This document shows positions 1 through 64,000 of a DNA stretch of 64,000 bases, piece by piece (position 1 is the stretch's first letter; each line of letters begins with the position of its first letter). Origin of the DNA: a virus; the IMG/VR virus record IMGVR_UViG_3300043449_000929, positions 1 through 64,000 of that record, one strand, 5' to 3'. The notes below the pieces were generated by a model that worked only from the letters and a program-made list of their open reading frames with translations, did not search any database and was not told the origin of the DNA. A program made the position numbers and the translations under genes.

Positions 1-33
1 CGGGGATGAGTGACGTGATGCTACTCGGCGTCC
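1..33. repeat. 33-base overlap with the right end of the window
   Basis: The first 33 bases recur exactly at 63968-64000, and the reading frame opened at 63973 is the one opened at position 6. The simplest reading is a circular or circularly permuted genome of 63,967 bp shown with a 33-base wrap. A true short terminal repeat cannot be excluded from sequence alone. Confidence 0.9.
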
Positions 34-419
34 TGCGGATGCCTATGCCTGACAACCCTGCCGATATGGGGGGGTTGGAGTGGGCGCAAGTCAAGGACAG
101 GATGCGACAGGCCGCAGACGAAATAGAGAAAGAGCGCGCTGCGGTTGATGGCCACATTAGGCTGATTGAAGTTCTGGAAGACGAAGTTGCACGTCTCCGC
201 GCCGAACTCGCCGCCGAGCGGGAGCAAGTCGAGACTTTGAAATACACTGTTGTCGGCCTTGAGATAGACAAGCGGGAGCTGCGCGATGCGCTGGCGATGG
301 CGCGGGACAGTTTAGATGAGCTTACGTCGGGCCTGAGCGGCTTAGACATTGATAGAGGACGCGAAGCCATCGCCGCCATCGACGCCGTGCTGGCAGAGAC
401 GAAGGGTGACGCCGAATGA
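6..419 (+). CDS. Coiled-coil protein, mosaic early family member
   Basis: 137 aa, almost wholly helical. It carries the family core ARLRAELAAERE (about residues 62-73) and the family C-terminal block AAIDAVLAET. The start ATG follows GGAGACGGGG, the ribosome-binding site reused throughout this family, and lies inside the stop region of the preceding gene (63720-63980) across the window junction. The stop overlaps the next start by four bases. Function is unknown; the operon position, after integrase and the small regulators, suggests an early accessory role. Related members: 416-904, 1094-1570, 62263-62535, 62528-62887, 62880-63164 and 63720-63980. Confidence 0.8.
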   Translation: MSDVMLLGVLRMPMPDNPADMGGLEWAQVKDRMRQAADEIEKERAAVDGHIRLIEVLEDEVARLRAELAAEREQVETLKYTVVGLEIDKRELRDALAMARDSLDELTSGLSGLDIDRGREAIAAIDAVLAETKGDAE

Positions 420-904
420 CCACCATCCCCGATGAAGTCGTGAGAGAGATGATGCGCGCCGAATGGTCCGCATGGAACAACATAATAATGAATGAGTCTT
501 TTTCCGAAGACGATGATTGTAGGAAAAAAGCTTACACAGCAGGGTTGATAGCCGCCGCCGAGGTCGCCGTGAAGCGGCTTGAAACCGAACTCGCCGCCGC
601 CAACGAAGTGATAGAGAGGCTTGTAAAAACCGAGCATAAAGTCGCCCAAGCTATAGGGGATAAGTATTTGCTCGACCCGCCTGACGGCGGCGACGTTAAG
701 CTGTGGGAAGGCGTCGAGCGTATCAAGGCCGAACTCGCCGCCGAGCGGGAAGCGCACCAACAAAAGCTCGCTATCTGGCGCGAACAGTCAGACGCCGACG
801 AGCGGACAATTTACAAGCTACGCGAGGCGCTGGAGCCGCTTGTCGATTACCCGGACTATGTTGTGCAGCGCCACGCCCGCGCCGTGCTGGAGGAGACTGA
901 GTGA
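416..904 (+). CDS. Coiled-coil protein, mosaic early family member
   Basis: 162 aa. The N-terminal 40 residues are unique and acidic. Two coiled-coil blocks follow, including IKAELAAERE near residue 105, then the shared KLREALEPL helix and the shared RHARAVLEETE C-terminus. The gene begins within the ATGA overlap of the gene before it and ends in another ATGA overlap, so translation is probably coupled. No enzymatic motif is visible. Confidence 0.8.
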   Translation: MTTIPDEVVREMMRAEWSAWNNIIMNESFSEDDDCRKKAYTAGLIAAAEVAVKRLETELAAANEVIERLVKTEHKVAQAIGDKYLLDPPDGGDVKLWEGVERIKAELAAEREAHQQKLAIWREQSDADERTIYKLREALEPLVDYPDYVVQRHARAVLEETE

Positions 905-1101
905 TGAGCGTCTATGACGAAGTGACCCTTTTCTTCCGCAAGAACTGGAGGAAGAACATTCAAAATGACCCGGCAGGCTTTCCCACGGAAGAAGATTACG
1001 TGGAAAGTGAGTTGCAGCGCATGACGCGCACGGAGTTCCTACAAGCGATAAGCGCCGCCATCGACGCCGTGCTGGAAGAGACGGGAGGCGGTGATGAGTG
1101 A
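904..1101 (+). CDS. Small protein sharing the family C-terminus
   Basis: 65 aa. ATG at 904 was chosen over GTG at 901 because it overlaps the previous stop as ATGA. The N-terminal 45 residues match nothing else in the window, but the end (AAIDAVLEETGGGDE) is the family C-terminal block. It therefore looks like a module swap: a unique head joined to the shared tail, without the coiled coil. Function unknown. Confidence 0.7.
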   Translation: MSVYDEVTLFFRKNWRKNIQNDPAGFPTEEDYVESELQRMTRTEFLQAISAAIDAVLEETGGGDE

Positions 1102-1570
1102 CGGGCTTCTAAGGCAATTGCGCGAAGGCTGTATAATCAACTACGACTTCAACCTTGTTGATGTTGATGAAGCAGCTACGGACACATTGTTAGGTAAAGC
1201 CGCCGACGAAATAGAACGTCTCCGCGCCGAACTTGCCGCCGAGCGGGAGCGGGCGGAAGCAGCGACGCATTACGCAACACAGATAACCGTGTGGACAGTC
1301 GAGACGTTTTTTGAGCCTGATAAAACGGGCTGGGAGCCGCTGACTGGATTGCTCGGTGTATTGAGCCAGCTAGACAACGCGATTGTCGGCGTCAGAGAGA
1401 AGCACAATGCTGCACTAGCCAACGTCGCCAAGCTGCGCGAGGCGCTGGAGCCGATACTGAACAGCTACATTGACGACCCGCGCGACAGTGACGCCGAGCA
1501 GATATTCGTCGCGCTAGGCGACCTACGCCATGCCCGCGCCGTGCTGGAGGAGACGGCCAATGACGCCTGA
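1094..1570 (+). CDS. Coiled-coil protein, mosaic early family member
   Basis: 158 aa from ATG 1094. It has the block AADEIERLRAELAAERER near residues 35-52, a unique middle with aromatic residues, then AKLREALEPI and DLRHARAVLEET. It overlaps the previous gene by 8 bp and the next by 11 bp. The shared blocks are nearly identical at DNA level to those in the other members, pointing to recent duplication or recombination. Confidence 0.8.
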   Translation: MSDGLLRQLREGCIINYDFNLVDVDEAATDTLLGKAADEIERLRAELAAERERAEAATHYATQITVWTVETFFEPDKTGWEPLTGLLGVLSQLDNAIVGVREKHNAALANVAKLREALEPILNSYIDDPRDSDAEQIFVALGDLRHARAVLEETANDA

Positions 1571-1751
1571 CGAAGCACTGCGCCTCGCCATCGAGGCCGC
1601 GCGCGAAACAGTAGACTCGTTTGCAGAATACGACGACGACGAAGCTGATGTTGAGGAGATGTATCGGACGACGTTGCTGAACACGCTGCGCGCGAACGGC
1701 TTCGTGATCGTCAGATCATCCCCATCCGGCCCGAAAGCATCTCAAGACTGA
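1560..1751 (+). CDS. Small acidic protein, last gene of the right early operon
   Basis: 63 aa from ATG 1560, which overlaps the preceding stop; an upstream in-frame start at 1530 would read through the neighbour's conserved tail and is less likely. The middle is strongly acidic (residues 22-34). The last 41 bp overlap the end of the convergent structural gene at 1711-2109, so this is where the early and late transcripts meet; no clear terminator separates them. Confidence 0.65.
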   Translation: MTPDEALRLAIEAARETVDSFAEYDDDEADVEEMYRTTLLNTLRANGFVIVRSSPSGPKASQD

Positions 1752-2109
1752 AGCCAGGGTCATACAGGCGCGGAGACAGAGATAGATCCGCGCCGAACAT
1801 CCCACCTCCCCTCGTTCTGTAAGGCTGGCCGACATCGAGCGGTGCTGACGCCGACTTGATCGGTGGCGTGTCAGGATTCAGTGCGTTTGGCATACCGCGC
1901 TTCGCGGCCATAGCAATCGCCTTATCCTGCTGCTTACTGCCGTCAGGCATGAACGTGCCACGCGGCGTTGAGAACGCTCCGTTCTGGTCAGAGAACATCC
2001 CGTCAGGAACTGAGAACCCGCCGCTGATGGGGCTAGGCCCAGACGATGAGAACCGGGAGGCGTCCATCGACGGCTTGTAGTCTTTTTTTACGTCGTCGTA
2101 GTAGCCCAT
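1711..2109 (-). CDS. Putative minor virion protein, last gene of late operon
   Basis: 132 aa, rich in Ser, Pro and Gly. It begins MGYYDDVKK, resembling the MGYYNN start of the internal virion protein at 23685-25028, which hints at a shared short N-terminal signal. Nothing else is recognisable. It starts 2 bp after the stop of the long helical protein 2112-3953, so it is in the virion operon, and it is likely a structural or assembly protein. Confidence 0.65.
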   Translation of the reverse strand: MGYYDDVKKDYKPSMDASRFSSSGPSPISGGFSVPDGMFSDQNGAFSTPRGTFMPDGSKQQDKAIAMAAKRGMPNALNPDTPPIKSASAPLDVGQPYRTRGGGMFGADLSLSPRLYDPGFSLEMLSGRMGMI

Positions 2110-2111
2110 GC

Positions 2112-3953
2112 TTACACCGTGCTGCTGAAGTTATGGTCTTCACTGTAGCGGTAGTCGTTCTGCGCGCTGTTCTGGACGCTGTAGTGGGTCTGCCAGGAGA
2201 GAGCATTAAGAGCAGAAGCACCAAGCTGTGAGAACACCGCACCGGACGCCTTGCTGATGTCGGCCACGATGCCGCGCGTCTGAATGTAAAGCTCGGCGTT
2301 CATCTTCGCGACAGAGTTTGCGATCTCCGCAGTCCGCTGGGCCTGCTCGAATGTCGCCGCCCACTGCTTGGTGAGGGCGTCATTGTAAGACGCCGTGCCT
2401 TGGACGGTCGCCTTATACATCTCAGCGACAGCAGAATTGGTTGACGCGATACCCTTGATACGCTCGGCCTCGGCCTCGACGGCCACCTTGTAGCCTTCGT
2501 ATTCCTGCATCTTCGCTTCAAGCTTGCCCTTGAACTCAGCGATCTTGGCGTCGATGATCTTGGCCTGCGCGCCGACGCGCGCTGAGTAAGCCTCGACAGA
2601 CGTGGCATAGGCTTGTTGCTTCGTGGCCTCACCCTGAATGGAAGCCTTATAACCTTCAACTTGGGCGGTATAGGCGTTGATTTTTGAACCAAAACTTTTT
2701 ACCTGCTCGCCGTAGATTTCGATCTTCAGCTTCTCGATCTCGGCCTTCGTCTGAACCGCAGCAAGCTGAGCCTTGAACAGCTCTATGGCCGAGAGGGCGG
2801 CGTCGGTCTGGACTTTGTAAGACTGAACAAGTGCCGTATTGATCTCAGCTTTTGCGCGTTCAGCCTCTACCTGCGCTTTATATGCCTCTACCTTGCTCAT
2901 CTCACCTTGGATCTGAGCTTTGTAGATTTCGATCTTCACAGAGTAAGCTTGAACGTAGGCTTTATATGCCTCAACTTTGGCATTATACGTTTCAATGCCA
3001 GCCTGCGTTGCATACTTCACGCCCTCAAGAACGCGCTGCTCGATCTGGTTGTATTGGTCGATCAGCTTGCCTTCCAAGTTCACAGCCAAGTCGAGCGACT
3101 GCTTCAGGTTCTCCTGTTCCAGCTCGGCCTGCTTGATCATCACCTCGCGCGAAAAGCCGTAGCTCTGCGCGGCGTATTCAGTCTGAAGCTTTATGCGCGC
3201 ATCAAGCCACGGGCCGGGGGGCAGCGCGTAACCCAGCGACTCCATGCGGTCTACTTCAGCTAGCCCGTCAGCGAGCGTCTTGGCTTCACGCTCCCTGCCC
3301 CTGTCCCAGATCGCCTTCTCAACTGCTGGCGCGAGGCCGGTGCCGCCGTTAAGGCGGCTGGAGATAAGCGACGTAAGCTGGGTAAGCAGCGCCGAAGTGA
3401 ATCCTGTTCCCGGCGTATAGGAGAACACCTGCGGATCTACGATGGTCAGAACCGGCGTGTTATCCACGATGCTCGGAATATTGACGCCGCCAAAAGTGTA
3501 AGTCGAGATCGACAGAAGATCAGGCGCCTTCGGGAGCGTGACGGTCGGATCTGTCGGGAAGCTCGGATAGGTGATGCCGGGAGCAGTAGGCGCGGCGTCA
3601 GTAAACGCCACCGGTGCAGTGGCGAACTGGAGGACAGGCGGCGCAGTGTCGAACGTCGCCGGTAGATACGGATCGACATTGAGCGTGGCGCTGATCGGGG
3701 TCGGAAGCCCAGGCACGTTCCACGAATAGGTGACGAGCGACGGCTGAGTGGTCGTAGAAATCGCAGGCGCAGTCGGCCCACTGGCGAACGTCGGCGTAAC
3801 GACCGGGGCAACGAGGGAGTTGGCGAGGTTGCTCAGAACATTCGCCTGCGTGATCGCATTCAGCGTCATTACAGACGCTGTCGCCATGTGGTCTACAGGC
3901 GTAGCGGGATAGGGGCTACTAAAAGACCACAGACCAGAAGGAGGCGTTGCCAT
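2112..3953 (-). CDS. Long helical repeat protein, probable virion structural protein
   Basis: 613 aa in two parts. Residues 1-180 are Pro/Thr/Val-rich and extended. From about residue 260 to 520 there is a continuous helix built on repeats of about 11-14 residues with the pattern VEAYKAQVEAE, in which Tyr-Lys-Ala recurs (EAYKAY, EIYKAQ, EAYKAQ, QSYKVQ, EGYKAS). Such a rod could be a stalk or fibre shaft. The C-terminal 60 residues are globular and aromatic. Place in the operon, next to other tail proteins, supports a virion role; exact function unknown. Confidence 0.75.
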   Translation of the reverse strand: MATPPSGLWSFSSPYPATPVDHMATASVMTLNAITQANVLSNLANSLVAPVVTPTFASGPTAPAISTTTQPSLVTYSWNVPGLPTPISATLNVDPYLPATFDTAPPVLQFATAPVAFTDAAPTAPGITYPSFPTDPTVTLPKAPDLLSISTYTFGGVNIPSIVDNTPVLTIVDPQVFSYTPGTGFTSALLTQLTSLISSRLNGGTGLAPAVEKAIWDRGREREAKTLADGLAEVDRMESLGYALPPGPWLDARIKLQTEYAAQSYGFSREVMIKQAELEQENLKQSLDLAVNLEGKLIDQYNQIEQRVLEGVKYATQAGIETYNAKVEAYKAYVQAYSVKIEIYKAQIQGEMSKVEAYKAQVEAERAKAEINTALVQSYKVQTDAALSAIELFKAQLAAVQTKAEIEKLKIEIYGEQVKSFGSKINAYTAQVEGYKASIQGEATKQQAYATSVEAYSARVGAQAKIIDAKIAEFKGKLEAKMQEYEGYKVAVEAEAERIKGIASTNSAVAEMYKATVQGTASYNDALTKQWAATFEQAQRTAEIANSVAKMNAELYIQTRGIVADISKASGAVFSQLGASALNALSWQTHYSVQNSAQNDYRYSEDHNFSSTV

Positions 3954-4009
3954 ACGATATTCCTTTTCTGGGGAGACCCTAACTCATTCCAAAAGCCCAG
4001 AGAAATAAG

Positions 4010-5605
4010 CTACTTCAGCTTGTCGATGTCGGCCTTCTTCACACCCAGAAAGATTGCGTGGACCCAAGCAGTTGTTGCCGCGCCAATTGAACTGAACAGG
4101 GCGGTGGTTATGTCTGTCTTGTCTCGCATGACGATATTCTGATTCACGAAATATAAGTCTGATGGATCAATAACTCTGATAGACGTATTGCCATTTGCCG
4201 CAAAGATATATGTTCCGACCACTGGGAATAGACCGTCGTATGTCTTCGCTGGCGTATAGACGCGAGAGTCAACATAACCAGCGCCATCAGGTATTTGCTG
4301 CCCCCACATAACAGATGTGTTCTTGTCGGTTCCGAACTCATACGAACCGTCGGAATAGATATACTGAGGGCCGATCTCAGTGTAGCTCGTCGTCGTATTC
4401 CTCACGCTATCCAGACCGAAAAACGTAGCGTTCGCCAATTGATACGCTGTCTGGTCAAGCGAAATTGAACCACTTGAAATAGAAAGCGTGACATTGTCCA
4501 CGCTTCCGTTATTTGAATACACCATGACGCGCTGATTGAGCGGGATAGTCTGAGGCGCGATGGTCGGATTTTTTACGTAGAAATCCCCAGACTGATCCGG
4601 CCCAGCAGTGCCGCCATCCCAGCCATTGAGGCCAATATACAAAGCGTCGAGCGCCGCTTGATGAGCATCAGCAAAGAACCTATTCGCGAAACTGATGTTA
4701 TTTATTCTGATACCATTCGCCTGCGTCACGCGCGAAAAGCCCCACAGAACGCCCGTCTTGTCCACCGCAGCGACAGAGTCGGCGCGCGTAATCCACGGCC
4801 TGACGACAGTGCATGTCGGTGTGCTTTGCGAGAAGTCAGCCTTGTTGCCACAGTTGTCATAGAAGACACGGCCAGTGAAATTTATCAGCGGTCGGCTGGT
4901 GTAGACCGCATTCGTTGGCGACGTTACCGCAGGTCCGAGGATGGTGTTATGGACATTGTAGTAATTCAACCGATCCGTATCTGAGACCGTGCCGTCTGCG
5001 GCGATGGAGATATATGTCGCAGCGACATGCAGGTTGCTTGCCGCCTTGAGTTGCGCCGTTCCGTAATACTGCGATGCGCCGCGGCTCCAGCCTATTGTCT
5101 TGGTCGTGTAGACCTTCTTGCCGAGAGTGTCCAAGTCCTTCATCGGTATGCCGGCGACCTTGTTCACGCCGCCAGAATTGAAGATGACCAGCATGTAGCC
5201 GTCGTCTTCTTCGCCAAGAAGCTCCCTGACTGCTTGCGCGGAAACCGTGATAGAAATGGCCTCGTTCCCAAACTGGCTCGCATACTTCATGCCGACGCCA
5301 CTGCCGAGTGGCGTTGTCCGCATGTTGATCTGGTTGTCGCTCAGACCAACTTCCTGCCGGAATGCGTTGAGGTTCTGCTTAACTGCCGAGCCGTATCGCC
5401 GCATGACGGCGGTTTGAATCTCAACCAGCTTGCGGCTGTCATCAGAGAAGGATGTGTATGGTGGCGTCTGCCCAGGCGCAGGCAATTCCTGATATTCACT
5501 CGGCAGCTCGATAATAATTCTAGCGACCGGAGGCATTTCTCCGGCATGGTCAAACAGATCGCGCGTAAGCGAAAGATCTACGATACGAGACGGGAAACTA
5601 GACAC
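4010..5605 (-). CDS. Virion structural protein, unknown
   Basis: 531 aa, rich in Asn, Thr, Ser and aromatic residues with many predicted strands, typical of phage tail proteins. The N-terminal 120 residues are more charged. No catalytic motif is seen. The start overlaps the stop of 5598-6818 by 8 bp. It probably forms part of the tail or a receptor-binding structure. Confidence 0.7.
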   Translation of the reverse strand: MSSFPSRIVDLSLTRDLFDHAGEMPPVARIIIELPSEYQELPAPGQTPPYTSFSDDSRKLVEIQTAVMRRYGSAVKQNLNAFRQEVGLSDNQINMRTTPLGSGVGMKYASQFGNEAISITVSAQAVRELLGEEDDGYMLVIFNSGGVNKVAGIPMKDLDTLGKKVYTTKTIGWSRGASQYYGTAQLKAASNLHVAATYISIAADGTVSDTDRLNYYNVHNTILGPAVTSPTNAVYTSRPLINFTGRVFYDNCGNKADFSQSTPTCTVVRPWITRADSVAAVDKTGVLWGFSRVTQANGIRINNISFANRFFADAHQAALDALYIGLNGWDGGTAGPDQSGDFYVKNPTIAPQTIPLNQRVMVYSNNGSVDNVTLSISSGSISLDQTAYQLANATFFGLDSVRNTTTSYTEIGPQYIYSDGSYEFGTDKNTSVMWGQQIPDGAGYVDSRVYTPAKTYDGLFPVVGTYIFAANGNTSIRVIDPSDLYFVNQNIVMRDKTDITTALFSSIGAATTAWVHAIFLGVKKADIDKLK

Positions 5606-6818
5606 GACGCTGCGCCACGAGCGGGATGAACTCTAAACTATCCAGATCGAAATCTTGGCCCGTCGTGATTAGCTCCCACGCAAAGTATCTTGCGCGCAGT
5701 CCTTTACCTACACGAACCTTCGTCGTCTGACGGTTCTGTAGCACAACCTGATATGTGTATGTCTCGCCAGTGCCAGCATCGAGCTTCAGATAGACGTTAC
5801 CGTCTCCGCGCATACCTAGATACGCCGCCTGAAAAGAGGCGTAACGTGAACCCCCAAACTGCGTGTATCCGCTGCGCAGCGAAGCAACAGTCGGAGTGCC
5901 GTCGTCATCGCTCCCTTCAAGGACATATAAGCCCGTGGAAGACGCACCAAGATAGTGATGACCGCTACTCGCAAAAGAGTTGAAAGCATAGTTGCTATAC
6001 TCCGTCGTCGCGCCAGTGCGAGTATTCACAGCCCAAGTGGTAAATCCGCCGCCTGGATCAATGATGCCAATGTCGAACGACAACACTTCCGCGATTGTCG
6101 GCTTAAAGACCATCTGCAAAGTTTGCGCATCAGTGAAGGCAAACGTCTGCGGCACTGTGACAACGGCGATCAGCTTCGGCGTCATCGTCTGCGCAAGGTT
6201 CATCGACTCAGATACGGTAGGCTTGTAAGCGCCAATCGCATTGTATGTCGGAGCGACGTTCAGGTTATCCATAAGAACGCCAGCGAGGAACTTCTTGAGT
6301 AGGTCGTTAAAGGCCAGAACCTCAAGCAGTGTCTGCTTGTAGGTCATGTTGGCGGCATTCGTGCTGACAAGCCCCAACCTGTCAGCGATCAATGCACCAA
6401 GGACAGTTGTAATGGCCGGGGCGACATTCATCGCCTGCGCTATCGTAATCGGGCGACCGACAGTGAAGAGATCAGTCAGGCCGAATTGCTGGGCGAGGAT
6501 CTGCTTCAGAACCTGATTAACGCCAAGCGAGCCAGAGACGCCGCACGCCTCAGAGATAGCCGCGCCAGCAACCCACGTTCTAGACAGAGTAGAAGTGAAA
6601 TTGAAGCTGCCGCCCCCGCCGCTGACCGTGAGGCCGAGGGCGGGAGCAAGCGCGTTGAATGCCCACGGTAACGACATGGTCTCAGAGAGACTGCCTGGGA
6701 AAGACTTGTTGACTGTAACGGCGCGCGTTGCCGAGATAGACAAGATCTTGCCCGCAGACTTCAACCTAGTGGTTGTCGTCGTGCAGTTCGCAGAGACTGT
6801 GACGTTAAAAACCGTCAT
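5598..6818 (-). CDS. Virion protein with two copies of the 18-19 residue Thr/Ser repeat
   Basis: 406 aa. Residues 1-40 contain two units (ANCTTTTTRLKSAGK and SATRAVTVNKS) that match the repeat filling the 693-aa protein at 10571-12652, so the two proteins share a building block. The middle has loosely repeated motifs (LSFDIG, MNLAQTM, FAFTDA). The last 140 residues look like a beta-rich binding domain. Probably a tail protein; function not known. Confidence 0.7.
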   Translation of the reverse strand: MTVFNVTVSANCTTTTTRLKSAGKILSISATRAVTVNKSFPGSLSETMSLPWAFNALAPALGLTVSGGGGSFNFTSTLSRTWVAGAAISEACGVSGSLGVNQVLKQILAQQFGLTDLFTVGRPITIAQAMNVAPAITTVLGALIADRLGLVSTNAANMTYKQTLLEVLAFNDLLKKFLAGVLMDNLNVAPTYNAIGAYKPTVSESMNLAQTMTPKLIAVVTVPQTFAFTDAQTLQMVFKPTIAEVLSFDIGIIDPGGGFTTWAVNTRTGATTEYSNYAFNSFASSGHHYLGASSTGLYVLEGSDDDGTPTVASLRSGYTQFGGSRYASFQAAYLGMRGDGNVYLKLDAGTGETYTYQVVLQNRQTTKVRVGKGLRARYFAWELITTGQDFDLDSLEFIPLVAQRRV

Positions 6819-6824
6819 GGGCTA

Positions 6825-7361
6825 TTAGCTCGATGTCAGCGTGAACGAGTAGGTCAGGATAAGCTGGTCGAGATTGACGACCGACTTAGCCGAGCTGAAC
6901 AGTGAGGCCGAGAACAGGACGCCGGAAGTCGAGGACTTCGTGCTGACCGACAGAAGGCCCGCGCCGTAGATCGTCTTCGTAGCGTTGAACGTAAACGTCG
7001 CAGGCGAAGCCGTGTTCGAGATCACGCCACCAGACGCAGAGCCGGGGGTCCACGTAACGCGCGTGCCGGAGGTGTAAGCCGTGGACTCGGTTGCGTTCGC
7101 TGCGAAGTTGCTTGCCGTCCAAGTTGAGCTGGGAGTCGCGTTCGCCTCATATGGCGCAAGGAACCACGACGTAACCTGCGTCGTGCCAGCAAGCTCAACG
7201 CCGAGAATGTGGTTCAGCCCTTCGGTTGGCACAATGTTCTCGTCTTCCCACTCCTCGATGACCTTGCCATCGCGAACATGAAGACCGTGATAAACGCCCT
7301 TCACGATAACCTTTGACGACGGCACCAGAATGCCCCCGTCAGTCTTCTGGTAGTCCGTCAT
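6825..7361 (-). CDS. Tail structural protein, beta-sandwich type
   Basis: 178 aa from ATG 7361 (MTDYQKTDGG), chosen because it abuts the upstream gene's stop; an in-frame start 24 bp upstream would lie inside that gene. The order of motifs (VYHGLHVRDGKV, then ILGVELAGTTQVTSWFLAPYEANATP, shown here only by its key residues ILGV and WF..PYE, then GGVISNTASPATFTFN) is that of a small family often found among tail genes of short-tailed phages. It is likely a tail fibre base or receptor-contact protein. Confidence 0.7.
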   Translation of the reverse strand: MTDYQKTDGGILVPSSKVIVKGVYHGLHVRDGKVIEEWEDENIVPTEGLNHILGVELAGTTQVTSWFLAPYEANATPSSTWTASNFAANATESTAYTSGTRVTWTPGSASGGVISNTASPATFTFNATKTIYGAGLLSVSTKSSTSGVLFSASLFSSAKSVVNLDQLILTYSFTLTSS

Positions 7362-7362
7362 T

Positions 7363-8418
7363 TTACGCTCCTGTATAACGCACAACCTGCGCGTCTAAGT
7401 GATCGCCAATAGCAGCGGTGCTACTGGGCGTTCCGCCGCTGTTCATAACAGCAACGAAAGAGTTTACGCCGTCCTGCCTGCGGAACATAACAGCAGCAGA
7501 CGTTGCGTCAGGAAGGATCACTTCCGACTGTGTGAGATTGTAAAGAACGCCACCGTCGAAGCCCGCGACAACGCCAGACTTCGTAAGGAACATGACGGCA
7601 TTCTTCGCCTGGAATTGCTGAGACTGTTCAATCTGCGGCTTGATAAGTTCAGCAGGAACCTGAACAGAAGAACGCGGCAGGACGCCGTAATTCATCAGCG
7701 GCGTGCGCGGCATGGGAAACGCATTGCCCTGAAGGAAGTAGACGTTGCTATCAGTCCCGACATAGATCCCGTCAGTGACCGTCTCCAGCATCGTAATGTC
7801 TGACTCGAACTGGACGAATGACTTCGTCTTGTCGATGTAGTTGTATAAGAACGGCTCAGTCGCCCAGAGAGTTGTCCCGTGCGCGAGATAGATCCTGCCA
7901 TTGTAGTAGGTCAGGCTCGTCGCCATAGGCGGCTTACCAAGTAGCTTGCCATTAACCTGACCGAGCGTCGATGTTGGGTTAACAACTGGCGATAGCCATG
8001 TTCCATTGCCGCCAGTCTGCCCCCACGCCGAGACAGCCTTCGACGCAACATTATACTTGCCCGAAGTTGTAGCAGACGAAAAGTAAATGTCGTCAGCCAC
8101 GCGAACATAATCGAGAGGTTCGCTACCGACGCCAGCAAGAAGCGCGACGATCGTGTAGTTGGGATAAAGTAGTGATAAAGTGCCGTCCTTAACAACCAAC
8201 ATAGTATTAGTGGAGTCAGAATAAATTGAGTGATAATTCCCCGATCCAACCTTGTGGAAACCGCGCCGCCGCCTGATTTGGCCAGCGTCGTCAATGTCAA
8301 CATTGATCGCGGTCTCCAACTCTGAAGGCTTCAGTCGCTCGCGCGAGGTCGTATTCTTCAGGCCATCGAATGCCGCGAAGACTACACTCCCCTGACTGTT
8401 CTGATCCTGGTTACTCAA
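7363..8418 (-). CDS. Beta-propeller-like virion protein, possible tail stabilisation protein
   Basis: 351 aa from a TTG start at 8418. TTG overlaps the TGA of the 34-aa lipoprotein gene, so translation is probably coupled. The N-terminal signature (FDGLKNTTSRERLKPSEL, then NVDIDDAGQIRRRRGF in key residues) and the repeating beta segments fit the propeller-type tail proteins of podoviruses, comparable in role to P22 gp10. That equivalence is inferred from pattern and context only. Confidence 0.7.
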   Translation of the reverse strand: MSNQDQNSQGSVVFAAFDGLKNTTSRERLKPSELETAINVDIDDAGQIRRRRGFHKVGSGNYHSIYSDSTNTMLVVKDGTLSLLYPNYTIVALLAGVGSEPLDYVRVADDIYFSSATTSGKYNVASKAVSAWGQTGGNGTWLSPVVNPTSTLGQVNGKLLGKPPMATSLTYYNGRIYLAHGTTLWATEPFLYNYIDKTKSFVQFESDITMLETVTDGIYVGTDSNVYFLQGNAFPMPRTPLMNYGVLPRSSVQVPAELIKPQIEQSQQFQAKNAVMFLTKSGVVAGFDGGVLYNLTQSEVILPDATSAAVMFRRQDGVNSFVAVMNSGGTPSSTAAIGDHLDAQVVRYTGA

Positions 8419-8519
8419 TTACAAGTCCTGCTCGCCACAGTGACGCACTTGGCTGCATAGCGCGCGACATCGCACCCACTCGATAACAGCGCCAGACATA
8501 CGATCAAAATAAGCTTCAC
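8415..8519 (-). CDS. Very small lipoprotein in the lysis cassette
   Basis: 34 aa, GTG start at 8519 overlapping the holin stop (GTGA) with a strong GAGGAGGAA ribosome-binding site eight bases upstream. The sequence begins MKLILIVCLALLSSGC: a signal peptide with a lipobox-like SSGC ending at Cys16, leaving an 18-residue mature tail with two further Cys. The stop overlaps the TTG start of 7363-8418. It resembles a lysis or entry-exclusion type lipopeptide; a second outer-membrane lysis factor is possible. Confidence 0.65.
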   Translation of the reverse strand: MKLILIVCLALLSSGCDVARYAAKCVTVASRTCN

Positions 8520-8758
8520 GGCGTTTCCTCCTCATCCTTGTGGCGGATACCGGCCACACGATCTATGAGCTTGAGAGTGATCTGAAGAACGAGCCAGACG
8601 CAGCCGAGGACAGGCGCCCACTGGGCGGCTATGTCATGCGCGTAAGGAAGCCATATCGGGGAGATGATCGCTCCAGTGGCGATTGCGGCAGTCACCTTCT
8701 CCGAGGCAGTCTCGAACAGGTATCCGCCCACATCTTGCAGGTTATGCTGCGGTTGCAT
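8516..8758 (-). CDS. Holin
   Basis: 80 aa from ATG 8758, which sits next to the o-spanin stop. It has two hydrophobic segments, about residues 22-42 and 45-66, separated by a short turn, and a charged C-terminus (RHKDEEETP). Size, topology and place beside endolysin and spanins make it the holin that would open the inner membrane at the end of the lytic cycle. An in-frame start 15 bases upstream (MGPDE) is possible. Confidence 0.75.
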   Translation of the reverse strand: MQPQHNLQDVGGYLFETASEKVTAAIATGAIISPIWLPYAHDIAAQWAPVLGCVWLVLQITLKLIDRVAGIRHKDEEETP

Positions 8759-8759
8759 C

Positions 8760-9026
8760 TCATCTGGCCCCATACGCTGCGCGGACTTCCGCATAGAATT
8801 TCTGGCAGTTGCCCACGGCGAGGGCGTTAAGAATCGACGCCTTCCGGTTCTCCAGAGCGAATACAGGGAGCGGCTTCCCCTGAACGACTGGCGGCAGAGG
8901 ATACTTCTTGCAGGACGCGGCAATCGGCGGCAGGAGCGGCCTAGTGTCGTCCAGCCCTATCGAGGCGTTGCACCCTGCGAGCGTAATCGCCATCAACAAC
9001 GCAGCCGCCATCCTTCGCATGACCAT
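8760..9026 (-). CDS. o-spanin, outer-membrane lipoprotein (Rz1-like)
   Basis: 88 aa from ATG 9026, supported by AGAGGGG just upstream. Signal peptide MRRMAAALLMAITLAGC with lipobox TLAGC; the mature part is Pro-rich near its start and ends in a helix. The first 86 bp overlap the end of the i-spanin gene in another frame, the classic Rz/Rz1 arrangement. Together the two proteins would bridge the envelope and fuse inner and outer membranes after peptidoglycan is cut. Confidence 0.8.
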   Translation of the reverse strand: MVMRRMAAALLMAITLAGCNASIGLDDTRPLLPPIAASCKKYPLPPVVQGKPLPVFALENRKASILNALAVGNCQKFYAEVRAAYGAR

Positions 9027-9336
9027 CGCCCCTCTTAACAACACGCATCTTCAGTGACTCAATTTCCTGCTGCATGGCGTCAGCCGCCTGCACAGCTTCG
9101 TCAGCGCGCTTCATGTCAGCGATGGCAATGGCTTCAGCAGCCTTCTGCTGACGCGCCAACTCCGCAGCGTGCGCCTTAACCATCTCGGCTCTGTAGACAG
9201 CCTCCCGCTCGTCGCAGGCGAGCGAAGCCTTGTGGTGTCCGTATCCATAGGAAAGGAGAATGGCGATCATCAGAACGCCCACCTGAGAGGTGGCGAATGA
9301 CCAGAGACCTGATATGATTGGAAGAAGAGCAGGCAT
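8941..9336 (-). CDS. i-spanin, inner-membrane subunit (Rz-like)
   Basis: 131 aa. One membrane helix at about residues 14-32, then a periplasmic coiled coil (residues 45-98, Ala/Glu/Lys-rich with many heptads), then a basic C-terminal tail with one internal Cys. It starts 1 bp after the endolysin stop and its 3' end encloses the start of the o-spanin gene. Confidence 0.8.
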   Translation of the reverse strand: MPALLPIISGLWSFATSQVGVLMIAILLSYGYGHHKASLACDEREAVYRAEMVKAHAAELARQQKAAEAIAIADMKRADEAVQAADAMQQEIESLKMRVVKRGDGHAKDGGCVVDGDYARRVQRLDRAGRH

Positions 9337-9337
9337 C

Positions 9338-10285
9338 CTAGATCCTCTGGTTCATGCCGTCGCGAGCATTCTGGACACGCTCGTTCTCGATCTTCTGCAC
9401 GGATCTCCACGCGAAGTAGCAGGCGACGAGGAAGACAGTGATCAGTAATGCGCCGAGGACAAAGCCCCAGTTCTCGGATAGCCAGCCCCACGTATCCTGC
9501 GCCTGCTGCGCTGTTTGCACGGCCTGAGATACCGGCTCGACGATCTGCTGCGCCGTGTCGAGAATCGCACCGGCTGCTGGGGCGGTGACAGCCGCTGTGG
9601 CGATAGCCTTCTTAGCGGTGTCGGCGTTCGTAACGATCTTGCTGCCAGCGTCTTTCAGATCTTTCGCCGTCAGTTCAGAACGCGGCTTCGATACGATGCG
9701 AGACCATTTTACGTATTCACGCTGAAGCCAGCCAGCGTATTTATCGACCTGCCCGCTACCGTTGTAGCCCCTGGCAAACGAATGCCAGTTGTGTTCGCGA
9801 AGAAACTTCGACAGTCCACGGTTCTCAATGAAGCGAAGCATCTGGCGAAGCTGCTTGGCTTCGCTCTCCTTTGCCTCTTCAAACATCTCTTTTGCCGACG
9901 AGCAGCCAGCGGCTCTGTAGTTCTCCCCGAGAACCTGCCCCATACCCATCGAGATCGACCGATACGCGGCCTCTTCGTTGATCCTGATCGCCTGCGCTAG
10001 GCGCAGATACTGCGCGTCCGAGCCGGGGGGATACTTCATCTGTCCCCACGACCGATACGCCAGACCGGCGCGAACCGCTTTATCTCGCTGCGCGCCGCTC
10101 AGGTTTCGATAGAAGACGTGCGGCTCAAACAGGATGAGCGGTCGGCGGCGACCGTCGTAGCCAGAGTTGCGAGATTCGACGGCCATGACGGCGCGGACCT
10201 CCGCGAGTCCGAGCTTCGCCACATTAGCAGCGTGCGCAATCTCGTTAGCCGTAATCGGCTTGGCGGCTCCTGCAAAATCCGTCAC
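9338..10285 (-). CDS. Endolysin: N-acetylmuramidase with C-terminal membrane segment
   Basis: 315 aa. Residues 15-190 match the N-acetylmuramidase family (GH108/DUF3380 type): AVMAVESRNSGY with likely catalytic Glu37, FEPHVFYR, ISMGMGQVLGENY and ARGYNGSGQ. The enzyme would cleave the glycan strand of peptidoglycan. Unusually there is a linker (residues 200-270) and then one strong membrane helix (about 275-294) followed by a charged tail, and no N-terminal signal. The start overlaps the upstream stop (ATGA). Confidence 0.85.
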   Translation of the reverse strand: MTDFAGAAKPITANEIAHAANVAKLGLAEVRAVMAVESRNSGYDGRRRPLILFEPHVFYRNLSGAQRDKAVRAGLAYRSWGQMKYPPGSDAQYLRLAQAIRINEEAAYRSISMGMGQVLGENYRAAGCSSAKEMFEEAKESEAKQLRQMLRFIENRGLSKFLREHNWHSFARGYNGSGQVDKYAGWLQREYVKWSRIVSKPRSELTAKDLKDAGSKIVTNADTAKKAIATAAVTAPAAGAILDTAQQIVEPVSQAVQTAQQAQDTWGWLSENWGFVLGALLITVFLVACYFAWRSVQKIENERVQNARDGMNQRI

Positions 10286-10593
10286 GGGTCAAGCGCCTCC
10301 ACATTCGCGTCGTTCGCTTGCAGGAGGAACTTGCCCTGTTGCGCAGCCTGGAGAGCGCCCTTACCTTGAATGCGCCACTCGACCTCGCCTTCCTGCGCCA
10401 GAAGGCTATCCCAGACCCCTGTCCACACGTTCTCAGCATCAGCCGTCAGCGCAACGGTTGACGAAGTAGCGGCTCCAGTGGTCGCGTCTTTGAAGGTCAG
10501 AACCGCAGAAACAGTGGTCGGCTGCGCCGTCCCACTAACTGGCGTGAACGTCCCAGAGCAAACGATTTTGTTACCCCGAACGAACCTCTGCAT
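10282..10593 (-). CDS. Small beta-rich virion protein
   Basis: 103 aa. Alternating hydrophobic and Thr/Ser residues with a central acidic-aromatic stretch (AENVWTGVWDS) suggest a small Ig-like or head-tail accessory fold. It sits between the repeat protein (23-bp overlap) and the endolysin (4-bp overlap). Function unknown. Confidence 0.65.
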   Translation of the reverse strand: MQRFVRGNKIVCSGTFTPVSGTAQPTTVSAVLTFKDATTGAATSSTVALTADAENVWTGVWDSLLAQEGEVEWRIQGKGALQAAQQGKFLLQANDANVEALDP

Positions 10594-12652
10594 CAGTCAG
10601 GCCCCACTTGAACTGGCAACAGGCGTCAGTGCTGTTATCGACGCCAAACTCGCCATCTGCATCGGGAGCGAACCTACCATCAACGTCTCCCTCCTGTGAA
10701 ATAAGGGCGAGAACTTCAGGGGACATCAGGTCGATGCAGGTGGTGGCCGCGAGCCATACGTTTGCCGCGAGAGACGCTTCCTCAACTAATGAGAAGTCAA
10801 CTACAGGCGCTTGCCATTTGAAGTCTGCCTTACCGCCGAACCCGGTTGAGGTGACTACCCTGATCCAGCTAACGACTGTCGAAACAATCGAGCCAACGAG
10901 CTTGGAAATACCCTTCGTGAAGGCGACGCTCGTTGCGGTAGTTACAGCAACGATGCGGTTGAAGATGGCAGAAGGCGCGATATTTACAGCGGCAACCAGT
11001 GAAATAACGACGTTCTTACCAAGGGATTTGGTTACGAAAATAGCTGTCGCAGCGGAGACCGCCACTCGCACCGCTACAGCCCTCATCATCGAAGCAGCAA
11101 GAACAGATGAAAGTAAGATCGGCTTCCCAACCGCGCGCCTGAATGTCGCCGCTGTGGTCGCCGTCGCAAGAATCGTAACGAGCCTGACCTTGACCTGAGT
11201 GATGGTGGTCGTTGCCGCGCTGACGACAGAGACAACCTTCGATACCGCGCGGCTGACAGCCGTTGATGAGGTGGCGGTGGCCGTGACGCGCTTGCCCACC
11301 GAGCGGAGGAACGAGACGGTCGTCGCGCCAATTGCTGAGACGCGCTTCCCAGTCTGCCTGACCAGGGTGGTCGCCGTCGTCGCAGCGGGGGCGATGACCT
11401 TGCCAGCCTGCCGGATGAGGGTGGCCGTCGTCGTGGAGACGACCGAGATCGTCTTCAGGAACGCCTTCTGGGCGAGGACGCTGCTCGTCGATACAGCCGT
11501 CACCGCAACCGACTTCAGAACCTGCTTCGTGAACGATGTGGCTGTCGTGGCCGACACACCCACAATCTTCCCGGCAGACCTGACGAGCGCTACTGTCGTC
11601 GTGGCCGTGACCGAAACCAGCTTGATGAATGTTTTGAGAGCCGCGACCGTCGTCGTCGAGGTAGCCGTCACGGCTATTGTCTTCCCAGCCCGATTGACGA
11701 AGGAAGAAGCACTCGCCGCTGTGAGAGATACGGTCTTCGCGGCAGACCTGATGAGTGTCGTGGTTGTAGCCGCCGTGGCGGAAACAGTCCGTAGGGCCGT
11801 CTTGAATGCCGTGAGCGCAGTAGTCGTCGCGGACGACGCGGAGACGCGCTTGCCGACACTCCTGACGAGCGATGTCGCGGAAGCGGCAGACGCCGAGACA
11901 GTCTTCGCCGCGCTCTTGATGACCGCTGTGGTGGACGCCAGAGAGGCGGAGATGTTCTTGCTGACCGCCTTACTGAAGGTCGTGGTGGTAGTCGCGACGG
12001 CGGAGATTGTCTGGTTGAAGTTGTTTACCCCAGACTGGAACGTCGCCTGGATCGTGCTGGCCGTAGTCGAGACGAGAGAGATGATCTTCCCGACAGACTT
12101 TGTGAAGGACGTAGTTGTCGCTGACGACAGAGAAACGGCCTTGGAGACGGACTTCAGGGATGTCGCATTCGTCGAAGCAGTCGCGGAGATGCGCTTTTCC
12201 GTGGATCTTAGAAGCGTCGTCGTCGATGTCGCCGTAGCCGCGACAACCTTGCCTACGCTTTTGACGATAGTTGTCGTGGTAGCGGCAGACGCGGACACTG
12301 TCCGTAGGAATGTCTTCACAACGGCGACGGTCGTTGCGCTGGTCGATACGACAGCAATCAGCTTCCCGGCTGATCTGCGAACCGTCGTAGTCGTAGTGGC
12401 GGCGAATGCAATAGTCTTGCCTACCGCCCGCCTCAGAGTCGTCGCCGTTGACGAGCTTGCGGAGACACGCTTGCCCGTTGACCTGAGAGCCGTCGTCGCG
12501 GAAGCCGCTGATGAAGCGATAGCCTTCGCCACGCTCTTGATGACCGAGACAGAAGTCGTGGCTACAGCGGAGACGGTCTTGGCGAACGCGGTCGCGCCGG
12601 AACTCAGCGCCGACGCAACTGGCCTTGATGCGACGGGACCGCCTCCGAACAT
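10571..12652 (-). CDS. 693-aa Thr/Ser/Val repeat protein, probable fibre shaft
   Basis: From about residue 20 to 590 the protein is built from roughly thirty units of 18-19 residues with the pattern x-VSA-x-ATTTTx-hRSAGK (h hydrophobic): short Val/Ala/Thr strand, small-residue run, then a basic RSxGK or KSxGK turn. Longer variants add an AxKTFhK insert. The last 95 residues lose the repeat and form a separate, acidic, Cys-containing domain ending in DAEVRSG. The pattern fits a repetitive beta structure such as a fibre shaft with a C-terminal head. The protein at 5598-6818 has two copies of the same unit. Confidence 0.75.
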   Translation of the reverse strand: MFGGGPVASRPVASALSSGATAFAKTVSAVATTSVSVIKSVAKAIASSAASATTALRSTGKRVSASSSTATTLRRAVGKTIAFAATTTTTVRRSAGKLIAVVSTSATTVAVVKTFLRTVSASAATTTTIVKSVGKVVAATATSTTTLLRSTEKRISATASTNATSLKSVSKAVSLSSATTTSFTKSVGKIISLVSTTASTIQATFQSGVNNFNQTISAVATTTTTFSKAVSKNISASLASTTAVIKSAAKTVSASAASATSLVRSVGKRVSASSATTTALTAFKTALRTVSATAATTTTLIRSAAKTVSLTAASASSFVNRAGKTIAVTATSTTTVAALKTFIKLVSVTATTTVALVRSAGKIVGVSATTATSFTKQVLKSVAVTAVSTSSVLAQKAFLKTISVVSTTTATLIRQAGKVIAPAATTATTLVRQTGKRVSAIGATTVSFLRSVGKRVTATATSSTAVSRAVSKVVSVVSAATTTITQVKVRLVTILATATTAATFRRAVGKPILLSSVLAASMMRAVAVRVAVSAATAIFVTKSLGKNVVISLVAAVNIAPSAIFNRIVAVTTATSVAFTKGISKLVGSIVSTVVSWIRVVTSTGFGGKADFKWQAPVVDFSLVEEASLAANVWLAATTCIDLMSPEVLALISQEGDVDGRFAPDADGEFGVDNSTDACCQFKWGLTDAEVRSG

Positions 12653-12661
12653 CCCCTTACC

Positions 12662-13114
12662 TCACAGTTGATAAGCGGCCACGAAGAAACCGTTGATCTG
12701 TTCGCTCGTCCAGCCCAGCGCAGCGGCGACGGCCTCAGTGAACGGATGGGTGCGCTCGAACACCGTCGCGCCAGAGAGCAGCATCTTGGCGACGAATTGC
12801 TCTGCGGGGTCCGTAATGCCGTCCACAATGGTCTGAAGGACTGCCGGGATTGCTCCAGTGGAGACAGCCGCTAGGGCTTCGTCTTGAGTTATCAGCCCGT
12901 CAACAGCCGCCTGCTGGAAGAACTGTCGGTCACTGATCTGTTGCGGGACAGGTGGTGGCAGGGGAGCATATGGTGTCGGTTCGTTTCCTTCGGAAAGCCA
13001 CGCGAGATATTCGCGGTATTCAGTGCTGTCTGAGCCAATCGGAATATATGTGCGGGAATTTTCATCCTCGCGGATAACAATATCACCCGATTTGTTGAGT
13101 GTATAAGTTATCAT
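12662..13114 (-). CDS. Tail fibre accessory protein
   Basis: 150 aa. N-terminal strand-rich part, a Pro-rich stretch (PTPYAPLPPPVP, residues 47-58), then a helical region with SDRQFFQQAAV and ATVFERTHPFTEAVAAALGW. This order of motifs recurs in small proteins next to tail fibre genes of alphaproteobacterial phages and prophages. It may be a fibre-bound or chaperone protein. Confidence 0.65.
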   Translation of the reverse strand: MITYTLNKSGDIVIREDENSRTYIPIGSDSTEYREYLAWLSEGNEPTPYAPLPPPVPQQISDRQFFQQAAVDGLITQDEALAAVSTGAIPAVLQTIVDGITDPAEQFVAKMLLSGATVFERTHPFTEAVAAALGWTSEQINGFFVAAYQL

Positions 13115-13117
13115 TTC

Positions 13118-14116
13118 TTATAGCTCCGCATTTAGCGTTAAATATGTCGTCGTGTTTTGCGTGTAAACGCTAACTGCGCCTGCGGCCGCGGAGACTGCCT
13201 GCAATCCGACAGACGTTGGTGAAATATAGAAGTTAAGCGCAGAGGCATTAACATTGCCCCATGTTCCTGCGACTGAGGCTATCGGTTCTTTCCGCATTTG
13301 TGGTATAGCCGTTGTCGAGGCAATGTTAAAGCTTGCGTTAACAGCGTATCCTTGAATAACTATGTCAGCGAGTGTAGTGCCGCCAAGTTTCTGAAAATAG
13401 CGGCTACAGAAACTTACCTCTTGCGCGCAGTTGCGGCGTTCAAATGGGGTAGCAACAGCACCTTCCTCAAGCTGCGGATCGCCAATCGTCCACGTGCCAC
13501 TCGTCTGCGAGCCGACACTCAGCACAATCTCGATGCCCGTGGTCGCACCAGCCGGAATGCTGATTTGCGCTGAGTATCGCGTCACCGTCGAATTGACCGT
13601 GAATGTCCCCGTCGCAATCTGCGTTCGCGTCGGGCTGGCGAGTGTCCCGAATGTGTCGGCGGTGTTCGCGTAATAAGCCGTCCATGTTACAGTCGTCAGC
13701 AGCGAGTTCGCTAGATCGACAGAGAGTGTTGCCGTTTTGCCAGCAAGGTCTGCGCTGTTCAGAGCCTCAATACGCTGCGCAAAGCCGATAGCCGTGACCG
13801 ACGCCGCGCCTGTGAACTGATAGCGATACGTATTCGCAACAGCACCAGTGACGCGCTGACCCGTGACGTTTGCGCCTGTGCAGTAGGCGTACCAACGATC
13901 AACAGTATAGGCTAAAGCAGATCCAGCCGTGATTGTCTGAGATGCACCGGCATTACGCTGATCTACTGCAAGTCCACCGTTGATGATCCTATTTCTCAGA
14001 AAGCTCGACGCCATCGCCAGCGTTCCGGCGCATGTCGCGTTGCCCGCCGTATCGAGCGCCAGATTGACCGTTGCGCTGCTGGCGTTCTGGAGGTTGGTTG
14101 CTTTGAGCGTGGACAT
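13118..14116 (-). CDS. Tail fibre protein with carbohydrate-binding-like domain
   Basis: 332 aa. The first 40 residues are a fibre-type lead (MSTLKATNLQNASSATVNL). Then comes a domain opening with NRIINGGLAVDQRNAG and YTVDRWYAY and ending with PQLEEGAVATPFERR, a set of motifs common in phage fibres and typical of a carbohydrate-binding jelly roll. It overlaps the next gene by one base (TAATG type). Probably contacts the host surface. Confidence 0.75.
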   Translation of the reverse strand: MSTLKATNLQNASSATVNLALDTAGNATCAGTLAMASSFLRNRIINGGLAVDQRNAGASQTITAGSALAYTVDRWYAYCTGANVTGQRVTGAVANTYRYQFTGAASVTAIGFAQRIEALNSADLAGKTATLSVDLANSLLTTVTWTAYYANTADTFGTLASPTRTQIATGTFTVNSTVTRYSAQISIPAGATTGIEIVLSVGSQTSGTWTIGDPQLEEGAVATPFERRNCAQEVSFCSRYFQKLGGTTLADIVIQGYAVNASFNIASTTAIPQMRKEPIASVAGTWGNVNASALNFYISPTSVGLQAVSAAAGAVSVYTQNTTTYLTLNAEL

Positions 14117-14676
14117 TATGCGGACCTCGCAAGGAAGGCCGAGAAATAAGCGTTCTCGTTATTGGCGGCGATTGTTCCACCGGCAACATTGATCCCCCAC
14201 GCCTCGATGTAATCAGTAGATCCGTTGAGATATATCAGCGCAGAGACAACGCACATAAATCCAGTTCCATTTGTTCCGTATTTTGCAATCGCGCCGTTTT
14301 TATAAATGCTGACGCCGACTGTCGCACTAGCCGTGTAGCCGGTCGCCGCTGAAATCTGATAATAGCCCGCAACCGTCGGCGTAAACCGCGAGGTGCTTGT
14401 GTCGTAGTTGCTGTTCGTGTCAAAGTTCTCGACAGTGAATGTCAGCTTTGTCCACGAGTTTGCGCCAAGGGTCTGCGTAGCGTTTTTGTAGGCGTCGAAC
14501 GCGGGGCCAAGCCCGGCAATGCCTCCGGTCGGAACCCACGACGAACCGTTATACGTCTCCACAATTCCAAGCGTGGAGTTATACCCCGTCTGTCCAGCGA
14601 CAGGAGCCGCCGGGCGACCGGCAGTTGTCCATGACGGGAAGACTTCGCCGGTTGTGCCATTGAGAACAATAGGCAT
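14116..14676 (-). CDS. Tail fibre protein, C1q-like C-terminal domain
   Basis: 186 aa. Residues 1-50 are the short adaptor seen in phage fibres (MPIVLNGTTGEVFPSW, RPAAPVAGQTGYNST). Residues 65-186 have the alternating strands of a C1q/TNF-like jelly roll (WTKLTFTVENFD, FTPTVAGYYQISA, VSIYKNGA). Likely a trimeric tip. Confidence 0.7.
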   Translation of the reverse strand: MPIVLNGTTGEVFPSWTTAGRPAAPVAGQTGYNSTLGIVETYNGSSWVPTGGIAGLGPAFDAYKNATQTLGANSWTKLTFTVENFDTNSNYDTSTSRFTPTVAGYYQISAATGYTASATVGVSIYKNGAIAKYGTNGTGFMCVVSALIYLNGSTDYIEAWGINVAGGTIAANNENAYFSAFLARSA

Positions 14677-14679
14677 GTC

Positions 14680-14895
14680 TTACGTCCCTGACGTTGAAGC
14701 GAGAAGGTAATAAGTTGTCCCGCCGATATTGATTGCTATCTTGTTCGTCACAGTGTTCGTTGTAGAAGCACTTACTGCGGTTGAAACAACAACAGTTCCT
14801 GTTGCGGCAGGAAAAGTTGCGGTGTTTGTTCCTGCGACAGCGGTAACGTCGAGCGTCACATCGCCGGAAGTCGCGCCTTTGAGTTTTATCGGCAT
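14680..14895 (-). CDS. Small fibre-associated protein
   Basis: 71 aa from ATG 14895, which overlaps the upstream stop as TAATG; a start 15 bp upstream is open but less likely. It begins MPIKLKGATSGDVTLD, the adaptor-type start also seen in the neighbour fibre gene, and is made of short strands. Probably a fibre fragment or a fibre accessory. Confidence 0.65.
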   Translation of the reverse strand: MPIKLKGATSGDVTLDVTAVAGTNTATFPAATGTVVVSTAVSASTTNTVTNKIAINIGGTTYYLLASTSGT

Positions 14896-15176
14896 TACAC
14901 CACCGTCCACGTTTGGCCGCTTGGAATAGTTATCGTGACACCGCTCGCAATCGTAATTGGCCCAAAGCTACCGGCATTGTCGCCCGTGGGGATCGTGTAG
15001 TTGGACGTTACTGTCTGGTCGTTCAGATAGAAGATTGCGTCACTTCCGCCGCCTGTCGGTGCGCCGAGATTGGACGACAGCCACGAAGTCGTCGCGCTGT
15101 TATACGTCCAGATGTAGCCGTTGGCGGAATAGGTCTGCCCGTCTGTGGGGCTTGTCGGGAAGTCGAGAGCGGCCAT
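14895..15176 (-). CDS. Small tail fibre protein
   Basis: 93 aa. MAALDFPTSPTDGQTYSANG and YIWTYNSATTSW are the standard short motifs at the base of many phage fibres, in which the DGQ..Y...W pattern forms a small strand unit. The remainder is a Thr/Ile-rich strand pair. It lies in a run of four fibre genes. Confidence 0.7.
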   Translation of the reverse strand: MAALDFPTSPTDGQTYSANGYIWTYNSATTSWLSSNLGAPTGGGSDAIFYLNDQTVTSNYTIPTGDNAGSFGPITIASGVTITIPSGQTWTVV

Positions 15177-15179
15177 GTG

Positions 15180-16685
15180 TTAGCTCCAGTTTCCGACCGT
15201 GATGTTGGTCGCCGCTGCGCTTGTCGAACTTATCGGGAAGATTCGGAAATACGATTGCGCGCCAACGACAGCCGCCGCCGCAACGCCGAGCGAAACAGAC
15301 GGGATCAGCGTGCCGGCTGTGGATATGCGGACGAAGCCACAGATGAAGGCGTGGCCTGTCGTGCTGGTGCTGTTTGGGGTCAGGGCCGTGTTCGCGGCGG
15401 TGCTGAATGTTCCGCTAAGTGTGCTGCCCGTGGCGAGAGCCGCCTTCGCCGCCATCGAGCGCCAGCCCTGCGAGGCGATGACAGCCGTGCCAGCGACAAG
15501 CGAGAAGCCAAAAGTCTGCGTTGTGCCAGACATCGAGGTCAGAGAAAAGCCGCACTCAAACCAGTATGTTCCGACAGCGAGATCGACCCTGCCGTTTGCC
15601 GTCGCATTGAACAGTTTCTGCGCGGCGGTCTGCGATGTCAGCGTGTATGCCGTCCCGAGGACGACAAGCTGTTCGCCGGGGATGACGCCCCTGCTTGTCC
15701 CGAACGGGGTCGCATAAAAGACAGTGCCGTCGTATTCGACCGCGCCAGCGACTGCCGATGTGAGGTTCGTGCCAGACGCAAAATCGAGCGGCGGGACCGA
15801 CGCCGTCCCAGCCGCAAGAGCAAGGCCCGTGATCGTTGGCGCGGTATCAAAGACGACGTTCCCGGTGCCTGTCTCGCCCGTGAGAGCCGCCGCAAAGTTG
15901 GTCGCGCTCGGGGTGCCAAGGAATGTCGCCACGTTCGCGCCAAGACCAGACACGCCGCTTGAGATCGGCAAGCCCGTGCAGTTCGTCAAAGTTCCAGAAG
16001 ACGGTGTTCCGAGCGCACCGCTTGGCGCGAGGTAGTCCGTCCCCGCCGCAGCATTCGCGAGTGCGCCGCCGCTATTTGCTTTGAGGATCGACGTTCCAGA
16101 TGGCGGCGCGAGGTAATCTGTTCCAGACGTGGCCGCAGAGATATTGCTGCCATTGCCCTTCAGAATGCCCGTGAACGTCGTGACAGTCGTGCCGTCTATG
16201 GTGCCTGACGCGCCTGTCGCGCCAGCCGCGCCAGCCGGTCCAGCGGGGCCAACCGTTCCGACAAAAGCGTCAATCCACTGCGAAGAGTTGGCGTCCGTAT
16301 AGTAGATTTTCAGCTTGCCGTAGGTGGAATCAAACCACAGGACGCCGTCGCCTGGGTTAGACGGGGGCGTGGTGCTGACAACGACAGCCGCACTCGTCGA
16401 AGCGTTGGGGGAGATGAAAACGGTGGCCGAGCCGGTGAGATTGAGAAGCGAGCCAGTCGAGCTAGACCCGAGAGTGCGGCTGAGAGTGGTGCCGCTGCTC
16501 GTATAGGTGCCGGTACCAATTTCCCAGTTCGTCCCGTCGATGATCACATAGTCGATCACCTTCCCGTCTGGGACGCCAGCCGCAGCAAACGTCTGGTATC
16601 CAGACGTTGCCGAGCCGAGTGTAATCGTGCCGGTTCCCGTTGTGGCAGTTGTCATCCACGCGCGGTTGTAAGTCGCGTTTGCCAT
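15180..16685 (-). CDS. Tail fibre with collagen-like segment
   Basis: 501 aa. Residues 1-110 are an N-terminal beta domain also seen in other phage fibres. Residues about 143-160 are a Gly-X-Y collagen-like run ([16 protein letters not shown]). A low-complexity region with repeats of SGTDYLAP and GTPSSGTL follows, typical of trimeric fibre shafts. The last 170 residues form a globular beta head (WFECGFSL). It is the largest fibre here and the best candidate for host recognition. Confidence 0.75.
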
Positions 16686-16708
16686 CAGCTACCTCAACGA
16701 GAACATTA

Positions 16709-16894
16709 TCAGGCCGGAAGCGCCATAAGCTCTTCGCGGCTCACGTAGACGATGCGCGGGCTAACGAAGGACGCCATGTCGATCTCGTCGCCGTTGGGGG
16801 CGACGAAGCCGATCACAAGCTCCCCATCGAAATGCTCGAAAGCATCGACGGCGGGGTCTTCCTCGCCGTCATGGATCTTGACCTGCATATACAT
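16709..16894 (-). CDS. Small acidic protein between tail genes
   Basis: 61 aa. Hydrophobic strands alternate with acidic residues; no motif recognised. It is spaced 9 bp from the upstream gene and 23 bp from the fibre gene, both in the same strand, which supports it being a real member of the virion operon. Confidence 0.6.
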   Translation of the reverse strand: MYMQVKIHDGEEDPAVDAFEHFDGELVIGFVAPNGDEIDMASFVSPRIVYVSREELMALPA

Positions 16895-16903
16895 GGTCGC
16901 CTC

Positions 16904-17290
16904 TTAGGTGAACTGAACCTTCACGGTGAACGCGATGGAGTCAGACGACGCGAGGTTGATGACCGAGAAGTCACCGTAGACACACATATTACCGCCCGTC
17001 GGAGGCGAGCCGGAACCAGCCGCGTCGAACAGGCCGACCTCAGTGATGGCGCGAGTGCCAGCGGCGGTCACAGTGCCAGTCACCTGCCACGTGTCGTTCG
17101 TCTGCGTGGTCGTAACGCGAGACGAAGAGCCAGTCGTGCGGGACTCGGTCGTGGTCGTGGTCGTAACCACGTTAGCCGAAGCAGCGGCGGCGGAACCCGT
17201 TCCCCACTGAATGTAGAGAGGGCGAGAAGCGTAGGCATCCCAGCCAGCCGTGATATTGGCGAGGCCGTTATTTTGAACGCGAGCGACCAT
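16904..17290 (-). CDS. Small virion protein
   Basis: 128 aa, Thr-rich with a long TTTTTTE run near residue 45 and repeated short strands. MVARVQNNGLANITAGWDAY is followed by a compact beta fold with the segment GTRAITEVGLFDA, which resembles small tail or fibre-base proteins. Function unknown. Confidence 0.65.
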   Translation of the reverse strand: MVARVQNNGLANITAGWDAYASRPLYIQWGTGSAAAASANVVTTTTTTESRTTGSSSRVTTTQTNDTWQVTGTVTAAGTRAITEVGLFDAAGSGSPPTGGNMCVYGDFSVINLASSDSIAFTVKVQFT

Positions 17291-17291
17291 G

Positions 17292-17471
17292 TTATTTCAC
17301 CTTTCCGACAAATCGCTTGACCGCTCTCTCCAACCGCCAAGCCCACCTTTTGAGCGGGTTTTTATGCCAGTAGGAGACAACTCCCAAAGGCACCCTCGTC
17401 CCGTCAGCGCGAATAATCACGGCCTCAATCGTCGCTTGCTTCGCGCCTGATAGAACCTTCATGTCACTCAT
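17292..17471 (-). CDS. Small basic virion-operon protein
   Basis: 59 aa, found by reading the gap between the giant virion protein and 16904-17290. ATG 17471 follows GAGGGTGAT. The sequence ends in a strongly basic helix with the pattern YWHKNPLKRWAWRLERAVKR (key residues W35, NPLKRWAWRL). Small proteins with the NPLKRWAW motif occur in other phage tail operons. The stop lies 1 bp before the next start. Function unknown. Confidence 0.65.
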   Translation of the reverse strand: MSDMKVLSGAKQATIEAVIIRADGTRVPLGVVSYWHKNPLKRWAWRLERAVKRFVGKVK

Positions 17472-17501
17472 ATCATCACCCTCTTTGCTCGCATAATAAG
17501 G

Positions 17502-20500
17502 CTACTGTTTCGGTAGGCTGTCGATATACGGCTGGATCATCTGTGTGCGCCGTTTATCCTTCGTCCACCGTGTATGCGGGACGCCCGTCTTCAGAGCCTT
17601 ATCCCGCTCTTTGAACTCACGCTTGTATGTGTCTTCGACCCTGTCAACTATGGAGTGGCCGGGGTGGTCGCGCTCGAACTTGCGCGCTTCGGGAAGCATA
17701 CGATTGTATGAAACCCTATCCCCGTCGCGCTTCGCTTTGAGCATCCGATTGACGAGTATCCCAGACTCATAGTCCATCGTCGTGTCGTAACGACGAAGCG
17801 CCTGATCAGACTCCTGCTCTCTGGCAAGAGGCTGTGGCTTGAAGCCGATAGCCTGGACCGCAACGCCAGTGGGCGTCACTTTGGCGTTTGGTATGACGCG
17901 ACCACGGTTGTCCCGATACGTGCCAGAAGCCGCTTGCTGACCAGCGAGGATCATGTTGCGGCCACCAGCCGGGAACAGCGAGGCGACGGCCCCGATAAGA
18001 TCGCCGTTGTTGTATTTGTCGTAGCCGCGCGCCAATTCCTCGACGACGCTCTCGCCAGCGCCCATTCGGGACGCCGCCCACTTCTTCATGGCGGGGGCCA
18101 TCGGTCCACGATCCAGCAGGAAGGACGGAACAGGCGCGAAATCAGCCTCGGAGGTTCGCCCAGAAACGTCCATGCCAAGTAGGCGCGACGGACCATGCGC
18201 GAGGGCGTCACCGATGGAGTGTCCGAACGTCACTTCAAGGAAGTTCGCGAAGGACTGCTTCATGTCATACGGGCCAGCTTCAGGCTTAACCTTGTCGTGA
18301 AGCTTGTCGTAGATCGCGGAGAAGACCGCCATGCCGGGGAGGCCAAGAGCGCCAGCCACAGCAGCCGTCGCGGCGGCGTGGCCGAGCATGAAACGCCACG
18401 CTTCCTTGCGGGCTATAGCAGCCTCTTCTGGCGTAGCCCCCGGCGCATGAGAAACAATCGCGTGCATCTCGCGATACATCTTCTCAGCAGCCATCATCCA
18501 GTAGGATTGGAAGACGAACGCAAGCTTTGTAGTGTTGCCAAACAGACCCTTTGGCCCGTTCGCCGTCATCAGCGCGCGGTTGTCGTTCCCGTAATTAAAT
18601 AACGCCTCGTCGATTGTATGACCGGCGTAGTCAACCATCTTATCCCAGGCCGGTGTTCCAAACTCAGCCTTGCCGTGGCGCTGCTCGAAAACCTTCTTTG
18701 CAGCTAGCGCCATCTGGACGCGAGTAAACGTCTCGGCGTAGTAACCCATCATTGAAGCTGAGCGAGTGTAGGAGTCTATGCCCCTCTCGAACTTGCCGCC
18801 ATCGAGACGCGCATTGGCAATGTGGCCCAAGCTTCTATTGATGCCACCAGTATCAACGTGTCCGCGGTTAATGACGTTGATCGCGAAGCGTGTATTCTCG
18901 TCGTCCAATCTCGCCCGTCTTAGCGCCTCTGTCGTGATAGGCATGTCTGTAATCGCAAGACCACCTGCATTCCACGCCTCACTCCAGACAGCGCGCATAA
19001 CCTTGTATGCGTCTTCAGTAGACGCCGCTACAGCCGTAGCCGCCTTCATATACCCGACCTTTTTGGACAGTTCGGGGATACCGTATGTGGCGACCTGAAG
19101 CGGCTGAAGAATAGCAGTGGACAGGTTAAAGCCGAGCATCTTTGAGAAGACCATCGACTGGATCATATCCTGCCACGAACCACTAAGGTTCAACTGGCGA
19201 TCTTCCTCACGGCCCATCGCGTGGTTATAAAGCGCAGCAATCGTCTGCTCGTATTCATGCAGCCTGTGATCGACGTTCTTCGACGCCTCCCAAACCTTCT
19301 TGAAATCGCCAAGCCTGTCGTTGACCTCGTCTGTTCCGAGAAGGTTCGAGAAATGCTGAGCGACTTCAATGGACTGCTTTGCGAGCGCACGGAACGGGTC
19401 TGCTTCAAAACCGGCGACATACTGCCTATGAAGCTGAGATTTGGCGGCAGAAGCATCCGGCATGAAATGAATCGCCATGTTGCGAAGCATGGTGATCTGG
19501 TCGTCTTTTTTACGCTTCAACGCCTCGGCCATTCTGGAAGACGCGCCTTCAGGCGGTGTGAACTCGTCGCTCGCCTCTAGCTCCTGAATCATCTTCTCGA
19601 CAAGGCGCGAGGCAGAACCGCTCTTGTTGAAAAGATCCATATCGCCGCTTTTGATATTATCTTTCTGGACGGCTCCAGCCTCAGACAATTTGATGATCGT
19701 GCGTTTCAGATTGGCGATCTGCGCCGTATTGTCTGAGCGAATGAACACATCAGGCTGATGAGACAGCGGATCAATAACGACATTAAAGCCGTCAGCCTTC
19801 ACAGCATCCTGAACAGCCTTCAGCGCTTCCGGCAGGATCATACCTTCGCCATCCGTAGCGATAGTGAAGGACAGGCCGTGCTTACCCTGGCGCATAAGGT
19901 GCGAATAGACTGTGTCTTTCAGCCTACCCTTATTGCTCTCGATGTTATCGACATATTCCTGAAGCTGCGGATCTGCGGAGACTTTTGTCTCTTTTATGTA
20001 GTCATTGCCAAGGCTGTCTTTTGCAATTTCTTTCTTCGTGACTTCAGGCAGGCGAGACAGAAGTTCTTTTGCGATTTGCGTCAAGTCGTTCAGCGATGAA
20101 ACCGCGTGCGTCATCGCGCCGTTCGGAGACATATCGGCGTCTGGATTATTCAGCAGTTCATGCGCGGGACTTACGAGACGAGCGAGCAAATCGGCGTTCG
20201 ACTCTTCCTTCATGTTCTTATTGCGCTTCAGGTAACGATACAGAACAGCCGCCGCTGGCATACTGAAGTTCGTCTCATACTGAGCGCGCATATTCTCTAG
20301 GACAGACGAAGCTTTCGGATCTTTACTTACCGTCGTGTAAGCTTCGCGCGCCTTGTCGTAGATGTCGCGATAACGACCACCCTCGTTACGAACGCGCGGC
20401 GTCTGCCTTTCCCAAGGAACAGACGGGTCAATGCCAAGCTGGTGTGCGGCCTCAACTTTCAGCGCGGAATCAAAAGCCGCACGCGCCGCTCGATCATTAG

Positions 20501-23500
20501 CGACAGCCTTCATTTCAGCTTGGGTGTGTAGCGCGTTCGCCTGCATACGCTGGTTCATGGCGTTGCGCTTTTCACGCTCGACATTCACCGCGTGAAACTC
20601 TGGAACGAGCTTCCCATACATAACGTCATGATGATGCTCAGTCGTGACGTATAGCCCCAGCGCACGAAGCGCCTGCCCGACTTTGCCCTCTTTCACAGAC
20701 CGCGCGAACCGCGCATAGGCGCTATTAACGTCATCCACCGAGCGGAGAGGATGGCCGGAATAATCACGGTCAGGAAGCTTTGGAGGTTCAGGCGGCTCAC
20801 CACCTCCACCACCCCCGCCACCACGTGGAGGTTTGCCGCGACCGCCACCGCCAGGAGGGGCCGCAATGATTTCATCAGCCGTGCGAGGCGTCGCAGCTTC
20901 AGGCGGCAACGGCGGAACAGCAGGAGCCTCACCCAGCGGCCCACGTATTGCCGGTGCGCCAGCGGGACGGTCTACGGGCTGCTTCACATTCGGCGGGTCG
21001 GGGAGCCTGACAACACCTTTCGGCGTCTCTACAAACTTCGCCTCTGTCCCACCGACTCTACGGACGATGGCATTTTTCTCTGCTTCCTTGACGAACTCAG
21101 CCTGAACCTGCCGATACGCGGTAGCGCGAGGATCGCCGGAGCGCTCCATGTCGGAGACAACCAGATCGAACGCCTCTGGATCTTCCTTGATAAACTTCTG
21201 CGCCTTGACGACATCCTGCTTTAGAACGCGCGACGGGACGGGGGCAGGTGCGCCTTCGGCTGGTTCGGAGAACGCCGACTCAGAGAAGCCAGCAACTTCC
21301 GGCCCGCCACTAATCTCTGCCTTCGCCCCACGAACAGCGTCTTCCGCGCTAAACTCGCTCGGATTATCTGCCCACAGTTTTGCGGCGCGCGAAATTACGT
21401 TCTGTTTCTCGTCAGGGAACTGTTCACGGATCGCCTTGCGGTTATCCTTCAGTATTTTCTGATGCTCGGCGTCCGCTTGCTGCGCGTAATATTCGTGAGC
21501 CTGATCCTGATCGGCGGAGGAATACGCCCGCTCGCCGCTGTGCAGAAGATCGACTAGCTCATTCGGGCCGGAACCTTCAGGCAGATAACCCAACTCAACC
21601 CCAAGGCGCGCGGCTTCGTGAATATCAATTCCACCAAGACCAAGCTGCTCGCGTTCAGCCTTATCGGTAATGTCGTGACGCTCAGCGCGGACCTGCATCT
21701 CGATAGGGTCGGCCCTATGAAGAACTGTCTGCACGCCTTTCTTCGTAACGACCTCATCCTTGTCGCCAACCGGAGCAAGCTTCTCCAAATGGCCGCGCGT
21801 GTCTGGTGTTCCAAAGATACCGCCTTTGGCCTGCAACAGTTCATGAAACGGCTGCGGCTCTGATACGCGCGCTGGCTTTTTCTGCTTTTCGTCTAGCAAC
21901 CCCTGGAAAGCAGCAGCCTCGTCCGCGCCGCTATCGCTGATGCGGAGAGAACCACGCTCGTCTTTGGCGAGATTGGAGATTGCTTCGCCAATTTTACCGA
22001 GTGCAGAAGGCTTCGGCGCAACTTCAGCAGCACTTACGGGCTTGCTCTCGCGAACCTTGAAACCCTGATTCAGCGCCATGCTGACTTCGTCAGCCATCCA
22101 TCGCTGATCGGTTTCACCGTATTCGCGATGACCAATCGGACCTTTCTCGTCGAACGATGTCATGCGATAGGGCTTGCCCTCCAAGCCGGGGCTTAGAACA
22201 AGCGTCTGACCGTCCTTCTCAAGAATAAGCTTGGGCTTCGGCTGCTTCAGCGCCTCTTCAATAAGAGACTGCGCTTTCGCCCCACGCTCTTTAGACGCAG
22301 CCATCAGCGCCTGTAGATCGGCCTTCGGCTTCGGCGCTTCAGCCAGCATATCCGGCTGGGCCGTATTCGCTTCATCGAACATGCCGCCAGCGGGAGCCTG
22401 CGCGCGATCCTTGCCAAGCGGCCTTTCGGCCATAAGAGCCATACGATCTTTGTCAGTGACAGGATCGACGCCGTCGATCAGAAGCTGCTCCTTGCCATCA
22501 GCTCCAGTTTCGGAACCAATTTTAAGAGAGCCGCTTTCGTCGCCAAGAACGCCCTTGAATAACTGAAACGCACGTGAACGCAGTGTATCGCCACCTTGCT
22601 CTGCTGCCGCAATACGCTGATCGAGCGTGCCATCTCGCGCAGCACGTTCAGCCTCAACCATGTATTGGCGAGGAACGTCAGGCGGGGCTACTTCTTGAGG
22701 AGCGGGGGTTTCGCCTTCGTCAAGGAAACTGACGCTACCATCTACAGTTTGCGGACGCGCGGCTGGTTGCTGTTCCGGCTCCAGCATCTGCTTCGTTACA
22801 GCATCAAGATCCTGCGTCGGCGTATTGCCAGACAGCCGCTTGATAACGCGGCCAGCAACTTCGCCAGCACCGCCCATTCCAACGCCACCAATAAATCCGG
22901 TGACGATGCTATCAAACATATCCTTGGTTTTGTCTTCAGGCGTTACGTCAGGACGGAAGCTATGGCCGATAGCGGTCTGCGCGCCAGTCGCCAGCGCATT
23001 ATCGACGCCAACCTTTGCAACGTCCTTTGCTGCGTCTAGCATTGTGCGGCTTGCCATCTGCGAAGCCGTATCTGTCGCAGTCTTGGCGACAGCCCTACCA
23101 AATATACCTGTGGCTGCAGACGGAGCGATAGCGTTCAACGCAGCAGCCGGGACACCCCAGGCCGCAGCACTCTGAGCTTGTTCCTGCGTCGGCTCGCCAA
23201 GACCTTGCGCTTGGTTGCCCTGCCTTACCTGCTCATAGTTATAGCCAACCGCTTGAGGAAGCGCCGCCAACCCGAAACCAAGTCCCGTAGCTGCCGCCTC
23301 CGGCAGAACAGGAGACAAAGCAGCGCCAGCCACAAGACCGCCAGCAATAGGCGCAGCACCGCCCACCAACTGTCCAGCTTGGTTGAGAAGCCACGGAGCG
23401 GCATTAGACCAACCTCCACCACCCTCTCTCCAAGGCGCTGTTTGAACGGACGGGTTTGCATATTGAGCAGCTTCCGCAGCTTGCTCATCAGCGGATTTTT

Positions 23501-23681
23501 CCCAATCACGGGCTGTGTCCTGAAAGCCAGCAGCGCGCGCGAGACCAGCTACGCCAGCGTCGAACATCGACTGACCTGTATTCCACCCCTGCTTCACGCC
23601 AGAAGTGAAATTATCGAGCGGCCCCATCTGCTCACGCAGGGTCGGCAGCGGCAGGCGATTTTTATCGAGCGGATATGGCAA
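17502..23681 (-). CDS. Giant internal virion / DNA-ejection protein
   Basis: 2059 aa, the largest gene. The N-terminal 170 residues contain hydrophobic stretches (about 95-170) suited to membrane insertion. Residues 170-930 are helical and charged with Pro-rich linkers; near residues 590-720 is a segment of the form LLQAKGGIFG followed by GYLPEG, found in other large phage proteins. A Gly/Pro-rich hinge lies near residues 925-960. The C-terminal half is helical; GPKGLFGNTTKLAFVFQSYW near residue 1710 resembles the PLxRFG-type region of large polyvalent phage proteins. No catalytic residues were identified. It is probably packed in the capsid and ejected with the DNA. Confidence 0.75.
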   Translation of the reverse strand: MPYPLDKNRLPLPTLREQMGPLDNFTSGVKQGWNTGQSMFDAGVAGLARAAGFQDTARDWEKSADEQAAEAAQYANPSVQTAPWREGGGGWSNAAPWLLNQAGQLVGGAAPIAGGLVAGAALSPVLPEAAATGLGFGLAALPQAVGYNYEQVRQGNQAQGLGEPTQEQAQSAAAWGVPAAALNAIAPSAATGIFGRAVAKTATDTASQMASRTMLDAAKDVAKVGVDNALATGAQTAIGHSFRPDVTPEDKTKDMFDSIVTGFIGGVGMGGAGEVAGRVIKRLSGNTPTQDLDAVTKQMLEPEQQPAARPQTVDGSVSFLDEGETPAPQEVAPPDVPRQYMVEAERAARDGTLDQRIAAAEQGGDTLRSRAFQLFKGVLGDESGSLKIGSETGADGKEQLLIDGVDPVTDKDRMALMAERPLGKDRAQAPAGGMFDEANTAQPDMLAEAPKPKADLQALMAASKERGAKAQSLIEEALKQPKPKLILEKDGQTLVLSPGLEGKPYRMTSFDEKGPIGHREYGETDQRWMADEVSMALNQGFKVRESKPVSAAEVAPKPSALGKIGEAISNLAKDERGSLRISDSGADEAAAFQGLLDEKQKKPARVSEPQPFHELLQAKGGIFGTPDTRGHLEKLAPVGDKDEVVTKKGVQTVLHRADPIEMQVRAERHDITDKAEREQLGLGGIDIHEAARLGVELGYLPEGSGPNELVDLLHSGERAYSSADQDQAHEYYAQQADAEHQKILKDNRKAIREQFPDEKQNVISRAAKLWADNPSEFSAEDAVRGAKAEISGGPEVAGFSESAFSEPAEGAPAPVPSRVLKQDVVKAQKFIKEDPEAFDLVVSDMERSGDPRATAYRQVQAEFVKEAEKNAIVRRVGGTEAKFVETPKGVVRLPDPPNVKQPVDRPAGAPAIRGPLGEAPAVPPLPPEAATPRTADEIIAAPPGGGGRGKPPRGGGGGGGGEPPEPPKLPDRDYSGHPLRSVDDVNSAYARFARSVKEGKVGQALRALGLYVTTEHHHDVMYGKLVPEFHAVNVEREKRNAMNQRMQANALHTQAEMKAVANDRAARAAFDSALKVEAAHQLGIDPSVPWERQTPRVRNEGGRYRDIYDKAREAYTTVSKDPKASSVLENMRAQYETNFSMPAAAVLYRYLKRNKNMKEESNADLLARLVSPAHELLNNPDADMSPNGAMTHAVSSLNDLTQIAKELLSRLPEVTKKEIAKDSLGNDYIKETKVSADPQLQEYVDNIESNKGRLKDTVYSHLMRQGKHGLSFTIATDGEGMILPEALKAVQDAVKADGFNVVIDPLSHQPDVFIRSDNTAQIANLKRTIIKLSEAGAVQKDNIKSGDMDLFNKSGSASRLVEKMIQELEASDEFTPPEGASSRMAEALKRKKDDQITMLRNMAIHFMPDASAAKSQLHRQYVAGFEADPFRALAKQSIEVAQHFSNLLGTDEVNDRLGDFKKVWEASKNVDHRLHEYEQTIAALYNHAMGREEDRQLNLSGSWQDMIQSMVFSKMLGFNLSTAILQPLQVATYGIPELSKKVGYMKAATAVAASTEDAYKVMRAVWSEAWNAGGLAITDMPITTEALRRARLDDENTRFAINVINRGHVDTGGINRSLGHIANARLDGGKFERGIDSYTRSASMMGYYAETFTRVQMALAAKKVFEQRHGKAEFGTPAWDKMVDYAGHTIDEALFNYGNDNRALMTANGPKGLFGNTTKLAFVFQSYWMMAAEKMYREMHAIVSHAPGATPEEAAIARKEAWRFMLGHAAATAAVAGALGLPGMAVFSAIYDKLHDKVKPEAGPYDMKQSFANFLEVTFGHSIGDALAHGPSRLLGMDVSGRTSEADFAPVPSFLLDRGPMAPAMKKWAASRMGAGESVVEELARGYDKYNNGDLIGAVASLFPAGGRNMILAGQQAASGTYRDNRGRVIPNAKVTPTGVAVQAIGFKPQPLAREQESDQALRRYDTTMDYESGILVNRMLKAKRDGDRVSYNRMLPEARKFERDHPGHSIVDRVEDTYKREFKERDKALKTGVPHTRWTKDKRRTQMIQPYIDSLPKQ

Positions 23682-23684
23682 CTA

Positions 23685-25028
23685 TCACTGTCCCGAAGTG
23701 AAGTATTTACCGTTGTATGTCATGCCCGTAAGCTTTGAGATGTAGTCCTCAACATCTGCATACGGAGACTGCTTGCCAGAAGCCAGATAGGCGCTGACGA
23801 GGTCAGGATACCGACGCCTTGCGTTGGCGATTTTAATATCGTTAGGTATTCCAGGCGCGGGATCAAATAAGGCTTCCTGAACCGCCTTCTCACGCTGGCT
23901 TATCATGTCGGCCTTGTCTTCAGCCGTGTTGCCTTCTTTCGGATAATGGACATAGCGCGGGTCATATTCCTCGCGGACAATGCCGCGATTAGAGTCGCCG
24001 GGACCGCCGCGAGTCGCCTCAAGAGCGGCCATCGCATTACGGTCATGCAACTGCGTGGCGCGATAGCGATCCACATTCGACAGTTCCCGCGCGCGGTTCT
24101 CTAGCTCCATCGAACGCTGAACCTGCGCGTTGTAGTTCTGCTCAGCCGTAGTCAGCGGCAGCTTGTATGGGTTGTTAGCGCCGCCAGCCACCACTTCGCT
24201 GAACTTCGGAACTCCCTTGAAGCGTTCAGGGTAAAGTTCCGATAGACGCTGGCCGTTCTGCAGAACAGGAGCGACAACGGGGCGACCAGCAGCATTCGCG
24301 GCAGGAGGCGTGGCGGCTGGAGTATTGGTAGCAGCCGGAGCCGCTTCATTCGGCCTGACATAAGACGCGAACGCCGTCTTGAATGGCGTGTTGCCTATGC
24401 CAGCACCCTGCTTGAACTCGTTGTAGCCAGCGCCAACCTCATTAGCTACGCCACCGATAGCCGTTAGAGGCGCATCCCAAACAGCCTGCTTAACAGCGCC
24501 AGCAGCCGAACCTGCTGCTCGTGCGTAGTTGCCTTCCTGCGCATTGGTAATGGCGCTTTGGACATACGGCAGAAACGTCTTGCCCGCGATGTCGCCAGCG
24601 TATCGGGAGAAAGCGCTTGGCGTGGAATCGACCGGCTGCATGACAGCAGGCGGCTGACCGTAGGACACATCCGGCTGCGGAACCGGGAGAGCCGGAGGAG
24701 TGTCGCGGCTGCGAAGAACCGGGAAGCTGGAGGTAATGGCAGGTGGTCGGGTCGGGGTGGGCTGTATGCGTAAATTCCAATAAGAGGGGTCTTCAAAAGT
24801 CTCCCCGTCGAGACTGTCAGCAACAGGCAAACCACGCATCGGATTATTGGGAGAAAGTGGGAGCAGCTTTAGCGGCAAGGCTTTCGGCGCAGGTTCAGCG
24901 TCTGGAACGGCGCGATCCATGCGCATGTTCATAGTCGCGCGGTCTGCTGGCGACATGCGACCGCCGCCAAATGAATTAGGATCTACAAAAGGCTCGAAGG
25001 ACGGAAGATTGTTGTAATAACCCATCAT
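23685..25028 (-). CDS. Internal virion protein, second large subunit
   Basis: 447 aa from ATG 25028 (ATG 25025 and TTG 25031 are alternatives). It begins MMGYYNN and is Pro/Ala-rich over residues 40-270 with a long low-complexity stretch (AAPAATNTPAATPPAANAAG at about 235-254). The C-terminal 170 residues are helical and charged. Its stop is 3 bp from the start of the giant protein, so the pair is likely made together and may form an ejection complex. Confidence 0.7.
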   Translation of the reverse strand: MMGYYNNLPSFEPFVDPNSFGGGRMSPADRATMNMRMDRAVPDAEPAPKALPLKLLPLSPNNPMRGLPVADSLDGETFEDPSYWNLRIQPTPTRPPAITSSFPVLRSRDTPPALPVPQPDVSYGQPPAVMQPVDSTPSAFSRYAGDIAGKTFLPYVQSAITNAQEGNYARAAGSAAGAVKQAVWDAPLTAIGGVANEVGAGYNEFKQGAGIGNTPFKTAFASYVRPNEAAPAATNTPAATPPAANAAGRPVVAPVLQNGQRLSELYPERFKGVPKFSEVVAGGANNPYKLPLTTAEQNYNAQVQRSMELENRARELSNVDRYRATQLHDRNAMAALEATRGGPGDSNRGIVREEYDPRYVHYPKEGNTAEDKADMISQREKAVQEALFDPAPGIPNDIKIANARRRYPDLVSAYLASGKQSPYADVEDYISKLTGMTYNGKYFTSGQ

Positions 25029-25081
25029 CAAACCTCACGCGGGATGTTGGTATCGTAATACCACCCCGCTACGAGGCGCGT

Positions 25082-25855
25082 CTAATAAGCGTCCCTAACC
25101 CAAGAGAAGCCGTTCTTGCCGAAACCCCACGGCGACGGGGCAAACATCTTGCGCATGGCGTTGTCGCGCGCGAGCTTCACGTTCTCCTCGAACGACGCCT
25201 TGAACCGCTCCGCAAGCGCTGGCATTCCGCCATCCACATCCACGATACGCAGCGCGAGGTAAGCGGCCCAGTCTAGCATCTCAAGATGGTGATCGACTGG
25301 GATCTCTGGCACAGCCGCCATATTCGCCGTTGTCAAATCATCGACCGGCATACGGATAACGCGGAGATTAATAAGCTTGGTGTTGTAGTCGGAGCTAGGC
25401 GTCGGATAGACGCGGAGCGTCACGGCAGACACGGAGTCATAGTCGTCCGTGCTGAGATATTCGTCTGTCGCAAACGCCAGCGGCTTGCCATCCGGCATCG
25501 TCGATAGCTGAGACGGGTCGAAGAAATATGTGTCAGGAACACGATACGTATCCAACGCCGCGTGACCGCCTCGCGCCAGATCGGCTTTGTCGTCCTGGTA
25601 GCGGGCCGACATGACAGCCAGAATGCTCGGATCGAGGGCGTATTCGTTGACGCCCGTCTGAAGCGTCACCTTCGTAACGTCAGAAGTTCCATCTCGGATA
25701 ATCAGCCCACGGCGCGCGAAACGCCGCTGGGCTTCGTTGATCATTGTCACAAGCGTTTCCGTAGACCACAAATAGTCTGGTGTCCCGGCAACCCTATCAG
25801 ACCTGTCGTAAAGAATGTTATTTTTCAAATAATCGACAAGCTGTTGCAGAGTCAT
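25082..25855 (-). CDS. Head-tail connector / adaptor protein
   Basis: 257 aa. The opening MTLQQLVDYLKN, then YLWSTETLVTMINEAQRRFARRG and the closing block DWAAYLALRIVDVD...ERFKASFEENV (key residues given) match phage adaptor proteins that sit under the portal. Length is typical. It lies between the GIY-YIG gene (4-bp overlap) and the internal virion protein. Confidence 0.75.
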   Translation of the reverse strand: MTLQQLVDYLKNNILYDRSDRVAGTPDYLWSTETLVTMINEAQRRFARRGLIIRDGTSDVTKVTLQTGVNEYALDPSILAVMSARYQDDKADLARGGHAALDTYRVPDTYFFDPSQLSTMPDGKPLAFATDEYLSTDDYDSVSAVTLRVYPTPSSDYNTKLINLRVIRMPVDDLTTANMAAVPEIPVDHHLEMLDWAAYLALRIVDVDGGMPALAERFKASFEENVKLARDNAMRKMFAPSPWGFGKNGFSWVRDAY

Positions 25856-26682
25856 TTCAGCACCCGTTTCGGACGTACCAGCGCATCACCACATACGCCT
25901 CGCTTGGTTCTGTCAAATATCAATGCCTTCCCAATTCCATATTTTTCTGACAGTTCGCTCACCGTCAAAAGCTCACCATTAACAAGGTAGCGTTTAACAC
26001 TTAAAAGCCTCTTGTTGTCTTTTGACCACGGCTTGCGTTCTTGCCTAAGCTTGGCGTGCAACGGCGCTATTAGTTCTTCACCAATTAATCCGCGTTCTAT
26101 GCGTCTATTTATCGTCCACTGCTTGAAACCATATTTCTCGGCAACTTGATGGCGAGTGAGCATTTCACCACGAACTTCATAAAGCTTGCGAGTTGCCTCG
26201 TTCATGCGTTCAATATTCGCCAAGACAGCTTCAGGATTATTCCTGTAGTATTTTTGCTTTCCTTCGCGAAGACTACGCTTATATTCTGGCGTGTGCCTTA
26301 TAGACGAAAAAACGTCCCGTCTGCGGCCTAAAGCATATTCCTGCTTCAATCTCTCCGAATGACGCTTCCCAACGTCTGGAGAATGCCTACAGCCAAGGCA
26401 AGATCCAGCAGTCGGGCTTGTATTAAATTCCGGCCTGTAAAGATCAATTACAGACTGCTCGTACATTACGCAATCTTCTGGACGGCAAACGATTACAATT
26501 TCAAATCTGAAAGCATCTTCACCATATTTATTCCATGCTCGCTGCATGTACTTTGAATGGTGCTTGCTGTTGCGAAGCTGTGATAGATGCGTCCTGAACC
26601 TATGTTTCAGCGACTTAGCAGAACTGCCAACATAACGCTTGCCCGTAGGTAAGCAGGTGATCACATAAACGCCAGCATTCAT
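25852..26682 (-). CDS. GIY-YIG homing endonuclease, free-standing
   Basis: 276 aa from ATG 26682. GVYVITCLPTGKRYVGSS (residues 4-21) is the GIY-YIG core; further conserved positions include Arg near residue 30 and Glu near residue 75. The C-terminal half has several small DNA-binding repeats of the NUMOD kind; TRHQVAEKYGF and the later VSELSEKYGIGKALI are two copies of a helix-turn-helix-like motif. The same motif ends the second GIY-YIG gene at 29493-30347, so the two are related. It is inserted between capsid-side genes and the connector and overlaps the connector start by 4 bp. A TATTTGACA promoter-like sequence lies inside its last codons (25911-25920). Confidence 0.85.
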   Translation of the reverse strand: MNAGVYVITCLPTGKRYVGSSAKSLKHRFRTHLSQLRNSKHHSKYMQRAWNKYGEDAFRFEIVIVCRPEDCVMYEQSVIDLYRPEFNTSPTAGSCLGCRHSPDVGKRHSERLKQEYALGRRRDVFSSIRHTPEYKRSLREGKQKYYRNNPEAVLANIERMNEATRKLYEVRGEMLTRHQVAEKYGFKQWTINRRIERGLIGEELIAPLHAKLRQERKPWSKDNKRLLSVKRYLVNGELLTVSELSEKYGIGKALIFDRTKRGVCGDALVRPKRVLK

Positions 26683-26702
26683 GTGACCACCATAGCACAA
26701 TC

Positions 26703-27035
26703 TTACTTAACGATCCGGTAGCCGAAACGATGACGCGGACGATAATCAACCGTCTGCTTCGTGGAAGGATCGACAACAGGACGCGACTCTACAGCGTTAT
26801 CCAAAATGTCGATAATGCCAATCGGCACTTCCGCTATCTCGCCAGGACGCAGGATGTAGCTCTTGTCATTCAACCCAAAGAACTGACCAGTCGGAGGAAT
26901 GTTCTCATTCTCTTCAAGAATGATCTTCACCTTTTCCTCTTGAACCGGCTCAACTGACTTCACCTCTTCCCGGTGAAGCGGCGGGCGACCGCGACCGCGC
27001 TTGATCTCGTCGCCGCCGTTTTCTAATTCAGTCAT
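26703..27035 (-). CDS. AT-hook protein of the capsid operon
   Basis: 110 aa from ATG 27035, overlapping the upstream gene's stop. Residues 10-19 read IKRGRGRPPL, a canonical AT-hook (RGRPP) that binds the minor groove of AT-rich DNA. An acidic stretch follows, then a small folded domain. The terminase small subunit at 39367-39900 has the same hook. Possible roles: a DNA-condensing or packaging-linked capsid accessory. Confidence 0.65.
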   Translation of the reverse strand: MTELENGGDEIKRGRGRPPLHREEVKSVEPVQEEKVKIILEENENIPPTGQFFGLNDKSYILRPGEIAEVPIGIIDILDNAVESRPVVDPSTKQTVDYRPRHRFGYRIVK

Positions 27036-27264
27036 CATCCATCTCTTCGACCGCATCGTCGAACGCTGAGTCATATTCTTCAGCGGGGAGTGCCTTGTCG
27101 AGATTCTTGGTCAGGAAACCCAGAACCTCATCAATCGTCTTGAAGACGTATTCCTTGCGACGATCTACGTAGAGATCGCCCTTCCCTTTGGAGATGGCGG
27201 GGTCAGAGACTTCCACCTCGTAGCCATTGGCTACACGCTCAATAACTACGCGACAGTCACCCAT
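27028..27264 (-). CDS. Small acidic protein of the capsid operon
   Basis: 78 aa. A beta N-terminal half (CRVVIERVANGYEVEVSD) and an acidic helical end (DAVEEMDDD). Similar small proteins are common between capsid and connector genes of podoviruses. Function not known. Confidence 0.65.
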   Translation of the reverse strand: MGDCRVVIERVANGYEVEVSDPAISKGKGDLYVDRRKEYVFKTIDEVLGFLTKNLDKALPAEEYDSAFDDAVEEMDDD

Positions 27265-27280
27265 AACCCCGCCCCCTTAG

Positions 27281-27709
27281 TTAGTTCTTCACGACGAGGA
27301 ACGACACTTTGACAGTGCCATTCAGCGCAACAGACGCATGTCCATTGCGAACCTTAATCACCACAGAACCAGCCGCAGGAGCGACAGTCGTGATGTAAGG
27401 CATAGCCGTCGTGTTCGTACCGTTCTGAACAGAAGCGAAAACCTGATCAGCAGCGGCGATAGCCGAGTTGGTCAGGGTCAGCGTGTATTCAGCACCAGAA
27501 GCCGTTGTGAGCGACTCCGAGGTGATGACGCCAGCGTTCTTGTTCAGAGTGGCAGCGCCAGCCGTAGCTGTCGCCGTCTTAGTGCCGGTGTCCACGGCAA
27601 TGCTCGTCGGATTAGCAGCGCCATACTGTTCAGCCAGCATGGCGGCAACTTTCGAGAGCGTAACGTGTTCCGGTTCGTTGCCAGTAAGATCGAGCGGCTG
27701 AAAAGCCAT
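27281..27709 (-). CDS. Probable capsid decoration-type protein
   Basis: 142 aa, Ala/Thr-rich beta protein. After a 45-residue lead it has the repeating strands ATATAGAATLNKNAGVITSE and YTLTLTNSAIAAADQVFAS. Position just downstream of the major capsid gene and composition suggest a head decoration or head-fibre protein. This is inference from context. Confidence 0.65.
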   Translation of the reverse strand: MAFQPLDLTGNEPEHVTLSKVAAMLAEQYGAANPTSIAVDTGTKTATATAGAATLNKNAGVITSESLTTASGAEYTLTLTNSAIAAADQVFASVQNGTNTTAMPYITTVAPAAGSVVIKVRNGHASVALNGTVKVSFLVVKN

Positions 27710-27725
27710 CTTCGCACCCTCCCTA

Positions 27726-28043
27726 TTAAACGGTGGCGAAGAAGGTGATCACCTTCGAGTTACCGACAAGAGTGGCCGACAGGGTCACAGTGCCATCAGA
27801 GTTGATGACAATGGCCGAGCCGGTATCAACGGTGACTGCCGGAACGCCGGTCGTCTTCAGAGTCTTCGTGGACGAAGAAACGCTGAAGGCTTCCCAGACA
27901 ATCGTGTCAGTCTCGTTGATGACCTTGACGTAGTTCGGCTTGAAGCCGAGCGTCAGGGTCTGCGCGTTGTTGTCCGAAGTGAACGAGCCAACAACCGAGT
28001 TCAGAACACCGCCAGAACGGGCGGAATAAGTAACGGTAGCCAT
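27726..28043 (-). CDS. Small beta virion protein next to the major capsid gene
   Basis: 105 aa, wholly beta-like (VTYSARSGGVLNSVVGSF, FKPNYVKVINETD). It lies 16 bp downstream of the major capsid gene. It may be a second decoration protein or a head completion protein; no firm family match is seen. Confidence 0.65.
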   Translation of the reverse strand: MATVTYSARSGGVLNSVVGSFTSDNNAQTLTLGFKPNYVKVINETDTIVWEAFSVSSSTKTLKTTGVPAVTVDTGSAIVINSDGTVTLSATLVGNSKVITFFATV

Positions 28044-28059
28044 TAGTTACCCCTCCCTA

Positions 28060-29387
28060 TTAAGCGGTGGCGAGAACTTCCAAACGAGCCATCCAGGCAT
28101 CGTTCAGAATGACGGTCGTGGTGTAGAGCTTCCAACCAACGGTGCCGCGCTGAGCCAGCGGATCGCCAGCAGCAGGCTTCGGATTCACAACCATCGGCGT
28201 CATGCTCGACTTGCCCTTCAGCGGGACAATGCCAAAGGCATCGCGACCGAAGACAAGGATCGGGTAAACGTCTGGATAGCTGGAAGCCGTCGAACGGTAG
28301 GTCGTGGTAGACGCGCCACCCGAAGTCGCCGCGTCCGTAAACGGAGCGATGATCGTCGAAGTGAGGAAGCGGATCTGTTCGACCGAACCGATCTCACCGG
28401 GAAGCGGCGATGTATGCGGGCCGTAATCCGCAACCGCCTTGAAGCCCGCGAGCGAACGAATGTCCGTTTCGAGGTCAGGGTGGCAAACCGCAAAGTAAGC
28501 ACGCTCGACAGACTTCGTGTTGTAGTCAGCGGAAGAACCGATGACCTGCGAAATCTTCTGCGCGTTCTGACGGTTCAGGCCAGTCGCAACACGGCGAAGG
28601 TCAGCAAGCGACAGAGCAGAAGCAAGCAACTGACGGTTTGCAACCTTGTTCGCGTAGAAGACGTTGGTACCCGCCTTCAGCACATTATATCTGAGCGTCT
28701 CTACTGTAGACGCAGCGGATTCACCGAGAACATCAGTGGCCTGCTCAAGCACCGAGTCGGTGTGAGTGTCCATGATGACATCAGTGATGGTGATGTAGTC
28801 ACCATACTGAGCGACAGTCGCCGTGTAGTCCTGATTGGCGAGCTTGTTGCCAACAGGGGTCACGCCTTCAACCAGCGGGGTCGTCGCCAGCGGGATGAAG
28901 AACGGGTTAGACGCCGAGCCGGAACCAGCAGAGCCGGTCGCGCCGCTAAGGAAATAGCGACGGAACTTGGCAGTCTGAGTGCTGTTGGTCGGGAGCGGAT
29001 ACGCCTGACCGAATTGCTCAAGCTGAAGGAGGGGCAAACCGCGCTTCAGCATTTTCACAACGGACCCTTACATCTTCACCATTGGTCGCTAATCAATGAT
29101 CGCTTCTGTTATGAAGCTGCTGCGTGTTTCCACGCAGAAGAGACTATATCTTCACCCTCTTTCGAGGGGCTGGGAGCTTCGGACCGCTTGGCCCTACGAG
29201 TCGCTACACTCTAGTCGTTACACCTTACTGCATACGCAGTCTTGGCTCGGTATTGCCCTCGTCATTACACGTTAGGGTGTTCACCGACTTCACCCAGTCA
29301 CACTACGCGATTGCTCGCGCACGGCCCCAGTCAGATTAAGGCAGCAACCGCAGGCGAAATATCGCCGTAAGCGGTAATCTGAGCCAT
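28060..29387 (-). CDS. Major capsid protein, N4-gp56 type, split by a group I intron
   Basis: Spliced protein of 351 aa: exon 1 is 29387-29338 (MAQITAYGDISPAVAA plus two bases) and exon 2 is 29065-28060. Exon 2 alone would begin in the middle of the conserved block, at GTG 29058 (MKMLKRGLPLLQLEQFGQ), and lacks the usual N-terminus; exon 1 supplies it, giving ..ISPAVAALSVVKMLKRG. The family shows the pattern TYGDISP..LLKRG..Y..LEKFGQ..PLP. Exon 1 has a GGAGAT ribosome-binding site 7 nt before ATG. The protein builds the capsid shell with the scaffold (33547-34458). Confidence 0.85.
29066..29337 (-). ncRNA. Group I intron in the major capsid gene
   Basis: About 272 nt, no internal gene. Conserved core: P-like AATACCGAGCCAAGAC (29253-29238), R-like GTGTAACGACTAGAG (ending 29208) and S-like AAGATATAGTC (29152-29142); GACTA (29216-29212) pairs with TAGTC (29146-29142) as P7. 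Clear hairpins: P2-like CGCGA/GCAA/TCGCG (29319-29306), CTGC/GTAT/GCAG (29239-29228), P8-like CCCTC/GAAA/GAGGG (29168-29155), P9-like CTGCGTG/GAAA/CACGCAG (29137-29120). P1: exon GCCTT (29342-29338) with GGGGC (29328-29324), putting a U.G pair at the 5' splice site. P10: exon-2 GTC with GAC (29332-29330). The last intron base is G. A splice after ..ATCT is an alternative that also keeps the frame. Confidence 0.9.
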
Positions 29388-29468
29388 GATGGCTATCTCC
29401 AAGCAAGGTTGATTGAGGCAGCTCTCAATTCAGATCCCGCTTGCTTGGGCGATTGGCTGCGTGCGGTA

Positions 29469-29496
29469 TCTATATACCACAACAATTAGCTGTCAA
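29469..29496 (-). promoter_or_regulatory. Sigma70-type promoter for the major capsid gene
   Basis: TTGACA (29496-29491), 16-nt spacer, TATAGA (29474-29469). The -35 lies in TATTTGAC, shared with other late promoters, and overlaps the TGA stop of the upstream GIY-YIG gene. Predicted start is about 75 nt before the capsid ATG. Confidence 0.75.
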
Positions 29497-30347
29497 ATAG
29501 GCTTGTGCGAGAACCTAATATCTACAGGCGCGATGAGATCTTCGCCGCGCTTGCCCGCGCGATAGCGGTTTTTAACTAGGTGATAAGATAGGCCGTATTT
29601 ATCTGCGATTTGGTGGCGATTAATAAACTCGCCTCTGATCTCAATCCTCTCGGCGTGCTGCTCGAAATAAGCCTTCTTACCCCGGCTAATCCCGACTGAC
29701 CGCTTAGCCATAACGTCTGGCCGCTTAGCCAACTCTGCGCTAATGATCCGGCGCTTCTCCCTGAGAGCGGGGTCGCGCATGGCCCGCGCGTGGTTATTCC
29801 TGCGCCGTGCTTCAATCTCCTTGTCGGCGCGCATTGCGTCTAATTGCTCAATGCGCTTTGCATAGACTTCAGGCTCACTTAGCTTCGCCTTCAACGCCTC
29901 ACTGTGGCGACGCTTTGAAGCACCAACTAACGGCGCGACGCAGTAACCGCCAAGATTAAGATTCGCAAGAGTGCCACCCTCATCAGTTATTCCGTAATGC
30001 TCAATCAGATGCTTCTCTAACGACAGGGCCTCGTCATTAGTCAGGCTCTCAATGATCTTGAATATCGGAAGATTGCCGTGCTTTTCGTAATCGGCGGCAA
30101 GAATGAAATTGGTATGTTTTCCGCCAGCAGCAGAATGCTTTCGAATACGTCTCCCGCTTCCCTTCCCTACGTATCTGGGTGTGCCGTCAGGCAATAGGAT
30201 TAGGTAGACGTAGCATCTACGCTCGGACTCAGTGCTTAATGAAACACAACGCAAAAACCGCTCGGCCTCGAACTTAGCAGTTCGCAGCGTTTCAGCGATC
30301 TTGTCTTCGGGGGATTGTGAGTCTAAGTAGTCTTCAGCCATCTTCAT
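29493..30347 (-). CDS. GIY-YIG homing endonuclease upstream of the intron-bearing capsid gene
   Basis: 284 aa (ATG 30341 is an alternative start better placed relative to GTAGGAG). The nuclease core is a variant: YVYLILLPDGTPRYVGKG at residues 46-63. A charged helical middle follows, then the C-terminal motif NRHQIADKYGLSYHLVKNRY..GEDLIAP (key residues), closely similar to the end of the other GIY-YIG protein. It ends 106 bp upstream of capsid exon 1. It may cut intron-less capsid genes and so spread the adjacent intron, but that is inferred from location. Confidence 0.8.
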   Translation of the reverse strand: MKMAEDYLDSQSPEDKIAETLRTAKFEAERFLRCVSLSTESERRCYVYLILLPDGTPRYVGKGSGRRIRKHSAAGGKHTNFILAADYEKHGNLPIFKIIESLTNDEALSLEKHLIEHYGITDEGGTLANLNLGGYCVAPLVGASKRRHSEALKAKLSEPEVYAKRIEQLDAMRADKEIEARRRNNHARAMRDPALREKRRIISAELAKRPDVMAKRSVGISRGKKAYFEQHAERIEIRGEFINRHQIADKYGLSYHLVKNRYRAGKRGEDLIAPVDIRFSHKPI

Positions 30348-30368
30348 GCTCCTACATGATCTTGGTCA

Positions 30369-30404
30369 GAAGCAGGTGCAGGCGTTGGCGCGCCTCCCTG
30401 CTTC
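30369..30404. repeat. Strong GC hairpin in the gap
   Basis: GAAGCAGG/CCTGCTTC forms an 8-bp stem enclosing a second stem GGCG/CGCC. On the + strand it is followed by GTCTTTTAT, terminator-like; on the - strand, the coding one here, it is followed by TGACCAAG and then the GIY-YIG start. It may insulate the nuclease gene from + strand transcripts or shape its leader. Confidence 0.45.
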
Positions 30405-30428
30405 GTCTTTTATAGCGCTGTTTCTTCG

Positions 30429-30509
30429 TTACAGCAACACATACGCCAGCAGCACGAACACAGCCTGCATCGCAACAAACATACACATTATCCGCGCCAC
30501 AGAAGCCAT
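30429..30509 (-). CDS. 26-residue membrane peptide
   Basis: ATG 30509 follows the stop of 30510-30701 directly (TAGATG). The product, MASVARIMCMFVAMQAVFVL and six more residues, is one hydrophobic helix. Spacing suggests translation coupled to the gene before it. No independent evidence; could be a chance reading frame. Confidence 0.35.
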   Translation of the reverse strand: MASVARIMCMFVAMQAVFVLLAYVLL

Positions 30510-30701
30510 CTAACGCATGGTGCAGCGAATACGCGCATATTCCTGCTCGCCAACGCCATTGACGCTGACGAGCGGGCCTGCCATCGACGGCCCGGCGCAT
30601 CCGATCTGCTCGACATGGGTCTTGATGACCGCGCGGGCCGTCTGGTCATTGCATTCGCGAAGATCGAGGTTGGCCGCGCAGATCAGGATGACGATGAGCA
30701 T
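30510..30701 (-). CDS. Small secreted-like protein
   Basis: 63 aa. A hydrophobic start (MLIVILICAANLDLREC) looks like a short signal sequence; the rest has Cys33-type pairs and ends EQEYARIRCTMR. It overlaps the upstream gene by 19 bp. Function not known; a periplasmic or membrane-linked accessory is possible. Confidence 0.55.
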   Translation of the reverse strand: MLIVILICAANLDLRECNDQTARAVIKTHVEQIGCAGPSMAGPLVSVNGVGEQEYARIRCTMR

Positions 30702-30925
30702 TCTGTCTTGCCCCCGGCTATGGCGACCACATCAGCCGTCGTGGTTGTCTTGAACGAGCGGCGCAGAGAGGAGAGCATCATCATGCCCTCCTTTCTCATC
30801 GCCTTGTCTCGCTCCTTGGAGACGATTGCAAAGACTCGCTCGTAAGCGAAGGCGCGCGCCGCGATGGCGTCCTGCATATCTGGATCAATATATTCCAGTT
30901 CGAGACCGTCATCGTCGTCAACCAT
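30683..30925 (-). CDS. Small acidic-to-basic helical protein
   Basis: 80 aa from ATG 30925, preceded by GGAGG five bases upstream; the longer GTG start at 30937 would overlap the VRR-NUC gene. It starts with a run of Asp (DDDDG), is helical with Lys/Arg in the middle (KERDKAMRKEG) and ends in Ser. Its start region is one copy of a 28-bp direct repeat (see 30919-30946). Confidence 0.6.
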   Translation of the reverse strand: MVDDDDGLELEYIDPDMQDAIAARAFAYERVFAIVSKERDKAMRKEGMMMLSSLRRSFKTTTTADVVAIAGGKTECSSSS

Positions 30926-30946
30926 CTCAGCCTCCACTCGGCTTGC
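30919..30946. repeat. 28-bp direct repeat, left copy
   Basis: Identical to 32280-32307. Both copies span the ending PSGG-stop of one gene, the GGAGG ribosome-binding site and the start ATG context of the next. The two copies bracket the VRR-NUC and methylase genes exactly, 1361 bp apart. Confidence 0.85.
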
Positions 30947-31208
30947 CCTCGTTCGTAAACCAGCATTGCCAGTCCTTTTGAAACTCGCTCAACCGTCCCT
31001 TGTCCGTTTTGACTTCCATTGCGCAAACCCTGCCTTGGCCAACGATGAGCAGGTCAGGAAATCCGCGAGCCAGACCAAAGCAGAAGTTGCCCGCCCTACC
31101 GCCAGCCGTGCGTATGCTTGCGTTCGGAACGGCTATGCAGCGCCAGCCATCATCAAGGATGATGTCGCATAACTGGACTATGGCACGCTGGATTTGGGCT
31201 TCGGTCAC
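30927..31208 (-). CDS. VRR-NUC domain nuclease
   Basis: 93 aa. The arrangement VPNASIRTAGGRAGNFCFGLARGFPDLL (key residues PN, GFPDLL) followed by AMEVKTDKGRLSEFQKDWQ is that of stand-alone VRR-NUC proteins; Asp in GFPDLL and the E-x-K of MEVK would bind the metal. Such proteins are thought to cut branched DNA. It overlaps the methylase gene start by 4 bp, forming a two-gene cassette between 28-bp repeats. Confidence 0.8.
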   Translation of the reverse strand: MTEAQIQRAIVQLCDIILDDGWRCIAVPNASIRTAGGRAGNFCFGLARGFPDLLIVGQGRVCAMEVKTDKGRLSEFQKDWQCWFTNEGKPSGG

Positions 31209-32269
31209 GCCGATGCCTCCTCAGAAAATGAAAAAAGGTCATGCGACTTCGCCGGCTTGGCGCATGACGGCGAAAACCAGATACACTCAGAATCGGTTGT
31301 TTTTGACCCGCCGTAAGTATGCTTTCCACGATCCCACTGGACAGCTTCCCATCCCGGCAAATCGTAGTCGTCACTGTGGCCGCAAATAGCTATTTTCAGG
31401 TGCGAGTTTTCGCGTGCCCATGTTTCAACGTGGCGGGCAACAGGCTCAGCAACGCCGTAAAGTTGCTCATAAGCAACGTATGGTGGGTCAAGAAATACTG
31501 CGGTTTCGTTCCCACCGTAATGGCTGTTCAAGCACCTATCCCAAGAGCCGTGAACCACTCGGACTCGCTCTAATCGGTCCGCTAATTCATGAAGCCATCG
31601 CCAAGCGGTGCGGCCTCCAGAAGTAATTAATCCCCTGCCGGCGTCACTGGCGTGCGGAACCTGTCCGACTGCCTGTATCCCCATGCCGGCGTCACTGGCG
31701 TGCGGAACCTGTCCGACTGCCTGTATCCCCATGCCGGCGTCACTGGCGTGCGGAACCTTCCCGACTGCCTGTATCCCCATGCCGGCAGAAGTGGCGTCAT
31801 GACCTTCCCGACTGCCTGTATCCCCCTGCCGGCGTTTCCCGCGTGCGGAACCTGTCCGACTCCAATCGCACCATCCAGAGCCAATCCAGCAACATTGCCC
31901 CCACAACCACCATCCGGCGACTTTCGCGTCTCCCGGCCAATCGCAATCAAGCAATCCGGCACCAATCGACTCCCGCTGGTCCATTAGCCATTGATGGCGT
32001 GCGCCGAGGTCAATGTGAGAAACCGGATAATCAGCCCACTCTGCGACCTTGCTGGGCTGGTGCTTTGTTGCTCTCCAGAAATTTGCAATGAAGCCGTTTG
32101 CGTCGTTTACAACCTCAAGAGACGCAGGCGCGGGAGCAGCCAGCAACATTGCAGCGCTACCACAAAACGGCTCTATGTATTGCTTCGGACGCCCGAACCG
32201 TTCCCATACCATCTGGGAAACGGTCCGCTTGCCGCCGAAATATGGAAATGGCGCTTTAAGCTCGCTCAC
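31205..32269 (-). CDS. DNA adenine methyltransferase with an internal tandem-repeat loop
   Basis: 354 aa. FPYFGGK (8-14) and EPFCGS (33-38) bind S-adenosylmethionine; DPPY (261-264) is the catalytic motif of N6-adenine methylases of the Dam type. Between them the usual helical region (GWWLWGQCCWIGSGW, 119-133) is followed by 16-residue repeats (SDAGMGIQAVGQVPHA) over residues 161-210. The enzyme probably modifies phage DNA against host restriction. The DNA of the repeat is a minisatellite at 31635-31862; the frame stays open across it. Confidence 0.85.
   Translation of the reverse strand: MSELKAPFPYFGGKRTVSQMVWERFGRPKQYIEPFCGSAAMLLAAPAPASLEVVNDANGFIANFWRATKHQPSKVAEWADYPVSHIDLGARHQWLMDQRESIGAGLLDCDWPGDAKVAGWWLWGQCCWIGSGWCDWSRTGSARGKRRQGDTGSREGHDATSAGMGIQAVGKVPHASDAGMGIQAVGQVPHASDAGMGIQAVGQVPHASDAGRGLITSGGRTAWRWLHELADRLERVRVVHGSWDRCLNSHYGGNETAVFLDPPYVAYEQLYGVAEPVARHVETWARENSHLKIAICGHSDDYDLPGWEAVQWDRGKHTYGGSKTTDSECIWFSPSCAKPAKSHDLFSFSEEASA
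31635..31862. repeat. 48-bp minisatellite inside the methylase gene
   Basis: Units: 31635-31682, 31683-31730, 31731-31778 (48 bp, almost identical), 31779-31825 (47 bp, diverged in the middle), then a partial unit to about 31862. The one-base shorter fourth unit shifts the reading frame relative to the repeat, so the methylase frame reads the repeat consensus only in the first part and the older units lie in another frame. Confidence 0.9.
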
Positions 32270-32279
32270 GCCGCCCTCA

Positions 32280-32307
32280 CAACCATCTCAGCCTCCACTC
32301 GGCTTGC
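32280..32307. repeat. 28-bp direct repeat, right copy
   Basis: Identical to 30919-30946. It covers the last codons (RKPSGG) and stop of 32288-32485. Without the cassette between the copies, this gene would run directly into the start of 30683-30925. Confidence 0.85.
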
Positions 32308-32485
32308 GCCTCACATATCCAGCAGGTATCGCGTTTTCCGCCTTGCGCAGTTGCGCGTTGATCTCAAGTAGCCATAGGCCCGCATCATAGAGTGCCGCCA
32401 CTGGGTTCTGGTTATTCGCCTGGAGAAGCTGCTCAACGATTTCCTCCGCTTCGCTTCTCTCTTTTTGCACCACGTTCAGCATCAT
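32288..32485 (-). CDS. Small helical protein, packaging region
   Basis: 65 aa. A continuous helix (EEIVEQLLQANNQNPVAALY) ending in a basic tail. It overlaps the phosphoesterase gene by 53 bp at its start and ends inside the 28-bp repeat. GAGGGCGG precedes the start. Function unknown. Confidence 0.6.
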   Translation of the reverse strand: MMLNVVQKERSEAEEIVEQLLQANNQNPVAALYDAGLWLLEINAQLRKAENAIPAGYVRRKPSGG

Positions 32486-33518
32486 AATCCGCCCTCAACG
32501 CATCTAGAAATTTCACTCCATGCTCAACGGTAGGCGCGCACCATACTCTTGCCCGCGAAGTCTCCGGCTCGCGCGGGTCAATGATGACAAGTGCAGAAGG
32601 GTGTATCGGAACCTTCTTCAGACCTAACTGGTGGGCATAATGGTCTACTACCTTGAAGCCCGACACACGGACTAACTGAGAGCAGACACCATCAGGCATA
32701 ACCATGCCCTCATCCCCGCCTACGTGCAAATGCCCAGCAACGATCAGATGGTCACGATGACCGAAGAACACTTCACGCTTGGGACCATGCAAAACATGGT
32801 AGATTGAGCGTCCCGCCATGTCGTGTCTGGCGTGTATGCGCGTCTTTGCTCCGCATGGATGGACAAGTTGCATACGAACGCCATGAGGTTCGTAAATGCT
32901 GTCAGCTTGGCGTGCGATCCAATCCAACGGATCACCATGCCCACTCCAAAGGTCATGGTTGCCAGCGATTATAAACAGCCATTGAATAGGGCTGATAAGC
33001 CACTCGACAAGCTTCCACGACTCGCGCGCCGTGACATTCTGCTCGCCATAGAGACGACCTAGCCTTCCGATCCAGTTGTTGGAAACGTCACCGATATTCC
33101 CGGCCAGAATATATGGGTGATCCATTGCAATCTGACGGTGCTTTGCAAGCGTGTCAAAATCGCACCCGTCAGCGTCAACGTGCGGATCACCGAAGATTAG
33201 TAACCCGAACGGGCCGTCTATATTGACAGGTATCTGGATAAGATCACGCGCGTCGTCAGCCTCTTTTGCCCTGCGCGAGATGTCGATCTTTTCTCTTACA
33301 AGTTCGTCAATCGTCCTCGATGACGATGGCAGTTCTGGTTTTACGAACTTTGCAGTCACGCTTGGATGACTGTTCATTCGAGACTGTAGGGTGCTGCGCG
33401 GGATACCTAGCTCCCGCGCCGCCTTCGATTGATTTATGCTGCCGTCTGGATTCCTAGTCCGGTTGATCGCTTGTCGCGTTGCAACAACATCTGTTTCTTT
33501 AAGGACGGGACCAGACAT
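32433..33518 (-). CDS. Metallophosphoesterase with N-terminal helix-turn-helix
   Basis: 361 aa. Residues 28-48 (SKAARELGIPRSTLQSRMN) form a helix-turn-helix. The calcineurin-like core follows: GDPHVD (110-115), GDVSNN (143-148), GNHD (186-189) and GHLHVGG near residue 263, together holding two metals. Such genes are frequent between scaffold and capsid genes of phages of this kind. The substrate is not known; a nuclease or phosphatase acting on DNA is plausible. Confidence 0.8.
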   Translation of the reverse strand: MSGPVLKETDVVATRQAINRTRNPDGSINQSKAARELGIPRSTLQSRMNSHPSVTAKFVKPELPSSSRTIDELVREKIDISRRAKEADDARDLIQIPVNIDGPFGLLIFGDPHVDADGCDFDTLAKHRQIAMDHPYILAGNIGDVSNNWIGRLGRLYGEQNVTARESWKLVEWLISPIQWLFIIAGNHDLWSGHGDPLDWIARQADSIYEPHGVRMQLVHPCGAKTRIHARHDMAGRSIYHVLHGPKREVFFGHRDHLIVAGHLHVGGDEGMVMPDGVCSQLVRVSGFKVVDHYAHQLGLKKVPIHPSALVIIDPREPETSRARVWCAPTVEHGVKFLDALRADYDAERGAKREKRSGGNR

Positions 33519-33546
33519 ATCGCTCTCTCTTCTATTCGGAGTGCGT

Positions 33547-34458
33547 TCAGTTCATTCCGGCGAACCGCTCGAACGCGCCTTCAAAATCACCAGGATCATC
33601 AGTCCGCACGACGTTGCTGCGCTTGGACGCGACCGGAGCTAACGCGGCAGCAGCCTTCTTCACGGCAGGAGACAGAGCTTTAGGCTGCGTCGGCGCAGCC
33701 GGGGCGACCGGCGCGGGCGGCGGCGCACTCTCCGCACGATAGCGGTTAATCAGATCAGCAACCTGCTGCGGCGTGCCGCGCTGGATCACCTGCTGATACG
33801 CGCCACGCAGATAGTCAGGCTGGTTGTTTGCCCACTCGACAACCTTGTCTCGAATGTCGTCGTAGTCAGTCACCTGTTCATGTAGTTTTGCTACGTGCAT
33901 CTCCTGCCGCATCTGCATGACTTGCTGAGCGACGGGGCGAAACTCCTGGGCAAACTCTTTGAAGATGTGATTGACGATAGCGTGTGCCTGTTCCTTGGCG
34001 CGCAGATCCATCGCCTTCGCAACGTCAGGCCACTCCTTCTCAAACGCCTGAAGCGTCTGAACGTCTTCCTGCGTCAGGACGGGCTGCGGCTCGTAAGCCT
34101 GCGGCTGCGGCTCATACTGAGGCTGCTGCGGGGGCTGAACCTTCTCTTTTACCGCCTGCGCAAGACGGTCGATAATGTCCTGCTCGGAAGGCTTTTCAGG
34201 CTCTTTTTGCGCAGGGGTTTCGGCTTCCTTAGCAACATCCTCATCGACCGCATCCACTGACTCAGAAGCGGCGCCTGAAACATCCGGCTCAGATGGTTCA
34301 TCGGCAGTATCTCCCCCAGCGGGAGGCGCAACCTCTTCAGCAACAGGCTGCGCCGTATCTGCCGCGAGGGGCGGCGGCGCTTCACCAGTCTCTGCCAATC
34401 TGTCGAACGCTGCGGTAAAGGACTCATCACTCTCAATCTTCTCTTCTTCGACGCTCAT
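33547..34458 (-). CDS. Capsid scaffold protein
   Basis: 303 aa. The N-terminal 110 residues are acidic and Pro/Ala-rich; residues 110-140 hold a Gln/Pro repeat (PQQPQYEPQPQAYEPQPV); residues 140-240 are helical; the end is basic (VKKAAAALAPVASKRSN) with a short acidic hook. Disorder, charge distribution, length and position between portal and capsid are those of phage scaffolds, which direct capsid assembly and are then removed. Confidence 0.75.
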   Translation of the reverse strand: MSVEEEKIESDESFTAAFDRLAETGEAPPPLAADTAQPVAEEVAPPAGGDTADEPSEPDVSGAASESVDAVDEDVAKEAETPAQKEPEKPSEQDIIDRLAQAVKEKVQPPQQPQYEPQPQAYEPQPVLTQEDVQTLQAFEKEWPDVAKAMDLRAKEQAHAIVNHIFKEFAQEFRPVAQQVMQMRQEMHVAKLHEQVTDYDDIRDKVVEWANNQPDYLRGAYQQVIQRGTPQQVADLINRYRAESAPPPAPVAPAAPTQPKALSPAVKKAAAALAPVASKRSNVVRTDDPGDFEGAFERFAGMN

Positions 34459-34631
34459 CAGCTACCCCTGATAGGCGGGCGTGTGATCATGCGTTCGAGA
34501 TCATCGAACGCCCTCACGCGGCCCTGATATTCCTTGAATCGGCTCTCTTCACAAGACGCTAAGTCTTCAAGGCAATTAGCGCGCAGGTTCCTGATCAAGT
34601 CCAATAAGGTCTGGACTTCATACGAACCCAT
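34458..34631 (-). CDS. Small helical protein after the portal
   Basis: 57 aa from ATG 34631, chosen to limit overlap with the portal gene to 14 bp; an open frame extends to 34751 but would lie inside the portal. MGSYEVQTLLDLIRNLRANC is a helix, followed by a second helix and a basic end. Its stop overlaps the scaffold ATG by one base. Function unknown. Confidence 0.6.
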   Translation of the reverse strand: MGSYEVQTLLDLIRNLRANCLEDLASCEESRFKEYQGRVRAFDDLERMITRPPIRGS

Positions 34632-36765
34632 CGCTTCGTGGAGCTTCTTGCATTGCTCCTGCTGTTCCACTCTCTTGCTTTGCTGGCTCAAGTCCTGCCT
34701 CCAGTATGTCGAGTGCAGCTTTAGTTTTCGTGGCATCGGCGTTCGCATCATTCTTCTGGGCTTGCGCGATGTTCTTCACGGCGTCAGACAGAAGCTTGCG
34801 GACATTCGCCTCAACCATCTTCGCGTTCTGCTCAGCCTGCATCTGCTGCGCCTGATCGCTCGCAGCCTTGCGACGGCTCGCCTCATCAGGAGACACAAGA
34901 AGGTTCTGAAGATCACGCACAGCAAAGCGCTGCTCGACGAACTTACGCTCATCAACGTGCGTCATCTCTTCTGGACGCAGGCTCATCGCCAATTGGTCGA
35001 TCTGCATCCCGCGCACTTCCTTCGCGATGAGCGAAGTCGCTCCGCGAGCAATCACGTTGTAGTCGCCAGCCGGAGCAAGGTCTGGATTGAACAGACGGTT
35101 GAAGTGGACAAGGCTCTGAATGATCGACTGCGTGAAGCTGTCGAAGTTCCTGATAATGTCCTTGAACGGCAGAGCAGCGTCACCACGCAGCATTGAAGCC
35201 CCAGCCGCTGTCCTCATCGGCTCGGATGGCATCGAGCCACGCTCCATGTCGCCGCCAGTCGCGGGACCAACAAACGTCTCCGCGTCAGCGAACCGCATGA
35301 ACAGTTCGATGATCTGGAGAAGTTCGGGGAGATGGCTGTCGATCTGGACATTGCGAACGGCAGGCTGAGAGGCGTCAGCGCCTGAACCTTCGCGATACCA
35401 AATCTTGTAGGCGCTTGTGGACGCCAAGTCTTGGTCTGGTCGTAACAGATCTGTGTTCAGCTCCAGATTAGGGCCGCAAACCACAGACGCATTATCAAGG
35501 AGCATCCGTGACGCAGCGCAGATAGACATCTGAGAATCGCGGATAACATTGGGGAGACCATTTCCGATTGGAGCCGTATCGTCTTCGTCAAAGATAAACG
35601 TGTGCAGTGTCTTCACATCAACGCCCAAAGACCGCCACGGGTTCATGTCGGCGCGAATGACGTTGCCGTCGATCATCCAGACTTCAGCGTCAATGTCGTC
35701 GGCCTCGGAGCCTTCTTCAATCTCAACGCCAGCCTGCTTCAGCAGCGCGCCAGACACGGGGCCATTCCACACGATGACTTCGTATTTCGTCCCGTCAGAC
35801 TTCATCTCATTGACGTTGACCTTCACGCCCAACGCGCGGATCTCTGTCTCAAACGGCTGCGGCTTATAATTCCCGTTGGCGTTGCGTTTCAGATATTCGG
35901 TGATCTGGTCAGCGAAAAAGCCGGGGCGTTCACGCAGCTTCTTCACCTGCGGACGCGACATGACGTAGCGGCGGAAGTAGCCGTCCATCTGCGGAATCGT
36001 CTTCGCAGACAGGTCGAGATACAGATCCCACACCGGGACGAACTCAAACTGCGGCTTGTAAATCTCCCTCGTCTGCGGCATCGGCATACCGCTATACGGG
36101 TCCATCTCCCACGACGTAGACTGCTCGACGCGCGCAAACGGGCCAATCAAAGCGCCAAGGCCGTAGAGAATGCCAGACTTCAGCGCAGACCTGTTTAGCG
36201 CGATGTAGTCGTAGGTCTGGTCGCCGCCTAGCTCCTGAAGCTGATCGTCGATGACGACAGACATCTGGTCGGCGCGTTCCTGGGCAAGCTTATCGACAGC
36301 CTGCTTGATCAGTTCCGGCGTGATCGGCATCTGGACGCCGGTCTGCTGGTTCTGCATCATAATCTGCTGGATCGCCGCCATGACATCCTGCGGATCAATG
36401 TCAGGAGACGGAGACGCTTCTAGCGACCAGTTCCTTTCATTGCCGGGGAACATCAGCGCCATGATTCTTGAAAGAACCGAGATCGTTTTGATGCGCGTGA
36501 TACGCGGATAAGCGCGCGAACGGTTGGCGCTCATCTCGCGGTCAATGTCAGGATCGTAAATACCGAGATACTGGCGCAGGTTGCGCAGCCACTTCAGTTC
36601 TTGAATACGCCTGTCGCTGACGTAGGACTTGAACGTGCTGTTCAACTTGTCGCCTAGCTGGCGAAGATCCTCTGAACGGACAACCGGCGTAGGAGCAGTC
36701 TCAGGCGCATTCACCATTACGTCGGGCGGTGACAGTTCCGCTTGAGCTTGCGCAGGCATAACCAT
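34618..36765 (-). CDS. Portal protein
   Basis: 715 aa, the length class of podovirus portals such as P22 gp1. A basic, helical N-terminal region (residues 40-110, RIQELKWLRNLRQYLG) leads into the wing; the middle contains long strands; residues 600-700 are Gln/Ala-rich helices forming the likely barrel (RRKAASDQAQQMQAEQNAK). Twelve copies would form the DNA entry ring. Gene order terminase-portal-scaffold-capsid supports the call. Confidence 0.85.
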   Translation of the reverse strand: MVMPAQAQAELSPPDVMVNAPETAPTPVVRSEDLRQLGDKLNSTFKSYVSDRRIQELKWLRNLRQYLGIYDPDIDREMSANRSRAYPRITRIKTISVLSRIMALMFPGNERNWSLEASPSPDIDPQDVMAAIQQIMMQNQQTGVQMPITPELIKQAVDKLAQERADQMSVVIDDQLQELGGDQTYDYIALNRSALKSGILYGLGALIGPFARVEQSTSWEMDPYSGMPMPQTREIYKPQFEFVPVWDLYLDLSAKTIPQMDGYFRRYVMSRPQVKKLRERPGFFADQITEYLKRNANGNYKPQPFETEIRALGVKVNVNEMKSDGTKYEVIVWNGPVSGALLKQAGVEIEEGSEADDIDAEVWMIDGNVIRADMNPWRSLGVDVKTLHTFIFDEDDTAPIGNGLPNVIRDSQMSICAASRMLLDNASVVCGPNLELNTDLLRPDQDLASTSAYKIWYREGSGADASQPAVRNVQIDSHLPELLQIIELFMRFADAETFVGPATGGDMERGSMPSEPMRTAAGASMLRGDAALPFKDIIRNFDSFTQSIIQSLVHFNRLFNPDLAPAGDYNVIARGATSLIAKEVRGMQIDQLAMSLRPEEMTHVDERKFVEQRFAVRDLQNLLVSPDEASRRKAASDQAQQMQAEQNAKMVEANVRKLLSDAVKNIAQAQKNDANADATKTKAALDILEAGLEPAKQESGTAGAMQEAPRSDGFV

Positions 36766-36838
36766 CCACTACCCCTGGTATCTGGACATATCACAGACAC
36801 CATTAGTGGTAATTCCGCCCCCCTGTAAAATAAGGACG

Positions 36839-38257
36839 TTAGCGGAAATGGTAGCCGTTGTTCGTGAAGCGCGGCGGCTGGAATGACTTCCGCCCTACAG
36901 CGCCATACCGCATCTCCCGCTCGGACTGCTTGTGGAAGTAGCGGGCGAGATAGCCGAACGCATCGGCGGGATGAGAGTAGGCGTTCTTCTCAGGAACCGG
37001 CCCCTTGAACTCGTCGTTCTTGGTGTTGATGGCGAAGCGCCAACCTCCCCTCAACGCGCGAACGAGAACCGGACATTCCTTCTCGTCAATCAGCAGAGCC
37101 GCGCCGCCTTCGACAAGGCGCGTCGTGAAGTGGTCGATGGCGTCTAGGCGCAGAGGCAATCTGTTGTTCGACTCTGGCTTGGCGGTGAAGTAGCGCCGAA
37201 TGACATCGACGACCGCCTTCTCATCAGTCTGCGTCCTGTTCGCGGACGCCGGATCTGGCGCGCAGATAATGTCGTGGGCTTCTGGGAAACGACGCCGGAT
37301 ATATGGCTTCAGCAATTCCTCGATGAAGCGCTGCGTTCCAACGCCCTCCGTAATCACCTCGCCAAGCACGATCAACCTGCCACGCAAATCCTGCTGACCA
37401 AAGATCGCCGCCGTCCCGCCGAGGCCGGGGTCGAAGCCAAACACCAGCGGCAGGTTTGGATTAAACAGCAGAGATTTCTTTGAGATGTGCAGATCAGGCT
37501 TGAACGACGAGACGACTGGCTTACCGGCAGCGGAGAAACCCCAGACGCACTCGACGTATTGCTTGATCCACTCGTCCTTCTTGCCCTGTATCGCGCTGTC
37601 GTAATAGCTGGGCGGAAGGTTCTCAAGGTTCTCAGCTTCAGGAGATAAACCGGACGGCTGAACAAAGTATCGCGCGTTGTCTGGCAGTTCGTTGTGTAGA
37701 TACGTAAACCACCAATTATCTTCTGTCGATGGGTTGCTTGATCCAAAGATACCGAAGTTTGTTGCGCCGCCATCTTTCTTGGAAGGATAACGACCAACAC
37801 GTGCAGACAGGGCGTCAATGATTGCGCGGGGAATCTCGACGAACTCGTCGATGATCGCGAACGTCACTTCCAACGAAAGAACGCGCGCAACGTCGTCTGC
37901 CGTGTCTAAGGGCCGGAAGAGAACCTCACACTCAACATCGTCGTAGCGGAGCGTGAACTTATTCTCGGACGCGCGCCACGAACCAGCCTCGCCGTCCTTG
38001 AACCAGTAGTTCCATGAGGTGATCGTCGTATCGCGCAACTGAGGCAGCGTATTACGAACGATAACGGCGCGCGTTCTACGTATGCCATCCGGCCCTGGCG
38101 CTTGCAGCTTCGCCATGTAGACAAGCTTGAAGAAGTCGCCCGTCGTCTTGCCGGAGCCGACAGGGCCAACGATCCACGAATAGAACAGCTTGTTCGGGAT
38201 GAAGTGCGTAATAAATTCCCGCACTGTCGGCGGCGGCTTGTAGTCTATTGCAGCCAT
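36839..38257 (-). CDS. Terminase large subunit
   Basis: 472 aa from ATG 38257; upstream in-frame starts lie in a Ser/Arg-rich low-complexity leader. Walker A GPVGSGKTT (31-39), Walker B IIDEF with Asp137 and Glu138, then a nuclease half with GFDPGLGG, a mid Asp (DPASANR) and a closing Asp (SHPADAFGYLARY). It powers DNA packaging and cuts the concatemer. A TATTTGACG promoter lies about 90 bp upstream. Confidence 0.9.
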   Translation of the reverse strand: MAAIDYKPPPTVREFITHFIPNKLFYSWIVGPVGSGKTTGDFFKLVYMAKLQAPGPDGIRRTRAVIVRNTLPQLRDTTITSWNYWFKDGEAGSWRASENKFTLRYDDVECEVLFRPLDTADDVARVLSLEVTFAIIDEFVEIPRAIIDALSARVGRYPSKKDGGATNFGIFGSSNPSTEDNWWFTYLHNELPDNARYFVQPSGLSPEAENLENLPPSYYDSAIQGKKDEWIKQYVECVWGFSAAGKPVVSSFKPDLHISKKSLLFNPNLPLVFGFDPGLGGTAAIFGQQDLRGRLIVLGEVITEGVGTQRFIEELLKPYIRRRFPEAHDIICAPDPASANRTQTDEKAVVDVIRRYFTAKPESNNRLPLRLDAIDHFTTRLVEGGAALLIDEKECPVLVRALRGGWRFAINTKNDEFKGPVPEKNAYSHPADAFGYLARYFHKQSEREMRYGAVGRKSFQPPRFTNNGYHFR

Positions 38258-38349
38258 AGCACTCTCTCTGTGCAAAACACGCTCACGACGGCCAGGAAGA
38301 GAGAGAGAGAGAACCAGCCGCCGCGAGCGTGCCGCCCGTGGGCAATTCA

Positions 38350-38378
38350 CAGTAATCTTTTGTAGAATTGAACGTCAA
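38350..38378 (-). promoter_or_regulatory. Late promoter upstream of the terminase large subunit
   Basis: TTGACG (38378-38373) inside TATTTGACG, 17-nt spacer, TTACTG (38355-38350). The terminase small subunit promoter has the same form (TTGACG, 18 nt, TTACTC). The predicted leader is about 85 nt and includes a GA-repeat run. Confidence 0.6.
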
Positions 38379-38412
38379 ATAGTGTGGTATGCCTATTCAA
38401 GGAGATTGCGCC

Positions 38413-38613
38413 ATGACCATAGAGTTTCGGGAAACAGCCGCTACTTACCCATCGGTAGATTCCGCCACCACGGGCCGTAAGCCGGGAACAGTTCGTCAAA
38501 CTTTGGCTGACCTGGACTCGATTCTAGTGTTTCGACCGGAGACACATAATTTCGTAACGACGGGCCAACATTCCGACGCATCTCGCCAAGTCGAGCATTT
38601 GCATCTTAGCTAA
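38413..38613 (+). CDS. Possible small + strand gene inside the late arm
   Basis: 66 aa from ATG 38413, preceded by AAGGAG. The product is Thr/Ser-rich with no recognisable motif and about neutral codon preference. It is the only + strand candidate within the virion arm and its end overlaps the convergent gene 38606-38971 by 8 bp. The 348-bp gap 38258-38605 otherwise holds the terminase promoter. May not be real. Confidence 0.35.
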   Translation: MTIEFRETAATYPSVDSATTGRKPGTVRQTLADLDSILVFRPETHNFVTTGQHSDASRQVEHLHLS

Positions 38614-38971
38614 ACGTGCCAACCGCAATCACGCTGACGTTCGCGCCAGTCGTCACCTTCCACGGGCCTGTCACAGCCTTCAGGCCAAGCGGAATCCAGA
38701 ACGGCGTCAGGTTCGACACAGAAGTCGCGCCGCCCGTAAACACCGTGATCGACGTTGCGCCGTCCAGCAGCAACACGTTGCCTGGAGAAGTCGTCGCCGG
38801 GATAACCAGAAGGCCAGTGATCCTGTCGCCAGCGCCGCCCGTAACGCCAATCACCTGCGCCGTCTGAGACGCCGCGACAGTCTCATACATGCCCTGATCA
38901 GGAGCGGCAGGCATCGGGTTAAACCCGTCAGCAAGAACAGAGGCGCGGCCCCACGCTACGGCTTCAGGCAT
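38606..38971 (-). CDS. Small virion-type beta protein
   Basis: 121 aa from ATG 38971 (MPEAVAWGRASVLADG). Alternating strands with Gly/Thr (VIGVTGGAGDRITGLLVIPA, SNLTPFWIPLGLKAV) resemble small head or tail proteins. Its place before the terminase large subunit is unusual for a structural protein. Confidence 0.6.
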   Translation of the reverse strand: MPEAVAWGRASVLADGFNPMPAAPDQGMYETVAASQTAQVIGVTGGAGDRITGLLVIPATTSPGNVLLLDGATSITVFTGGATSVSNLTPFWIPLGLKAVTGPWKVTTGANVSVIAVGTFS

Positions 38972-39073
38972 CAGTCTTCTCCACAATAATCAGCTTCAAC
39001 TGACTACCATTCATCGAAGATGCGGAAAAATAAGACTGCCGATATTTTTTACGCCTCGGACACGGGCGGACGT

Positions 39074-39128
39074 TTCGAGCGTGACTGCTGAACCTACTGT
39101 CAGACGGCTAGTTCACGTTACGCTCGAA
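39074..39128. repeat. Inverted repeat between two late genes
   Basis: TTCGAGCGT (39074-39082) and ACGCTCGAA (39120-39128), a perfect 9-bp inverted repeat around 37 bases that contain a smaller repeat (GAAC/GTTC). On the - strand the hairpin begins directly after the stop of 39130-39357. No U-run follows, so it is not a simple terminator. Confidence 0.55.
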
Positions 39129-39129
39129 C

Positions 39130-39357
39130 TCAGGCACCCCAGTAACACCCGCCTTCGTTGGCGTAAAATGCGGCAACCCGCTCAAAACGCCAAACAATCT
39201 GGCGAACACGATCTGGGCTTTTCAGGCCGTGACTATTAGCAATTGAACGGTAAGTTTCTCCGTTCATACGCTGCTCCCACATGCGCTTGTTACGGTCATA
39301 CAAAAGAGCAATCTTCTCTTCAGTCCAACCACCAGCAGGGTTAGGCGCAAACTTCAT
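39130..39357 (-). CDS. Small helix-turn-helix DNA-binding protein
   Basis: 75 aa. The pattern WTEEKIALLYDRNKRMWEQ then ETYRSIANSHGLKSPDRVRQ is a helix-turn-helix of the kind seen in sigma region 4 or Myb-like small proteins. It lies just downstream of the terminase small subunit. It may act in packaging-site recognition or as a late-gene regulator. Confidence 0.65.
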   Translation of the reverse strand: MKFAPNPAGGWTEEKIALLYDRNKRMWEQRMNGETYRSIANSHGLKSPDRVRQIVWRFERVAAFYANEGGCYWGA

Positions 39358-39366
39358 CTCTCTCTC

Positions 39367-39900
39367 CTACTTATCCCCCAAGATCAGGTTGATGCTCAGC
39401 CCAACAGCAGCCCCTACAGCCGCACCCTCGTTCTTGTTGTCATACCCAGCCATCCTGAAGATCGTCTTCATCAGGTCAGCCTTCTGAGGAGCCGGCGTGT
39501 CAGGGTCGTGGATCATCCGATGCGCCGTCTTCAGGTTGTCGTCGGCCAGCAACTGAGCCTTCATCTTGAACTCATCAGCAGGCGTCTTGATCATCTCACG
39601 CCACTGCTCGCACACTTCCTGAAACTCAGGATTGCGCTGTAGCCAGCGCCACTCCTCCGGCGTCAGCCCATACGCCTTGCACACCTTCTCATCCGTCGTC
39701 GCGTGACCTAACGCCACTTCGACAGGAAGCTTCGACGGCCAGCGTTCAATCGACGCGGGGTTGTGCGGGTTAAGTTCGGAGACAACAGGCAGAGGAGCCG
39801 TGCTAATCGCAGGGGGAAGAATGTCGGTCAGCGCAGGCTCGATGGGCTTGACCGTCTTTGGCGGTCGGCCACGACCTCTCTTCGGTGCAGTCGTCGTCAT
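39367..39900 (-). CDS. Terminase small subunit
   Basis: 177 aa. N-terminal AT-hook KRGRGRPPKT (7-16), a Pro-rich linker to about residue 60, then a helical domain with YGLTPEEWRWLQRNPEF and FRMAGYDNKNEG near the end. This layout is common for small terminases of podoviruses. It would bind the packaging site and load the large subunit. Its mRNA appears to begin at the ATG itself. Confidence 0.7.
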   Translation of the reverse strand: MTTTAPKRGRGRPPKTVKPIEPALTDILPPAISTAPLPVVSELNPHNPASIERWPSKLPVEVALGHATTDEKVCKAYGLTPEEWRWLQRNPEFQEVCEQWREMIKTPADEFKMKAQLLADDNLKTAHRMIHDPDTPAPQKADLMKTIFRMAGYDNKNEGAAVGAAVGLSINLILGDK

Positions 39901-39905
39901 GCGCA

Positions 39906-39935
39906 GAGTAAGGGCGTTGATGGCTGGGGCGTCAA
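39906..39935 (-). promoter_or_regulatory. Promoter giving a leaderless small-terminase mRNA
   Basis: TTGACG (39935-39930) in TATTTGACG, 18-nt spacer, TTACTC (39911-39906), then only five bases before ATG 39900. No ribosome-binding site can fit, so the transcript should start at or next to the ATG. Confidence 0.55.
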
Positions 39936-39936
39936 A

Positions 39937-40412
39937 TAAGGGGTAGTGAACGCGCAGGAATAATTCCCTGAAAATTCACTAAAAAATTTTTTGGCAATGC
40001 GGTCAGTGGGTTAGGTGTATTTTTGAGGGTTAATTGGAAAAATACCCTGGGGAATTTCTTTGCTCGCTTGAGCTTTGCTATTGCGTAAAAATGGGAAAAG
40101 TTATGGGATGGACCATTAAATAGTATATACAACCACTTATAACCCCCTCGGCCCCTCTGCTCCGGCAAAAGAATTACTTGCCACATACGCGGGCGGGGCG
40201 GCGTTCGGGTCGGGTCGTGGCGCGGCTGGGGGCGTGCGTGACGCCCCACAACTCGGCGCATATGTTTGTTTTTGCTCTCGATCCTGCCGGTTTGCAGAAC
40301 CGCCGTAGCGCCTGGGCGGGGCGTTTGTTCGCCTCCCAACCTTGGCTGATGATAATTTATTGTGCAGCCAAGCCAATGCGCTGCCATTAACGCACCACCG
40401 CGAGAGGACGGA
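39937..40412. other. Non-coding divergent region before the late arm
   Basis: No convincing gene. The left part (39960-40140) is AT-rich with a 12-bp palindrome AAAAAATTTTTT (39981-39992). The right part (40180-40340) is GC-rich with a hairpin GGGGCGT/ACGCCCC at 40229-40247. It separates the leftward virion arm from the rightward gene 40413-40859 and lies beside the terminase genes, so it is a reasonable place for a packaging site; no proof in sequence. Confidence 0.4.
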
Positions 40413-40859
40413 ATGTCAATTATCGGCACCGAGTTGGATGACTTGGACCCCGCCACCGACCGCCCGGCCCCGGCAGATGACACACTCACGCCGCTCGACG
40501 TCAGGCTTCGCACCGTTCTTGACGCCATCCCGCTGGCAACGAGGCGCGAGGGATTGACCTTGGAGGCGCTACAGGCCCGGCTGAAGGGGCGACGCAAGGC
40601 GCGTTGTCATCCCGGCGAGCTAGGAGCGGCGCTTGTGAAACTCGGATATGAGCGAAAGAGAGATTGGCGAGTCGGCGCTAGTTATCTCGCGCGCTGGTAT
40701 CCGCCCGGCTATGGACCGCAAGGCCGGGAAATGTCGCACCGTGTCATCCGGCGACTGAGATACGAACGCCCCGATTTATTCCCGACCTACGGCGAGCGAT
40801 CCAAGCAGGACATGAGAGAGGCGCGCAGACAGGCCGCGCGCGAGCTAGGTCTGATCTAG
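40413..40859 (+). CDS. Basic protein of unknown function
   Basis: 148 aa from ATG 40413, preceded by GAGAGGACGG. A disordered acidic lead (residues 1-35) is followed by LEALQARLKGRRKARCHPGE and a segment rich in Arg and Tyr (YLARWYPPGYGPQ), giving a winged-helix impression but no firm match. It converges on 40856-41206 with a 4-bp overlap. Confidence 0.6.
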   Translation: MSIIGTELDDLDPATDRPAPADDTLTPLDVRLRTVLDAIPLATRREGLTLEALQARLKGRRKARCHPGELGAALVKLGYERKRDWRVGASYLARWYPPGYGPQGREMSHRVIRRLRYERPDLFPTYGERSKQDMREARRQAARELGLI

Positions 40860-41206
40860 CCCGCTTCATTCCACCGCGCCCCGATCTCATCGAGCGCCCG
40901 GCGCACGGCGCACAGTTCGCCCAGCGTCCGAGGATAGCGACCCTGGCCCTCTATCACGGCGCGCTCAAGCGGCCCGAGATACGGAGCTAGGAGACGATAG
41001 CGCCGGATCACCACCCGCTCAAAGGCGTCCAGCCGGGCCGTGGAGAGGCGACGCGCGTTCCCGGCGTCATTATCCCACCCGTCCGCATAAGAGCCACTGA
41101 CGAGCCGTCTATAGGCTCCCGAGAGCGCCGCCCACTTTCGCGCCGTGGCGAACTGCTCGACCGTGATTCGACCGCCCGCCGCCAGCTTTGACAATACGCA
41201 CCGCAT
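40856..41206 (-). CDS. Helical basic protein
   Basis: 116 aa. Helices with many Arg/Ala; FATARKWAALSGAYRRLVSG near residue 18. Upstream is TATTTGACG (41271-41263), the shared late-promoter motif, though no good -10 element at 17 nt is seen. GGGAGGG precedes the start. Possibly a late or packaging accessory; unknown. Confidence 0.6.
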   Translation of the reverse strand: MRCVLSKLAAGGRITVEQFATARKWAALSGAYRRLVSGSYADGWDNDAGNARRLSTARLDAFERVVIRRYRLLAPYLGPLERAVIEGQGRYPRTLGELCAVRRALDEIGARWNEAG

Positions 41207-41295
41207 GACAGAAGACCCTCCCGAGACGCCGCGCAGATAGCGTCCAACCAGCTAGGGCTTCGCGTCAAATACGGCTGACCGTGGAGAGCCGTCTA

Positions 41296-41607
41296 ATTCT
41301 TTCCATTCTTTCCAGCACCCCTACATACATCGAAAAAGATATGGTTAAGCTCAAGTGTATTTTGGAGCTAAACACTTTTGTGCGGAAAGAATGGAAAGAA
41401 TGATTTTGAGAGAGAGAGAAAGAATAATAAAAAAATATATATATATAAATACAACTACTTACTACGCCTTACCCCTGTCTATAACGCTTAAGGTCAAGCG
41501 CCATTCTTTCCATTGGAAAGAATTTGGAAAGAAGGAAAGAATTAACCGCAAGCTTTGCATTTATGCGTTCTTTCCCACGGAAAGAATGTCTCCGGGAAGG
41601 AAAGAAT
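41296..41607. other. Iteron-rich, AT-rich segment: candidate replication origin
   Basis: Nine exact copies of GGAAAGAAT in both directions: reverse at 41296, 41305 and 41503; forward at 41384, 41393, 41515, 41534, 41579 and 41599. Two more have one change (41526, 41567). Two tandem pairs form an 18-bp inverted repeat (41296-41313 with 41384-41401); 41503-41523 is a tight dyad. An AT-only tract of about 30 bases (41425-41455) lies between the clusters. No gene is present in 41207-41796. Iterons plus a melting region are the usual form of a phage or plasmid origin. Confidence 0.7.
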
Positions 41608-41684
41608 AGAGGCGTTGGCGCACTAGACCGCCCGCACAATCTCCCGCCCACATAGCACCCACCCTGCCACGCCTCGCACCGCCC

Positions 41685-41699
41685 GCGACACTTTGTCGC
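41685..41699. promoter_or_regulatory. Perfect dyad upstream of the ArdC operon promoter
   Basis: GCGACA-CTT-TGTCGC, a 6-bp perfect inverted repeat 21 bp before the -35 box. A likely protein-binding site. Confidence 0.45.
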
Positions 41700-41720
41700 A
41701 CATAAATCTAACTAGCTATA

Positions 41721-41749
41721 TTGACTAGTGAGAAAGGCGGGACTATAAC
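41721..41749 (+). promoter_or_regulatory. Promoter of the ArdC operon with ACTAG direct repeats
   Basis: TTGACT (41721-41726), exact 17-nt spacer, TATAAC (41744-41749); predicted start about 41756, four bases before the first UUACAG hairpin. ACTAG occurs three times, at 41711, 41724 and 41748, the last two overlapping -35 and -10, so a repressor site is likely. Confidence 0.75.
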
Positions 41750-41759
41750 TAGTTTTGTT

Positions 41760-41775
41760 GGACGTTACAGCGTCC
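41760..41775 (+). promoter_or_regulatory. UUACAG hairpin 1
   Basis: Stem GGACG/CGTCC around loop TTACAG, 27 nt before the ATG of 41797. First of eight gene-start hairpins with the same loop and differing stems; each is followed by a GGAG-type ribosome-binding site. The compensating stem changes argue for selection on RNA structure plus loop sequence, as expected for a protein- or RNA-binding element. Confidence 0.8.
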
Positions 41776-41796
41776 CGCACAAAGGAGAGAGAGACA

Positions 41797-42075
41797 ATGC
41801 GTGACGCTTTCCACTTTTACGCTGATCCCGGCCATGGCTGGCTTCGCGTGACTGAAGACGACCTGGCAGACGTTGGCCTGACCGCCGACAGCTTCAGCCG
41901 TTACAGCTACGTGAACGGCCCGCGCTTCTACCTTGAAGAAGACTGCGACGCCGGTGTGTTCCTCGACGCTTACACCGCCAAGCGTGGCGCGGCCCCCGTC
42001 ATTTTTGAACACCACTCAAATGGCGACAGCCTGATCCCCACCTATACGCGCCTTCCTGGCGCAAACCGCACCTAA
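41797..42075 (+). CDS. Small conserved phage/plasmid-type protein
   Basis: 92 aa from ATG 41797 with AAAGGAGAGAGAG upstream. FHFYADPGHGWLRVTEDDL, YSYVNGPRFYLEEDCDAGVF (key residues GHGWL, YLEEDCD) form a compact family seen on phages and plasmids next to anti-restriction genes. Function unknown. It is the first gene after the operon promoter. Confidence 0.7.
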   Translation: MRDAFHFYADPGHGWLRVTEDDLADVGLTADSFSRYSYVNGPRFYLEEDCDAGVFLDAYTAKRGAAPVIFEHHSNGDSLIPTYTRLPGANRT

Positions 42076-42083
42076 AGGCCGAA

Positions 42084-42101
42084 ACGGGGGTCCGCCCCCG
42101 T
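42084..42101 (+). promoter_or_regulatory. Post-stop GC hairpin a
   Basis: ACGGGGG-TCCG-CCCCCGT, a perfect 7-bp stem 9 nt after the stop of 41797-42075. Terminator-like stem but without a U-run. Confidence 0.6.
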
Positions 42102-42131
42102 CTTCCCGTGACGCGGGAACTGACGAGGCCA

Positions 42132-42145
42132 GCCGTTACAGCGGC
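42132..42145 (+). promoter_or_regulatory. UUACAG hairpin 2
   Basis: Stem GCCG/CGGC, loop TTACAG, 35 nt before the ArdC-like start. Confidence 0.75.
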
Positions 42146-42175
42146 GCACCGAGCAGAAAACAGGAGAGAGAGACC

Positions 42176-43069
42176 ATGGCAAAGAGAGACCTACACGCCG
42201 AAATCACCGCCCGTATTGTGGCGTTGCTCGACGCTGGCACGATCCCGTGGCGCAAGCCCTGGAGCGAGACCAACACCGGCTTTGGCGCCATGCCGCGCAA
42301 CGCCGTGACGCGCCGCGCCTACTCCGGCGCGAATGTCGTTCTGTTGTGGGCTACGGCCCAGGAACGCGGCTATGAACAGCCCCGGTGGGCGACGTTCAAG
42401 CAGATCGCAGAAGCGGGCGGCAACGTCCGCAAGGGCGAGAAGTCAACGCCGGTTATCTATACGAGCAGCATCGAGAAGACCGACGAGGAGACCGGCAAGC
42501 TTCGCCGCATCGCCTTTCTCAAATCCTTCAACGTCTTCAACATCGCGCAGTGTGACAACGTGGACGCTCTACAGGAAGAACGCGCGCCGCGCATTATCAA
42601 CCCCGGCCAGCGCGACGAGATCGCGGAAGGCTTCATCGCCTCGACCGGCGCGGAAGTCAGGCACGGCGAGGCGCGCGCCTACTACACGACAGCGGGAGAC
42701 TATATCAACCTCCCGATGTTCGAGAGCTTCACCAGCGCGCCGGAATACTACAGCACCGCCTTTCACGAGCTGACCCACTGGACCGGCGCATCGCACCGGC
42801 TCAACCGGGAATTTGGCAAGCGCTTTGGCGATCATTCCTACGCCGCCGAGGAACTTGTCGCGGAACTTGGCTCAGCGTTCGTTTGCGCCGAGTTCGGTCT
42901 GGACAACCACACCTTGGACAATTCCGCAGCCTACATTGCGTCATGGAAAAAGCGCCTCACGGAGAACGATAAGTTGTTTGTCGCCGCCGCCTCCCACGCA
43001 TCCAAGGCCGTTGACTTCATGCGCGGCCTCGCTCTTGAGGCCGACACAGAGGAGCCAATCGCAGCATGA
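42176..43069 (+). CDS. ArdC-like anti-restriction protein
   Basis: 297 aa. N-terminal ssDNA-binding ArdC domain (IPWRKPWSE at 23-31, RRAYSGANVVLLW at 46-58, YEQPRWATFKQ at 66-76, GEKSTPVIY). C-terminal zincin-like metalloprotease domain with HELTH (197-201) and a downstream acidic helix EELVAELG (225-232). ArdC proteins protect incoming DNA against host restriction. Start has CAGGAGAGAGAGACC. It would act on first entry or at induction. Confidence 0.85.
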   Translation: MAKRDLHAEITARIVALLDAGTIPWRKPWSETNTGFGAMPRNAVTRRAYSGANVVLLWATAQERGYEQPRWATFKQIAEAGGNVRKGEKSTPVIYTSSIEKTDEETGKLRRIAFLKSFNVFNIAQCDNVDALQEERAPRIINPGQRDEIAEGFIASTGAEVRHGEARAYYTTAGDYINLPMFESFTSAPEYYSTAFHELTHWTGASHRLNREFGKRFGDHSYAAEELVAELGSAFVCAEFGLDNHTLDNSAAYIASWKKRLTENDKLFVAAASHASKAVDFMRGLALEADTEEPIAA

Positions 43070-43084
43070 CGTTTGCCTTTTGGG

Positions 43085-43105
43085 GGCGGGACCGAACATC
43101 CCGCC
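43085..43105 (+). promoter_or_regulatory. Post-stop GC hairpin b
   Basis: GGCGGGA/TCCCGCC, 7-bp perfect stem 16 nt after the ArdC stop. Confidence 0.6.
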
Positions 43106-43118
43106 GCCCAATGGGGAA

Positions 43119-43130
43119 CCGTTACAGCGG
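43119..43130 (+). promoter_or_regulatory. UUACAG hairpin 3
   Basis: Short stem CCG/CGG, loop TTACAG, 27 nt before ATG 43154. The weakest stem of the set. Confidence 0.65.
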
Positions 43131-43153
43131 GACCACAGAAGGAGAGAGAGACC

Positions 43154-43576
43154 ATGGGACTCGATATGTATCTAAACGGAAGGCTTTCTATCATTCCGAA
43201 ACGGGACGACAGCGAGCAAAAAATCGACGGGAAGCGAGTCAAGGAAATAACCGTTGAGTTAGGATACTGGCACAAACATCCCGATTTGCATGGATATATC
43301 GTCAACACTTTCGCGGGCGGGGATGACAATTGCCAAGCAATCCGCCTCGACCGGGAAGACGTTGAAAAGATCATATCCGCCATCGAGAACGACGACTTAG
43401 CCCACGGGACGGAAGGATTTTTTTTCGGGAAATCCTACCAACCCGGCGAAACAAACGAATACGGATCATACGAAGATCAGAAAAAGGACGATCTAGAAAT
43501 CTTCAAATCAGCCATCGAATGGTTGAAAAATGAAGACGATAAAAACTGGCGCGATATTGAATACGAAGCCAGTTAG
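43154..43576 (+). CDS. MGLDMYL-family phage protein
   Basis: 140 aa from ATG 43154 (AAGGAGAGAGAG upstream). MGLDMYLNGR at the start, ELGYWHKHPDLHGYIV in the middle, then DNCQAIRLDREDVEKI and EGFFFG are the ordered motifs of a widespread small family on phages and plasmids. Its biochemical role is not established. Codon use is somewhat more AT-rich than its neighbours. Confidence 0.7.
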   Translation: MGLDMYLNGRLSIIPKRDDSEQKIDGKRVKEITVELGYWHKHPDLHGYIVNTFAGGDDNCQAIRLDREDVEKIISAIENDDLAHGTEGFFFGKSYQPGETNEYGSYEDQKKDDLEIFKSAIEWLKNEDDKNWRDIEYEAS

Positions 43577-43589
43577 TGAGCCTCACACC

Positions 43590-43613
43590 CTGCCCATCAG
43601 CAACGGTGGGCAG
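43590..43613 (+). promoter_or_regulatory. Post-stop GC hairpin c
   Basis: CTGCCCA/TGGGCAG, 7-bp perfect stem 13 nt after the stop of 43154-43576. Confidence 0.6.
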
Positions 43614-43636
43614 ACTGGGAAGCTTACAGGCAACCC

Positions 43637-43652
43637 CCGCTTTACAGAGCGG
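43637..43652 (+). promoter_or_regulatory. UUACAG hairpin 4
   Basis: Stem CCGCT/AGCGG closed by a U-A pair, loop TTACAG, 22 nt before ATG 43669. Confidence 0.8.
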
Positions 43653-43668
43653 AGACAGGAGAGAGAAC

Positions 43669-43764
43669 ATGCAATCGACCTTGCTTATCATGGAAGCGAC
43701 CGCCGCCGCCATCCTGACGACCGTTTACGCGCAGCCGGTGGTTGCGTGGCTTATCGCGAAGTAA
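43669..43764 (+). CDS. 31-residue single-helix membrane peptide
   Basis: ATG 43669 with CAGGAGAGAGAAC upstream and a UUACAG hairpin before it. The product is one hydrophobic helix (LIMEATAAAILTTVYAQPVV) ending AWLIAK. The conserved upstream element argues that the peptide is made although it is very short. Confidence 0.65.
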   Translation: MQSTLLIMEATAAAILTTVYAQPVVAWLIAK

Positions 43765-43774
43765 GGGGCCGACG

Positions 43775-43957
43775 ATGTATTACACCTACAGCAGGCACCG
43801 CAGCAGGGACGCCGCCGAGTCCGCACTGGAGGAGTATTTCGCGACCGGAGAAGTCAGCGACGGAGAATGGCCGCGCATTAAATATGAGCGAAGCCGTGGT
43901 TGGTTAGTCCAGTTCTACGACTGGACATATCCGACCTTTGAAGCGCCGACACGCTGA
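43775..43957 (+). CDS. Small protein, unknown
   Basis: 60 aa from ATG 43775 (AAGGGG upstream). The only gene in this operon part, apart from 45366-45581, without its own UUACAG hairpin; it follows the membrane peptide by 10 bp and is probably translated from the same unit. It ends in an aromatic segment (GWLVQFYDWTYP). Function unknown. Confidence 0.6.
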   Translation: MYYTYSRHRSRDAAESALEEYFATGEVSDGEWPRIKYERSRGWLVQFYDWTYPTFEAPTR

Positions 43958-43967
43958 GCCTCACGCC

Positions 43968-43989
43968 GGGGGCGGGTGACGCCGCCCCC
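43968..43989 (+). promoter_or_regulatory. Post-stop GC hairpin d
   Basis: GGGGGCGG-GTGACG-CCGCCCCC, 8-bp perfect stem 10 nt after the stop of 43775-43957. Confidence 0.6.
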
Positions 43990-44011
43990 CACGGGAAGCT
44001 TAGGCGACCTG

Positions 44012-44027
44012 CCGTCTTACAGGACGG
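44012..44027 (+). promoter_or_regulatory. UUACAG hairpin 5
   Basis: Stem CCGTC/GACGG closed by C-G, loop TTACAG, 24 nt before ATG 44046; a further G.U pair extends it. Confidence 0.8.
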
Positions 44028-44045
44028 TCACACAGGAGAGAGAAC

Positions 44046-44228
44046 ATGCGCAAACAGAAGAACACGACCCGCAAGGCCAAGAACGCCGCCAATATGGAAT
44101 CGACCCATTGGGACTTTTTCCTATACAGCGGCGAATGGTTTGCCCGCCTTTCATTCCCCGACGCTAAGACAGTCCGCAAGCTGTTTCCTGGCGCCAAGGT
44201 GGAAGGGCAAAGTGTTTATTTAGCCTGA
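44046..44228 (+). CDS. Small basic protein, unknown
   Basis: 60 aa. A basic lead (MRKQKNTTRKAKNAANM) followed by an aromatic strand pair (WDFFLYSGEWFARLSF) and FPGAKVEGQSVYLA. CAGGAGAGAGAAC precedes the start. A nucleic-acid-binding role is possible from charge; nothing more can be said. Confidence 0.6.
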   Translation: MRKQKNTTRKAKNAANMESTHWDFFLYSGEWFARLSFPDAKTVRKLFPGAKVEGQSVYLA

Positions 44229-44238
44229 CCCTTTCGGC

Positions 44239-44262
44239 ATAGGGACGGACGCCCGCCCCTAT
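44239..44262 (+). promoter_or_regulatory. Post-stop GC hairpin e
   Basis: ATAGGG-a-CGG/CCG-c-CCCTAT: two stacked stems separated by an A/C mismatch, 11 nt after the stop of 44046-44228. Confidence 0.55.
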
Positions 44263-44280
44263 CGCGAAGCGGTCAGCTTC

Positions 44281-44296
44281 CCGCGTTACAGCGCGG
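44281..44296 (+). promoter_or_regulatory. UUACAG hairpin 6
   Basis: Stem CCGCG/CGCGG, loop TTACAG, 22 nt before ATG 44313. Nearly identical to hairpin 7 together with its flank, so one is a recent copy of the other. Confidence 0.8.
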
Positions 44297-44312
44297 AATA
44301 TAGGAGAGAGAG

Positions 44313-44657
44313 ATGATAAACTGCAAGGTTCAAGCAAACGGCGATTTGCTAGTCACAGCCGACAACGAGGCGCGCAACTATATCCGCGAGCATATCGAAC
44401 GCGGCTATTGGACGACGTTTTATGAATTGTTCGAGCCATTCTTTACGAATGGTTCCTATGAGCCGTTCGACGCCGGGAACGCTGATCCTTTTGTCGGGCT
44501 TACAAGCGCACCGTGCATCGCTGAGGCTATCTGTCATCCAGACGAAGGCCCCCGCAAAGTGGATGGCCGTCTATGGTGGTTTCCGAACTACATGGTTTGC
44601 GACCCGCTGGACGAGCTAAAGAATAAGGGCCGCACCGTCTTTGCGCTTGCGGAATAA
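44313..44657 (+). CDS. Small phage protein, unknown
   Basis: 114 aa. MINCKVQANGDLLVTADNEARNYI gives a strand then a helix; WTTFYELFEPFFTNG and a Trp-rich end (RLWWFPNYMVCDPLDEL) follow. This arrangement resembles small early proteins carried by phages and plasmids but no function is established. TAGGAGAGAGAG precedes ATG. Confidence 0.65.
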   Translation: MINCKVQANGDLLVTADNEARNYIREHIERGYWTTFYELFEPFFTNGSYEPFDAGNADPFVGLTSAPCIAEAICHPDEGPRKVDGRLWWFPNYMVCDPLDELKNKGRTVFALAE

Positions 44658-44670
44658 CCCCAGCCTATTC

Positions 44671-44686
44671 CCGCGTTACAGCGCGG
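44671..44686 (+). promoter_or_regulatory. UUACAG hairpin 7
   Basis: Stem CCGCG/CGCGG, loop TTACAG, 25 nt before ATG 44706. The preceding ACCCCAGCCTAT (44657-44668) recurs at 44987-44998. Confidence 0.8.
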
Positions 44687-44705
44687 AATAAAGGAGAGAG
44701 AAGCC

Positions 44706-44987
44706 ATGAGCGAGCAAATAAACTTTAAGCGCTTCCACAATTTCGAGGCGCGCTACCATCGCAACGGCATTTGCGGCGTTGGGTTCTACGCTTGCAAATT
44801 CCTGTATGTTGACGAGCGAGGACGCGCCATCGACGAAATCATAGCCGCCTACTTTCCCAAAGATGGAGAGACAGCAGAATATTATGCGGTAATGTCCGAT
44901 GATATTGGATGCAGATGGCGCGGCGATCATTTCGTTGACGACCTACGCGACGCAATAGAAACCTACGGCGCTTTGGCCCACGCCTGA
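44706..44987 (+). CDS. Small protein, unknown
   Basis: 93 aa. A basic-aromatic start (FKRFHNFEARYHRNG), a Cys in GFYACKFLY, and an acidic end. AAGGAGAGAGAAGCC precedes ATG. No family recognised. Confidence 0.6.
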   Translation: MSEQINFKRFHNFEARYHRNGICGVGFYACKFLYVDERGRAIDEIIAAYFPKDGETAEYYAVMSDDIGCRWRGDHFVDDLRDAIETYGALAHA

Positions 44988-45000
44988 CCCCAGCCTATAG

Positions 45001-45022
45001 AGCGTCAGTCCCGGCTGGCGCT
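45001..45022 (+). promoter_or_regulatory. Post-stop GC hairpin f
   Basis: AGCGTCAG/CTGGCGCT, 8-bp stem with one G.U, 14 nt after the stop of 44706-44987. Confidence 0.55.
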
Positions 45023-45029
45023 TTATGGG

Positions 45030-45047
45030 AAGCGGTTACAGCCGTTT
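45030..45047 (+). promoter_or_regulatory. UUACAG hairpin 8
   Basis: Stem AAGCGG/CCGTTT (one G.U), loop TTACAG, 28 nt before ATG 45069. Confidence 0.75.
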
Positions 45048-45068
45048 CGTTAGAAGGAGTAGAGAGCA

Positions 45069-45353
45069 ATGAGAAAGATCAGAATAACGGCCAAGTTCGA
45101 GAACAGCCCGCAAACGCTTGGATGGATTGCATGGGTTACGGGGGATGAATACGGGCCGCACTATCTAGGCAACACGCACACTTCTTTTTGTGAAGCTATA
45201 GAAACAGCGGCACGAGTCATTATGTCGCAGAACCCAATGGCACGAATTTCGAGCTATGATCCAACGCCCGCGCAAATGAAAAAAGCAGCGCGCGCCGTCG
45301 CATGGCAAAACGATCAATCGTTTTTTACCCATGACTGGGTGAAAATTCAGTAA
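45069..45353 (+). CDS. Small protein, unknown
   Basis: 94 aa. MRKIRITAKFENSPQTLGWI forms strands; ETAARVIMSQNP is a helix; the end is aromatic and basic. GAAGGAGTAGAGAG precedes ATG. No family recognised; expression is linked to the hairpin operon. Confidence 0.6.
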   Translation: MRKIRITAKFENSPQTLGWIAWVTGDEYGPHYLGNTHTSFCEAIETAARVIMSQNPMARISSYDPTPAQMKKAARAVAWQNDQSFFTHDWVKIQ

Positions 45354-45365
45354 GGAGCCACGCCA

Positions 45366-45581
45366 ATGCGTAAACTTATAACCGCCGCCGCCTTCCTGGC
45401 CGCGACCGCTGCTAACGCCGGTTACTTATATGAGCCGCCGCAGATCAGCCCATACGAGCGGAACCAGCGCCAAATGCAGCAACAGCTCGACGACATACAA
45501 AGGATGCAGCAGCTCCAAATCATGCGGCAGCAGGAACAGCTAGAGCAGCAGCGCCGGGATATGATGCTTTTTGGACGCTAA
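45366..45581 (+). CDS. Secreted Gln-rich coiled-coil protein
   Basis: 71 aa. Signal peptide MRKLITAAAFLAATAANA with a likely cut after ANA, then YLYEPPQISPYE and a Gln/Arg-rich helix (about residues 35-68). Likely a periplasmic protein. It follows its neighbour by 12 bp with AAGGAG and has no hairpin of its own. An envelope-modifying or exclusion role is possible but not shown. Confidence 0.65.
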   Translation: MRKLITAAAFLAATAANAGYLYEPPQISPYERNQRQMQQQLDDIQRMQQLQIMRQQEQLEQQRRDMMLFGR

Positions 45582-45588
45582 ACAAACC

Positions 45589-45621
45589 GCCCCCGGCAGT
45601 TACAGCTACCGGGGGCTTTTT
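45589..45621 (+). terminator. Rho-independent terminator with UUACAG loop
   Basis: GCCCCCGG-CAG / CTA-CCGGGGGC stem (one C/A mismatch), loop TTACAG (45600-45605), then five T. It ends the hairpin operon and has the same loop as the gene-start hairpins. Confidence 0.85.
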
Positions 45622-45677
45622 CAGCGCACGCAGACGGAGAGAGAGACTCGAAATCCGCGCGGCCAGGATGCTATATC

Positions 45678-45878
45678 ATGACAATGAGCCTAGAAGCCAA
45701 GGAATATATGCGGCGCAGCCGGGACAAACGCCAAGCCCAAGGCGGGAAGCAAGTCGCCGTTATGCTTACACCGGAAGAAAACGCCGCCCTTGAAAAACTC
45801 AAGTCAAAGCTAGGGTTAAACGCCCGCGACTCTATCGGCAAGGCGCTACTGGACGCCGCCCGTCGCGTTAAAATCTGA
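45678..45878 (+). CDS. Small ribbon-helix-helix-like protein
   Basis: 66 aa (ATG 45684 is an alternative). A basic start then QVAVMLTPEENAALEKLKSKLGLNARDSIGKAL, a strand-helix-helix pattern like small plasmid-type repressors. It lies after the operon terminator, so it depends on read-through or its own start; GGAGAGAGAGAC occurs about 35 nt upstream. A candidate regulator of the ArdC operon. Confidence 0.6.
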   Translation: MTMSLEAKEYMRRSRDKRQAQGGKQVAVMLTPEENAALEKLKSKLGLNARDSIGKALLDAARRVKI

Positions 45879-45924
45879 ACAAGCCCAGGCCCAGCTCGTT
45901 TCGTCCCGGCCAGCCAAAAAACAG

Positions 45925-45968
45925 ACCGCCCCGTGTTCGCCCTCACATGCGCGCGGGGCGGTTTTTTT
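45925..45968. terminator. Bidirectional terminator between convergent operons
   Basis: ACCGCCCC (45925-45932) and GGGGCGGT (45955-45962), 8-bp stem. Seven T follow on the + strand; on the - strand the stem is followed by CTGTTTTTT. It separates the + operon from the - replication operon. Confidence 0.85.
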
Positions 45969-46152
45969 ATTCCGCGCGTTTTCCAATCACCGCATAAAGA
46001 TGGTCTATCTCGGAATAGTATTCCTCAATAACCTCCTCTGCCCGCGCCAAATTGATCTGCGCGTCCCTCGCGCGCCGCGCCTGTTCTACGTGATCGTAGC
46101 GGTTATCGTGCAGCTTCTTCCAGATCGCAGTCTCGACTTCAACAGTTCCCAT
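45967..46152 (-). CDS. Small helical protein, end of replication operon
   Basis: 61 aa. Helical with alternating charge (KKLHDNRYDHVEQARRARDAQ). AGGGGG lies five bases before the start. It is the last gene before the bidirectional terminator. Function unknown. Confidence 0.6.
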   Translation of the reverse strand: MGTVEVETAIWKKLHDNRYDHVEQARRARDAQINLARAEEVIEEYYSEIDHLYAVIGKRAE

Positions 46153-46161
46153 CGCAGCCCC

Positions 46162-46332
46162 CTACCGCACTCTCGACAAATCTTCTCGGACGCACGCCAC
46201 GCGAACGCCATCAAAGATGGCTATTATCAATCCGCTGCAAATTGACTCGACAAAGCCGCAATCGCCATTGCGGAACCGACCGAATATCGTGCAGCGTTTC
46301 AATCTCACCCTATCCCCAACATTTAGCCTCAC
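46162..46332 (-). CDS. Small KOW-like protein
   Basis: 56 aa, GTG start at 46332 with AGGAG seven bases before it; found by reading the gap. VGDRVRLKRCTIFGRFRNGDCGFVES is the beta-barrel opening of KOW/SH3-type domains, followed by two further strands. It may bind RNA or a ribosome-linked partner; the fold is inferred from pattern. Confidence 0.6.
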   Translation of the reverse strand: MRLNVGDRVRLKRCTIFGRFRNGDCGFVESICSGLIIAIFDGVRVACVREDLSRVR

Positions 46333-46341
46333 GCCAAACTC

Positions 46342-48714
46342 CTATTTTAGAAACGTGTAAGACACAGCCTTGCGGCCAACGTGCTTGCTGTCTTCGCCTA
46401 CCAGCTCCTCTATCCGCTCGGATTCTTTCAGCGCAGACAAAACCTCTTCAAGTCTCCGAGACGGGAGACGAACACTCCGAATAAGACTCGCGCGCGTGGC
46501 TCGTTTATTCCGCTTCAAAAACCCGAGAACCTTATTGACCTCGCCCTCCCAGGACGAATCCGAAATCTTATCCTCTGAACTGACGACCATGCTATCGACG
46601 CAGGAAAAGACAAACTCTTCCGCCCAAGCGAGATCCGTTACGGTCACGGCTGGCTTGCGCCAATCAATCCCGATGGCACGAATGGTTGCAACCTTAATCG
46701 TATTCTCGGCGGCGCGGGCGTAGAGCGGACTTATGTCGTCCCGCATTTTGTCAGCACGATCTTCTATGTCTATCCAAGCCAGCTTCGCTTCGTCGTCTGC
46801 AAATGGGACAAACTCAGGCGGCGCTGTTACCGGCGTGACGCCATCACCATGAAACGGAGCGGAGGTAAGACCGTCTCGGTGATAAACACCCCGGCAAGCT
46901 TCAATCAGGTCAGCAGGAACATCACTCGCAAAGCTTTCTGGTTGCAGCTTTGCTGGTTTGTCGTCGCTTTTGATAATGATGAAGCGATTAAGAAGACCAT
47001 TTGTTATCTCCGACGCAGACAGCCGTGAATATAGTTCGTCCTCTGTTGCTACGCCGAAAATAATTAGGTGCGGCCAATAAATTCGCGCAGCCTGCCGTGC
47101 GGCGGATTCTGAAGAAGTGAATATCCTGAACGACGCCGACCACAGTGAGCGATTGGTTGACGACAGCCCGGTTTCGTAAGAAGCCGCGTTCCGGCTTGAC
47201 CCCTTACCCATGAAGTTAGCGATCTCATCCATGCAGCAAATGAGATTAGGCTGGCGGGATAAGGCGCTGGTTATTGATACGTCAGACTTAAATTCTGACG
47301 GGCCAAGATGGTTCTCTAGACCGCAAGCGCGAACGACTTCGGCAATGCAGTCAAGAGGGTGCTGCTTCCCGTATCCGGTTGGGCAGCAGCAAATCATATA
47401 AAGAGCAGTTGATGATCCAGTTGGGCCGCGATACTGGCGTCCCGCGAGCAACCCTACCGTAGCGATGGCCGCAGCCATAGCAAACATTGGCTGTTGACGG
47501 CGCGCAGTATGGTTGCCATGCGCGGCAAGCATACCGAGCAGCCCAGGCGCCTGAGTTATATCCATGAGTGACTTATTCGGGCGAGGCGCGATCTCCGCTT
47601 TGACGGGCGGCAGTTCGATAGGCGCGGCAGGCGCAGGCTCGGCTTCGACCGAATCTTGCTCAAGGCGATTAAGCTGCGACAGATCGACCTTCACGTAGCC
47701 TTGCAAAATATCGGACAGGTATCGGAAGGCTTCGCCAGAGGTGAGACGACGCGCGCGGGCGACGAGATCAATCGGGCTATATCCCTTATCACCGTCTCCG
47801 AAATCGACGATGGTATGGCGATGGACGTTGATCTTCAGATTGCGTTCACGGTCAGCGTCGGCCTTCCCGGTTCCAGACTGCGACCAGACACCAACAGCCT
47901 CAAAACCAGACGAGGTTCTGCGCAGCTTGAACAGGTTCAGCGCCAGAATCCATTTCTCAGGCTGAGACCATGCTTCTTCGTTGAGCTGGCGGTAAGGGTG
48001 ACTGTCATCGAAGTTCTGAAAACGCGGGTCGCCAGCTTTTGCTGCTTTGTCCAAAGCATAAGAGTGCGGCATCGCGTCAGGGTTATAGCCGTGTTCGCGC
48101 AGGACGTTGGACAGAATCTCGAACGTGTTCTCCGGCAGCTCAGGAAGATCGCTCGGCTCTATCTCATCGAGGGCGTAGTTCCCGGTCCAGACATAAGGAA
48201 CGCCAGTCTTAGGATGTATCGACGGCGGCAAAACAGTCTGCTTTCCTTCACCGAGAACATCGACCAGACGCACGATCCGACCGTCAGGCTTTGTCCCGTT
48301 GAAGAAAGATGAAACGACTGTCTTTGAGCGGAAAAAGAATGTCGCGCCTTTCTGGCCGCGCTTGACGACATCAGTGTAAGGCAGCGCGCGACGAACATCA
48401 TCAACGGCGTCGTCATCGTCAACGTCTATTGCGACGACATACTGAGACGCGCGACCAAGGACGAGACAGATACCGCCGTCTGGTTTCTCCGACCAAGAAT
48501 TAACCTGCCATGTTGACGGCATGTTAGTGGCGTAGCGTGAAGTCCAGCTTGTCATGGGCCTCCATTCACCGGAGTGATAGTCGGCTGGTATCTTGTCTCC
48601 AGGCATACACGGAATAACGCAGAAGCCATGCTCGATTAGCTTCTTGCCATAAACACCATAGGGGGAAGTCAAGGCGCATCTCTCCCGCACGAACAAATCC
48701 AAATCATCAGGCAA
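46342..48714 (-). CDS. Primase-polymerase / DUF3987-type helicase fusion
   Basis: 790 aa. Residues 20-210 look like a bifunctional primase-polymerase domain: acidic metal-binding patch VVAIDVDDDD (about 91-100) and a basic strand RGQKGATFFFRS. Residues 370-790 resemble DUF3987-type helicase proteins: Walker A-like CCPTGYGKQ, with an unusual GYGKQ where GxGKT/S is expected, and Walker B-like LICCMDEIANF. The end is a winged-helix-like segment. It likely primes and unwinds at the origin. Confidence 0.75.
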   Translation of the reverse strand: MPDDLDLFVRERCALTSPYGVYGKKLIEHGFCVIPCMPGDKIPADYHSGEWRPMTSWTSRYATNMPSTWQVNSWSEKPDGGICLVLGRASQYVVAIDVDDDDAVDDVRRALPYTDVVKRGQKGATFFFRSKTVVSSFFNGTKPDGRIVRLVDVLGEGKQTVLPPSIHPKTGVPYVWTGNYALDEIEPSDLPELPENTFEILSNVLREHGYNPDAMPHSYALDKAAKAGDPRFQNFDDSHPYRQLNEEAWSQPEKWILALNLFKLRRTSSGFEAVGVWSQSGTGKADADRERNLKINVHRHTIVDFGDGDKGYSPIDLVARARRLTSGEAFRYLSDILQGYVKVDLSQLNRLEQDSVEAEPAPAAPIELPPVKAEIAPRPNKSLMDITQAPGLLGMLAAHGNHTARRQQPMFAMAAAIATVGLLAGRQYRGPTGSSTALYMICCCPTGYGKQHPLDCIAEVVRACGLENHLGPSEFKSDVSITSALSRQPNLICCMDEIANFMGKGSSRNAASYETGLSSTNRSLWSASFRIFTSSESAARQAARIYWPHLIIFGVATEDELYSRLSASEITNGLLNRFIIIKSDDKPAKLQPESFASDVPADLIEACRGVYHRDGLTSAPFHGDGVTPVTAPPEFVPFADDEAKLAWIDIEDRADKMRDDISPLYARAAENTIKVATIRAIGIDWRKPAVTVTDLAWAEEFVFSCVDSMVVSSEDKISDSSWEGEVNKVLGFLKRNKRATRASLIRSVRLPSRRLEEVLSALKESERIEELVGEDSKHVGRKAVSYTFLK

Positions 48715-48914
48715 GAATAAGCGTTGTGCGGTGGTCCCAAGTCAGTATCGAGGGCATAGCCCTGCATCATACGATGCTTGACATCAGGATAAGGCACATA
48801 GCGATAGGCTACGCTTAGTCCACCAGTTCCGGTTTCTTTGTTTTTGTTTTGATCGGCTGTTCGGTGAGCAGTTCGGTCAGGCTGTTCGGTAATTCCAGGC
48901 GTCGAAATCTGCAT
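48669..48914 (-). CDS. Small protein overlapping the primase start
   Basis: Up to 81 aa. The second half (YRYVPYPDVKHRMMQGYALD, then LGPPHNAYSCLMIW and a Cys pair) resembles a small phage family with the order RYVPY..V..GW...GPHG.YS.LM; the first half reads the neighbour gene in another frame, so the true start may be GTG at about 48785. It overlaps the primase by 46 bp. Confidence 0.5.
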   Translation of the reverse strand: MQISTPGITEQPDRTAHRTADQNKNKETGTGGLSVAYRYVPYPDVKHRMMQGYALDTDLGPPHNAYSCLMIWICSCGRDAP

Positions 48915-49129
48915 AGGAGATACCCAAGGTTCAAGACGCCAAGAGCCATATTGTAAGTCACGCCGGGAGGAACCTCGTGCAACGTCGCGACGAAATCCCC
49001 ATCGACCCCCATCTCGATAGACCGCAGCGTATAGACTTCGCCCAAGGTCAACCGGGATGGGCCGTAAGCACCGTCGCTGTCGTCTATGCAGACAATCTCA
49101 GTGCCGGGAGGCGTGTCGGGGGAAATCAT
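48815..49129 (-). CDS. Small beta protein, unknown
   Basis: 104 aa from ATG 49129, overlapping the upstream stop as ATGA, with AGAGGTGG before it. GTEIVCIDDSDGAYGPSRLT and VYTLRSIEMGVDG then FRRLELPNS suggest a small barrel like those in phage early operons (a CIDD...L..G..Y.V family). Function unknown. Confidence 0.65.
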   Translation of the reverse strand: MISPDTPPGTEIVCIDDSDGAYGPSRLTLGEVYTLRSIEMGVDGDFVATLHEVPPGVTYNMALGVLNLGYLLCRFRRLELPNSLTELLTEQPIKTKTKKPELVD

Positions 49130-49239
49130 TTCCACCTCTTTGGATCATCATCGCCGCAGAACAGCAGGTTGACGACGAAACCGCAGAACGCCCCGACCGT
49201 GACACAAATCACGGCTTGCATGATCTGGTCTTCAGTCAT
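49126..49239 (-). CDS. 37-residue membrane peptide
   Basis: MTEDQIMQAVICVTVGAFCG then FVVNLLFCGDDDPKRWK: one membrane helix with an acidic-basic cytoplasmic tail. Both ends overlap neighbours by four bases (ATGA), which supports it as a real gene. Confidence 0.6.
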   Translation of the reverse strand: MTEDQIMQAVICVTVGAFCGFVVNLLFCGDDDPKRWK

Positions 49240-49406
49240 TTCGCCGCCTCCTCGCTCATGACAGAGACGTCGCGCCACTCTTCAGTGTATTCGATGCGGC
49301 CAAGGCCGCCGCGTGTGATCTTCCACTGCTGCTGTAGAATGTAACGCCCATCGCGAATGACGAAGCGCAGATACATCGTCGGCTTCTCTTCAGTCCACTG
49401 CCCCAT
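49236..49406 (-). CDS. Small beta protein, unknown
   Basis: 56 aa from ATG 49406 with TGAGGAGAGAGAGC before it, the strongest ribosome-binding site of this stretch. The product has strands with many aromatic and charged residues (YLRFVIRDGRYILQQQW, IEYTEEWRDVSVM). It overlaps the next start by four bases. Function unknown. Confidence 0.65.
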   Translation of the reverse strand: MGQWTEEKPTMYLRFVIRDGRYILQQQWKITRGGLGRIEYTEEWRDVSVMSEEAAK

Positions 49407-49417
49407 GCTCTCTCTCC

Positions 49418-49567
49418 TCAGTCGTCAAGCGACATAATCAATGCAGCCATCGACATGAACACCAAGGTCGCTGCAACGCCCAGATGCACTAGATCCTTTT
49501 CGAGCAGCTTCTGCCCGAAGTTAAATAACGAGACGGCGACGAAGACATAGATCGACCAGCGGATCAT
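49418..49567 (-). CDS. 49-residue two-helix membrane peptide
   Basis: MIRWSIYVFVAVSLFNFGQK then a second helix (HLGVAATLVFMSMAALIM). It begins within an ATGA overlap with the gene before it. Two-helix hairpin of the kind made by small holins or membrane stress peptides; role not known. Confidence 0.6.
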   Translation of the reverse strand: MIRWSIYVFVAVSLFNFGQKLLEKDLVHLGVAATLVFMSMAALIMSLDD

Positions 49568-49668
49568 TGACCTGCTCCCCTTGCGTAAAGCACCACCGCT
49601 TTACCGGCGAACTTCAGAATGAGCGTAATGCCGTAGATCGCCGTGATGACGCGCAGGATTAGAAACAT
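49564..49668 (-). CDS. 34-residue membrane peptide
   Basis: MFLILRVITAIYGITLILKF then a basic tail. One helix; ends in the ATGA overlap with 49418-49567 and begins inside the stop region of 49659-49862. Confidence 0.55.
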   Translation of the reverse strand: MFLILRVITAIYGITLILKFAGKAVVLYARGAGQ

Positions 49669-49862
49669 TTGTCCGTATGGGTGCATGACTCGTCGCCTTC
49701 TTTGACTGGCCTCCCATACAGGACGCCCCGAATTATTTTGTAGTCGTAGTCATCCATCGTCGGGCCGGGACAACTACACTCACCGAAATCCTCACCGCAT
49801 ACAGGACAGTTGCCGTCTTCATCGCACTCTGCCGAGAAGACGACGCGCTTCCACTCACTCAA
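49659..49862 (-). CDS. Small zinc-ribbon protein
   Basis: 67 aa. CPVCG and CSCP (residues 19-31) form a four-Cys metal site, followed by an acidic strand and YKIIRGVLYGR. This short layout (EWKRV..., NCPVCG, CPGPT) is common in early operons of alphaproteobacterial phages. May bind nucleic acid. Confidence 0.65.
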   Translation of the reverse strand: MSEWKRVVFSAECDEDGNCPVCGEDFGECSCPGPTMDDYDYKIIRGVLYGRPVKEGDESCTHTDKCF

Positions 49863-50284
49863 AACGGCGGCTCCTCGCCATTCAGAACCTTGTCAAGATA
49901 CGCAGCGTATTGCTGCAAGAACTTCTCGAACGCAGCTTGAACGCCGCGATCCATACGCGCGATCTTCTCCAGACCGGCGAACGTAGGGCCGTCAATCTCG
50001 TCCAGGCTCTTAATCCCACGCTCCCACATCAGGCTGAGAATGGATTCCATCAACGCCTTCACGGCGTCTTCCTTGGCGCGCGTGACGGCGGCGTTCTCGT
50101 ATTGCGTCAGTTGAGGAAGCTTCATGTCGTAAACCTTCTTCCCAAGGCTGACATGCCTGGAGCATGTCCACAAAATTAAAGAGGCTTCGTTCTTGCCAAT
50201 CCTGACGAGGTATCCGCTGGCTCCAGCCTGACGACCACACACGCCGCAGACGACAGGAGCGAGCGAGCGAGCGGCAAGGATCAC
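49859..50284 (-). CDS. Small zinc-binding helical protein
   Basis: 141 aa. N-terminal CGVCG with a later Cys-x-x-His (CSRH, residues 41-44) gives a probable zinc site; a helical domain follows (residues 60-135). It overlaps its neighbours by four bases on each side. Unknown function, likely DNA-linked given the operon. Confidence 0.65.
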   Translation of the reverse strand: MILAARSLAPVVCGVCGRQAGASGYLVRIGKNEASLILWTCSRHVSLGKKVYDMKLPQLTQYENAAVTRAKEDAVKALMESILSLMWERGIKSLDEIDGPTFAGLEKIARMDRGVQAAFEKFLQQYAAYLDKVLNGEEPPF

Positions 50285-50505
50285 TTCGACTGGATCGCCT
50301 TGACGTTGGCTCGCGTAGCAAGCACCGCCTCGCCAAACATCTTGATCGCCTCGTTCGTCTCGGCGTCAGGAAGCGAGTCGCACAGGGCGGCGAATGTCGT
50401 TGAACATGCCGCCATACCAACGCGCAGAGGCTTGCCATCGACAGCCACGCGCATCTTGTTGATCGCCTTCTGAACATCCTTCTGGAATTGCTTGTCCGCG
50501 TCCAT
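50281..50505 (-). CDS. Small helical protein, unknown
   Basis: 74 aa. Basic first helix (QFQKDVQKAINKMRVAV), then VGMAACSTTFAALCDSL and an end helix. AGGAGAGAGAG precedes it. No family recognised. Confidence 0.65.
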   Translation of the reverse strand: MDADKQFQKDVQKAINKMRVAVDGKPLRVGMAACSTTFAALCDSLPDAETNEAIKMFGEAVLATRANVKAIQSK

Positions 50506-50515
50506 TCTCTCTCTC

Positions 50516-50758
50516 CTAGTTGTAGGTGCGTTCGTCTTTTAAGGCTTTGTAGCCTTCGCAGACTTGGCTTACGAAGCTGACCATTACGTCTTCAGCGTCC
50601 TTGTCATCGAGCAGGTTCGCCGCAAGCAGATAGGCGAAGCTCGTAATCATGTAGCTGCGCATCTTCCCCTTCACGACATCGTTTATGTCGTCGATCATGT
50701 CGTCGATTGCAGCCAGATCAGCTTCGTCGGCTTCTGTGGATTCTGTTTCTTCAGTCAC
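50516..50758 (-). CDS. Small acidic helical protein
   Basis: 80 aa. An acidic start (TEETESTEADEADLAAIDDM) then helices with a hydrophobic core (YMITSFAYLLAANLL). Four-base overlap with the helicase. Could be a DNA-mimic or helicase partner; that is only a guess from charge and position. Confidence 0.6.
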   Translation of the reverse strand: MTEETESTEADEADLAAIDDMIDDINDVVKGKMRSYMITSFAYLLAANLLDDKDAEDVMVSFVSQVCEGYKALKDERTYN

Positions 50759-52377
50759 GACGCCATCTCCATCTCATCCTGCCTGCGCTTCCAGTTTTTC
50801 ACTTCCCAATACTCACCCTTCTTGCGGACTTGGATTGCGTCGATGGGCTTGGTGGAGTTGTAGATCGCGATTGCATCAATCAGGTAGAACTCTGCCGCCA
50901 ACGGAGCGACATGCTGACGCCACCACGACTGCGCCTTCGCTCCGACAATCCCACTGTGAACCACGCAAACCCATTGCTTGTAGACGCGACGCCCAACGCG
51001 ATACTCGATCCGTATAGAAGGCTGCGATCCGGCTTTATGATGCAAATAAGCTTGCTGTTCGGTGACGGTCAGCCACACCTCTTCGCGCTGCTTCTTGAAC
51101 AGCACGGCGTCTTCGTCCGGTCGAATATCGTGCTTCGCCTCGTCGGGCCTTTCCCACAGATGGCCGCAGTCTGGACACTCGTAGACACGTAGAGACACCA
51201 GTGTTGCGCAGTTCGGACATTCCTTGGCGCGAACCGTTTCCTCTTTCACCTTCCCGGCGTCCACCTTGCCTGGGCGAACAGAGACATCATCGACGGGGCC
51301 GTGACGCCGGATGTTCCCGGCGAAATCGAGAACGAGACAGTCATCCTTGTCTGGCGCGAGACGAGTGCCGCGACCCAACATCTGAACGTAGAGGCTTGTG
51401 CTGAGCGTTGGGCGTAGCATCGCTATCAAATCGACGCGCGGCACATTGAATCCGGTCGTCAGGACGTTGACGTTGACGAGTGCTGTGATTGAACCGAAAG
51501 CGAAACGAGCGACAATCTTGTCGCGTTCTCCGTTCGGAGTTTCGCCTGTCACCATTTCGCATGACACACCGCGCTGGCGCAGGGCGTCTCGCACGGAGAT
51601 GGCGTGCTTTATGCCGCAGCAGAAAACGAGCCATGACTGGCTGTCGCCTGCCCTTTCCACGATCTCGGAACAGGCGGCTTGCGTCACCTCTTCCTGGTTA
51701 ACAGCGTCTTCCAACGCGCCAGCTATGAACTCACCACCCCGCTTTGCCACGCCGGAAACATCCAGCTTGCGCGTCGTGCTTTTGGCGACGAGCGGGGAAA
51801 GGTATCCATCCTCGACGCCTTGGGAGATCGAGTAGGTGTAGACAACCTGATCGAATATCTTGCCGTCGCCTTCGTCCAACCTCCCGCTGTCTAAACGGTA
51901 TGGCGTGGCGGTCATGCCGAGAACACGCATGTCAGGATTAACGCGCCGCAGCCCCTCGATCAGCGTGTGATAGCGTCCAATACCCGACTTCGGGAGCAGA
52001 TGTGCTTCGTCGATAATGAGTAAGTCGCGCGATCCAAGTTGGTTCGATAGATGCGATACCGACTGGACACCAGCAAACAACACTTGTTGGTGCCGGTCGC
52101 GCTGATTGAGGCCAGCAGAGTTGATCCCACACGATATGTGAGGCGCGTGACGGCGTAACTCTTCTGCGTTTCCACGGACTAGCTCCTTTACGTGGACAAG
52201 GGACAGGACGCGGATAGCCGGATATTCTGCGACCAGGCGCCGGATAACCTCTGCGATGACCAGCGACTTGCCTGTGCCGGTAGCGAGATCCACCAAAGGG
52301 TTCCCGCCCCCCGACTTCCAGTAGTCGAAGACGGCGTCCACGGCCTCAACTTGGTATGGTCGGAGGGCGAGAGGCAT
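50755..52377 (-). CDS. SF2 DNA/RNA helicase
   Basis: 540 aa. RPYQVEAV (Q-like motif, 6-13), Walker A ATGTGKS (32-38), DEAH (123-126), MTATPYR (about 155), motif V region (VNVNVLTTGFNVPRVD) and QMLGRGTR (motif VI). After residue 390 a zinc ribbon CPNC...CPDCG is followed by a small C-terminal domain. Family of phage UvsW/RapA-like or type III restriction-like helicases; likely acts in replication fork or recombination work. Confidence 0.85.
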   Translation of the reverse strand: MPLALRPYQVEAVDAVFDYWKSGGGNPLVDLATGTGKSLVIAEVIRRLVAEYPAIRVLSLVHVKELVRGNAEELRRHAPHISCGINSAGLNQRDRHQQVLFAGVQSVSHLSNQLGSRDLLIIDEAHLLPKSGIGRYHTLIEGLRRVNPDMRVLGMTATPYRLDSGRLDEGDGKIFDQVVYTYSISQGVEDGYLSPLVAKSTTRKLDVSGVAKRGGEFIAGALEDAVNQEEVTQAACSEIVERAGDSQSWLVFCCGIKHAISVRDALRQRGVSCEMVTGETPNGERDKIVARFAFGSITALVNVNVLTTGFNVPRVDLIAMLRPTLSTSLYVQMLGRGTRLAPDKDDCLVLDFAGNIRRHGPVDDVSVRPGKVDAGKVKEETVRAKECPNCATLVSLRVYECPDCGHLWERPDEAKHDIRPDEDAVLFKKQREEVWLTVTEQQAYLHHKAGSQPSIRIEYRVGRRVYKQWVCVVHSGIVGAKAQSWWRQHVAPLAAEFYLIDAIAIYNSTKPIDAIQVRKKGEYWEVKNWKRRQDEMEMAS

Positions 52378-52637
52378 TAGGCGATTGCTCCAGCGCGGCG
52401 CAGTTCCGTGACACGATCTTCGTCAACCGTGTAAGGAAGTTCGTAAGCGTAGACACTCTTAGGAACCTGATTAACTTTCTCAGCCTTCAACTCACCAACG
52501 CGCTTGGCGAGGTATTCAGTCGTCTCCTTCTGATTCCCGGCGAAGACGAGGTTCATGTCAGTGGTGCCGCCGTTGTCGCTATAGACGACAAGACCACCAT
52601 CGTTTGCTGCTTCGACTGTGAATGTGATGCGATTCAT
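52377..52637 (-). CDS. Small beta protein, unknown
   Basis: 86 aa. MNRITFTVEAANDGGLVVYSD with later helix (TTEYLAKRVGELKAEKV). Overlaps the helicase start by one base and the membrane peptide stop by one base (TAATG). Function unknown. Confidence 0.6.
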   Translation of the reverse strand: MNRITFTVEAANDGGLVVYSDNGGTTDMNLVFAGNQKETTEYLAKRVGELKAEKVNQVPKSVYAYELPYTVDEDRVTELRRAGAIA

Positions 52638-52768
52638 TACTTCTCTCTCTTTCCCACTGTTGGAATCATCGCAACGACGACGGCCAGTGGCACCATCGTG
52701 AAGATGTAAAGGATGATGAACACCCAGAAGAACAGGAGCTGCATTGCTACATAGAAGAAGTGCTTCAT
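52637..52768 (-). CDS. 43-residue membrane peptide
   Basis: MKHFFYVAMQLLFFWVFIIL followed by a second hydrophobic stretch and KREK. It overlaps the DUF6378-type gene by one base and ends TAATG into the next. Probably one long or two short membrane helices. Confidence 0.6.
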   Translation of the reverse strand: MKHFFYVAMQLLFFWVFIILYIFTMVPLAVVVAMIPTVGKREK

Positions 52769-53043
52769 CATTCCGCCTCGATCAGTTCTGCGGCGAATGC
52801 GAGATAGGCAATCGCGTCGATGTATGAGTCACGCTTGCGCGGAGACTGTCTGATGCGAGCCAGCTTCAAGCAGACCATGATTAGCGCGACCTCGTAGCCG
52901 CTAATGTTCATCCCAGTAGCGATGCAGGCGAGCCGCGAGATACGATCAAAGTTCTGCTCAAAGCTTCCTATCGCGTCGTAGTCTTCCCCACGCTCGGAGA
53001 TGATCGCCTTGGCTTCATCAAGGACTGACTTCGGATTCATCAT
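52768..53043 (-). CDS. DUF6378-type phage protein
   Basis: 91 aa. LDEAKAIISERGEDYDAIGS, NFDRISRLACIATG, VALIMVCLKLARIRQSPRKRDSY (key residues) and DAIAYLAFAAELIE are the ordered motifs of a small all-helical family carried by many phages, distantly like nucleotide pyrophosphohydrolases. May act in nucleotide metabolism. Confidence 0.75.
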   Translation of the reverse strand: MMNPKSVLDEAKAIISERGEDYDAIGSFEQNFDRISRLACIATGMNISGYEVALIMVCLKLARIRQSPRKRDSYIDAIAYLAFAAELIEAE

Positions 53044-53996
53044 TCGACCTCCGGCGCAGCAGTCTTCAGATCCCGCCCGTCAACGAACGTGGAGCCGTCT
53101 GCGAATTGATATGAAACAGTCCTCGCGACCTCGTCGGCGGTAACAACCTGACCGCCAGGAATAAGATCGGGGATGGAGATATGCCGCGAGCATCCCTTGC
53201 GCTGGGCGTCAAGCGATAGGTCATGCTGATGCAGATCGCAGAACCAAGTGCCGTCGCTCTTGAAGCGGAAATCAATGCAGGTTCGGCAGTTCGCGCGCGG
53301 CCAAGCGCCATCGAGACAGACCGGCTTGTGACGGCACCAGCGGCACTGAAAAGACTCGACACGTTCAGGCGGTGTTTCGGCAGTCAGGATCAGTGCGGCT
53401 TTGTTGAGGAGATAGTCCGACTTTTCACGATCATGCTCGACAACTTCAGTCTCAACGCGGTCGTCGTCCTTGCAGTGTGCCATATATAGCCCACGCTTCA
53501 GACCCATGCCCCGCATGTAAATCTGCATCTGATCGTAGTGGACCGGCTTCGACCACTGGACGCCATGCTTACGCCAATCGTCGAACGACTTCTTGTTGTG
53601 TGTCTTGAACTCAAGGAGAATGTCTTCGTCCCGGTCGAACCCTGGCACGTTGGACGCCTTGCCGTCAGACGATCCTTTGAAGTGGCCGTTGAGGAACGAT
53701 ACTGTCCACTGCTTGTCGGTATCAGGATCACGTTCGAGAACATCGCATCCAATGGCGCGGAGATCCGTCACCATGCGCGCCTCTTCCCGGTGGCCGGTCT
53801 GAAACAGCCGCTCAAGACGCCCATCGTGATACTTCAGCGTCGAGACCCAATGCAGGTCATACCAAAGTTCGCGGGTGCATTCCTTGCCGATAGAGGAACA
53901 GCGAATGACAGGATGATCTTTCCGCTCCTGCACGCTCTGATAATGCTGCTGTATCGCCAGCGCGACGGGAGATACTGTTTTGAATAGCTCAGCCAT
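53040..53996 (-). CDS. PD-(D/E)XK exonuclease, RecB/Cas4-like
   Basis: 318 aa. RCSSIGKECTRELWYDL (residues 32-48) starts the domain; HFKGSSDG (D near 112) and LLEFKTHNKKSF give the D...E-x-K catalytic core; a motif-IV-like Gln in QMQIYM follows. A Cys cluster (CRWCRHKPVC, then CRTC near 240) may bind a metal or iron-sulphur cluster. It fits a 5'-3' exonuclease that feeds the Sak4 system. Confidence 0.75.
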   Translation of the reverse strand: MAELFKTVSPVALAIQQHYQSVQERKDHPVIRCSSIGKECTRELWYDLHWVSTLKYHDGRLERLFQTGHREEARMVTDLRAIGCDVLERDPDTDKQWTVSFLNGHFKGSSDGKASNVPGFDRDEDILLEFKTHNKKSFDDWRKHGVQWSKPVHYDQMQIYMRGMGLKRGLYMAHCKDDDRVETEVVEHDREKSDYLLNKAALILTAETPPERVESFQCRWCRHKPVCLDGAWPRANCRTCIDFRFKSDGTWFCDLHQHDLSLDAQRKGCSRHISIPDLIPGGQVVTADEVARTVSYQFADGSTFVDGRDLKTAAPEVE

Positions 53997-54056
53997 CAGA
54001 CATAACTTTCCCGTTCACGCCGAAGCGTGTTAATCCCACCAGTTCTGTTTGCTAGT

Positions 54057-54281
54057 TCAGTTCACCTTATGGACAGGCATTCCGTTTATGCTGTCCGACA
54101 CAATCTCTTCGTGGACATAACTGTATGTCTTGCCGTCAGCCGTTGTATGGATCACGGCCTTCTGCTCGATCCGCGCCTGCATGAGATAACCTTTCTTCAT
54201 CCAGTAGTCGTTGATGGCGCGGACGCATTCGCGGCTATTGGAGGAGAACCGTCCGGTTCTTGCAGGCGCGGAGTCAAACAT
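54057..54281 (-). CDS. Small protein, unknown
   Basis: 74 aa. Basic start, then CVRAINDYWMKKGYLMQARI and a beta end (KTYSYVHEEIVSD). Similar to short phage proteins that follow helix-turn-helix genes. It starts 1 bp after the stop of 54283-54492. Function unknown. Confidence 0.65.
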   Translation of the reverse strand: MFDSAPARTGRFSSNSRECVRAINDYWMKKGYLMQARIEQKAVIHTTADGKTYSYVHEEIVSDSINGMPVHKVN

Positions 54282-54282
54282 C

Positions 54283-54492
54283 TTAGGAAGCCTTCTTCTG
54301 CTTGGCGCGACGGTTCAGGCGAGCCTGCGACTTGAGAATCTGACCAACGCGCTGGGCGGTGATCTTGTATTTGTCGGCCAGTTCAGCCTGCTTCCAACCC
54401 TTCAGGCTGTAAGCGTAAATCTGCTCGTTACGCTTATTGCAGTAGGCAATCTGACCGGCGCGCGTGGCGCGGATAGTGTGAACGTAAGCCAT
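54283..54492 (-). CDS. Helix-turn-helix protein
   Basis: 69 aa from ATG 54492 with GGGAGAAGAGAGAG upstream; the longer open frame would overlap the gene upstream. LKGWKQAELADKYKITAQRVGQI is a helix-turn-helix like sigma region 4; the end is basic (RRAKQKKAS). A transcription factor for the replication or late genes is possible. Confidence 0.65.
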   Translation of the reverse strand: MAYVHTIRATRAGQIAYCNKRNEQIYAYSLKGWKQAELADKYKITAQRVGQILKSQARLNRRAKQKKAS

Positions 54493-54508
54493 CTCTCTCT
54501 TCTCCCTC

Positions 54509-54988
54509 TCAGCGCTTCCAGGGGGCGGCATTGGCGGGCTTCGCAGCGGCTACACTCGGAGCAGCAGCGACGGGAGCCGGGGCGTTAGCCGCAGACTTGA
54601 ACGCACGGACATTGTTGCGGGCCGGATAACCATTCTTCTCCCGCTCGATCTTCAACGTCGCGCGAACCGGGATGCTGTGCAGGTCAGCAGTATCCTCAAG
54701 GGCGTGCGGCAACCCGACAGCAGAGCAAAGCTGAGCAAGCAGCTTCTCACCAATCGCTTGCGTATCAGCCTTCGGGCTGACCGTGTTGATGTTGGTGTAA
54801 ACGCGACGGTTCTCATACTGACCATCGACGACGCGAAGCTGGAGAGAAATATACTCACCGTCGCCAGCGCGGGTCTGTTTTATAGCGGAATCGACTACCT
54901 CAACGATGTAATCGCCAGCCGGAAGCAGTTCAAAGTTGTCGGTGGTATCGACAGCAGAGAAGTCAAAAGCTTTACCGAGTTGTGCCAT
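54509..54988 (-). CDS. DUF669-type single-strand DNA-binding protein
   Basis: 159 aa. LPAGDYIVEVVDSAIKQTRAG, YISLQLRVVDGQYENRRVYT (key residues) and a disordered Ala/Pro end closing with PWKR match DUF669 proteins, which are OB-like ssDNA-binding proteins paired with Sak4-type ATPases. It lies 13 bp from that ATPase gene. Likely coats ssDNA in recombination and replication. Confidence 0.75.
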   Translation of the reverse strand: MAQLGKAFDFSAVDTTDNFELLPAGDYIVEVVDSAIKQTRAGDGEYISLQLRVVDGQYENRRVYTNINTVSPKADTQAIGEKLLAQLCSAVGLPHALEDTADLHSIPVRATLKIEREKNGYPARNNVRAFKSAANAPAPVAAAPSVAAAKPANAAPWKR

Positions 54989-55001
54989 TTGTTAGCTCCT
55001 T

Positions 55002-55766
55002 TTACTTGCCAGTTTTCGGGAAATAAGACGTGACTTCAGCGTATCCAACCGCTTCTTTCGGCAGGCGAATTTTTGCAGGCATTGAATACCTGTTCTTCGC
55101 AACGTAAGAGGGCCGAGACTCGGTGTGAATGAAGATTGTTCCACCACCTTCCGCAATGACCCTCTCCTTGTTGAAGCCCAGATCCTGGGACTTGATCGTC
55201 ACCTGCTTCTTCAGCAGGAAGATCGCATCCATCTCACGCTCGATTGCAGGCGACAGTTTCGCGTGCATGTCGATGCAATAGTGCGAGTAGCTTGCGACTT
55301 CTGGATCGTCGAAACGATCAACCTTCGCGTGAGCGATCAGGACGCTCGCCATGTTGCGTTCGTCGCGCAGGACATTGATCGCCTCAAGAAGTTCAGCGAC
55401 TGGCTTCTGCGCCTCGACGTATCCCTTGCCGTAAGCGAACTCCTCAATCGACTTCTTCCCGTGAGCCGCGCAGACATGAGCGAAGATCATCGGCTGAAGC
55501 GCAGAGATGCTGTCGAGAACCAGCGTCTGGTAATCGTGTTCGCCTTCGTATAAAGCGTAGATCGCCTCCATCGTCTCGCTGAACGACTTCACACGGAAGG
55601 CGTCGAACTCAACGCCAGCAGGCGTTCCATCCTCAGTCTGAATGAAGATCGGATTAGGGAACGACGAAGCGAACGTCGTCTTACCGTCTCCCGGCGAACC
55701 GTAGACAAGGACACGCGGCGGCTTTGATGCGTGTGCTTTTCTTATAGACTTAAGGTCAAGCGCCAT
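55002..55766 (-). CDS. Sak4-type RecA-like ATPase
   Basis: 254 aa. Walker A GSPGDGKTT (23-31), Walker B YQTLVLDSIS (near 80), and MASVLIAHAKV with a His at the usual sensor. Size and order match AAA_24/Sak4 single-strand annealing or recombinase proteins. With the DUF669 protein, exonuclease and RuvC-like resolvase it forms a recombination set. Confidence 0.8.
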   Translation of the reverse strand: MALDLKSIRKAHASKPPRVLVYGSPGDGKTTFASSFPNPIFIQTEDGTPAGVEFDAFRVKSFSETMEAIYALYEGEHDYQTLVLDSISALQPMIFAHVCAAHGKKSIEEFAYGKGYVEAQKPVAELLEAINVLRDERNMASVLIAHAKVDRFDDPEVASYSHYCIDMHAKLSPAIEREMDAIFLLKKQVTIKSQDLGFNKERVIAEGGGTIFIHTESRPSYVAKNRYSMPAKIRLPKEAVGYAEVTSYFPKTGK

Positions 55767-55957
55767 AGGTGGATACCTCTCTCTTCGTAAGCTGCGATAA
55801 GCTGGCGTTCGGTGTAAGCGACGTAATTCGGGTAGGCACGGATCAGATCCAGAAGATGGAGAAGATGAGCGAGATTTAGATCGCCATCTGGATTGTCAGC
55901 GTTAGCTGCTCCTTGATAAGGTTTTGTCTTGGATTCATTCGGCGCGCGGCACAGCAT
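55742..55957 (-). CDS. Small helical protein
   Basis: 71 aa. Polar lead (residues 1-27) then helices LNLAHLLHLLDLIRAY and YTERQLIAAYEERG. Overlaps the ATPase by 25 bp and the resolvase by 23 bp. Function unknown. Confidence 0.6.
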   Translation of the reverse strand: MLCRAPNESKTKPYQGAANADNPDGDLNLAHLLHLLDLIRAYPNYVAYTERQLIAAYEERGIHLWRLTLSL

Positions 55958-56423
55958 GGTTCTGACTCCACACGACCTCGCTGCCGTATGCCGCGAGTAA
56001 ACACGCCTCTGCGCGTCCGTGATGTTTCTTCAGCGAGAACGAGTCGGCGCATAGCGGCCAACGCTCAATCGCTGCACGGCGCGACTCTTCCTTGTCCTTG
56101 CCAAGGCTGAAGTAACGCTTCCATTTCGTAGGGGTGACAAAGTGGACAGGGACTTTGTGTGCAGCCAAAACTCCAATCGCAACGCCGAACGCGCGACCAA
56201 AGTTGAACATGCTCGTCACACCCTGCCCAGGCATTGCGCCAACCATCTCGATAACTGCGCAATCTGGATTGAACTGCTCGATTAATTGAGAGATGCCAGA
56301 CGCATTCACTCGGCCATCGACAAGCGGCATGTCATATACGGCGACACGCTCAGCGTGTTCTGGATAGAAGAACGCGATGGCTCCGCTCAGACCTGGATCA
56401 ATTCCACAGATGCACTTTGCCAT
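55935..56423 (-). CDS. RuvC-like Holliday junction resolvase
   Basis: 162 aa from ATG 56423. GIDPGLSGA (7-15, Asp9), VIEMVG (Glu) and the closing HGRAEACLLAAYG, in which AEA replaces the usual ADA, are the acidic sites of RuvC folds. GQGVTSMFNFGR and VTPTKWKRYF also fit. It would cut branched replication intermediates before packaging. Confidence 0.8.
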   Translation of the reverse strand: MAKCICGIDPGLSGAIAFFYPEHAERVAVYDMPLVDGRVNASGISQLIEQFNPDCAVIEMVGAMPGQGVTSMFNFGRAFGVAIGVLAAHKVPVHFVTPTKWKRYFSLGKDKEESRRAAIERWPLCADSFSLKKHHGRAEACLLAAYGSEVVWSQNHAVPRAE

Positions 56424-56434
56424 CGTCTCTCTTC

Positions 56435-56554
56435 CTAATGGTGGGGCGTTACTGCCCGCCGCCCCTCGCGGCTTCCCACGGCGACCCACAACTGCCGAAT
56501 GCGGTCACGGCAGGAGGCCAGCAGGTTCACGAAACTGAATGGCGGCGGCGTCAT
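56435..56554 (-). CDS. Possible 39-residue protein
   Basis: ATG 56554 with GGTGAAG before it; the product MTPPPFSFVNLLASCRDRIR continues basic and ends TPHH. It fills part of the gap between the HNH gene and the resolvase. Supported only by frame and start context. Confidence 0.35.
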   Translation of the reverse strand: MTPPPFSFVNLLASCRDRIRQLWVAVGSREGRRAVTPHH

Positions 56555-56678
56555 GCTTCACCAAAGTGCAGCCCCCAACTGACGCCGCCGCCGCGTAACC
56601 CCGACGAACTCGTTACCTCTCGTCGAGTTTTCCGAGGCGTCAGACACCGAGCCGCCGCCCCGAAACTTGCTCTCCCAA

Positions 56679-57170
56679 CTAATTCGCCGCCGCAAATAGC
56701 TTCGTCGCGGCAGGTGCGAACCGTTGGTGATGAATCTCAGATGCTATCTGGTAGGCGAAGCTTGCTGCGGCTGGACAATCAAAGCTGCCTAAATGCGTCG
56801 TCTGTCCATTTGAGGTAATCGACGACCAGAAAACGCGGCGCGTGCCACGGGTTTCTTGGTAAACGCCTTTAAGGCCGCTGCGCGCATGTCCGTTTTTGTT
56901 CCGCGCGTTCGCTGAGTGAGTTGCTTCTCTCAGGTTTGAAACGGCATTATTTTTTCGATCACCGTCTACGTGATCAATTATTCCGGCAGGCCAAACACCA
57001 TATTTTATTGCCCACGCAATCCTGTGCGCGCGATAACTACGGCCACGAACCTTTATTCTGCTGTAGCCGTGAGAATCATCTGAACCCGCCGCCTCCCGCC
57101 AAAACAATTTGCCCGTGGCTTCGTCGTAGATAAAAATCTTCCGAAGTTCTTCTGGAGTGAGTTCAGACAT
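56679..57170 (-). CDS. HNH endonuclease with AP2-like domain
   Basis: 163 aa. Residues 25-95 are an HNH core (SHGYSRIKVRGRSYRAHRIAW, IIDHVDGDRKNNAVSNLR; key DHxDGDRxNN). Residues 100-150 (GLKGVYQETRGTRRVFWSSI, LGSFDCPAAASFAYQIAS) are AP2-like, the usual DNA-recognition part of such homing nucleases. It lies between the Cro-like gene and the resolvase, so it is probably a mobile insertion in the early operon. Confidence 0.8.
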   Translation of the reverse strand: MSELTPEELRKIFIYDEATGKLFWREAAGSDDSHGYSRIKVRGRSYRAHRIAWAIKYGVWPAGIIDHVDGDRKNNAVSNLREATHSANARNKNGHARSGLKGVYQETRGTRRVFWSSITSNGQTTHLGSFDCPAAASFAYQIASEIHHQRFAPAATKLFAAAN

Positions 57171-57288
57171 TTTGTTGCCCGCGACAGCCTTGGAAAGAAC
57201 CGCCGCCCGTAGGCGACGGAGTTGAGGGAGGACCGGGCTAACGCCCCCGGCAGGCGAACCTTTCTACGTAGTTCTACTTACGTTCCCT

Positions 57289-57317
57289 TGAAAACTACGA
57301 ACGTTCGTTCTATATGC
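57289..57317 (+). promoter_or_regulatory. Operator D within an antisense-facing promoter
   Basis: TTGAAA (57289-57294), exact 17-nt spacer, TATATG (57312-57317), reading rightward into the Cro-like gene on its opposite strand. The spacer holds TACGAACGTTCGTT (57296-57309), one base from the dyad TAnGAAnnTTCnTA found at three other regulatory sites. Confidence 0.5.
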
Positions 57318-57366
57318 AGCCTGTCGGGTGAGCGGTACGATCCGTTAACCAGCACAGGAGTAACCG

Positions 57367-57594
57367 TTATGCGTTTTGCTTTTTTCCAACTGGCTTAGGC
57401 CAAAGATCGGGACGAGAAACCCAAAGCGGGATTACGCCGCCAGAAGCTTTCTCTAACAAAACTGCCATCTCTGCTGGGATTCCAGACTTCCGCCAATAGC
57501 TGACGGTTGACTGACGCTTGCCCAGAATGCGTGCCAGTTCGGCTTGACTGCCGAGTGTCTCGACTACTGCGTTGTAGGAAGTTTCATAGTTCAT
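57367..57594 (-). CDS. Cro-like regulator
   Basis: 75 aa from ATG 57594; an in-frame TTG at 57603 is not needed. SQAELARILGKRQSTVSYWRK (residues 16-36) is a helix-turn-helix like Cro/YdaS; the sequence MAVLLEKASGG follows. It faces the CI-like gene across 88 bp. Its own promoter spacer holds operator B and operator A lies in its first codons, so it and CI probably compete for the same sites. The mRNA seems to start at the ATG. Confidence 0.8.
   Translation of the reverse strand: MNYETSYNAVVETLGSQAELARILGKRQSTVSYWRKSGIPAEMAVLLEKASGGVIPLWVSRPDLWPKPVGKKQNA
57575..57588. promoter_or_regulatory. Operator A
   Basis: TAGGAAGTTTCATA, perfect match to the dyad TAnGAAnnTTCnTA, inside codons 3-7 of the Cro-like gene. 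Centre is 33 bp from operator B, about three helix turns. Confidence 0.7.
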
Positions 57595-57601
57595 GAACGT
57601 C

Positions 57602-57629
57602 AAGCTATACGAAGTTTCAGAGGCGTCAA
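57602..57629 (-). promoter_or_regulatory. Promoter of the Cro-like gene with operator B
   Basis: TTGACG (57629-57624), 16-nt spacer, TAGCTT (57607-57602), then seven bases to ATG. TACGAAGTTTCAGA (57608-57621, one mismatch to the dyad) fills the spacer exactly. Confidence 0.65.
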
Positions 57630-57671
57630 TCGTATTTTCTAAAATTTAACGACACGCCAAATTTGATGGGG

Positions 57672-57677
57672 TATAGT
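57672..57677 (+). promoter_or_regulatory. -10 element for leaderless cI-type mRNA
   Basis: TATAGT lies five bases before the repressor ATG (57683); there is no room for a ribosome-binding site. A clear -35 is missing, as expected for an activated maintenance promoter like lambda PRM. Confidence 0.5.
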
Positions 57678-57682
57678 TAGCT

Positions 57683-58252
57683 ATGTCCGAGCTTGGGAAA
57701 AGAGTCGCACAAGTAAGGAAAGAACACGGTTGGACGCAGAGGGAACTTGCGCGCCGTGTTCGTAGTGTGAATCCAGAACTCGAAACGACATTCACAACCA
57801 TCTCATCAATAGAGATCGGCAAAAGCGAAGCCCCGACGATCCTGACTGAGTTAGCTATAGCTCTTGGGGTAAGCGCGACTTGGCTAAGGACGGGATCTGA
57901 TACCCCCTCTAAGCTAGATCGGATTTTTCAGTCGAAGCCATCGAAGCGACCGCACTATATTGCAGAGTGGATGGAGCGTCGTAATCTAACCAAGGCTGAC
58001 CTCGCTCGCGACATTGGCGCAGGGAAAGCCGAGATCATGCGCTGGCTTGAAGATGACGCCGCGCCTGACGCAGAATACGCCGACAGGTTGAAAGCATATT
58101 TTGGGGCTGGGGTTGAGGGCATATTCAGCCACCCCGACGCCGATTGGCTCACTCGATTCTTTGAGGGGAGAAGACGGGATGAGATTGAGCGGATTAAAGC
58201 TACGCTAGAGACAGCGTTCCCCCAAAAGAAGAAAACTTCAAACGGAGATTAG
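57683..58252 (+). CDS. CI-like repressor with two helix-turn-helix domains
   Basis: 189 aa. Residues 1-60 (LGKRVAQVRKEHGWTQRELA, ISSIEIGKSEAPT) are an XRE helix-turn-helix. Residues 90-135 (WMERRNLTKADLARDIGAGK) form a second one. The LexA/S24 peptidase domain of lambda CI is absent, so induction should not be by RecA-stimulated self-cleavage. It would hold the prophage silent through the TAnGAAnnTTCnTA sites. Confidence 0.8.
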   Translation: MSELGKRVAQVRKEHGWTQRELARRVRSVNPELETTFTTISSIEIGKSEAPTILTELAIALGVSATWLRTGSDTPSKLDRIFQSKPSKRPHYIAEWMERRNLTKADLARDIGAGKAEIMRWLEDDAAPDAEYADRLKAYFGAGVEGIFSHPDADWLTRFFEGRRRDEIERIKATLETAFPQKKKTSNGD

Positions 58253-58255
58253 ACA

Positions 58256-58528
58256 GTGCCACTTAGATTGGCGTTTCAAAATATCGACGACTTTATGGCT
58301 ACGCTAAAGTTGACTGAAGAAAAAGCGATGCCATTGATCGCATGGCTGGACTCGTTCGAGGGCGATACCCACGAGAAAGTCTCATCAGCTATATTCTTCC
58401 TGATCGCCAGGCGGCGCATGGTAAAGAACGACATATCGAAGGAAGAACTATTACAGCTCATCGCAGCAATTTATGACGTTGTGGCGCATGATGATTTCTC
58501 CAGCATCCATTGGGCGAACGATGATTGA
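58256..58528 (+). CDS. Small protein co-transcribed with the repressor
   Basis: 90 aa, 4 bp after the repressor stop. Helical with a hydrophobic core (VSSAIFFLIARRRMVKND) and acidic ends (HDDFSSIHWANDD). Its gene ends at a terminator, so it is made in the lysogen. An antirepressor, exclusion or superinfection function is possible; no motif proves it. Confidence 0.65.
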   Translation: MPLRLAFQNIDDFMATLKLTEEKAMPLIAWLDSFEGDTHEKVSSAIFFLIARRRMVKNDISKEELLQLIAAIYDVVAHDDFSSIHWANDD

Positions 58529-58559
58529 TACGACGCGCTAGGACGCATCGTATTTTTTT
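58528..58559 (+). terminator. Terminator of the repressor operon
   Basis: ATACGA/TCGTAT stem with inner GCG/CGC, six-base loop, then seven T. It separates lysogenic and early right transcription. Confidence 0.85.
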
Positions 58560-58562
58560 CGC

Positions 58563-58591
58563 TTGACATTACGAAGTTTCATACCATTCTT
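58563..58591 (+). promoter_or_regulatory. Early right promoter with operator C
   Basis: TTGACA (58563-58568), then TACGAAGTTTCATA (58570-58583), a perfect match to the dyad, within the 17-nt spacer; the -10 (ATTCTT at about 58586) is weak. It would drive the excisionase-integrase-accessory operon and be blocked by the repressor. Confidence 0.65.
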
Positions 58592-58626
58592 GGCGTCAGG
58601 TTCGTAGAGAGAGAGAGAGACGCGCC

Positions 58627-58932
58627 ATGACCACCAACAACCACCCTGAATTTCTAGCCGACCAGCTAGGCGACAAGGACGCAGAGATTAAAAAGCTTGA
58701 GGCTGAGAAGCAGGCAATTCGCGAGCAACTACTTCCATACATGGGCGACGTCCCGGTTGTCGGGCAGCGCTGGACAGTCAGCAAAACAGAAGCCACTTCC
58801 CGCAGACTGGATAACGACCTTGTTCGCTTAGCTTTAGGTGATCGCATTGGTCAGTTTGAGCGGCCAGTCACAACCACAACCCTTCGCGTGAAACAGACAA
58901 AGGTTCTTGGCCGCACAGCGGAGGGCGTGTGA
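58627..58932 (+). CDS. Early protein, coiled-coil start
   Basis: 101 aa. Residues 10-35 form a coiled coil (DKDAEIKKLEAEKQAIREQL) followed by strands (QRWTVSKTEATSRRLDN). It has the look of Gp157-like helper proteins of phages but is shorter. First gene after the operator-controlled promoter, with a GA-repeat leader. Confidence 0.65.
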   Translation: MTTNNHPEFLADQLGDKDAEIKKLEAEKQAIREQLLPYMGDVPVVGQRWTVSKTEATSRRLDNDLVRLALGDRIGQFERPVTTTTLRVKQTKVLGRTAEGV

Positions 58933-59054
58933 TGATTCTCAAGTTCATGCTTATCATGCTCGCGACGTTCATGACCTGCTGGATTTACTTCCTGGCGGCG
59001 ATGGCGGCAGTCGCGGCAATTACTGTGAAGGTGCGTGATGATCGGCGGCGTTGA
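58932..59054 (+). CDS. 40-residue membrane peptide
   Basis: MILKFMLIMLATFMTCWIYF continues with a second hydrophobic stretch and ends DDRRR. It begins in an ATGA-type overlap with the gene before it and overlaps the excisionase start by 17 bp. Probably a two-helix membrane peptide. Confidence 0.6.
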   Translation: MILKFMLIMLATFMTCWIYFLAAMAAVAAITVKVRDDRRR

Positions 59055-59358
59055 CAGGATCAAGGCCAACGATGCGGCGCGCATGTTAGGCGTATCACCG
59101 CGACACGTTAAAGACTTAGCAGCTTCCGGCGAATTGCCGGGAGCAGCAAAGATAGGAGCGATCTGGACCTTCAACCCCGAAAAACTCAGAACTTACATCG
59201 AAGAGAGAGAAAGAGAATGTCAGACAACCCCAACAAAAACCTCTTCAAGAGGGGCGAAATCTGGTGGCTGGAGGTCAGAATCCAAGGCCACAAGATCAAA
59301 GAAAGCCTTGCAACGAATGAAGTCTCTGTTGCTAGAAAGCGCCGCGACAAACGCATAG
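59038..59358 (+). CDS. Excisionase-like helix-turn-helix protein
   Basis: 106 aa from ATG 59038. KANDAARMLGVSPRHVKDLA, GAIWTFNPEKLRTYI (key residues) form the winged MerR/excisionase-type fold in the first 60 residues. The last 47 residues are read from the 5' end of the integrase in another frame (142-bp overlap), basic and without known motifs. It likely controls direction of integrase. Confidence 0.7.
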   Translation: MIGGVDRIKANDAARMLGVSPRHVKDLAASGELPGAAKIGAIWTFNPEKLRTYIEERERECQTTPTKTSSRGAKSGGWRSESKATRSKKALQRMKSLLLESAATNA

Positions 59359-60302
59359 AAGAATTGCAGCAGTCGGGCGGCGAGAAGTTGGCGTGGGGCG
59401 ACGTTACTGACAAGTGGTTCGCTTCTTTCATTACGAAGAAGGGTCGCTCGCAGGCAACGGCTTCCCGCTATTACGTCAGTCTGAAACAGGTTGAGCCGAT
59501 ACTGGCGAAATACAACGTCGATAAGATCGACGGGCGTGTCATCCTCGCCATGATCGAGGCGCGGAAGAAAGCTGGCGTCAGTGAGTCAACAATTCGGCGC
59601 GACCTGACAGCCGTTTCCGCCGTCCTTAAATTCGCGGAAGATCGGAACTGGCGCGAAGGTAATCCAGCCGTATCGAAGCGCCGTCTACTCGATGAGAACA
59701 ACGAGCCGATTGTCCTGCCCACCGAGGAGGAGATCCAATCTGTTCTTGTGGCATGTCCCTCGCGCTTTGGAGCGATGGTTCGCGCAGCACGCTATACAGG
59801 GTGCCGACAGGGAGAACTTGTCACCGCTCGCTGGGATCAGTTCAACGAGGTTCGCCGCACCCTGACCGTGATCGGCAAGCGCAACAAGCGCCGCACGATT
59901 GATCTGAGCAAAGAAGCTTTGGCTCTTATCCGCTCCCACCCCCGCGTCCCAAACTCGCCGCTGATCTTCTGTCGTGACGATGGCGGTTCGTTCATGCAGG
60001 CGGCGTCAGACTTCACGCATTTCCGCCGTGAGGCGAACAAGGGTCGTAAGCACAAGATCGTCTTCCGCTTCCACGACCTGCGCCACCTCTATGCGGTCGA
60101 GTCTCTGCATTCTGGCATGTCGATCTACGTCCTTCAGAAGCATCTGGGACACACGACGATCCGCATGACTGAAAGATACCTGGAGCATCTTTCGCCGGAA
60201 GAGCAGGACAACGCCCGTCGCGGAACGATCATGGACGCATTTGGCGCTATCGGCGCAGACGCCGCCCCACAATCTTCCCAACACACGATAGGAAGTAATT
60301 GA
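59217..60302 (+). CDS. int: Tyrosine integrase
   Basis: 361 aa from ATG 59217 with GAGAGAAAGAG upstream. N-terminal arm-binding domain to residue 60, core-binding SAM-like domain 60-155, catalytic domain with Arg197 (TGCRQGEL), His286-Asp-Leu-Arg289, LGH (His312) and Tyr321 in MTERYLEH. All expected catalytic residues are present. The attP core lies 28 bp past its stop, the standard layout. Confidence 0.95.
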   Translation: MSDNPNKNLFKRGEIWWLEVRIQGHKIKESLATNEVSVARKRRDKRIEELQQSGGEKLAWGDVTDKWFASFITKKGRSQATASRYYVSLKQVEPILAKYNVDKIDGRVILAMIEARKKAGVSESTIRRDLTAVSAVLKFAEDRNWREGNPAVSKRRLLDENNEPIVLPTEEEIQSVLVACPSRFGAMVRAARYTGCRQGELVTARWDQFNEVRRTLTVIGKRNKRRTIDLSKEALALIRSHPRVPNSPLIFCRDDGGSFMQAASDFTHFRREANKGRKHKIVFRFHDLRHLYAVESLHSGMSIYVLQKHLGHTTIRMTERYLEHLSPEEQDNARRGTIMDAFGAIGADAAPQSSQHTIGSN

Positions 60303-60303
60303 T

Positions 60304-60918
60304 ATGATTGTAGAAATCGACGATTGGCTGGGTCTTGAAAACCGCCAGGGCGGTAGCCCCGCTCTCGAGGGTTCGACTCCCTCCCCTTCCTCCAAGTGTC
60401 TGAAATCAAACGCTTTTTTTGCTTGTAAAGCAGACAAAAAACGTCTTGATGTAGAAGGCACAACTGGCACAAAAGGCGCACAAAACGCCCCACACGCCCC
60501 ACAAAAACGCCCCACAGTAAGGCGGGAAAAAACACGTGCGTTTCGCCGTTTGTTCAGCCGCGAAACGACACGCGCGTTACCTATACCTGAACTGTCTCCA
60601 GAGTTTTCCACAAAATTTTGGGAGCGTGTTTCTGCCGGATCAAACAGCGACTGTTGGAACTGGACGGGAGCAACGTCTTCCTTCGGCTACGGCAGGGTCA
60701 AAATTGGGGGGCGTCTCTACTCCACCCACAGGATTGCCTACACCTTCTCCAACGGCACCATCCTGAATCTTTCCGAGTATCACGGCGCTGTCGTTAGGCA
60801 TTCCTGTGACAATCCGGCTTGCTGCAACCCAGCACACCTTTGCATTGGCGACCAGCGGGCAAATGTTCACGACATGGTTGCTCGCGGTCGCCACTCGAAT
60901 GGTGGAGGCGCGGTATGA
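60304..60918 (+). CDS. HNH endonuclease whose frame begins inside attP
   Basis: Up to 204 aa. The HNH part is residues 105-200: CWNWTG, GYGRVKIGGRLYSTHRIAY, VVRHSCDNPACCNPAHL, HDMVARGRHSN. The ORF opens at ATG 60304 (AGGAAG upstream) two bases after the integrase stop and reads straight through the attP core. No later ATG exists before the domain; TTG near 60547 is an option. After integration the 5' part would be separated. Confidence 0.65.
   Translation: MIVEIDDWLGLENRQGGSPALEGSTPSPSSKCLKSNAFFACKADKKRLDVEGTTGTKGAQNAPHAPQKRPTVRREKTRAFRRLFSRETTRALPIPELSPEFSTKFWERVSAGSNSDCWNWTGATSSFGYGRVKIGGRLYSTHRIAYTFSNGTILNLSEYHGAVVRHSCDNPACCNPAHLCIGDQRANVHDMVARGRHSNGGGAV
60331..60394 (+). other. attP core: 3' part of a tRNA-Ser(UGA)
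   Basis: From GGTCTTGAAAACC (anticodon loop CTTGAAA, anticodon TGA) through a long variable arm to T-arm GAGGG-TTCGACT-CCCTC (60367-60383), acceptor CCCTTCC and CCA (60392-60394). The 5' half is absent and pairing fails at 60329-60330, so this is not a working tRNA but a core that restores a host tRNA-Ser gene on integration. U at the discriminator position is unusual for tRNA-Ser. Confidence 0.85.
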
Positions 60919-61172
60919 ATCAGACCCCCATAACCCTCATCCTCGCCGCCACTCTCGGCGCAGGGGCGATGTTCGCCATACAGCCTCCGCTCCCACCGGT
61001 ATGCGAGCCGGTCGAACTGCTACGCTTCGTAGGACGAGAGCCTGAGATCCATGTCGTGTCCGAGACCACATACGGTCGCAGCACAGCAGACTGGCTCCAG
61101 CAGTTTGAAGACACGCCCCCAGTAGCCGAGGAGCAGCCGGTTCGTAGGAGGCGTCGTCATGGCAGGTGGTAA
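60915..61172 (+). CDS. Membrane-anchored or secreted small protein
   Basis: 85 aa from ATG 60915 (overlap GTATGA with the HNH stop). MNQTPITLILAATLGAGAMF is a membrane helix or signal; the rest is acidic then ends RRRRRHGRW. It overlaps the DnaA-like gene by 14 bp. Function unknown. Confidence 0.6.
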   Translation: MNQTPITLILAATLGAGAMFAIQPPLPPVCEPVELLRFVGREPEIHVVSETTYGRSTADWLQQFEDTPPVAEEQPVRRRRRHGRW

Positions 61173-61590
61173 GCCTCCCGTCCTTCCGATCTTCCGTGAA
61201 GAAGCAGCTCGTCACGGCCTGTCGCTTGAGCAGCTTATCAACGACCGTAGCCGCAAGAAGTTCTTTGTTCGCGTCAGGCAATACGCCATGTGGCGCGCGA
61301 GAACAGAGACGGGGCGGTCGCTGAATGAGATCGCTCGGTTCCTCGACATGGATCACACAACAGTTCTTCACGGCTGCAACGTAATGGAAGCGATCCCGCC
61401 AGAGCAGCGCGGCGTCATCGAGCTTCCCAAGTCGATGAAGAAGCGACCGCCGACAGAAACTTATCTCGGTAAGCCGTGTGTCCACGGACACAGCGGCCTT
61501 CGCTACGTCTCAAATGGGGGATGCGTCACATGCAACAAAATCAAGCGTCGAAAACAATATTATCAACGCAAGCTGATGGTTGCAGAATGA
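61159..61590 (+). CDS. DnaA domain IV-like protein with Cys/His cluster
   Basis: 143 aa. RQYAMWRARTETGRSLNEIA (40-59) and FLDMDHTTVLHG (61-72) match the signature helices of DnaA domain IV, which reads DnaA boxes. A second part has C107, H109, H111 and C122-x2-C125 in a basic setting (KPCVHGHSG, CVTCNKIKRRK), a probable zinc site like those in HNH proteins. It lacks the DnaA AAA+ domain, so it may compete with or recruit host DnaA. Confidence 0.75.
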   Translation: MAGGKPPVLPIFREEAARHGLSLEQLINDRSRKKFFVRVRQYAMWRARTETGRSLNEIARFLDMDHTTVLHGCNVMEAIPPEQRGVIELPKSMKKRPPTETYLGKPCVHGHSGLRYVSNGGCVTCNKIKRRKQYYQRKLMVAE

Positions 61591-61799
61591 GAACGATTAA
61601 AACCATTCACCCGACGATTGTCAGGCTGCGCCAACTCAGGAAATCGCAGAACATCCAGCAACAAGAGTTAGCCATACGGATCGGTGTGAGCAAGACACAG
61701 GTATGTTGCTGGGAGCGTGGATTCAGAGTCCCGAATTTCTTCAATCTCGTTTGCTGGGCCGAAGCGCTTGGCGTCGAAATCAAGGTGATGGAGAAGTGA
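61587..61799 (+). CDS. XRE-family regulator
   Basis: 70 aa from ATG 61587, overlapping the previous stop. IVRLRQLRKSQNIQQQELAI followed by VSKTQVCCWERG is a standard XRE helix-turn-helix with an end helix. A paralogue-like gene follows one base later. Confidence 0.75.
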   Translation: MRTIKTIHPTIVRLRQLRKSQNIQQQELAIRIGVSKTQVCCWERGFRVPNFFNLVCWAEALGVEIKVMEK

Positions 61800-62027
61800 A
61801 TGACACGCTACGCTAAACCGGAAAAGCTTCCGACCGTCATCGTTCGCCTAGCTTGGAAGCGTAAACTTGCTGGCCTGTCACGCGCCGCCCTGTCTCGTAA
61901 GCTTGGGTATCACCAAGAAACCCTAGCCCAATGGGAAAGAGGAATTGCCCGCCCTTCGTTTAAGTCTCTTCAAGATTGGTGCAGTTCACTTGGAATGGAT
62001 CTAGACGCGCGGGAGATTCGGGAATGA
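61800..62027 (+). CDS. XRE-family regulator
   Basis: 75 aa. VRLAWKRKLAGLSRAALSRK then ETLAQWERGIARPSFKSLQD: an XRE helix-turn-helix, related in layout to 61587-61799. Overlaps the GcrA-like gene by four bases (ATGA). Confidence 0.75.
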   Translation: MTRYAKPEKLPTVIVRLAWKRKLAGLSRAALSRKLGYHQETLAQWERGIARPSFKSLQDWCSSLGMDLDAREIRE

Positions 62028-62266
62028 CCTGGACGCCAGAGCGAGACAACATCCTGCGCAAACGATGGGCCGAAAAAAAGCAATCGTGGGAAATCGCGGA
62101 CGAGCTAGGTGTTTCGCAGAAGTCTGTGCAAGGCCGCGCGCAACGCCTCGGTATGAGGTTCGAGAGATTAAAGACGAGGCGTAAGCGGCCCCTGTTCACA
62201 GGCGGTCATCGTCCGTTTACGCCTCGCTGCGCAGAGCTTTTGAGAGAGGCTGGGGTAAAGATATGA
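62024..62266 (+). CDS. GcrA-like DNA-binding protein
   Basis: 80 aa from ATG 62024. MTWTPERDNILRKRWAEKKQ, SWEIADELGVSQKSVQGRAQ and RLGM are the N-terminal DNA-binding motif of GcrA, the alphaproteobacterial cell-cycle regulator that works with sigma70 at methylated promoters. The C-terminal sigma-binding domain of full-length GcrA (about 170 aa) is replaced by a short basic tail, so it may act as a competitor or decoy. Confidence 0.75.
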   Translation: MTWTPERDNILRKRWAEKKQSWEIADELGVSQKSVQGRAQRLGMRFERLKTRRKRPLFTGGHRPFTPRCAELLREAGVKI

Positions 62267-62535
62267 GCGACGTTTTCTACCGCGAATACCTAGCCGCGTG
62301 TGCGGAGCGTGACGCACTCCGCGCCGAACTCGCCGCCGAGCGTGAGCGCAAGATAGTTCCGCAAGCATCGCTCGACATGCTGTGCAAGGAAGTGGACGAA
62401 GCTGAAGCGCGCATTGCCAAGCTGCGCGAGGCGCTGGTGAAGGCGCGGGCGTGGATTGTCGAAGGCAAGGTAGATTTTGACGACAGCCTTGCTGACGCCA
62501 TCGACGCCGTGCTGAAGGAGACGGGACATGAGTGA
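62263..62535 (+). CDS. Coiled-coil protein, mosaic early family member
   Basis: 90 aa. ALRAELAAERERK near the start, then DEAEARIAKLREALVKA and the AIDAVLKETGHE end. Four-base overlap with the GcrA-like gene and 8-bp overlap with the next. Role unknown. Confidence 0.75.
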   Translation: MSDVFYREYLAACAERDALRAELAAERERKIVPQASLDMLCKEVDEAEARIAKLREALVKARAWIVEGKVDFDDSLADAIDAVLKETGHE

Positions 62536-62887
62536 CGACATCGTGAAGCGGCTACGGGAAGGCACATTCGGTTCAGACGAGACGAAGACGGATTGTGTGA
62601 TTAACGCACACATGCACCGCGCCGCCGACGAAATAGAACGTCTCCGCGCCGACCTCGCCGCCGAGCGGGGGTTCCGCGCTGAAACAGAGCGCCAACTTCA
62701 AGATGCGTTCAATAAGATGGGCGCGCTACTTGAAGACCGCGACAAGCTACGCGAGGCGCTGGAGCCGTTCGCCATCCGCAATATATCGGACAAGGCTCCA
62801 GACTTAGACACTGTGCCGGTCTTCGTGGCGCACCTACGCCGCGCCCGCGCCGTGCTGGAGGAGACGAAGGGAGGCGGGGATGAGTGA
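62528..62887 (+). CDS. Coiled-coil protein, mosaic early family member
   Basis: 119 aa. MSDDIVKRLRE, then AADEIERLRADLAAERG, RDKLREALEPF and RRARAVLEETKGGGDE: the full set of family blocks in their standard order, making it the best family model. 8-bp overlap with each neighbour. Confidence 0.8.
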   Translation: MSDDIVKRLREGTFGSDETKTDCVINAHMHRAADEIERLRADLAAERGFRAETERQLQDAFNKMGALLEDRDKLREALEPFAIRNISDKAPDLDTVPVFVAHLRRARAVLEETKGGGDE

Positions 62888-63164
62888 TTGGGACGAACTT
62901 AGTCCGCTAGAGATCGACAACGCCCGCCTTCGCGCCGACCTCGCCGCCGAGCGGGAGAAGGCGTTCACCGCCATGCGAGTGTTTGAGCGCTACAGAGAAC
63001 TTGAAGCGACTATAGACAAGCTGCGCGAGGCGCTGGAGCCGTTCGCAAAGGGCGTGCAGTCGTTCAGTATGACGGTGCCAGACGCCATCGACGTTGAAGT
63101 GACAGCGGAAGACATACGCCACGCCCGCGCTGTGCTGAAGGAGACAGGAGGCGGGGATGAGTGA
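62880..63164 (+). CDS. Coiled-coil protein, mosaic early family member
   Basis: 94 aa. NARLRADLAAEREKA, IDKLREALEPF and RHARAVLKETGGGDE with a short unique loop between. Starts and stops inside GGGGATGAGTGA overlaps. Confidence 0.8.
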   Translation: MSDWDELSPLEIDNARLRADLAAEREKAFTAMRVFERYRELEATIDKLREALEPFAKGVQSFSMTVPDAIDVEVTAEDIRHARAVLKETGGGDE

Positions 63165-63498
63165 CATCGCCAAACTCCACTTATACGGCGAGTGCTTCAT
63201 CAACGACGCAGGACCGTTTCGTATTAAACACGCAACGCTGACCACTGACTCTTGGGAATATGAAAACGGTGTCAAGACGAAGCATCAACCGGCCAGACTT
63301 GTGGTCAACTTTAATGACGACGTTTGCCTCGATGTCATTCGAGCAAAGATTCGTATTGTGACAGAGAACCACGAATACACTTTTTATGTCTGCGATTTCA
63401 TCGGCCAAGAGGAGCTTGGTGAACACACGTTCGCGGTGAAGAAGGTTTTCGGAACATATGGAAAGGCTGTTCTGAACATGGGCTATAGTTATGAATGA
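63157..63498 (+). CDS. Small beta protein inserted in the coiled-coil gene row
   Basis: 113 aa, begins MSDIAKLHLYGECFINDAGP. No coiled coil: alternating strands with aromatic residues throughout. It uses the same GGAGGCGGGGATGAG start region but is unrelated to the family. Function unknown. Confidence 0.7.
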   Translation: MSDIAKLHLYGECFINDAGPFRIKHATLTTDSWEYENGVKTKHQPARLVVNFNDDVCLDVIRAKIRIVTENHEYTFYVCDFIGQEELGEHTFAVKKVFGTYGKAVLNMGYSYE

Positions 63499-63718
63499 CC
63501 TTATCGAACGCGCCGCAAAGCATGTTGCAGCGTTGAACGGCCATTCTGACGAATGGGAACGCTTTATCGACGAAGCGCGCGACTATGTGAACTTCGCCGT
63601 CGAGGAATGCGCCAAGGTCGCAGAAGGCTTTCCGCATAACCGCGAATGGGTGCCGGGAAGCCTTTACGACACGTTACGGCGCGAGACGTCGGCGGCTATT
63701 CGGAAGCTGGGAGGCTAG
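63491..63718 (+). CDS. Small helical protein
   Basis: 75 aa. LIERAAKHVAALNGHSDEWE, FAVEECAKVAEGF and RETSAAIRKLGG: helical, with the EECAKVAEG block found in several small phage early proteins. Overlaps the previous gene by 8 bp. Function unknown. Confidence 0.7.
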   Translation: MNDLIERAAKHVAALNGHSDEWERFIDEARDYVNFAVEECAKVAEGFPHNREWVPGSLYDTLRRETSAAIRKLGG

Positions 63719-63719
63719 G

Positions 63720-63980
63720 ATGAGTGACGACATCGTGAAGCGGCTGCGAGAAGAGCCGTGGGTGGCAGCGACGCACTATGAAGCCGCCGAGGAAATCGAG
63801 CGGCTCCGCGCCGAACTTGCCGCCTGTAAGGAGCAACTACACCTAACGAACATTGATTGGTTTCAAGCCGAAGCCGAGCGTGACGCCCTGCTCGCGTTGC
63901 TGCGCTCTGCGGTGATGCAGTTGCCGGAACATAGACGCGCACGATTTGAAGACGCGCTGAAAGGAGACGGGGATGAGTGA
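63720..63980 (+). CDS. Coiled-coil protein, mosaic early family member
   Basis: 86 aa. MSDDIVKRLREEPW and AAEEIERLRAELAACKEQL, then a unique C-terminal half ending EDALKGDGDE rather than the VLEET block. Its stop overlaps the gene that continues at window position 6. Confidence 0.8.
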   Translation: MSDDIVKRLREEPWVAATHYEAAEEIERLRAELAACKEQLHLTNIDWFQAEAERDALLALLRSAVMQLPEHRRARFEDALKGDGDE

Positions 63981-64000
63981 CGTGATGCTACTCGGCGTCC
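63968..64000. repeat. 33-base overlap with the left end of the window
   Basis: Exact copy of positions 1-33, including the ATG (63973) and first codons of the gene at 6-419. Confidence 0.9.

What the first reader, a model, noticed from the sequence alone, without database searches (positions are those of the whole stretch)
41756..45621. Family of RNA hairpins with invariant UUACAG loop before gene starts
Eight intergenic hairpins share the exact loop TTACAG while their stems differ by compensating changes: GGACG/CGTCC, GCCG/CGGC, CCG/CGG, CCGCT/AGCGG, CCGTC/GACGG, CCGCG/CGCGG (twice) and AAGCGG/CCGTTT. Each is 22-35 nt before a start codon and followed by a GGAG-type site. The operon's terminator (45589-45621) carries the same loop. 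This is the pattern of a dedicated RNA-binding or processing element repeated gene by gene, in the operon that carries the anti-restriction protein. I know of no described element of this form.
Basis: partly seen in the sequence, partly recalled or inferred. Interest (0 to 1): 0.9.

Follow-up and report, generated by a model that had tools for sequence, protein, structure and literature searches.

The report
Phage gene-start hairpins with signature loops
A group of temperate bacterial viruses puts a small RNA hairpin in front of almost every separately spaced gene of a small-gene operon; the stems differ from gene to gene but the loop is identical throughout one virus and different in its relatives, which points to an undescribed, virus-specific RNA tag for handling messenger RNAs.

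Summary
In the window, 8 of the 10 gene starts of the + strand operon 41797-45581 are preceded by a hairpin with loop UUACAG and seven different stems; at most 3 share a loop in 1000 shuffles. All five stem pairs covary. Every gap of 48 nt or more has the hairpin and both gaps of 12 nt or less lack it. The operon terminator carries the same loop. Related viral contigs show the same layout with a different loop, invariant or nearly so within each contig: GUCCAG (8 sites, 8 stems), CCGCCAG core, CGACAA, UUCGCAG, WUGGC(G), CAGCAA. The hairpins follow the sense strand even in divergent operons, so they probably act as RNA. A type II hammerhead ribozyme core lies directly upstream of one hairpin in the window and in two relatives. 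No Rfam family matches the hairpins and no paper I found describes them. Most likely they are 5'-UTR modules of processed single-gene mRNAs whose loop is read by a phage-specific trans factor. That factor was not identified: apart from ArdC, terminase and portal, no protein family is widely shared among the carriers. Function is inferred, not shown.

The parts
41721..41749 (+). possible sigma-70 promoter TTGACT-17-TATAAC (10 of 12 by eye) whose +1 would fall about where hairpin 1 begins
   Evidence: sequence; not listed by the tool scan, which requires T at the last position; the scan instead lists TTGTCG-18-TATATT at 41693-41722; inference
41760..41775 (+). signature hairpin 1, GGACG[UUACAG]CGUCC, before gene 41797-42075
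41797..42075 (+). small gene, 92 aa, no family match
42077..42138 (+). type II hammerhead ribozyme core; predicted cut between 42102 and 42103; its model overlaps the start of hairpin 2
   Evidence: Rfam RF02276 36.1 bits, curated cut-off 37, E 3.7e-6 on 201 bases; core CGAAAC...GUC...CUGACGA intact
42132..42145 (+). signature hairpin 2, GCCG[UUACAG]CGGC, before ArdC gene
42176..43069 (+). ArdC-like anti-restriction protein (ArdcN + MPTase-PolyVal)
   Evidence: PF08401 5.7e-40, PF18818 1.7e-44
43119..43130 (+). signature hairpin 3, CCG[UUACAG]CGG
43637..43652 (+). signature hairpin 4, CCGCU[UUACAG]AGCGG
44011..44028 (+). signature hairpin 5, (G)CCGUC[UUACAG]GACGG(U)
44281..44296 (+). signature hairpin 6, CCGCG[UUACAG]CGCGG
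44671..44686 (+). signature hairpin 7, CCGCG[UUACAG]CGCGG
45029..45048 (+). signature hairpin 8, GAAGCGG[UUACAG]CCGUUUC (one G-U pair)
45589..45621 (+). operon-end terminator hairpin with the same loop, followed by a T run
   Evidence: fold z -4.3; sequence
43082..43109 (+). example of the GC-rich hairpin that closes the upstream gene's 3' end, just before the signature hairpin; the same two-hairpin layout is predicted at 43577-43673, 43958-44048, 44229-44315 and 44988-45071

Best explanation
The hairpins are RNA elements at the 5' ends of mRNA units of a small-gene phage operon. The transcript is read from one promoter; between separately spaced genes lies a module of a GC-rich 3' hairpin (sometimes a hammerhead ribozyme that can cut the RNA), then the signature hairpin, an unstructured A/C-rich spacer and the Shine-Dalgarno site. 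Cutting between the two hairpins would leave single-gene mRNAs with a hairpin at each end and an open ribosome site. The loop is the recognised part: it stays the same while stems drift, so a trans-acting factor, most likely phage-encoded and co-evolving with the loop, probably binds it to control translation or stability of all units together. Shown: the hairpins, their covariation, loop invariance within a phage, loop change between phages, sense-strand orientation, position relative to start codons, and ribozyme core adjacency. Inferred: processing between the hairpins, the trans factor and the sign of its effect.
For: Loop constant and stems variable in the window and in L090, the nearest relative found (terminase 83% identical): 8 hairpins, 8 stems, loop GUCCAG throughout, 100% of stem cells paired, all 6 pairs changed on both sides. 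Further loops: CCGCCA in L011-L017, CGACAA in L019/L020, UUCGCAG in L250 (5 start-proximal sites, 5 stems), WUGGC(G) in L253, CAGCAA in L364 (4 sites). Pooled covariation of 25 hexaloop hairpins: 96.8% paired against 42.7% shuffled. Hairpins lie on the sense strand of both divergent operons in L090. Present in every gap >=48 nt and absent from both gaps <=12 nt of the window operon; the same split in the L090 + strand operon. Two adjacent hairpins and an open SD predicted in most intergenic regions. Hammerhead II core directly upstream of the signature hairpin in window, L019 and L253. A paper on prophages reports clustered hammerheads flanking single genes, including ardA, active in vitro and in E. 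coli, and suggests processing into single-gene mRNAs (PMC3088659). The loop also occurs in operon-end hairpins of the window, L014 and L017.
Against: No trans factor found: across eight contig sets only ArdC, terminase and portal were widely shared as real genes, and several contigs are incomplete. Most intergenic regions have no ribozyme, so cutting there is assumed. Hammerhead scores are just below or below the Rfam cut-off (36.1, 31.0 and 29.7 against 37). Some carriers have only 3-5 sites, and for L253 the 6-nt loop count alone equals the shuffle maximum (3). No expression data.
Confidence: 0.55

Rival explanations
1. Plain 5' stabilising hairpins: they protect mRNA 5' ends or insulate the ribosome site, and no specific factor reads the loop.
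For: Hairpin 1 of the window and the first hairpins of L014 and L364 lie just after promoter-like sequences (by eye); hairpins leave the SD open; 5' stem-loops are a known way to stabilise bacterial mRNA (general knowledge).
Against: A pure stabiliser does not need an identical loop: no loop substitution in 8 hairpins of the window or of L090 while stems changed on both sides. The loops are not the known extra-stable tetraloops.
Confidence: 0.2
2. RNA sites for processive antitermination (nut- or put-like): the hairpin modifies RNA polymerase as it is transcribed.
For: Near promoter-like sequences, in both divergent operons of L090, sense strand only; lambdoid boxB loops also differ between phages (general knowledge).
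Against: One site per transcript would suffice, yet there is one per gene; it also sits in operon-end hairpins; intergenic hairpins mostly lack T runs, so there is little to antiterminate; no boxA-like element was noticed, though none was searched for systematically.
Confidence: 0.1
3. Processing sites: a phage or host RNase recognises the hairpin and cuts at or near it, as RNase III does in the T7 early region.
For: Located between genes, next to a second hairpin; hammerheads may do the same job at some junctions.
Against: Hairpin 1 lies before the first gene, near a promoter-like sequence, where no cut is needed; a host RNase would not explain different loops in related phages.
Confidence: 0.1
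4. Single-stranded DNA hairpin promoters like those of the phage N4 virion RNA polymerase.
For: Hairpin upstream of genes, oriented with the gene.
Against: The largest window protein (2058 aa) has no Pfam match, so no virion RNA polymerase was seen; distance from hairpin to SD varies 5-17 nt with no fixed start motif (sequence); same loop in a terminator.
Confidence: 0.03

Closest known systems
SAS / ESAS of cluster K mycobacteriophages (PMC3203893)
   Same: Repeated elements just upstream of many non-structural genes of one phage, next to the ribosome site; ESAS consensus differs between subclusters.
   Different: ESAS arms are the conserved part; [quoted passage not shown] Here stems covary and the loop is conserved.
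Clustered hammerhead ribozymes of prophages (PMC3088659)
   Same: Self-cleaving sites between phage genes including anti-restriction genes, proposed to make single-gene mRNAs; a type II core is present here.
   Different: The signature hairpin is a separate element, present at many junctions without a ribozyme.
T4/RB69/RB49 DNA polymerase (gp43) RNA operator hairpin (PMC3014915)
   Same: Hairpin about 40 nt upstream of a start codon, loop read by a phage protein, loop differing between phages (UAAC, UAAA).
   Different: One autoregulated gene, not a whole operon; no repeat per gene.
Stoperators of mycobacteriophage L5-type repressors
   Same: Many copies of one phage-specific site, dispersed through the genome (general knowledge; mentioned in PMC3203893).
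   Different: DNA sites with a conserved sequence; here a stem-loop with only the loop conserved.
T4 intercistronic C(UUCG)G hairpins
   Same: Conserved loop and varied stems between phage genes (from memory; not found in the held library).
   Different: An extra-stable tetraloop explains the T4 case; here hexa/heptaloops differ by lineage.

Membership tests
SAS/ESAS | conserved 13-bp GGGATAGGAGCCC next to the start | tested here: not met
   sequence of all leaders
SAS/ESAS | inverted-repeat arms conserved between sites | tested here: not met
   arms differ and covary
Hammerhead ribozyme type II (only 42077-42138) | core CUGANGA / GAAA / NUH with three stems | tested here: met
Hammerhead ribozyme type II (only 42077-42138) | score at or above the Rfam gathering cut-off | tested here: not met
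   36.1 bits against 37
Hammerhead ribozyme type II (only 42077-42138) | self-cleavage | not testable with these tools
   needs in vitro transcription
Any Rfam family (signature hairpins) | score at gathering cut-off | tested here: not met
   the window's only gathering-level match is a group I intron elsewhere
Intrinsic terminator (45589-45621) | GC-rich stem followed by a T run | tested here: met
   fold; T run in sequence, (the tool scan lists this inverted repeat on the minus strand only)
Phage protein-bound RNA operator hairpin | sequence-specific binding of a phage protein to the loop | not testable with these tools
   no candidate found

The most novel reading that the evidence does not exclude
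The hairpins are RNA-level operators of a phage-wide repressor or activator: one RNA-binding protein per phage lineage reads its own loop at every unit of the operon and so silences or turns on the small genes together, an RNA counterpart of dispersed DNA stoperators with loop-specific immunity groups.
Probability: 0.15. Interest if true: 0.9.

Novelty: new variant of a known kind. Interest (0 to 1): 0.74.

Why it matters
It reveals an undescribed class of repeated, covarying RNA elements across a group of temperate phages, each lineage with its own loop. Such a code implies a specific reader and gives a ready set of natural RNA-loop/partner pairs, a way to find co-regulated phage genes, and a link between ribozyme processing and coordinated expression of small accessory genes.

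Tried and rejected
Loop as a universal signature: rejected, each lineage has its own loop. Loop paired with an sRNA or another loop: the exact complement CTGTAA lies nowhere in the window operon, and complements do not sit in hairpins of their own there (counts). Search for CGTTACAGCG plus GGAGAGAGA in all viral contigs: a single hit, inside a coding region, judged chance. ArdC as the marker of the system: rejected by 80 bacterial-genome ArdC loci with no comparable pattern (L262 read) and by Caulobacter and Brevundimonas ArdC phages; Brevundimonas phage Kikimora carries promoter/operator repeats instead. Rollin and Rhizobium phage RHph_TM3_14A, cultured phages with related terminases: no signature loop. 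A shared reader protein: none found. A common NNNCAR loop pattern in six of seven lineages: suggestive only, 3.7% of random sets do as well when the register is free. Hammerhead loop I (UGACG) pairing with CGUUA of hairpin 2 as a pseudoknot: possible in the window, no obvious counterpart in L019 or L253, so not used. L225 repeats: a repeated promoter, not hairpins.

Full report
What is there. The window lies in a 64,094-base IMG/VR virus record. Most long genes lie on the minus strand; a plus-strand operon of small genes runs from 41797 to 45581 and includes an ArdC-like gene. TTACAG occurs 26 times in the window against 15.8 expected. The nine copies in start-proximal or terminator hairpins all lie in this operon; no copy outside it has a stem of 3 or more pairs.

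Chance. Of ten operon starts, eight are preceded by a UUACAG hairpin with a stem of at least three pairs (seven with four, six with five). In 1000 dinucleotide shuffles the largest family of any loop of 5-7 nt is 3. The stems covary in all five pairs, 0 of 500 column shuffles reaching the score. The loop has no substitution in eight copies.

Layout. Hairpins occur in all eight gaps of 48-100 nt and are missing from the two gaps of 10 and 12 nt. Folding predicts two neighbouring hairpins in most intergenic regions, a GC-rich one closing the upstream gene and the signature hairpin, followed by an open spacer with GGAG. The terminator carries the same loop. Hairpin 1 begins about where a transcript from TTGACT-17-TATAAC would start; this promoter is my reading by eye, and the tool scan, with its stricter rule, lists a different one about 30 nt upstream.

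Ribozyme. A type II hammerhead core fills 42077-42138 (36.1 bits, cut-off 37) and overlaps the start of hairpin 2. Cutting would fall between 42102 and 42103. The same order, hammerhead core then signature hairpin then SD, recurs in L019 (29.7 bits) and in L253: one core at 5576-5636 scores 31.0 bits, and two more are matched by pattern and stem pairing, with hairpins close behind. A published survey found hammerheads clustered around single genes of prophages, including ardA in Agrobacterium, active in vitro and in E. coli, and suggested processing into single-gene mRNAs (PMC3088659).

Relatives. L090, the nearest relative found by terminase (83% identical), has eight hairpins with eight stems and the loop GUCCAG in two divergent operons, sense strand each time, 100% paired. 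L011-L017 have CCGCCA with a constant C-G closing pair, or CTTGCGCCAGCAAG, both holding CGCCAG. L019/L020 have CGACAA, L250 UUCGCAG (five start-proximal sites plus a 10-bp copy at 9479), L253 WUGGC(G) (seven sites before GAGGA), L364 CAGCAA (four sites). Start-region shuffles at stem 5 or more are exceeded for L184 (the L090 contig; 5 against 2), L250 (5 against 2), L204 (the L014 contig; 3 against 2) and L019 (4 against 3), and only equalled for L253 (3 against 3); L364 was not shuffled.

Range. The pattern is absent from 80 ArdC loci of alphaproteobacterial and other genomes at the threshold used, from four cultured phages with ArdC and from two cultured phages with related terminases. The shared thing is thus neither ArdC nor the terminase as such. 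Hosts are unknown: all carriers are metagenomic contigs.

Mechanism. Because loops are constant and stems drift, the loop is what is selected. Orientation and the terminator copy argue for RNA. I therefore favour a 5'-UTR module of processed mRNA units with a loop-reading factor, most likely phage-encoded. The factor was sought by comparing open reading frames of eight contig sets and not found; several contigs are incomplete, so this is weak evidence. Whether the factor activates, represses or stabilises is open.

Known systems. SAS/ESAS of cluster K mycobacteriophages are the closest in placement but differ in what is conserved (PMC3203893). T4-type gp43 operators are the closest in loop reading, with loops that differ between phages, but concern one gene (PMC3014915). 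Rfam has no family for these hairpins. Eight paper searches found no description; the library lacks most subscription journals.

Noticed in passing
window 29120-29348 (minus strand): Group I intron, 62.1 bits (cut-off 50), next to the gene 28060-29058, which looks like a capsid gene by position; GIY-YIG-like open reading frames lie at 29493-30347 and 25852-26700 (by eye).
   Followed up: no
L090 9802-9898 (minus strand); same element L184 7019-7115: SAM-I/IV riboswitch match (46.6 bits, cut-off 41.1) in a phage contig, just upstream of the terminase gene on the opposite strand.
   Followed up: no
L045 4229-6279: Four hammerhead matches (three type II, one type III below its cut-off) within about 2 kb around an ArdC-like gene of a viral contig, without signature hairpins.
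   Followed up: partly
L352 (Brevundimonas phage Kikimora) 1544-10049: Intergenic regions of about 150 nt before many genes repeat a GTTAACCTTAAC-like motif and a TTGACA promoter-like sequence, a per-gene promoter/operator solution.
   Followed up: partly
L225 3750-4510: Repeated TTGACAATAAATGGAATTCCAATTACAATACTTG before several genes of a viral contig, probably a repeated promoter.
   Followed up: no
L017 3438-3507 (minus strand): DUF3800-IX RNA match, 61.3 bits (cut-off 36.8), in a viral contig.
   Followed up: no
window 43577-43631 and 43958-44002: Two intergenic regions share GAGCCTCAC...GGGAAGCTTA(CA)GGC, a possible outer stem GCCT/AGGC around the GC-rich hairpin.
   Followed up: no
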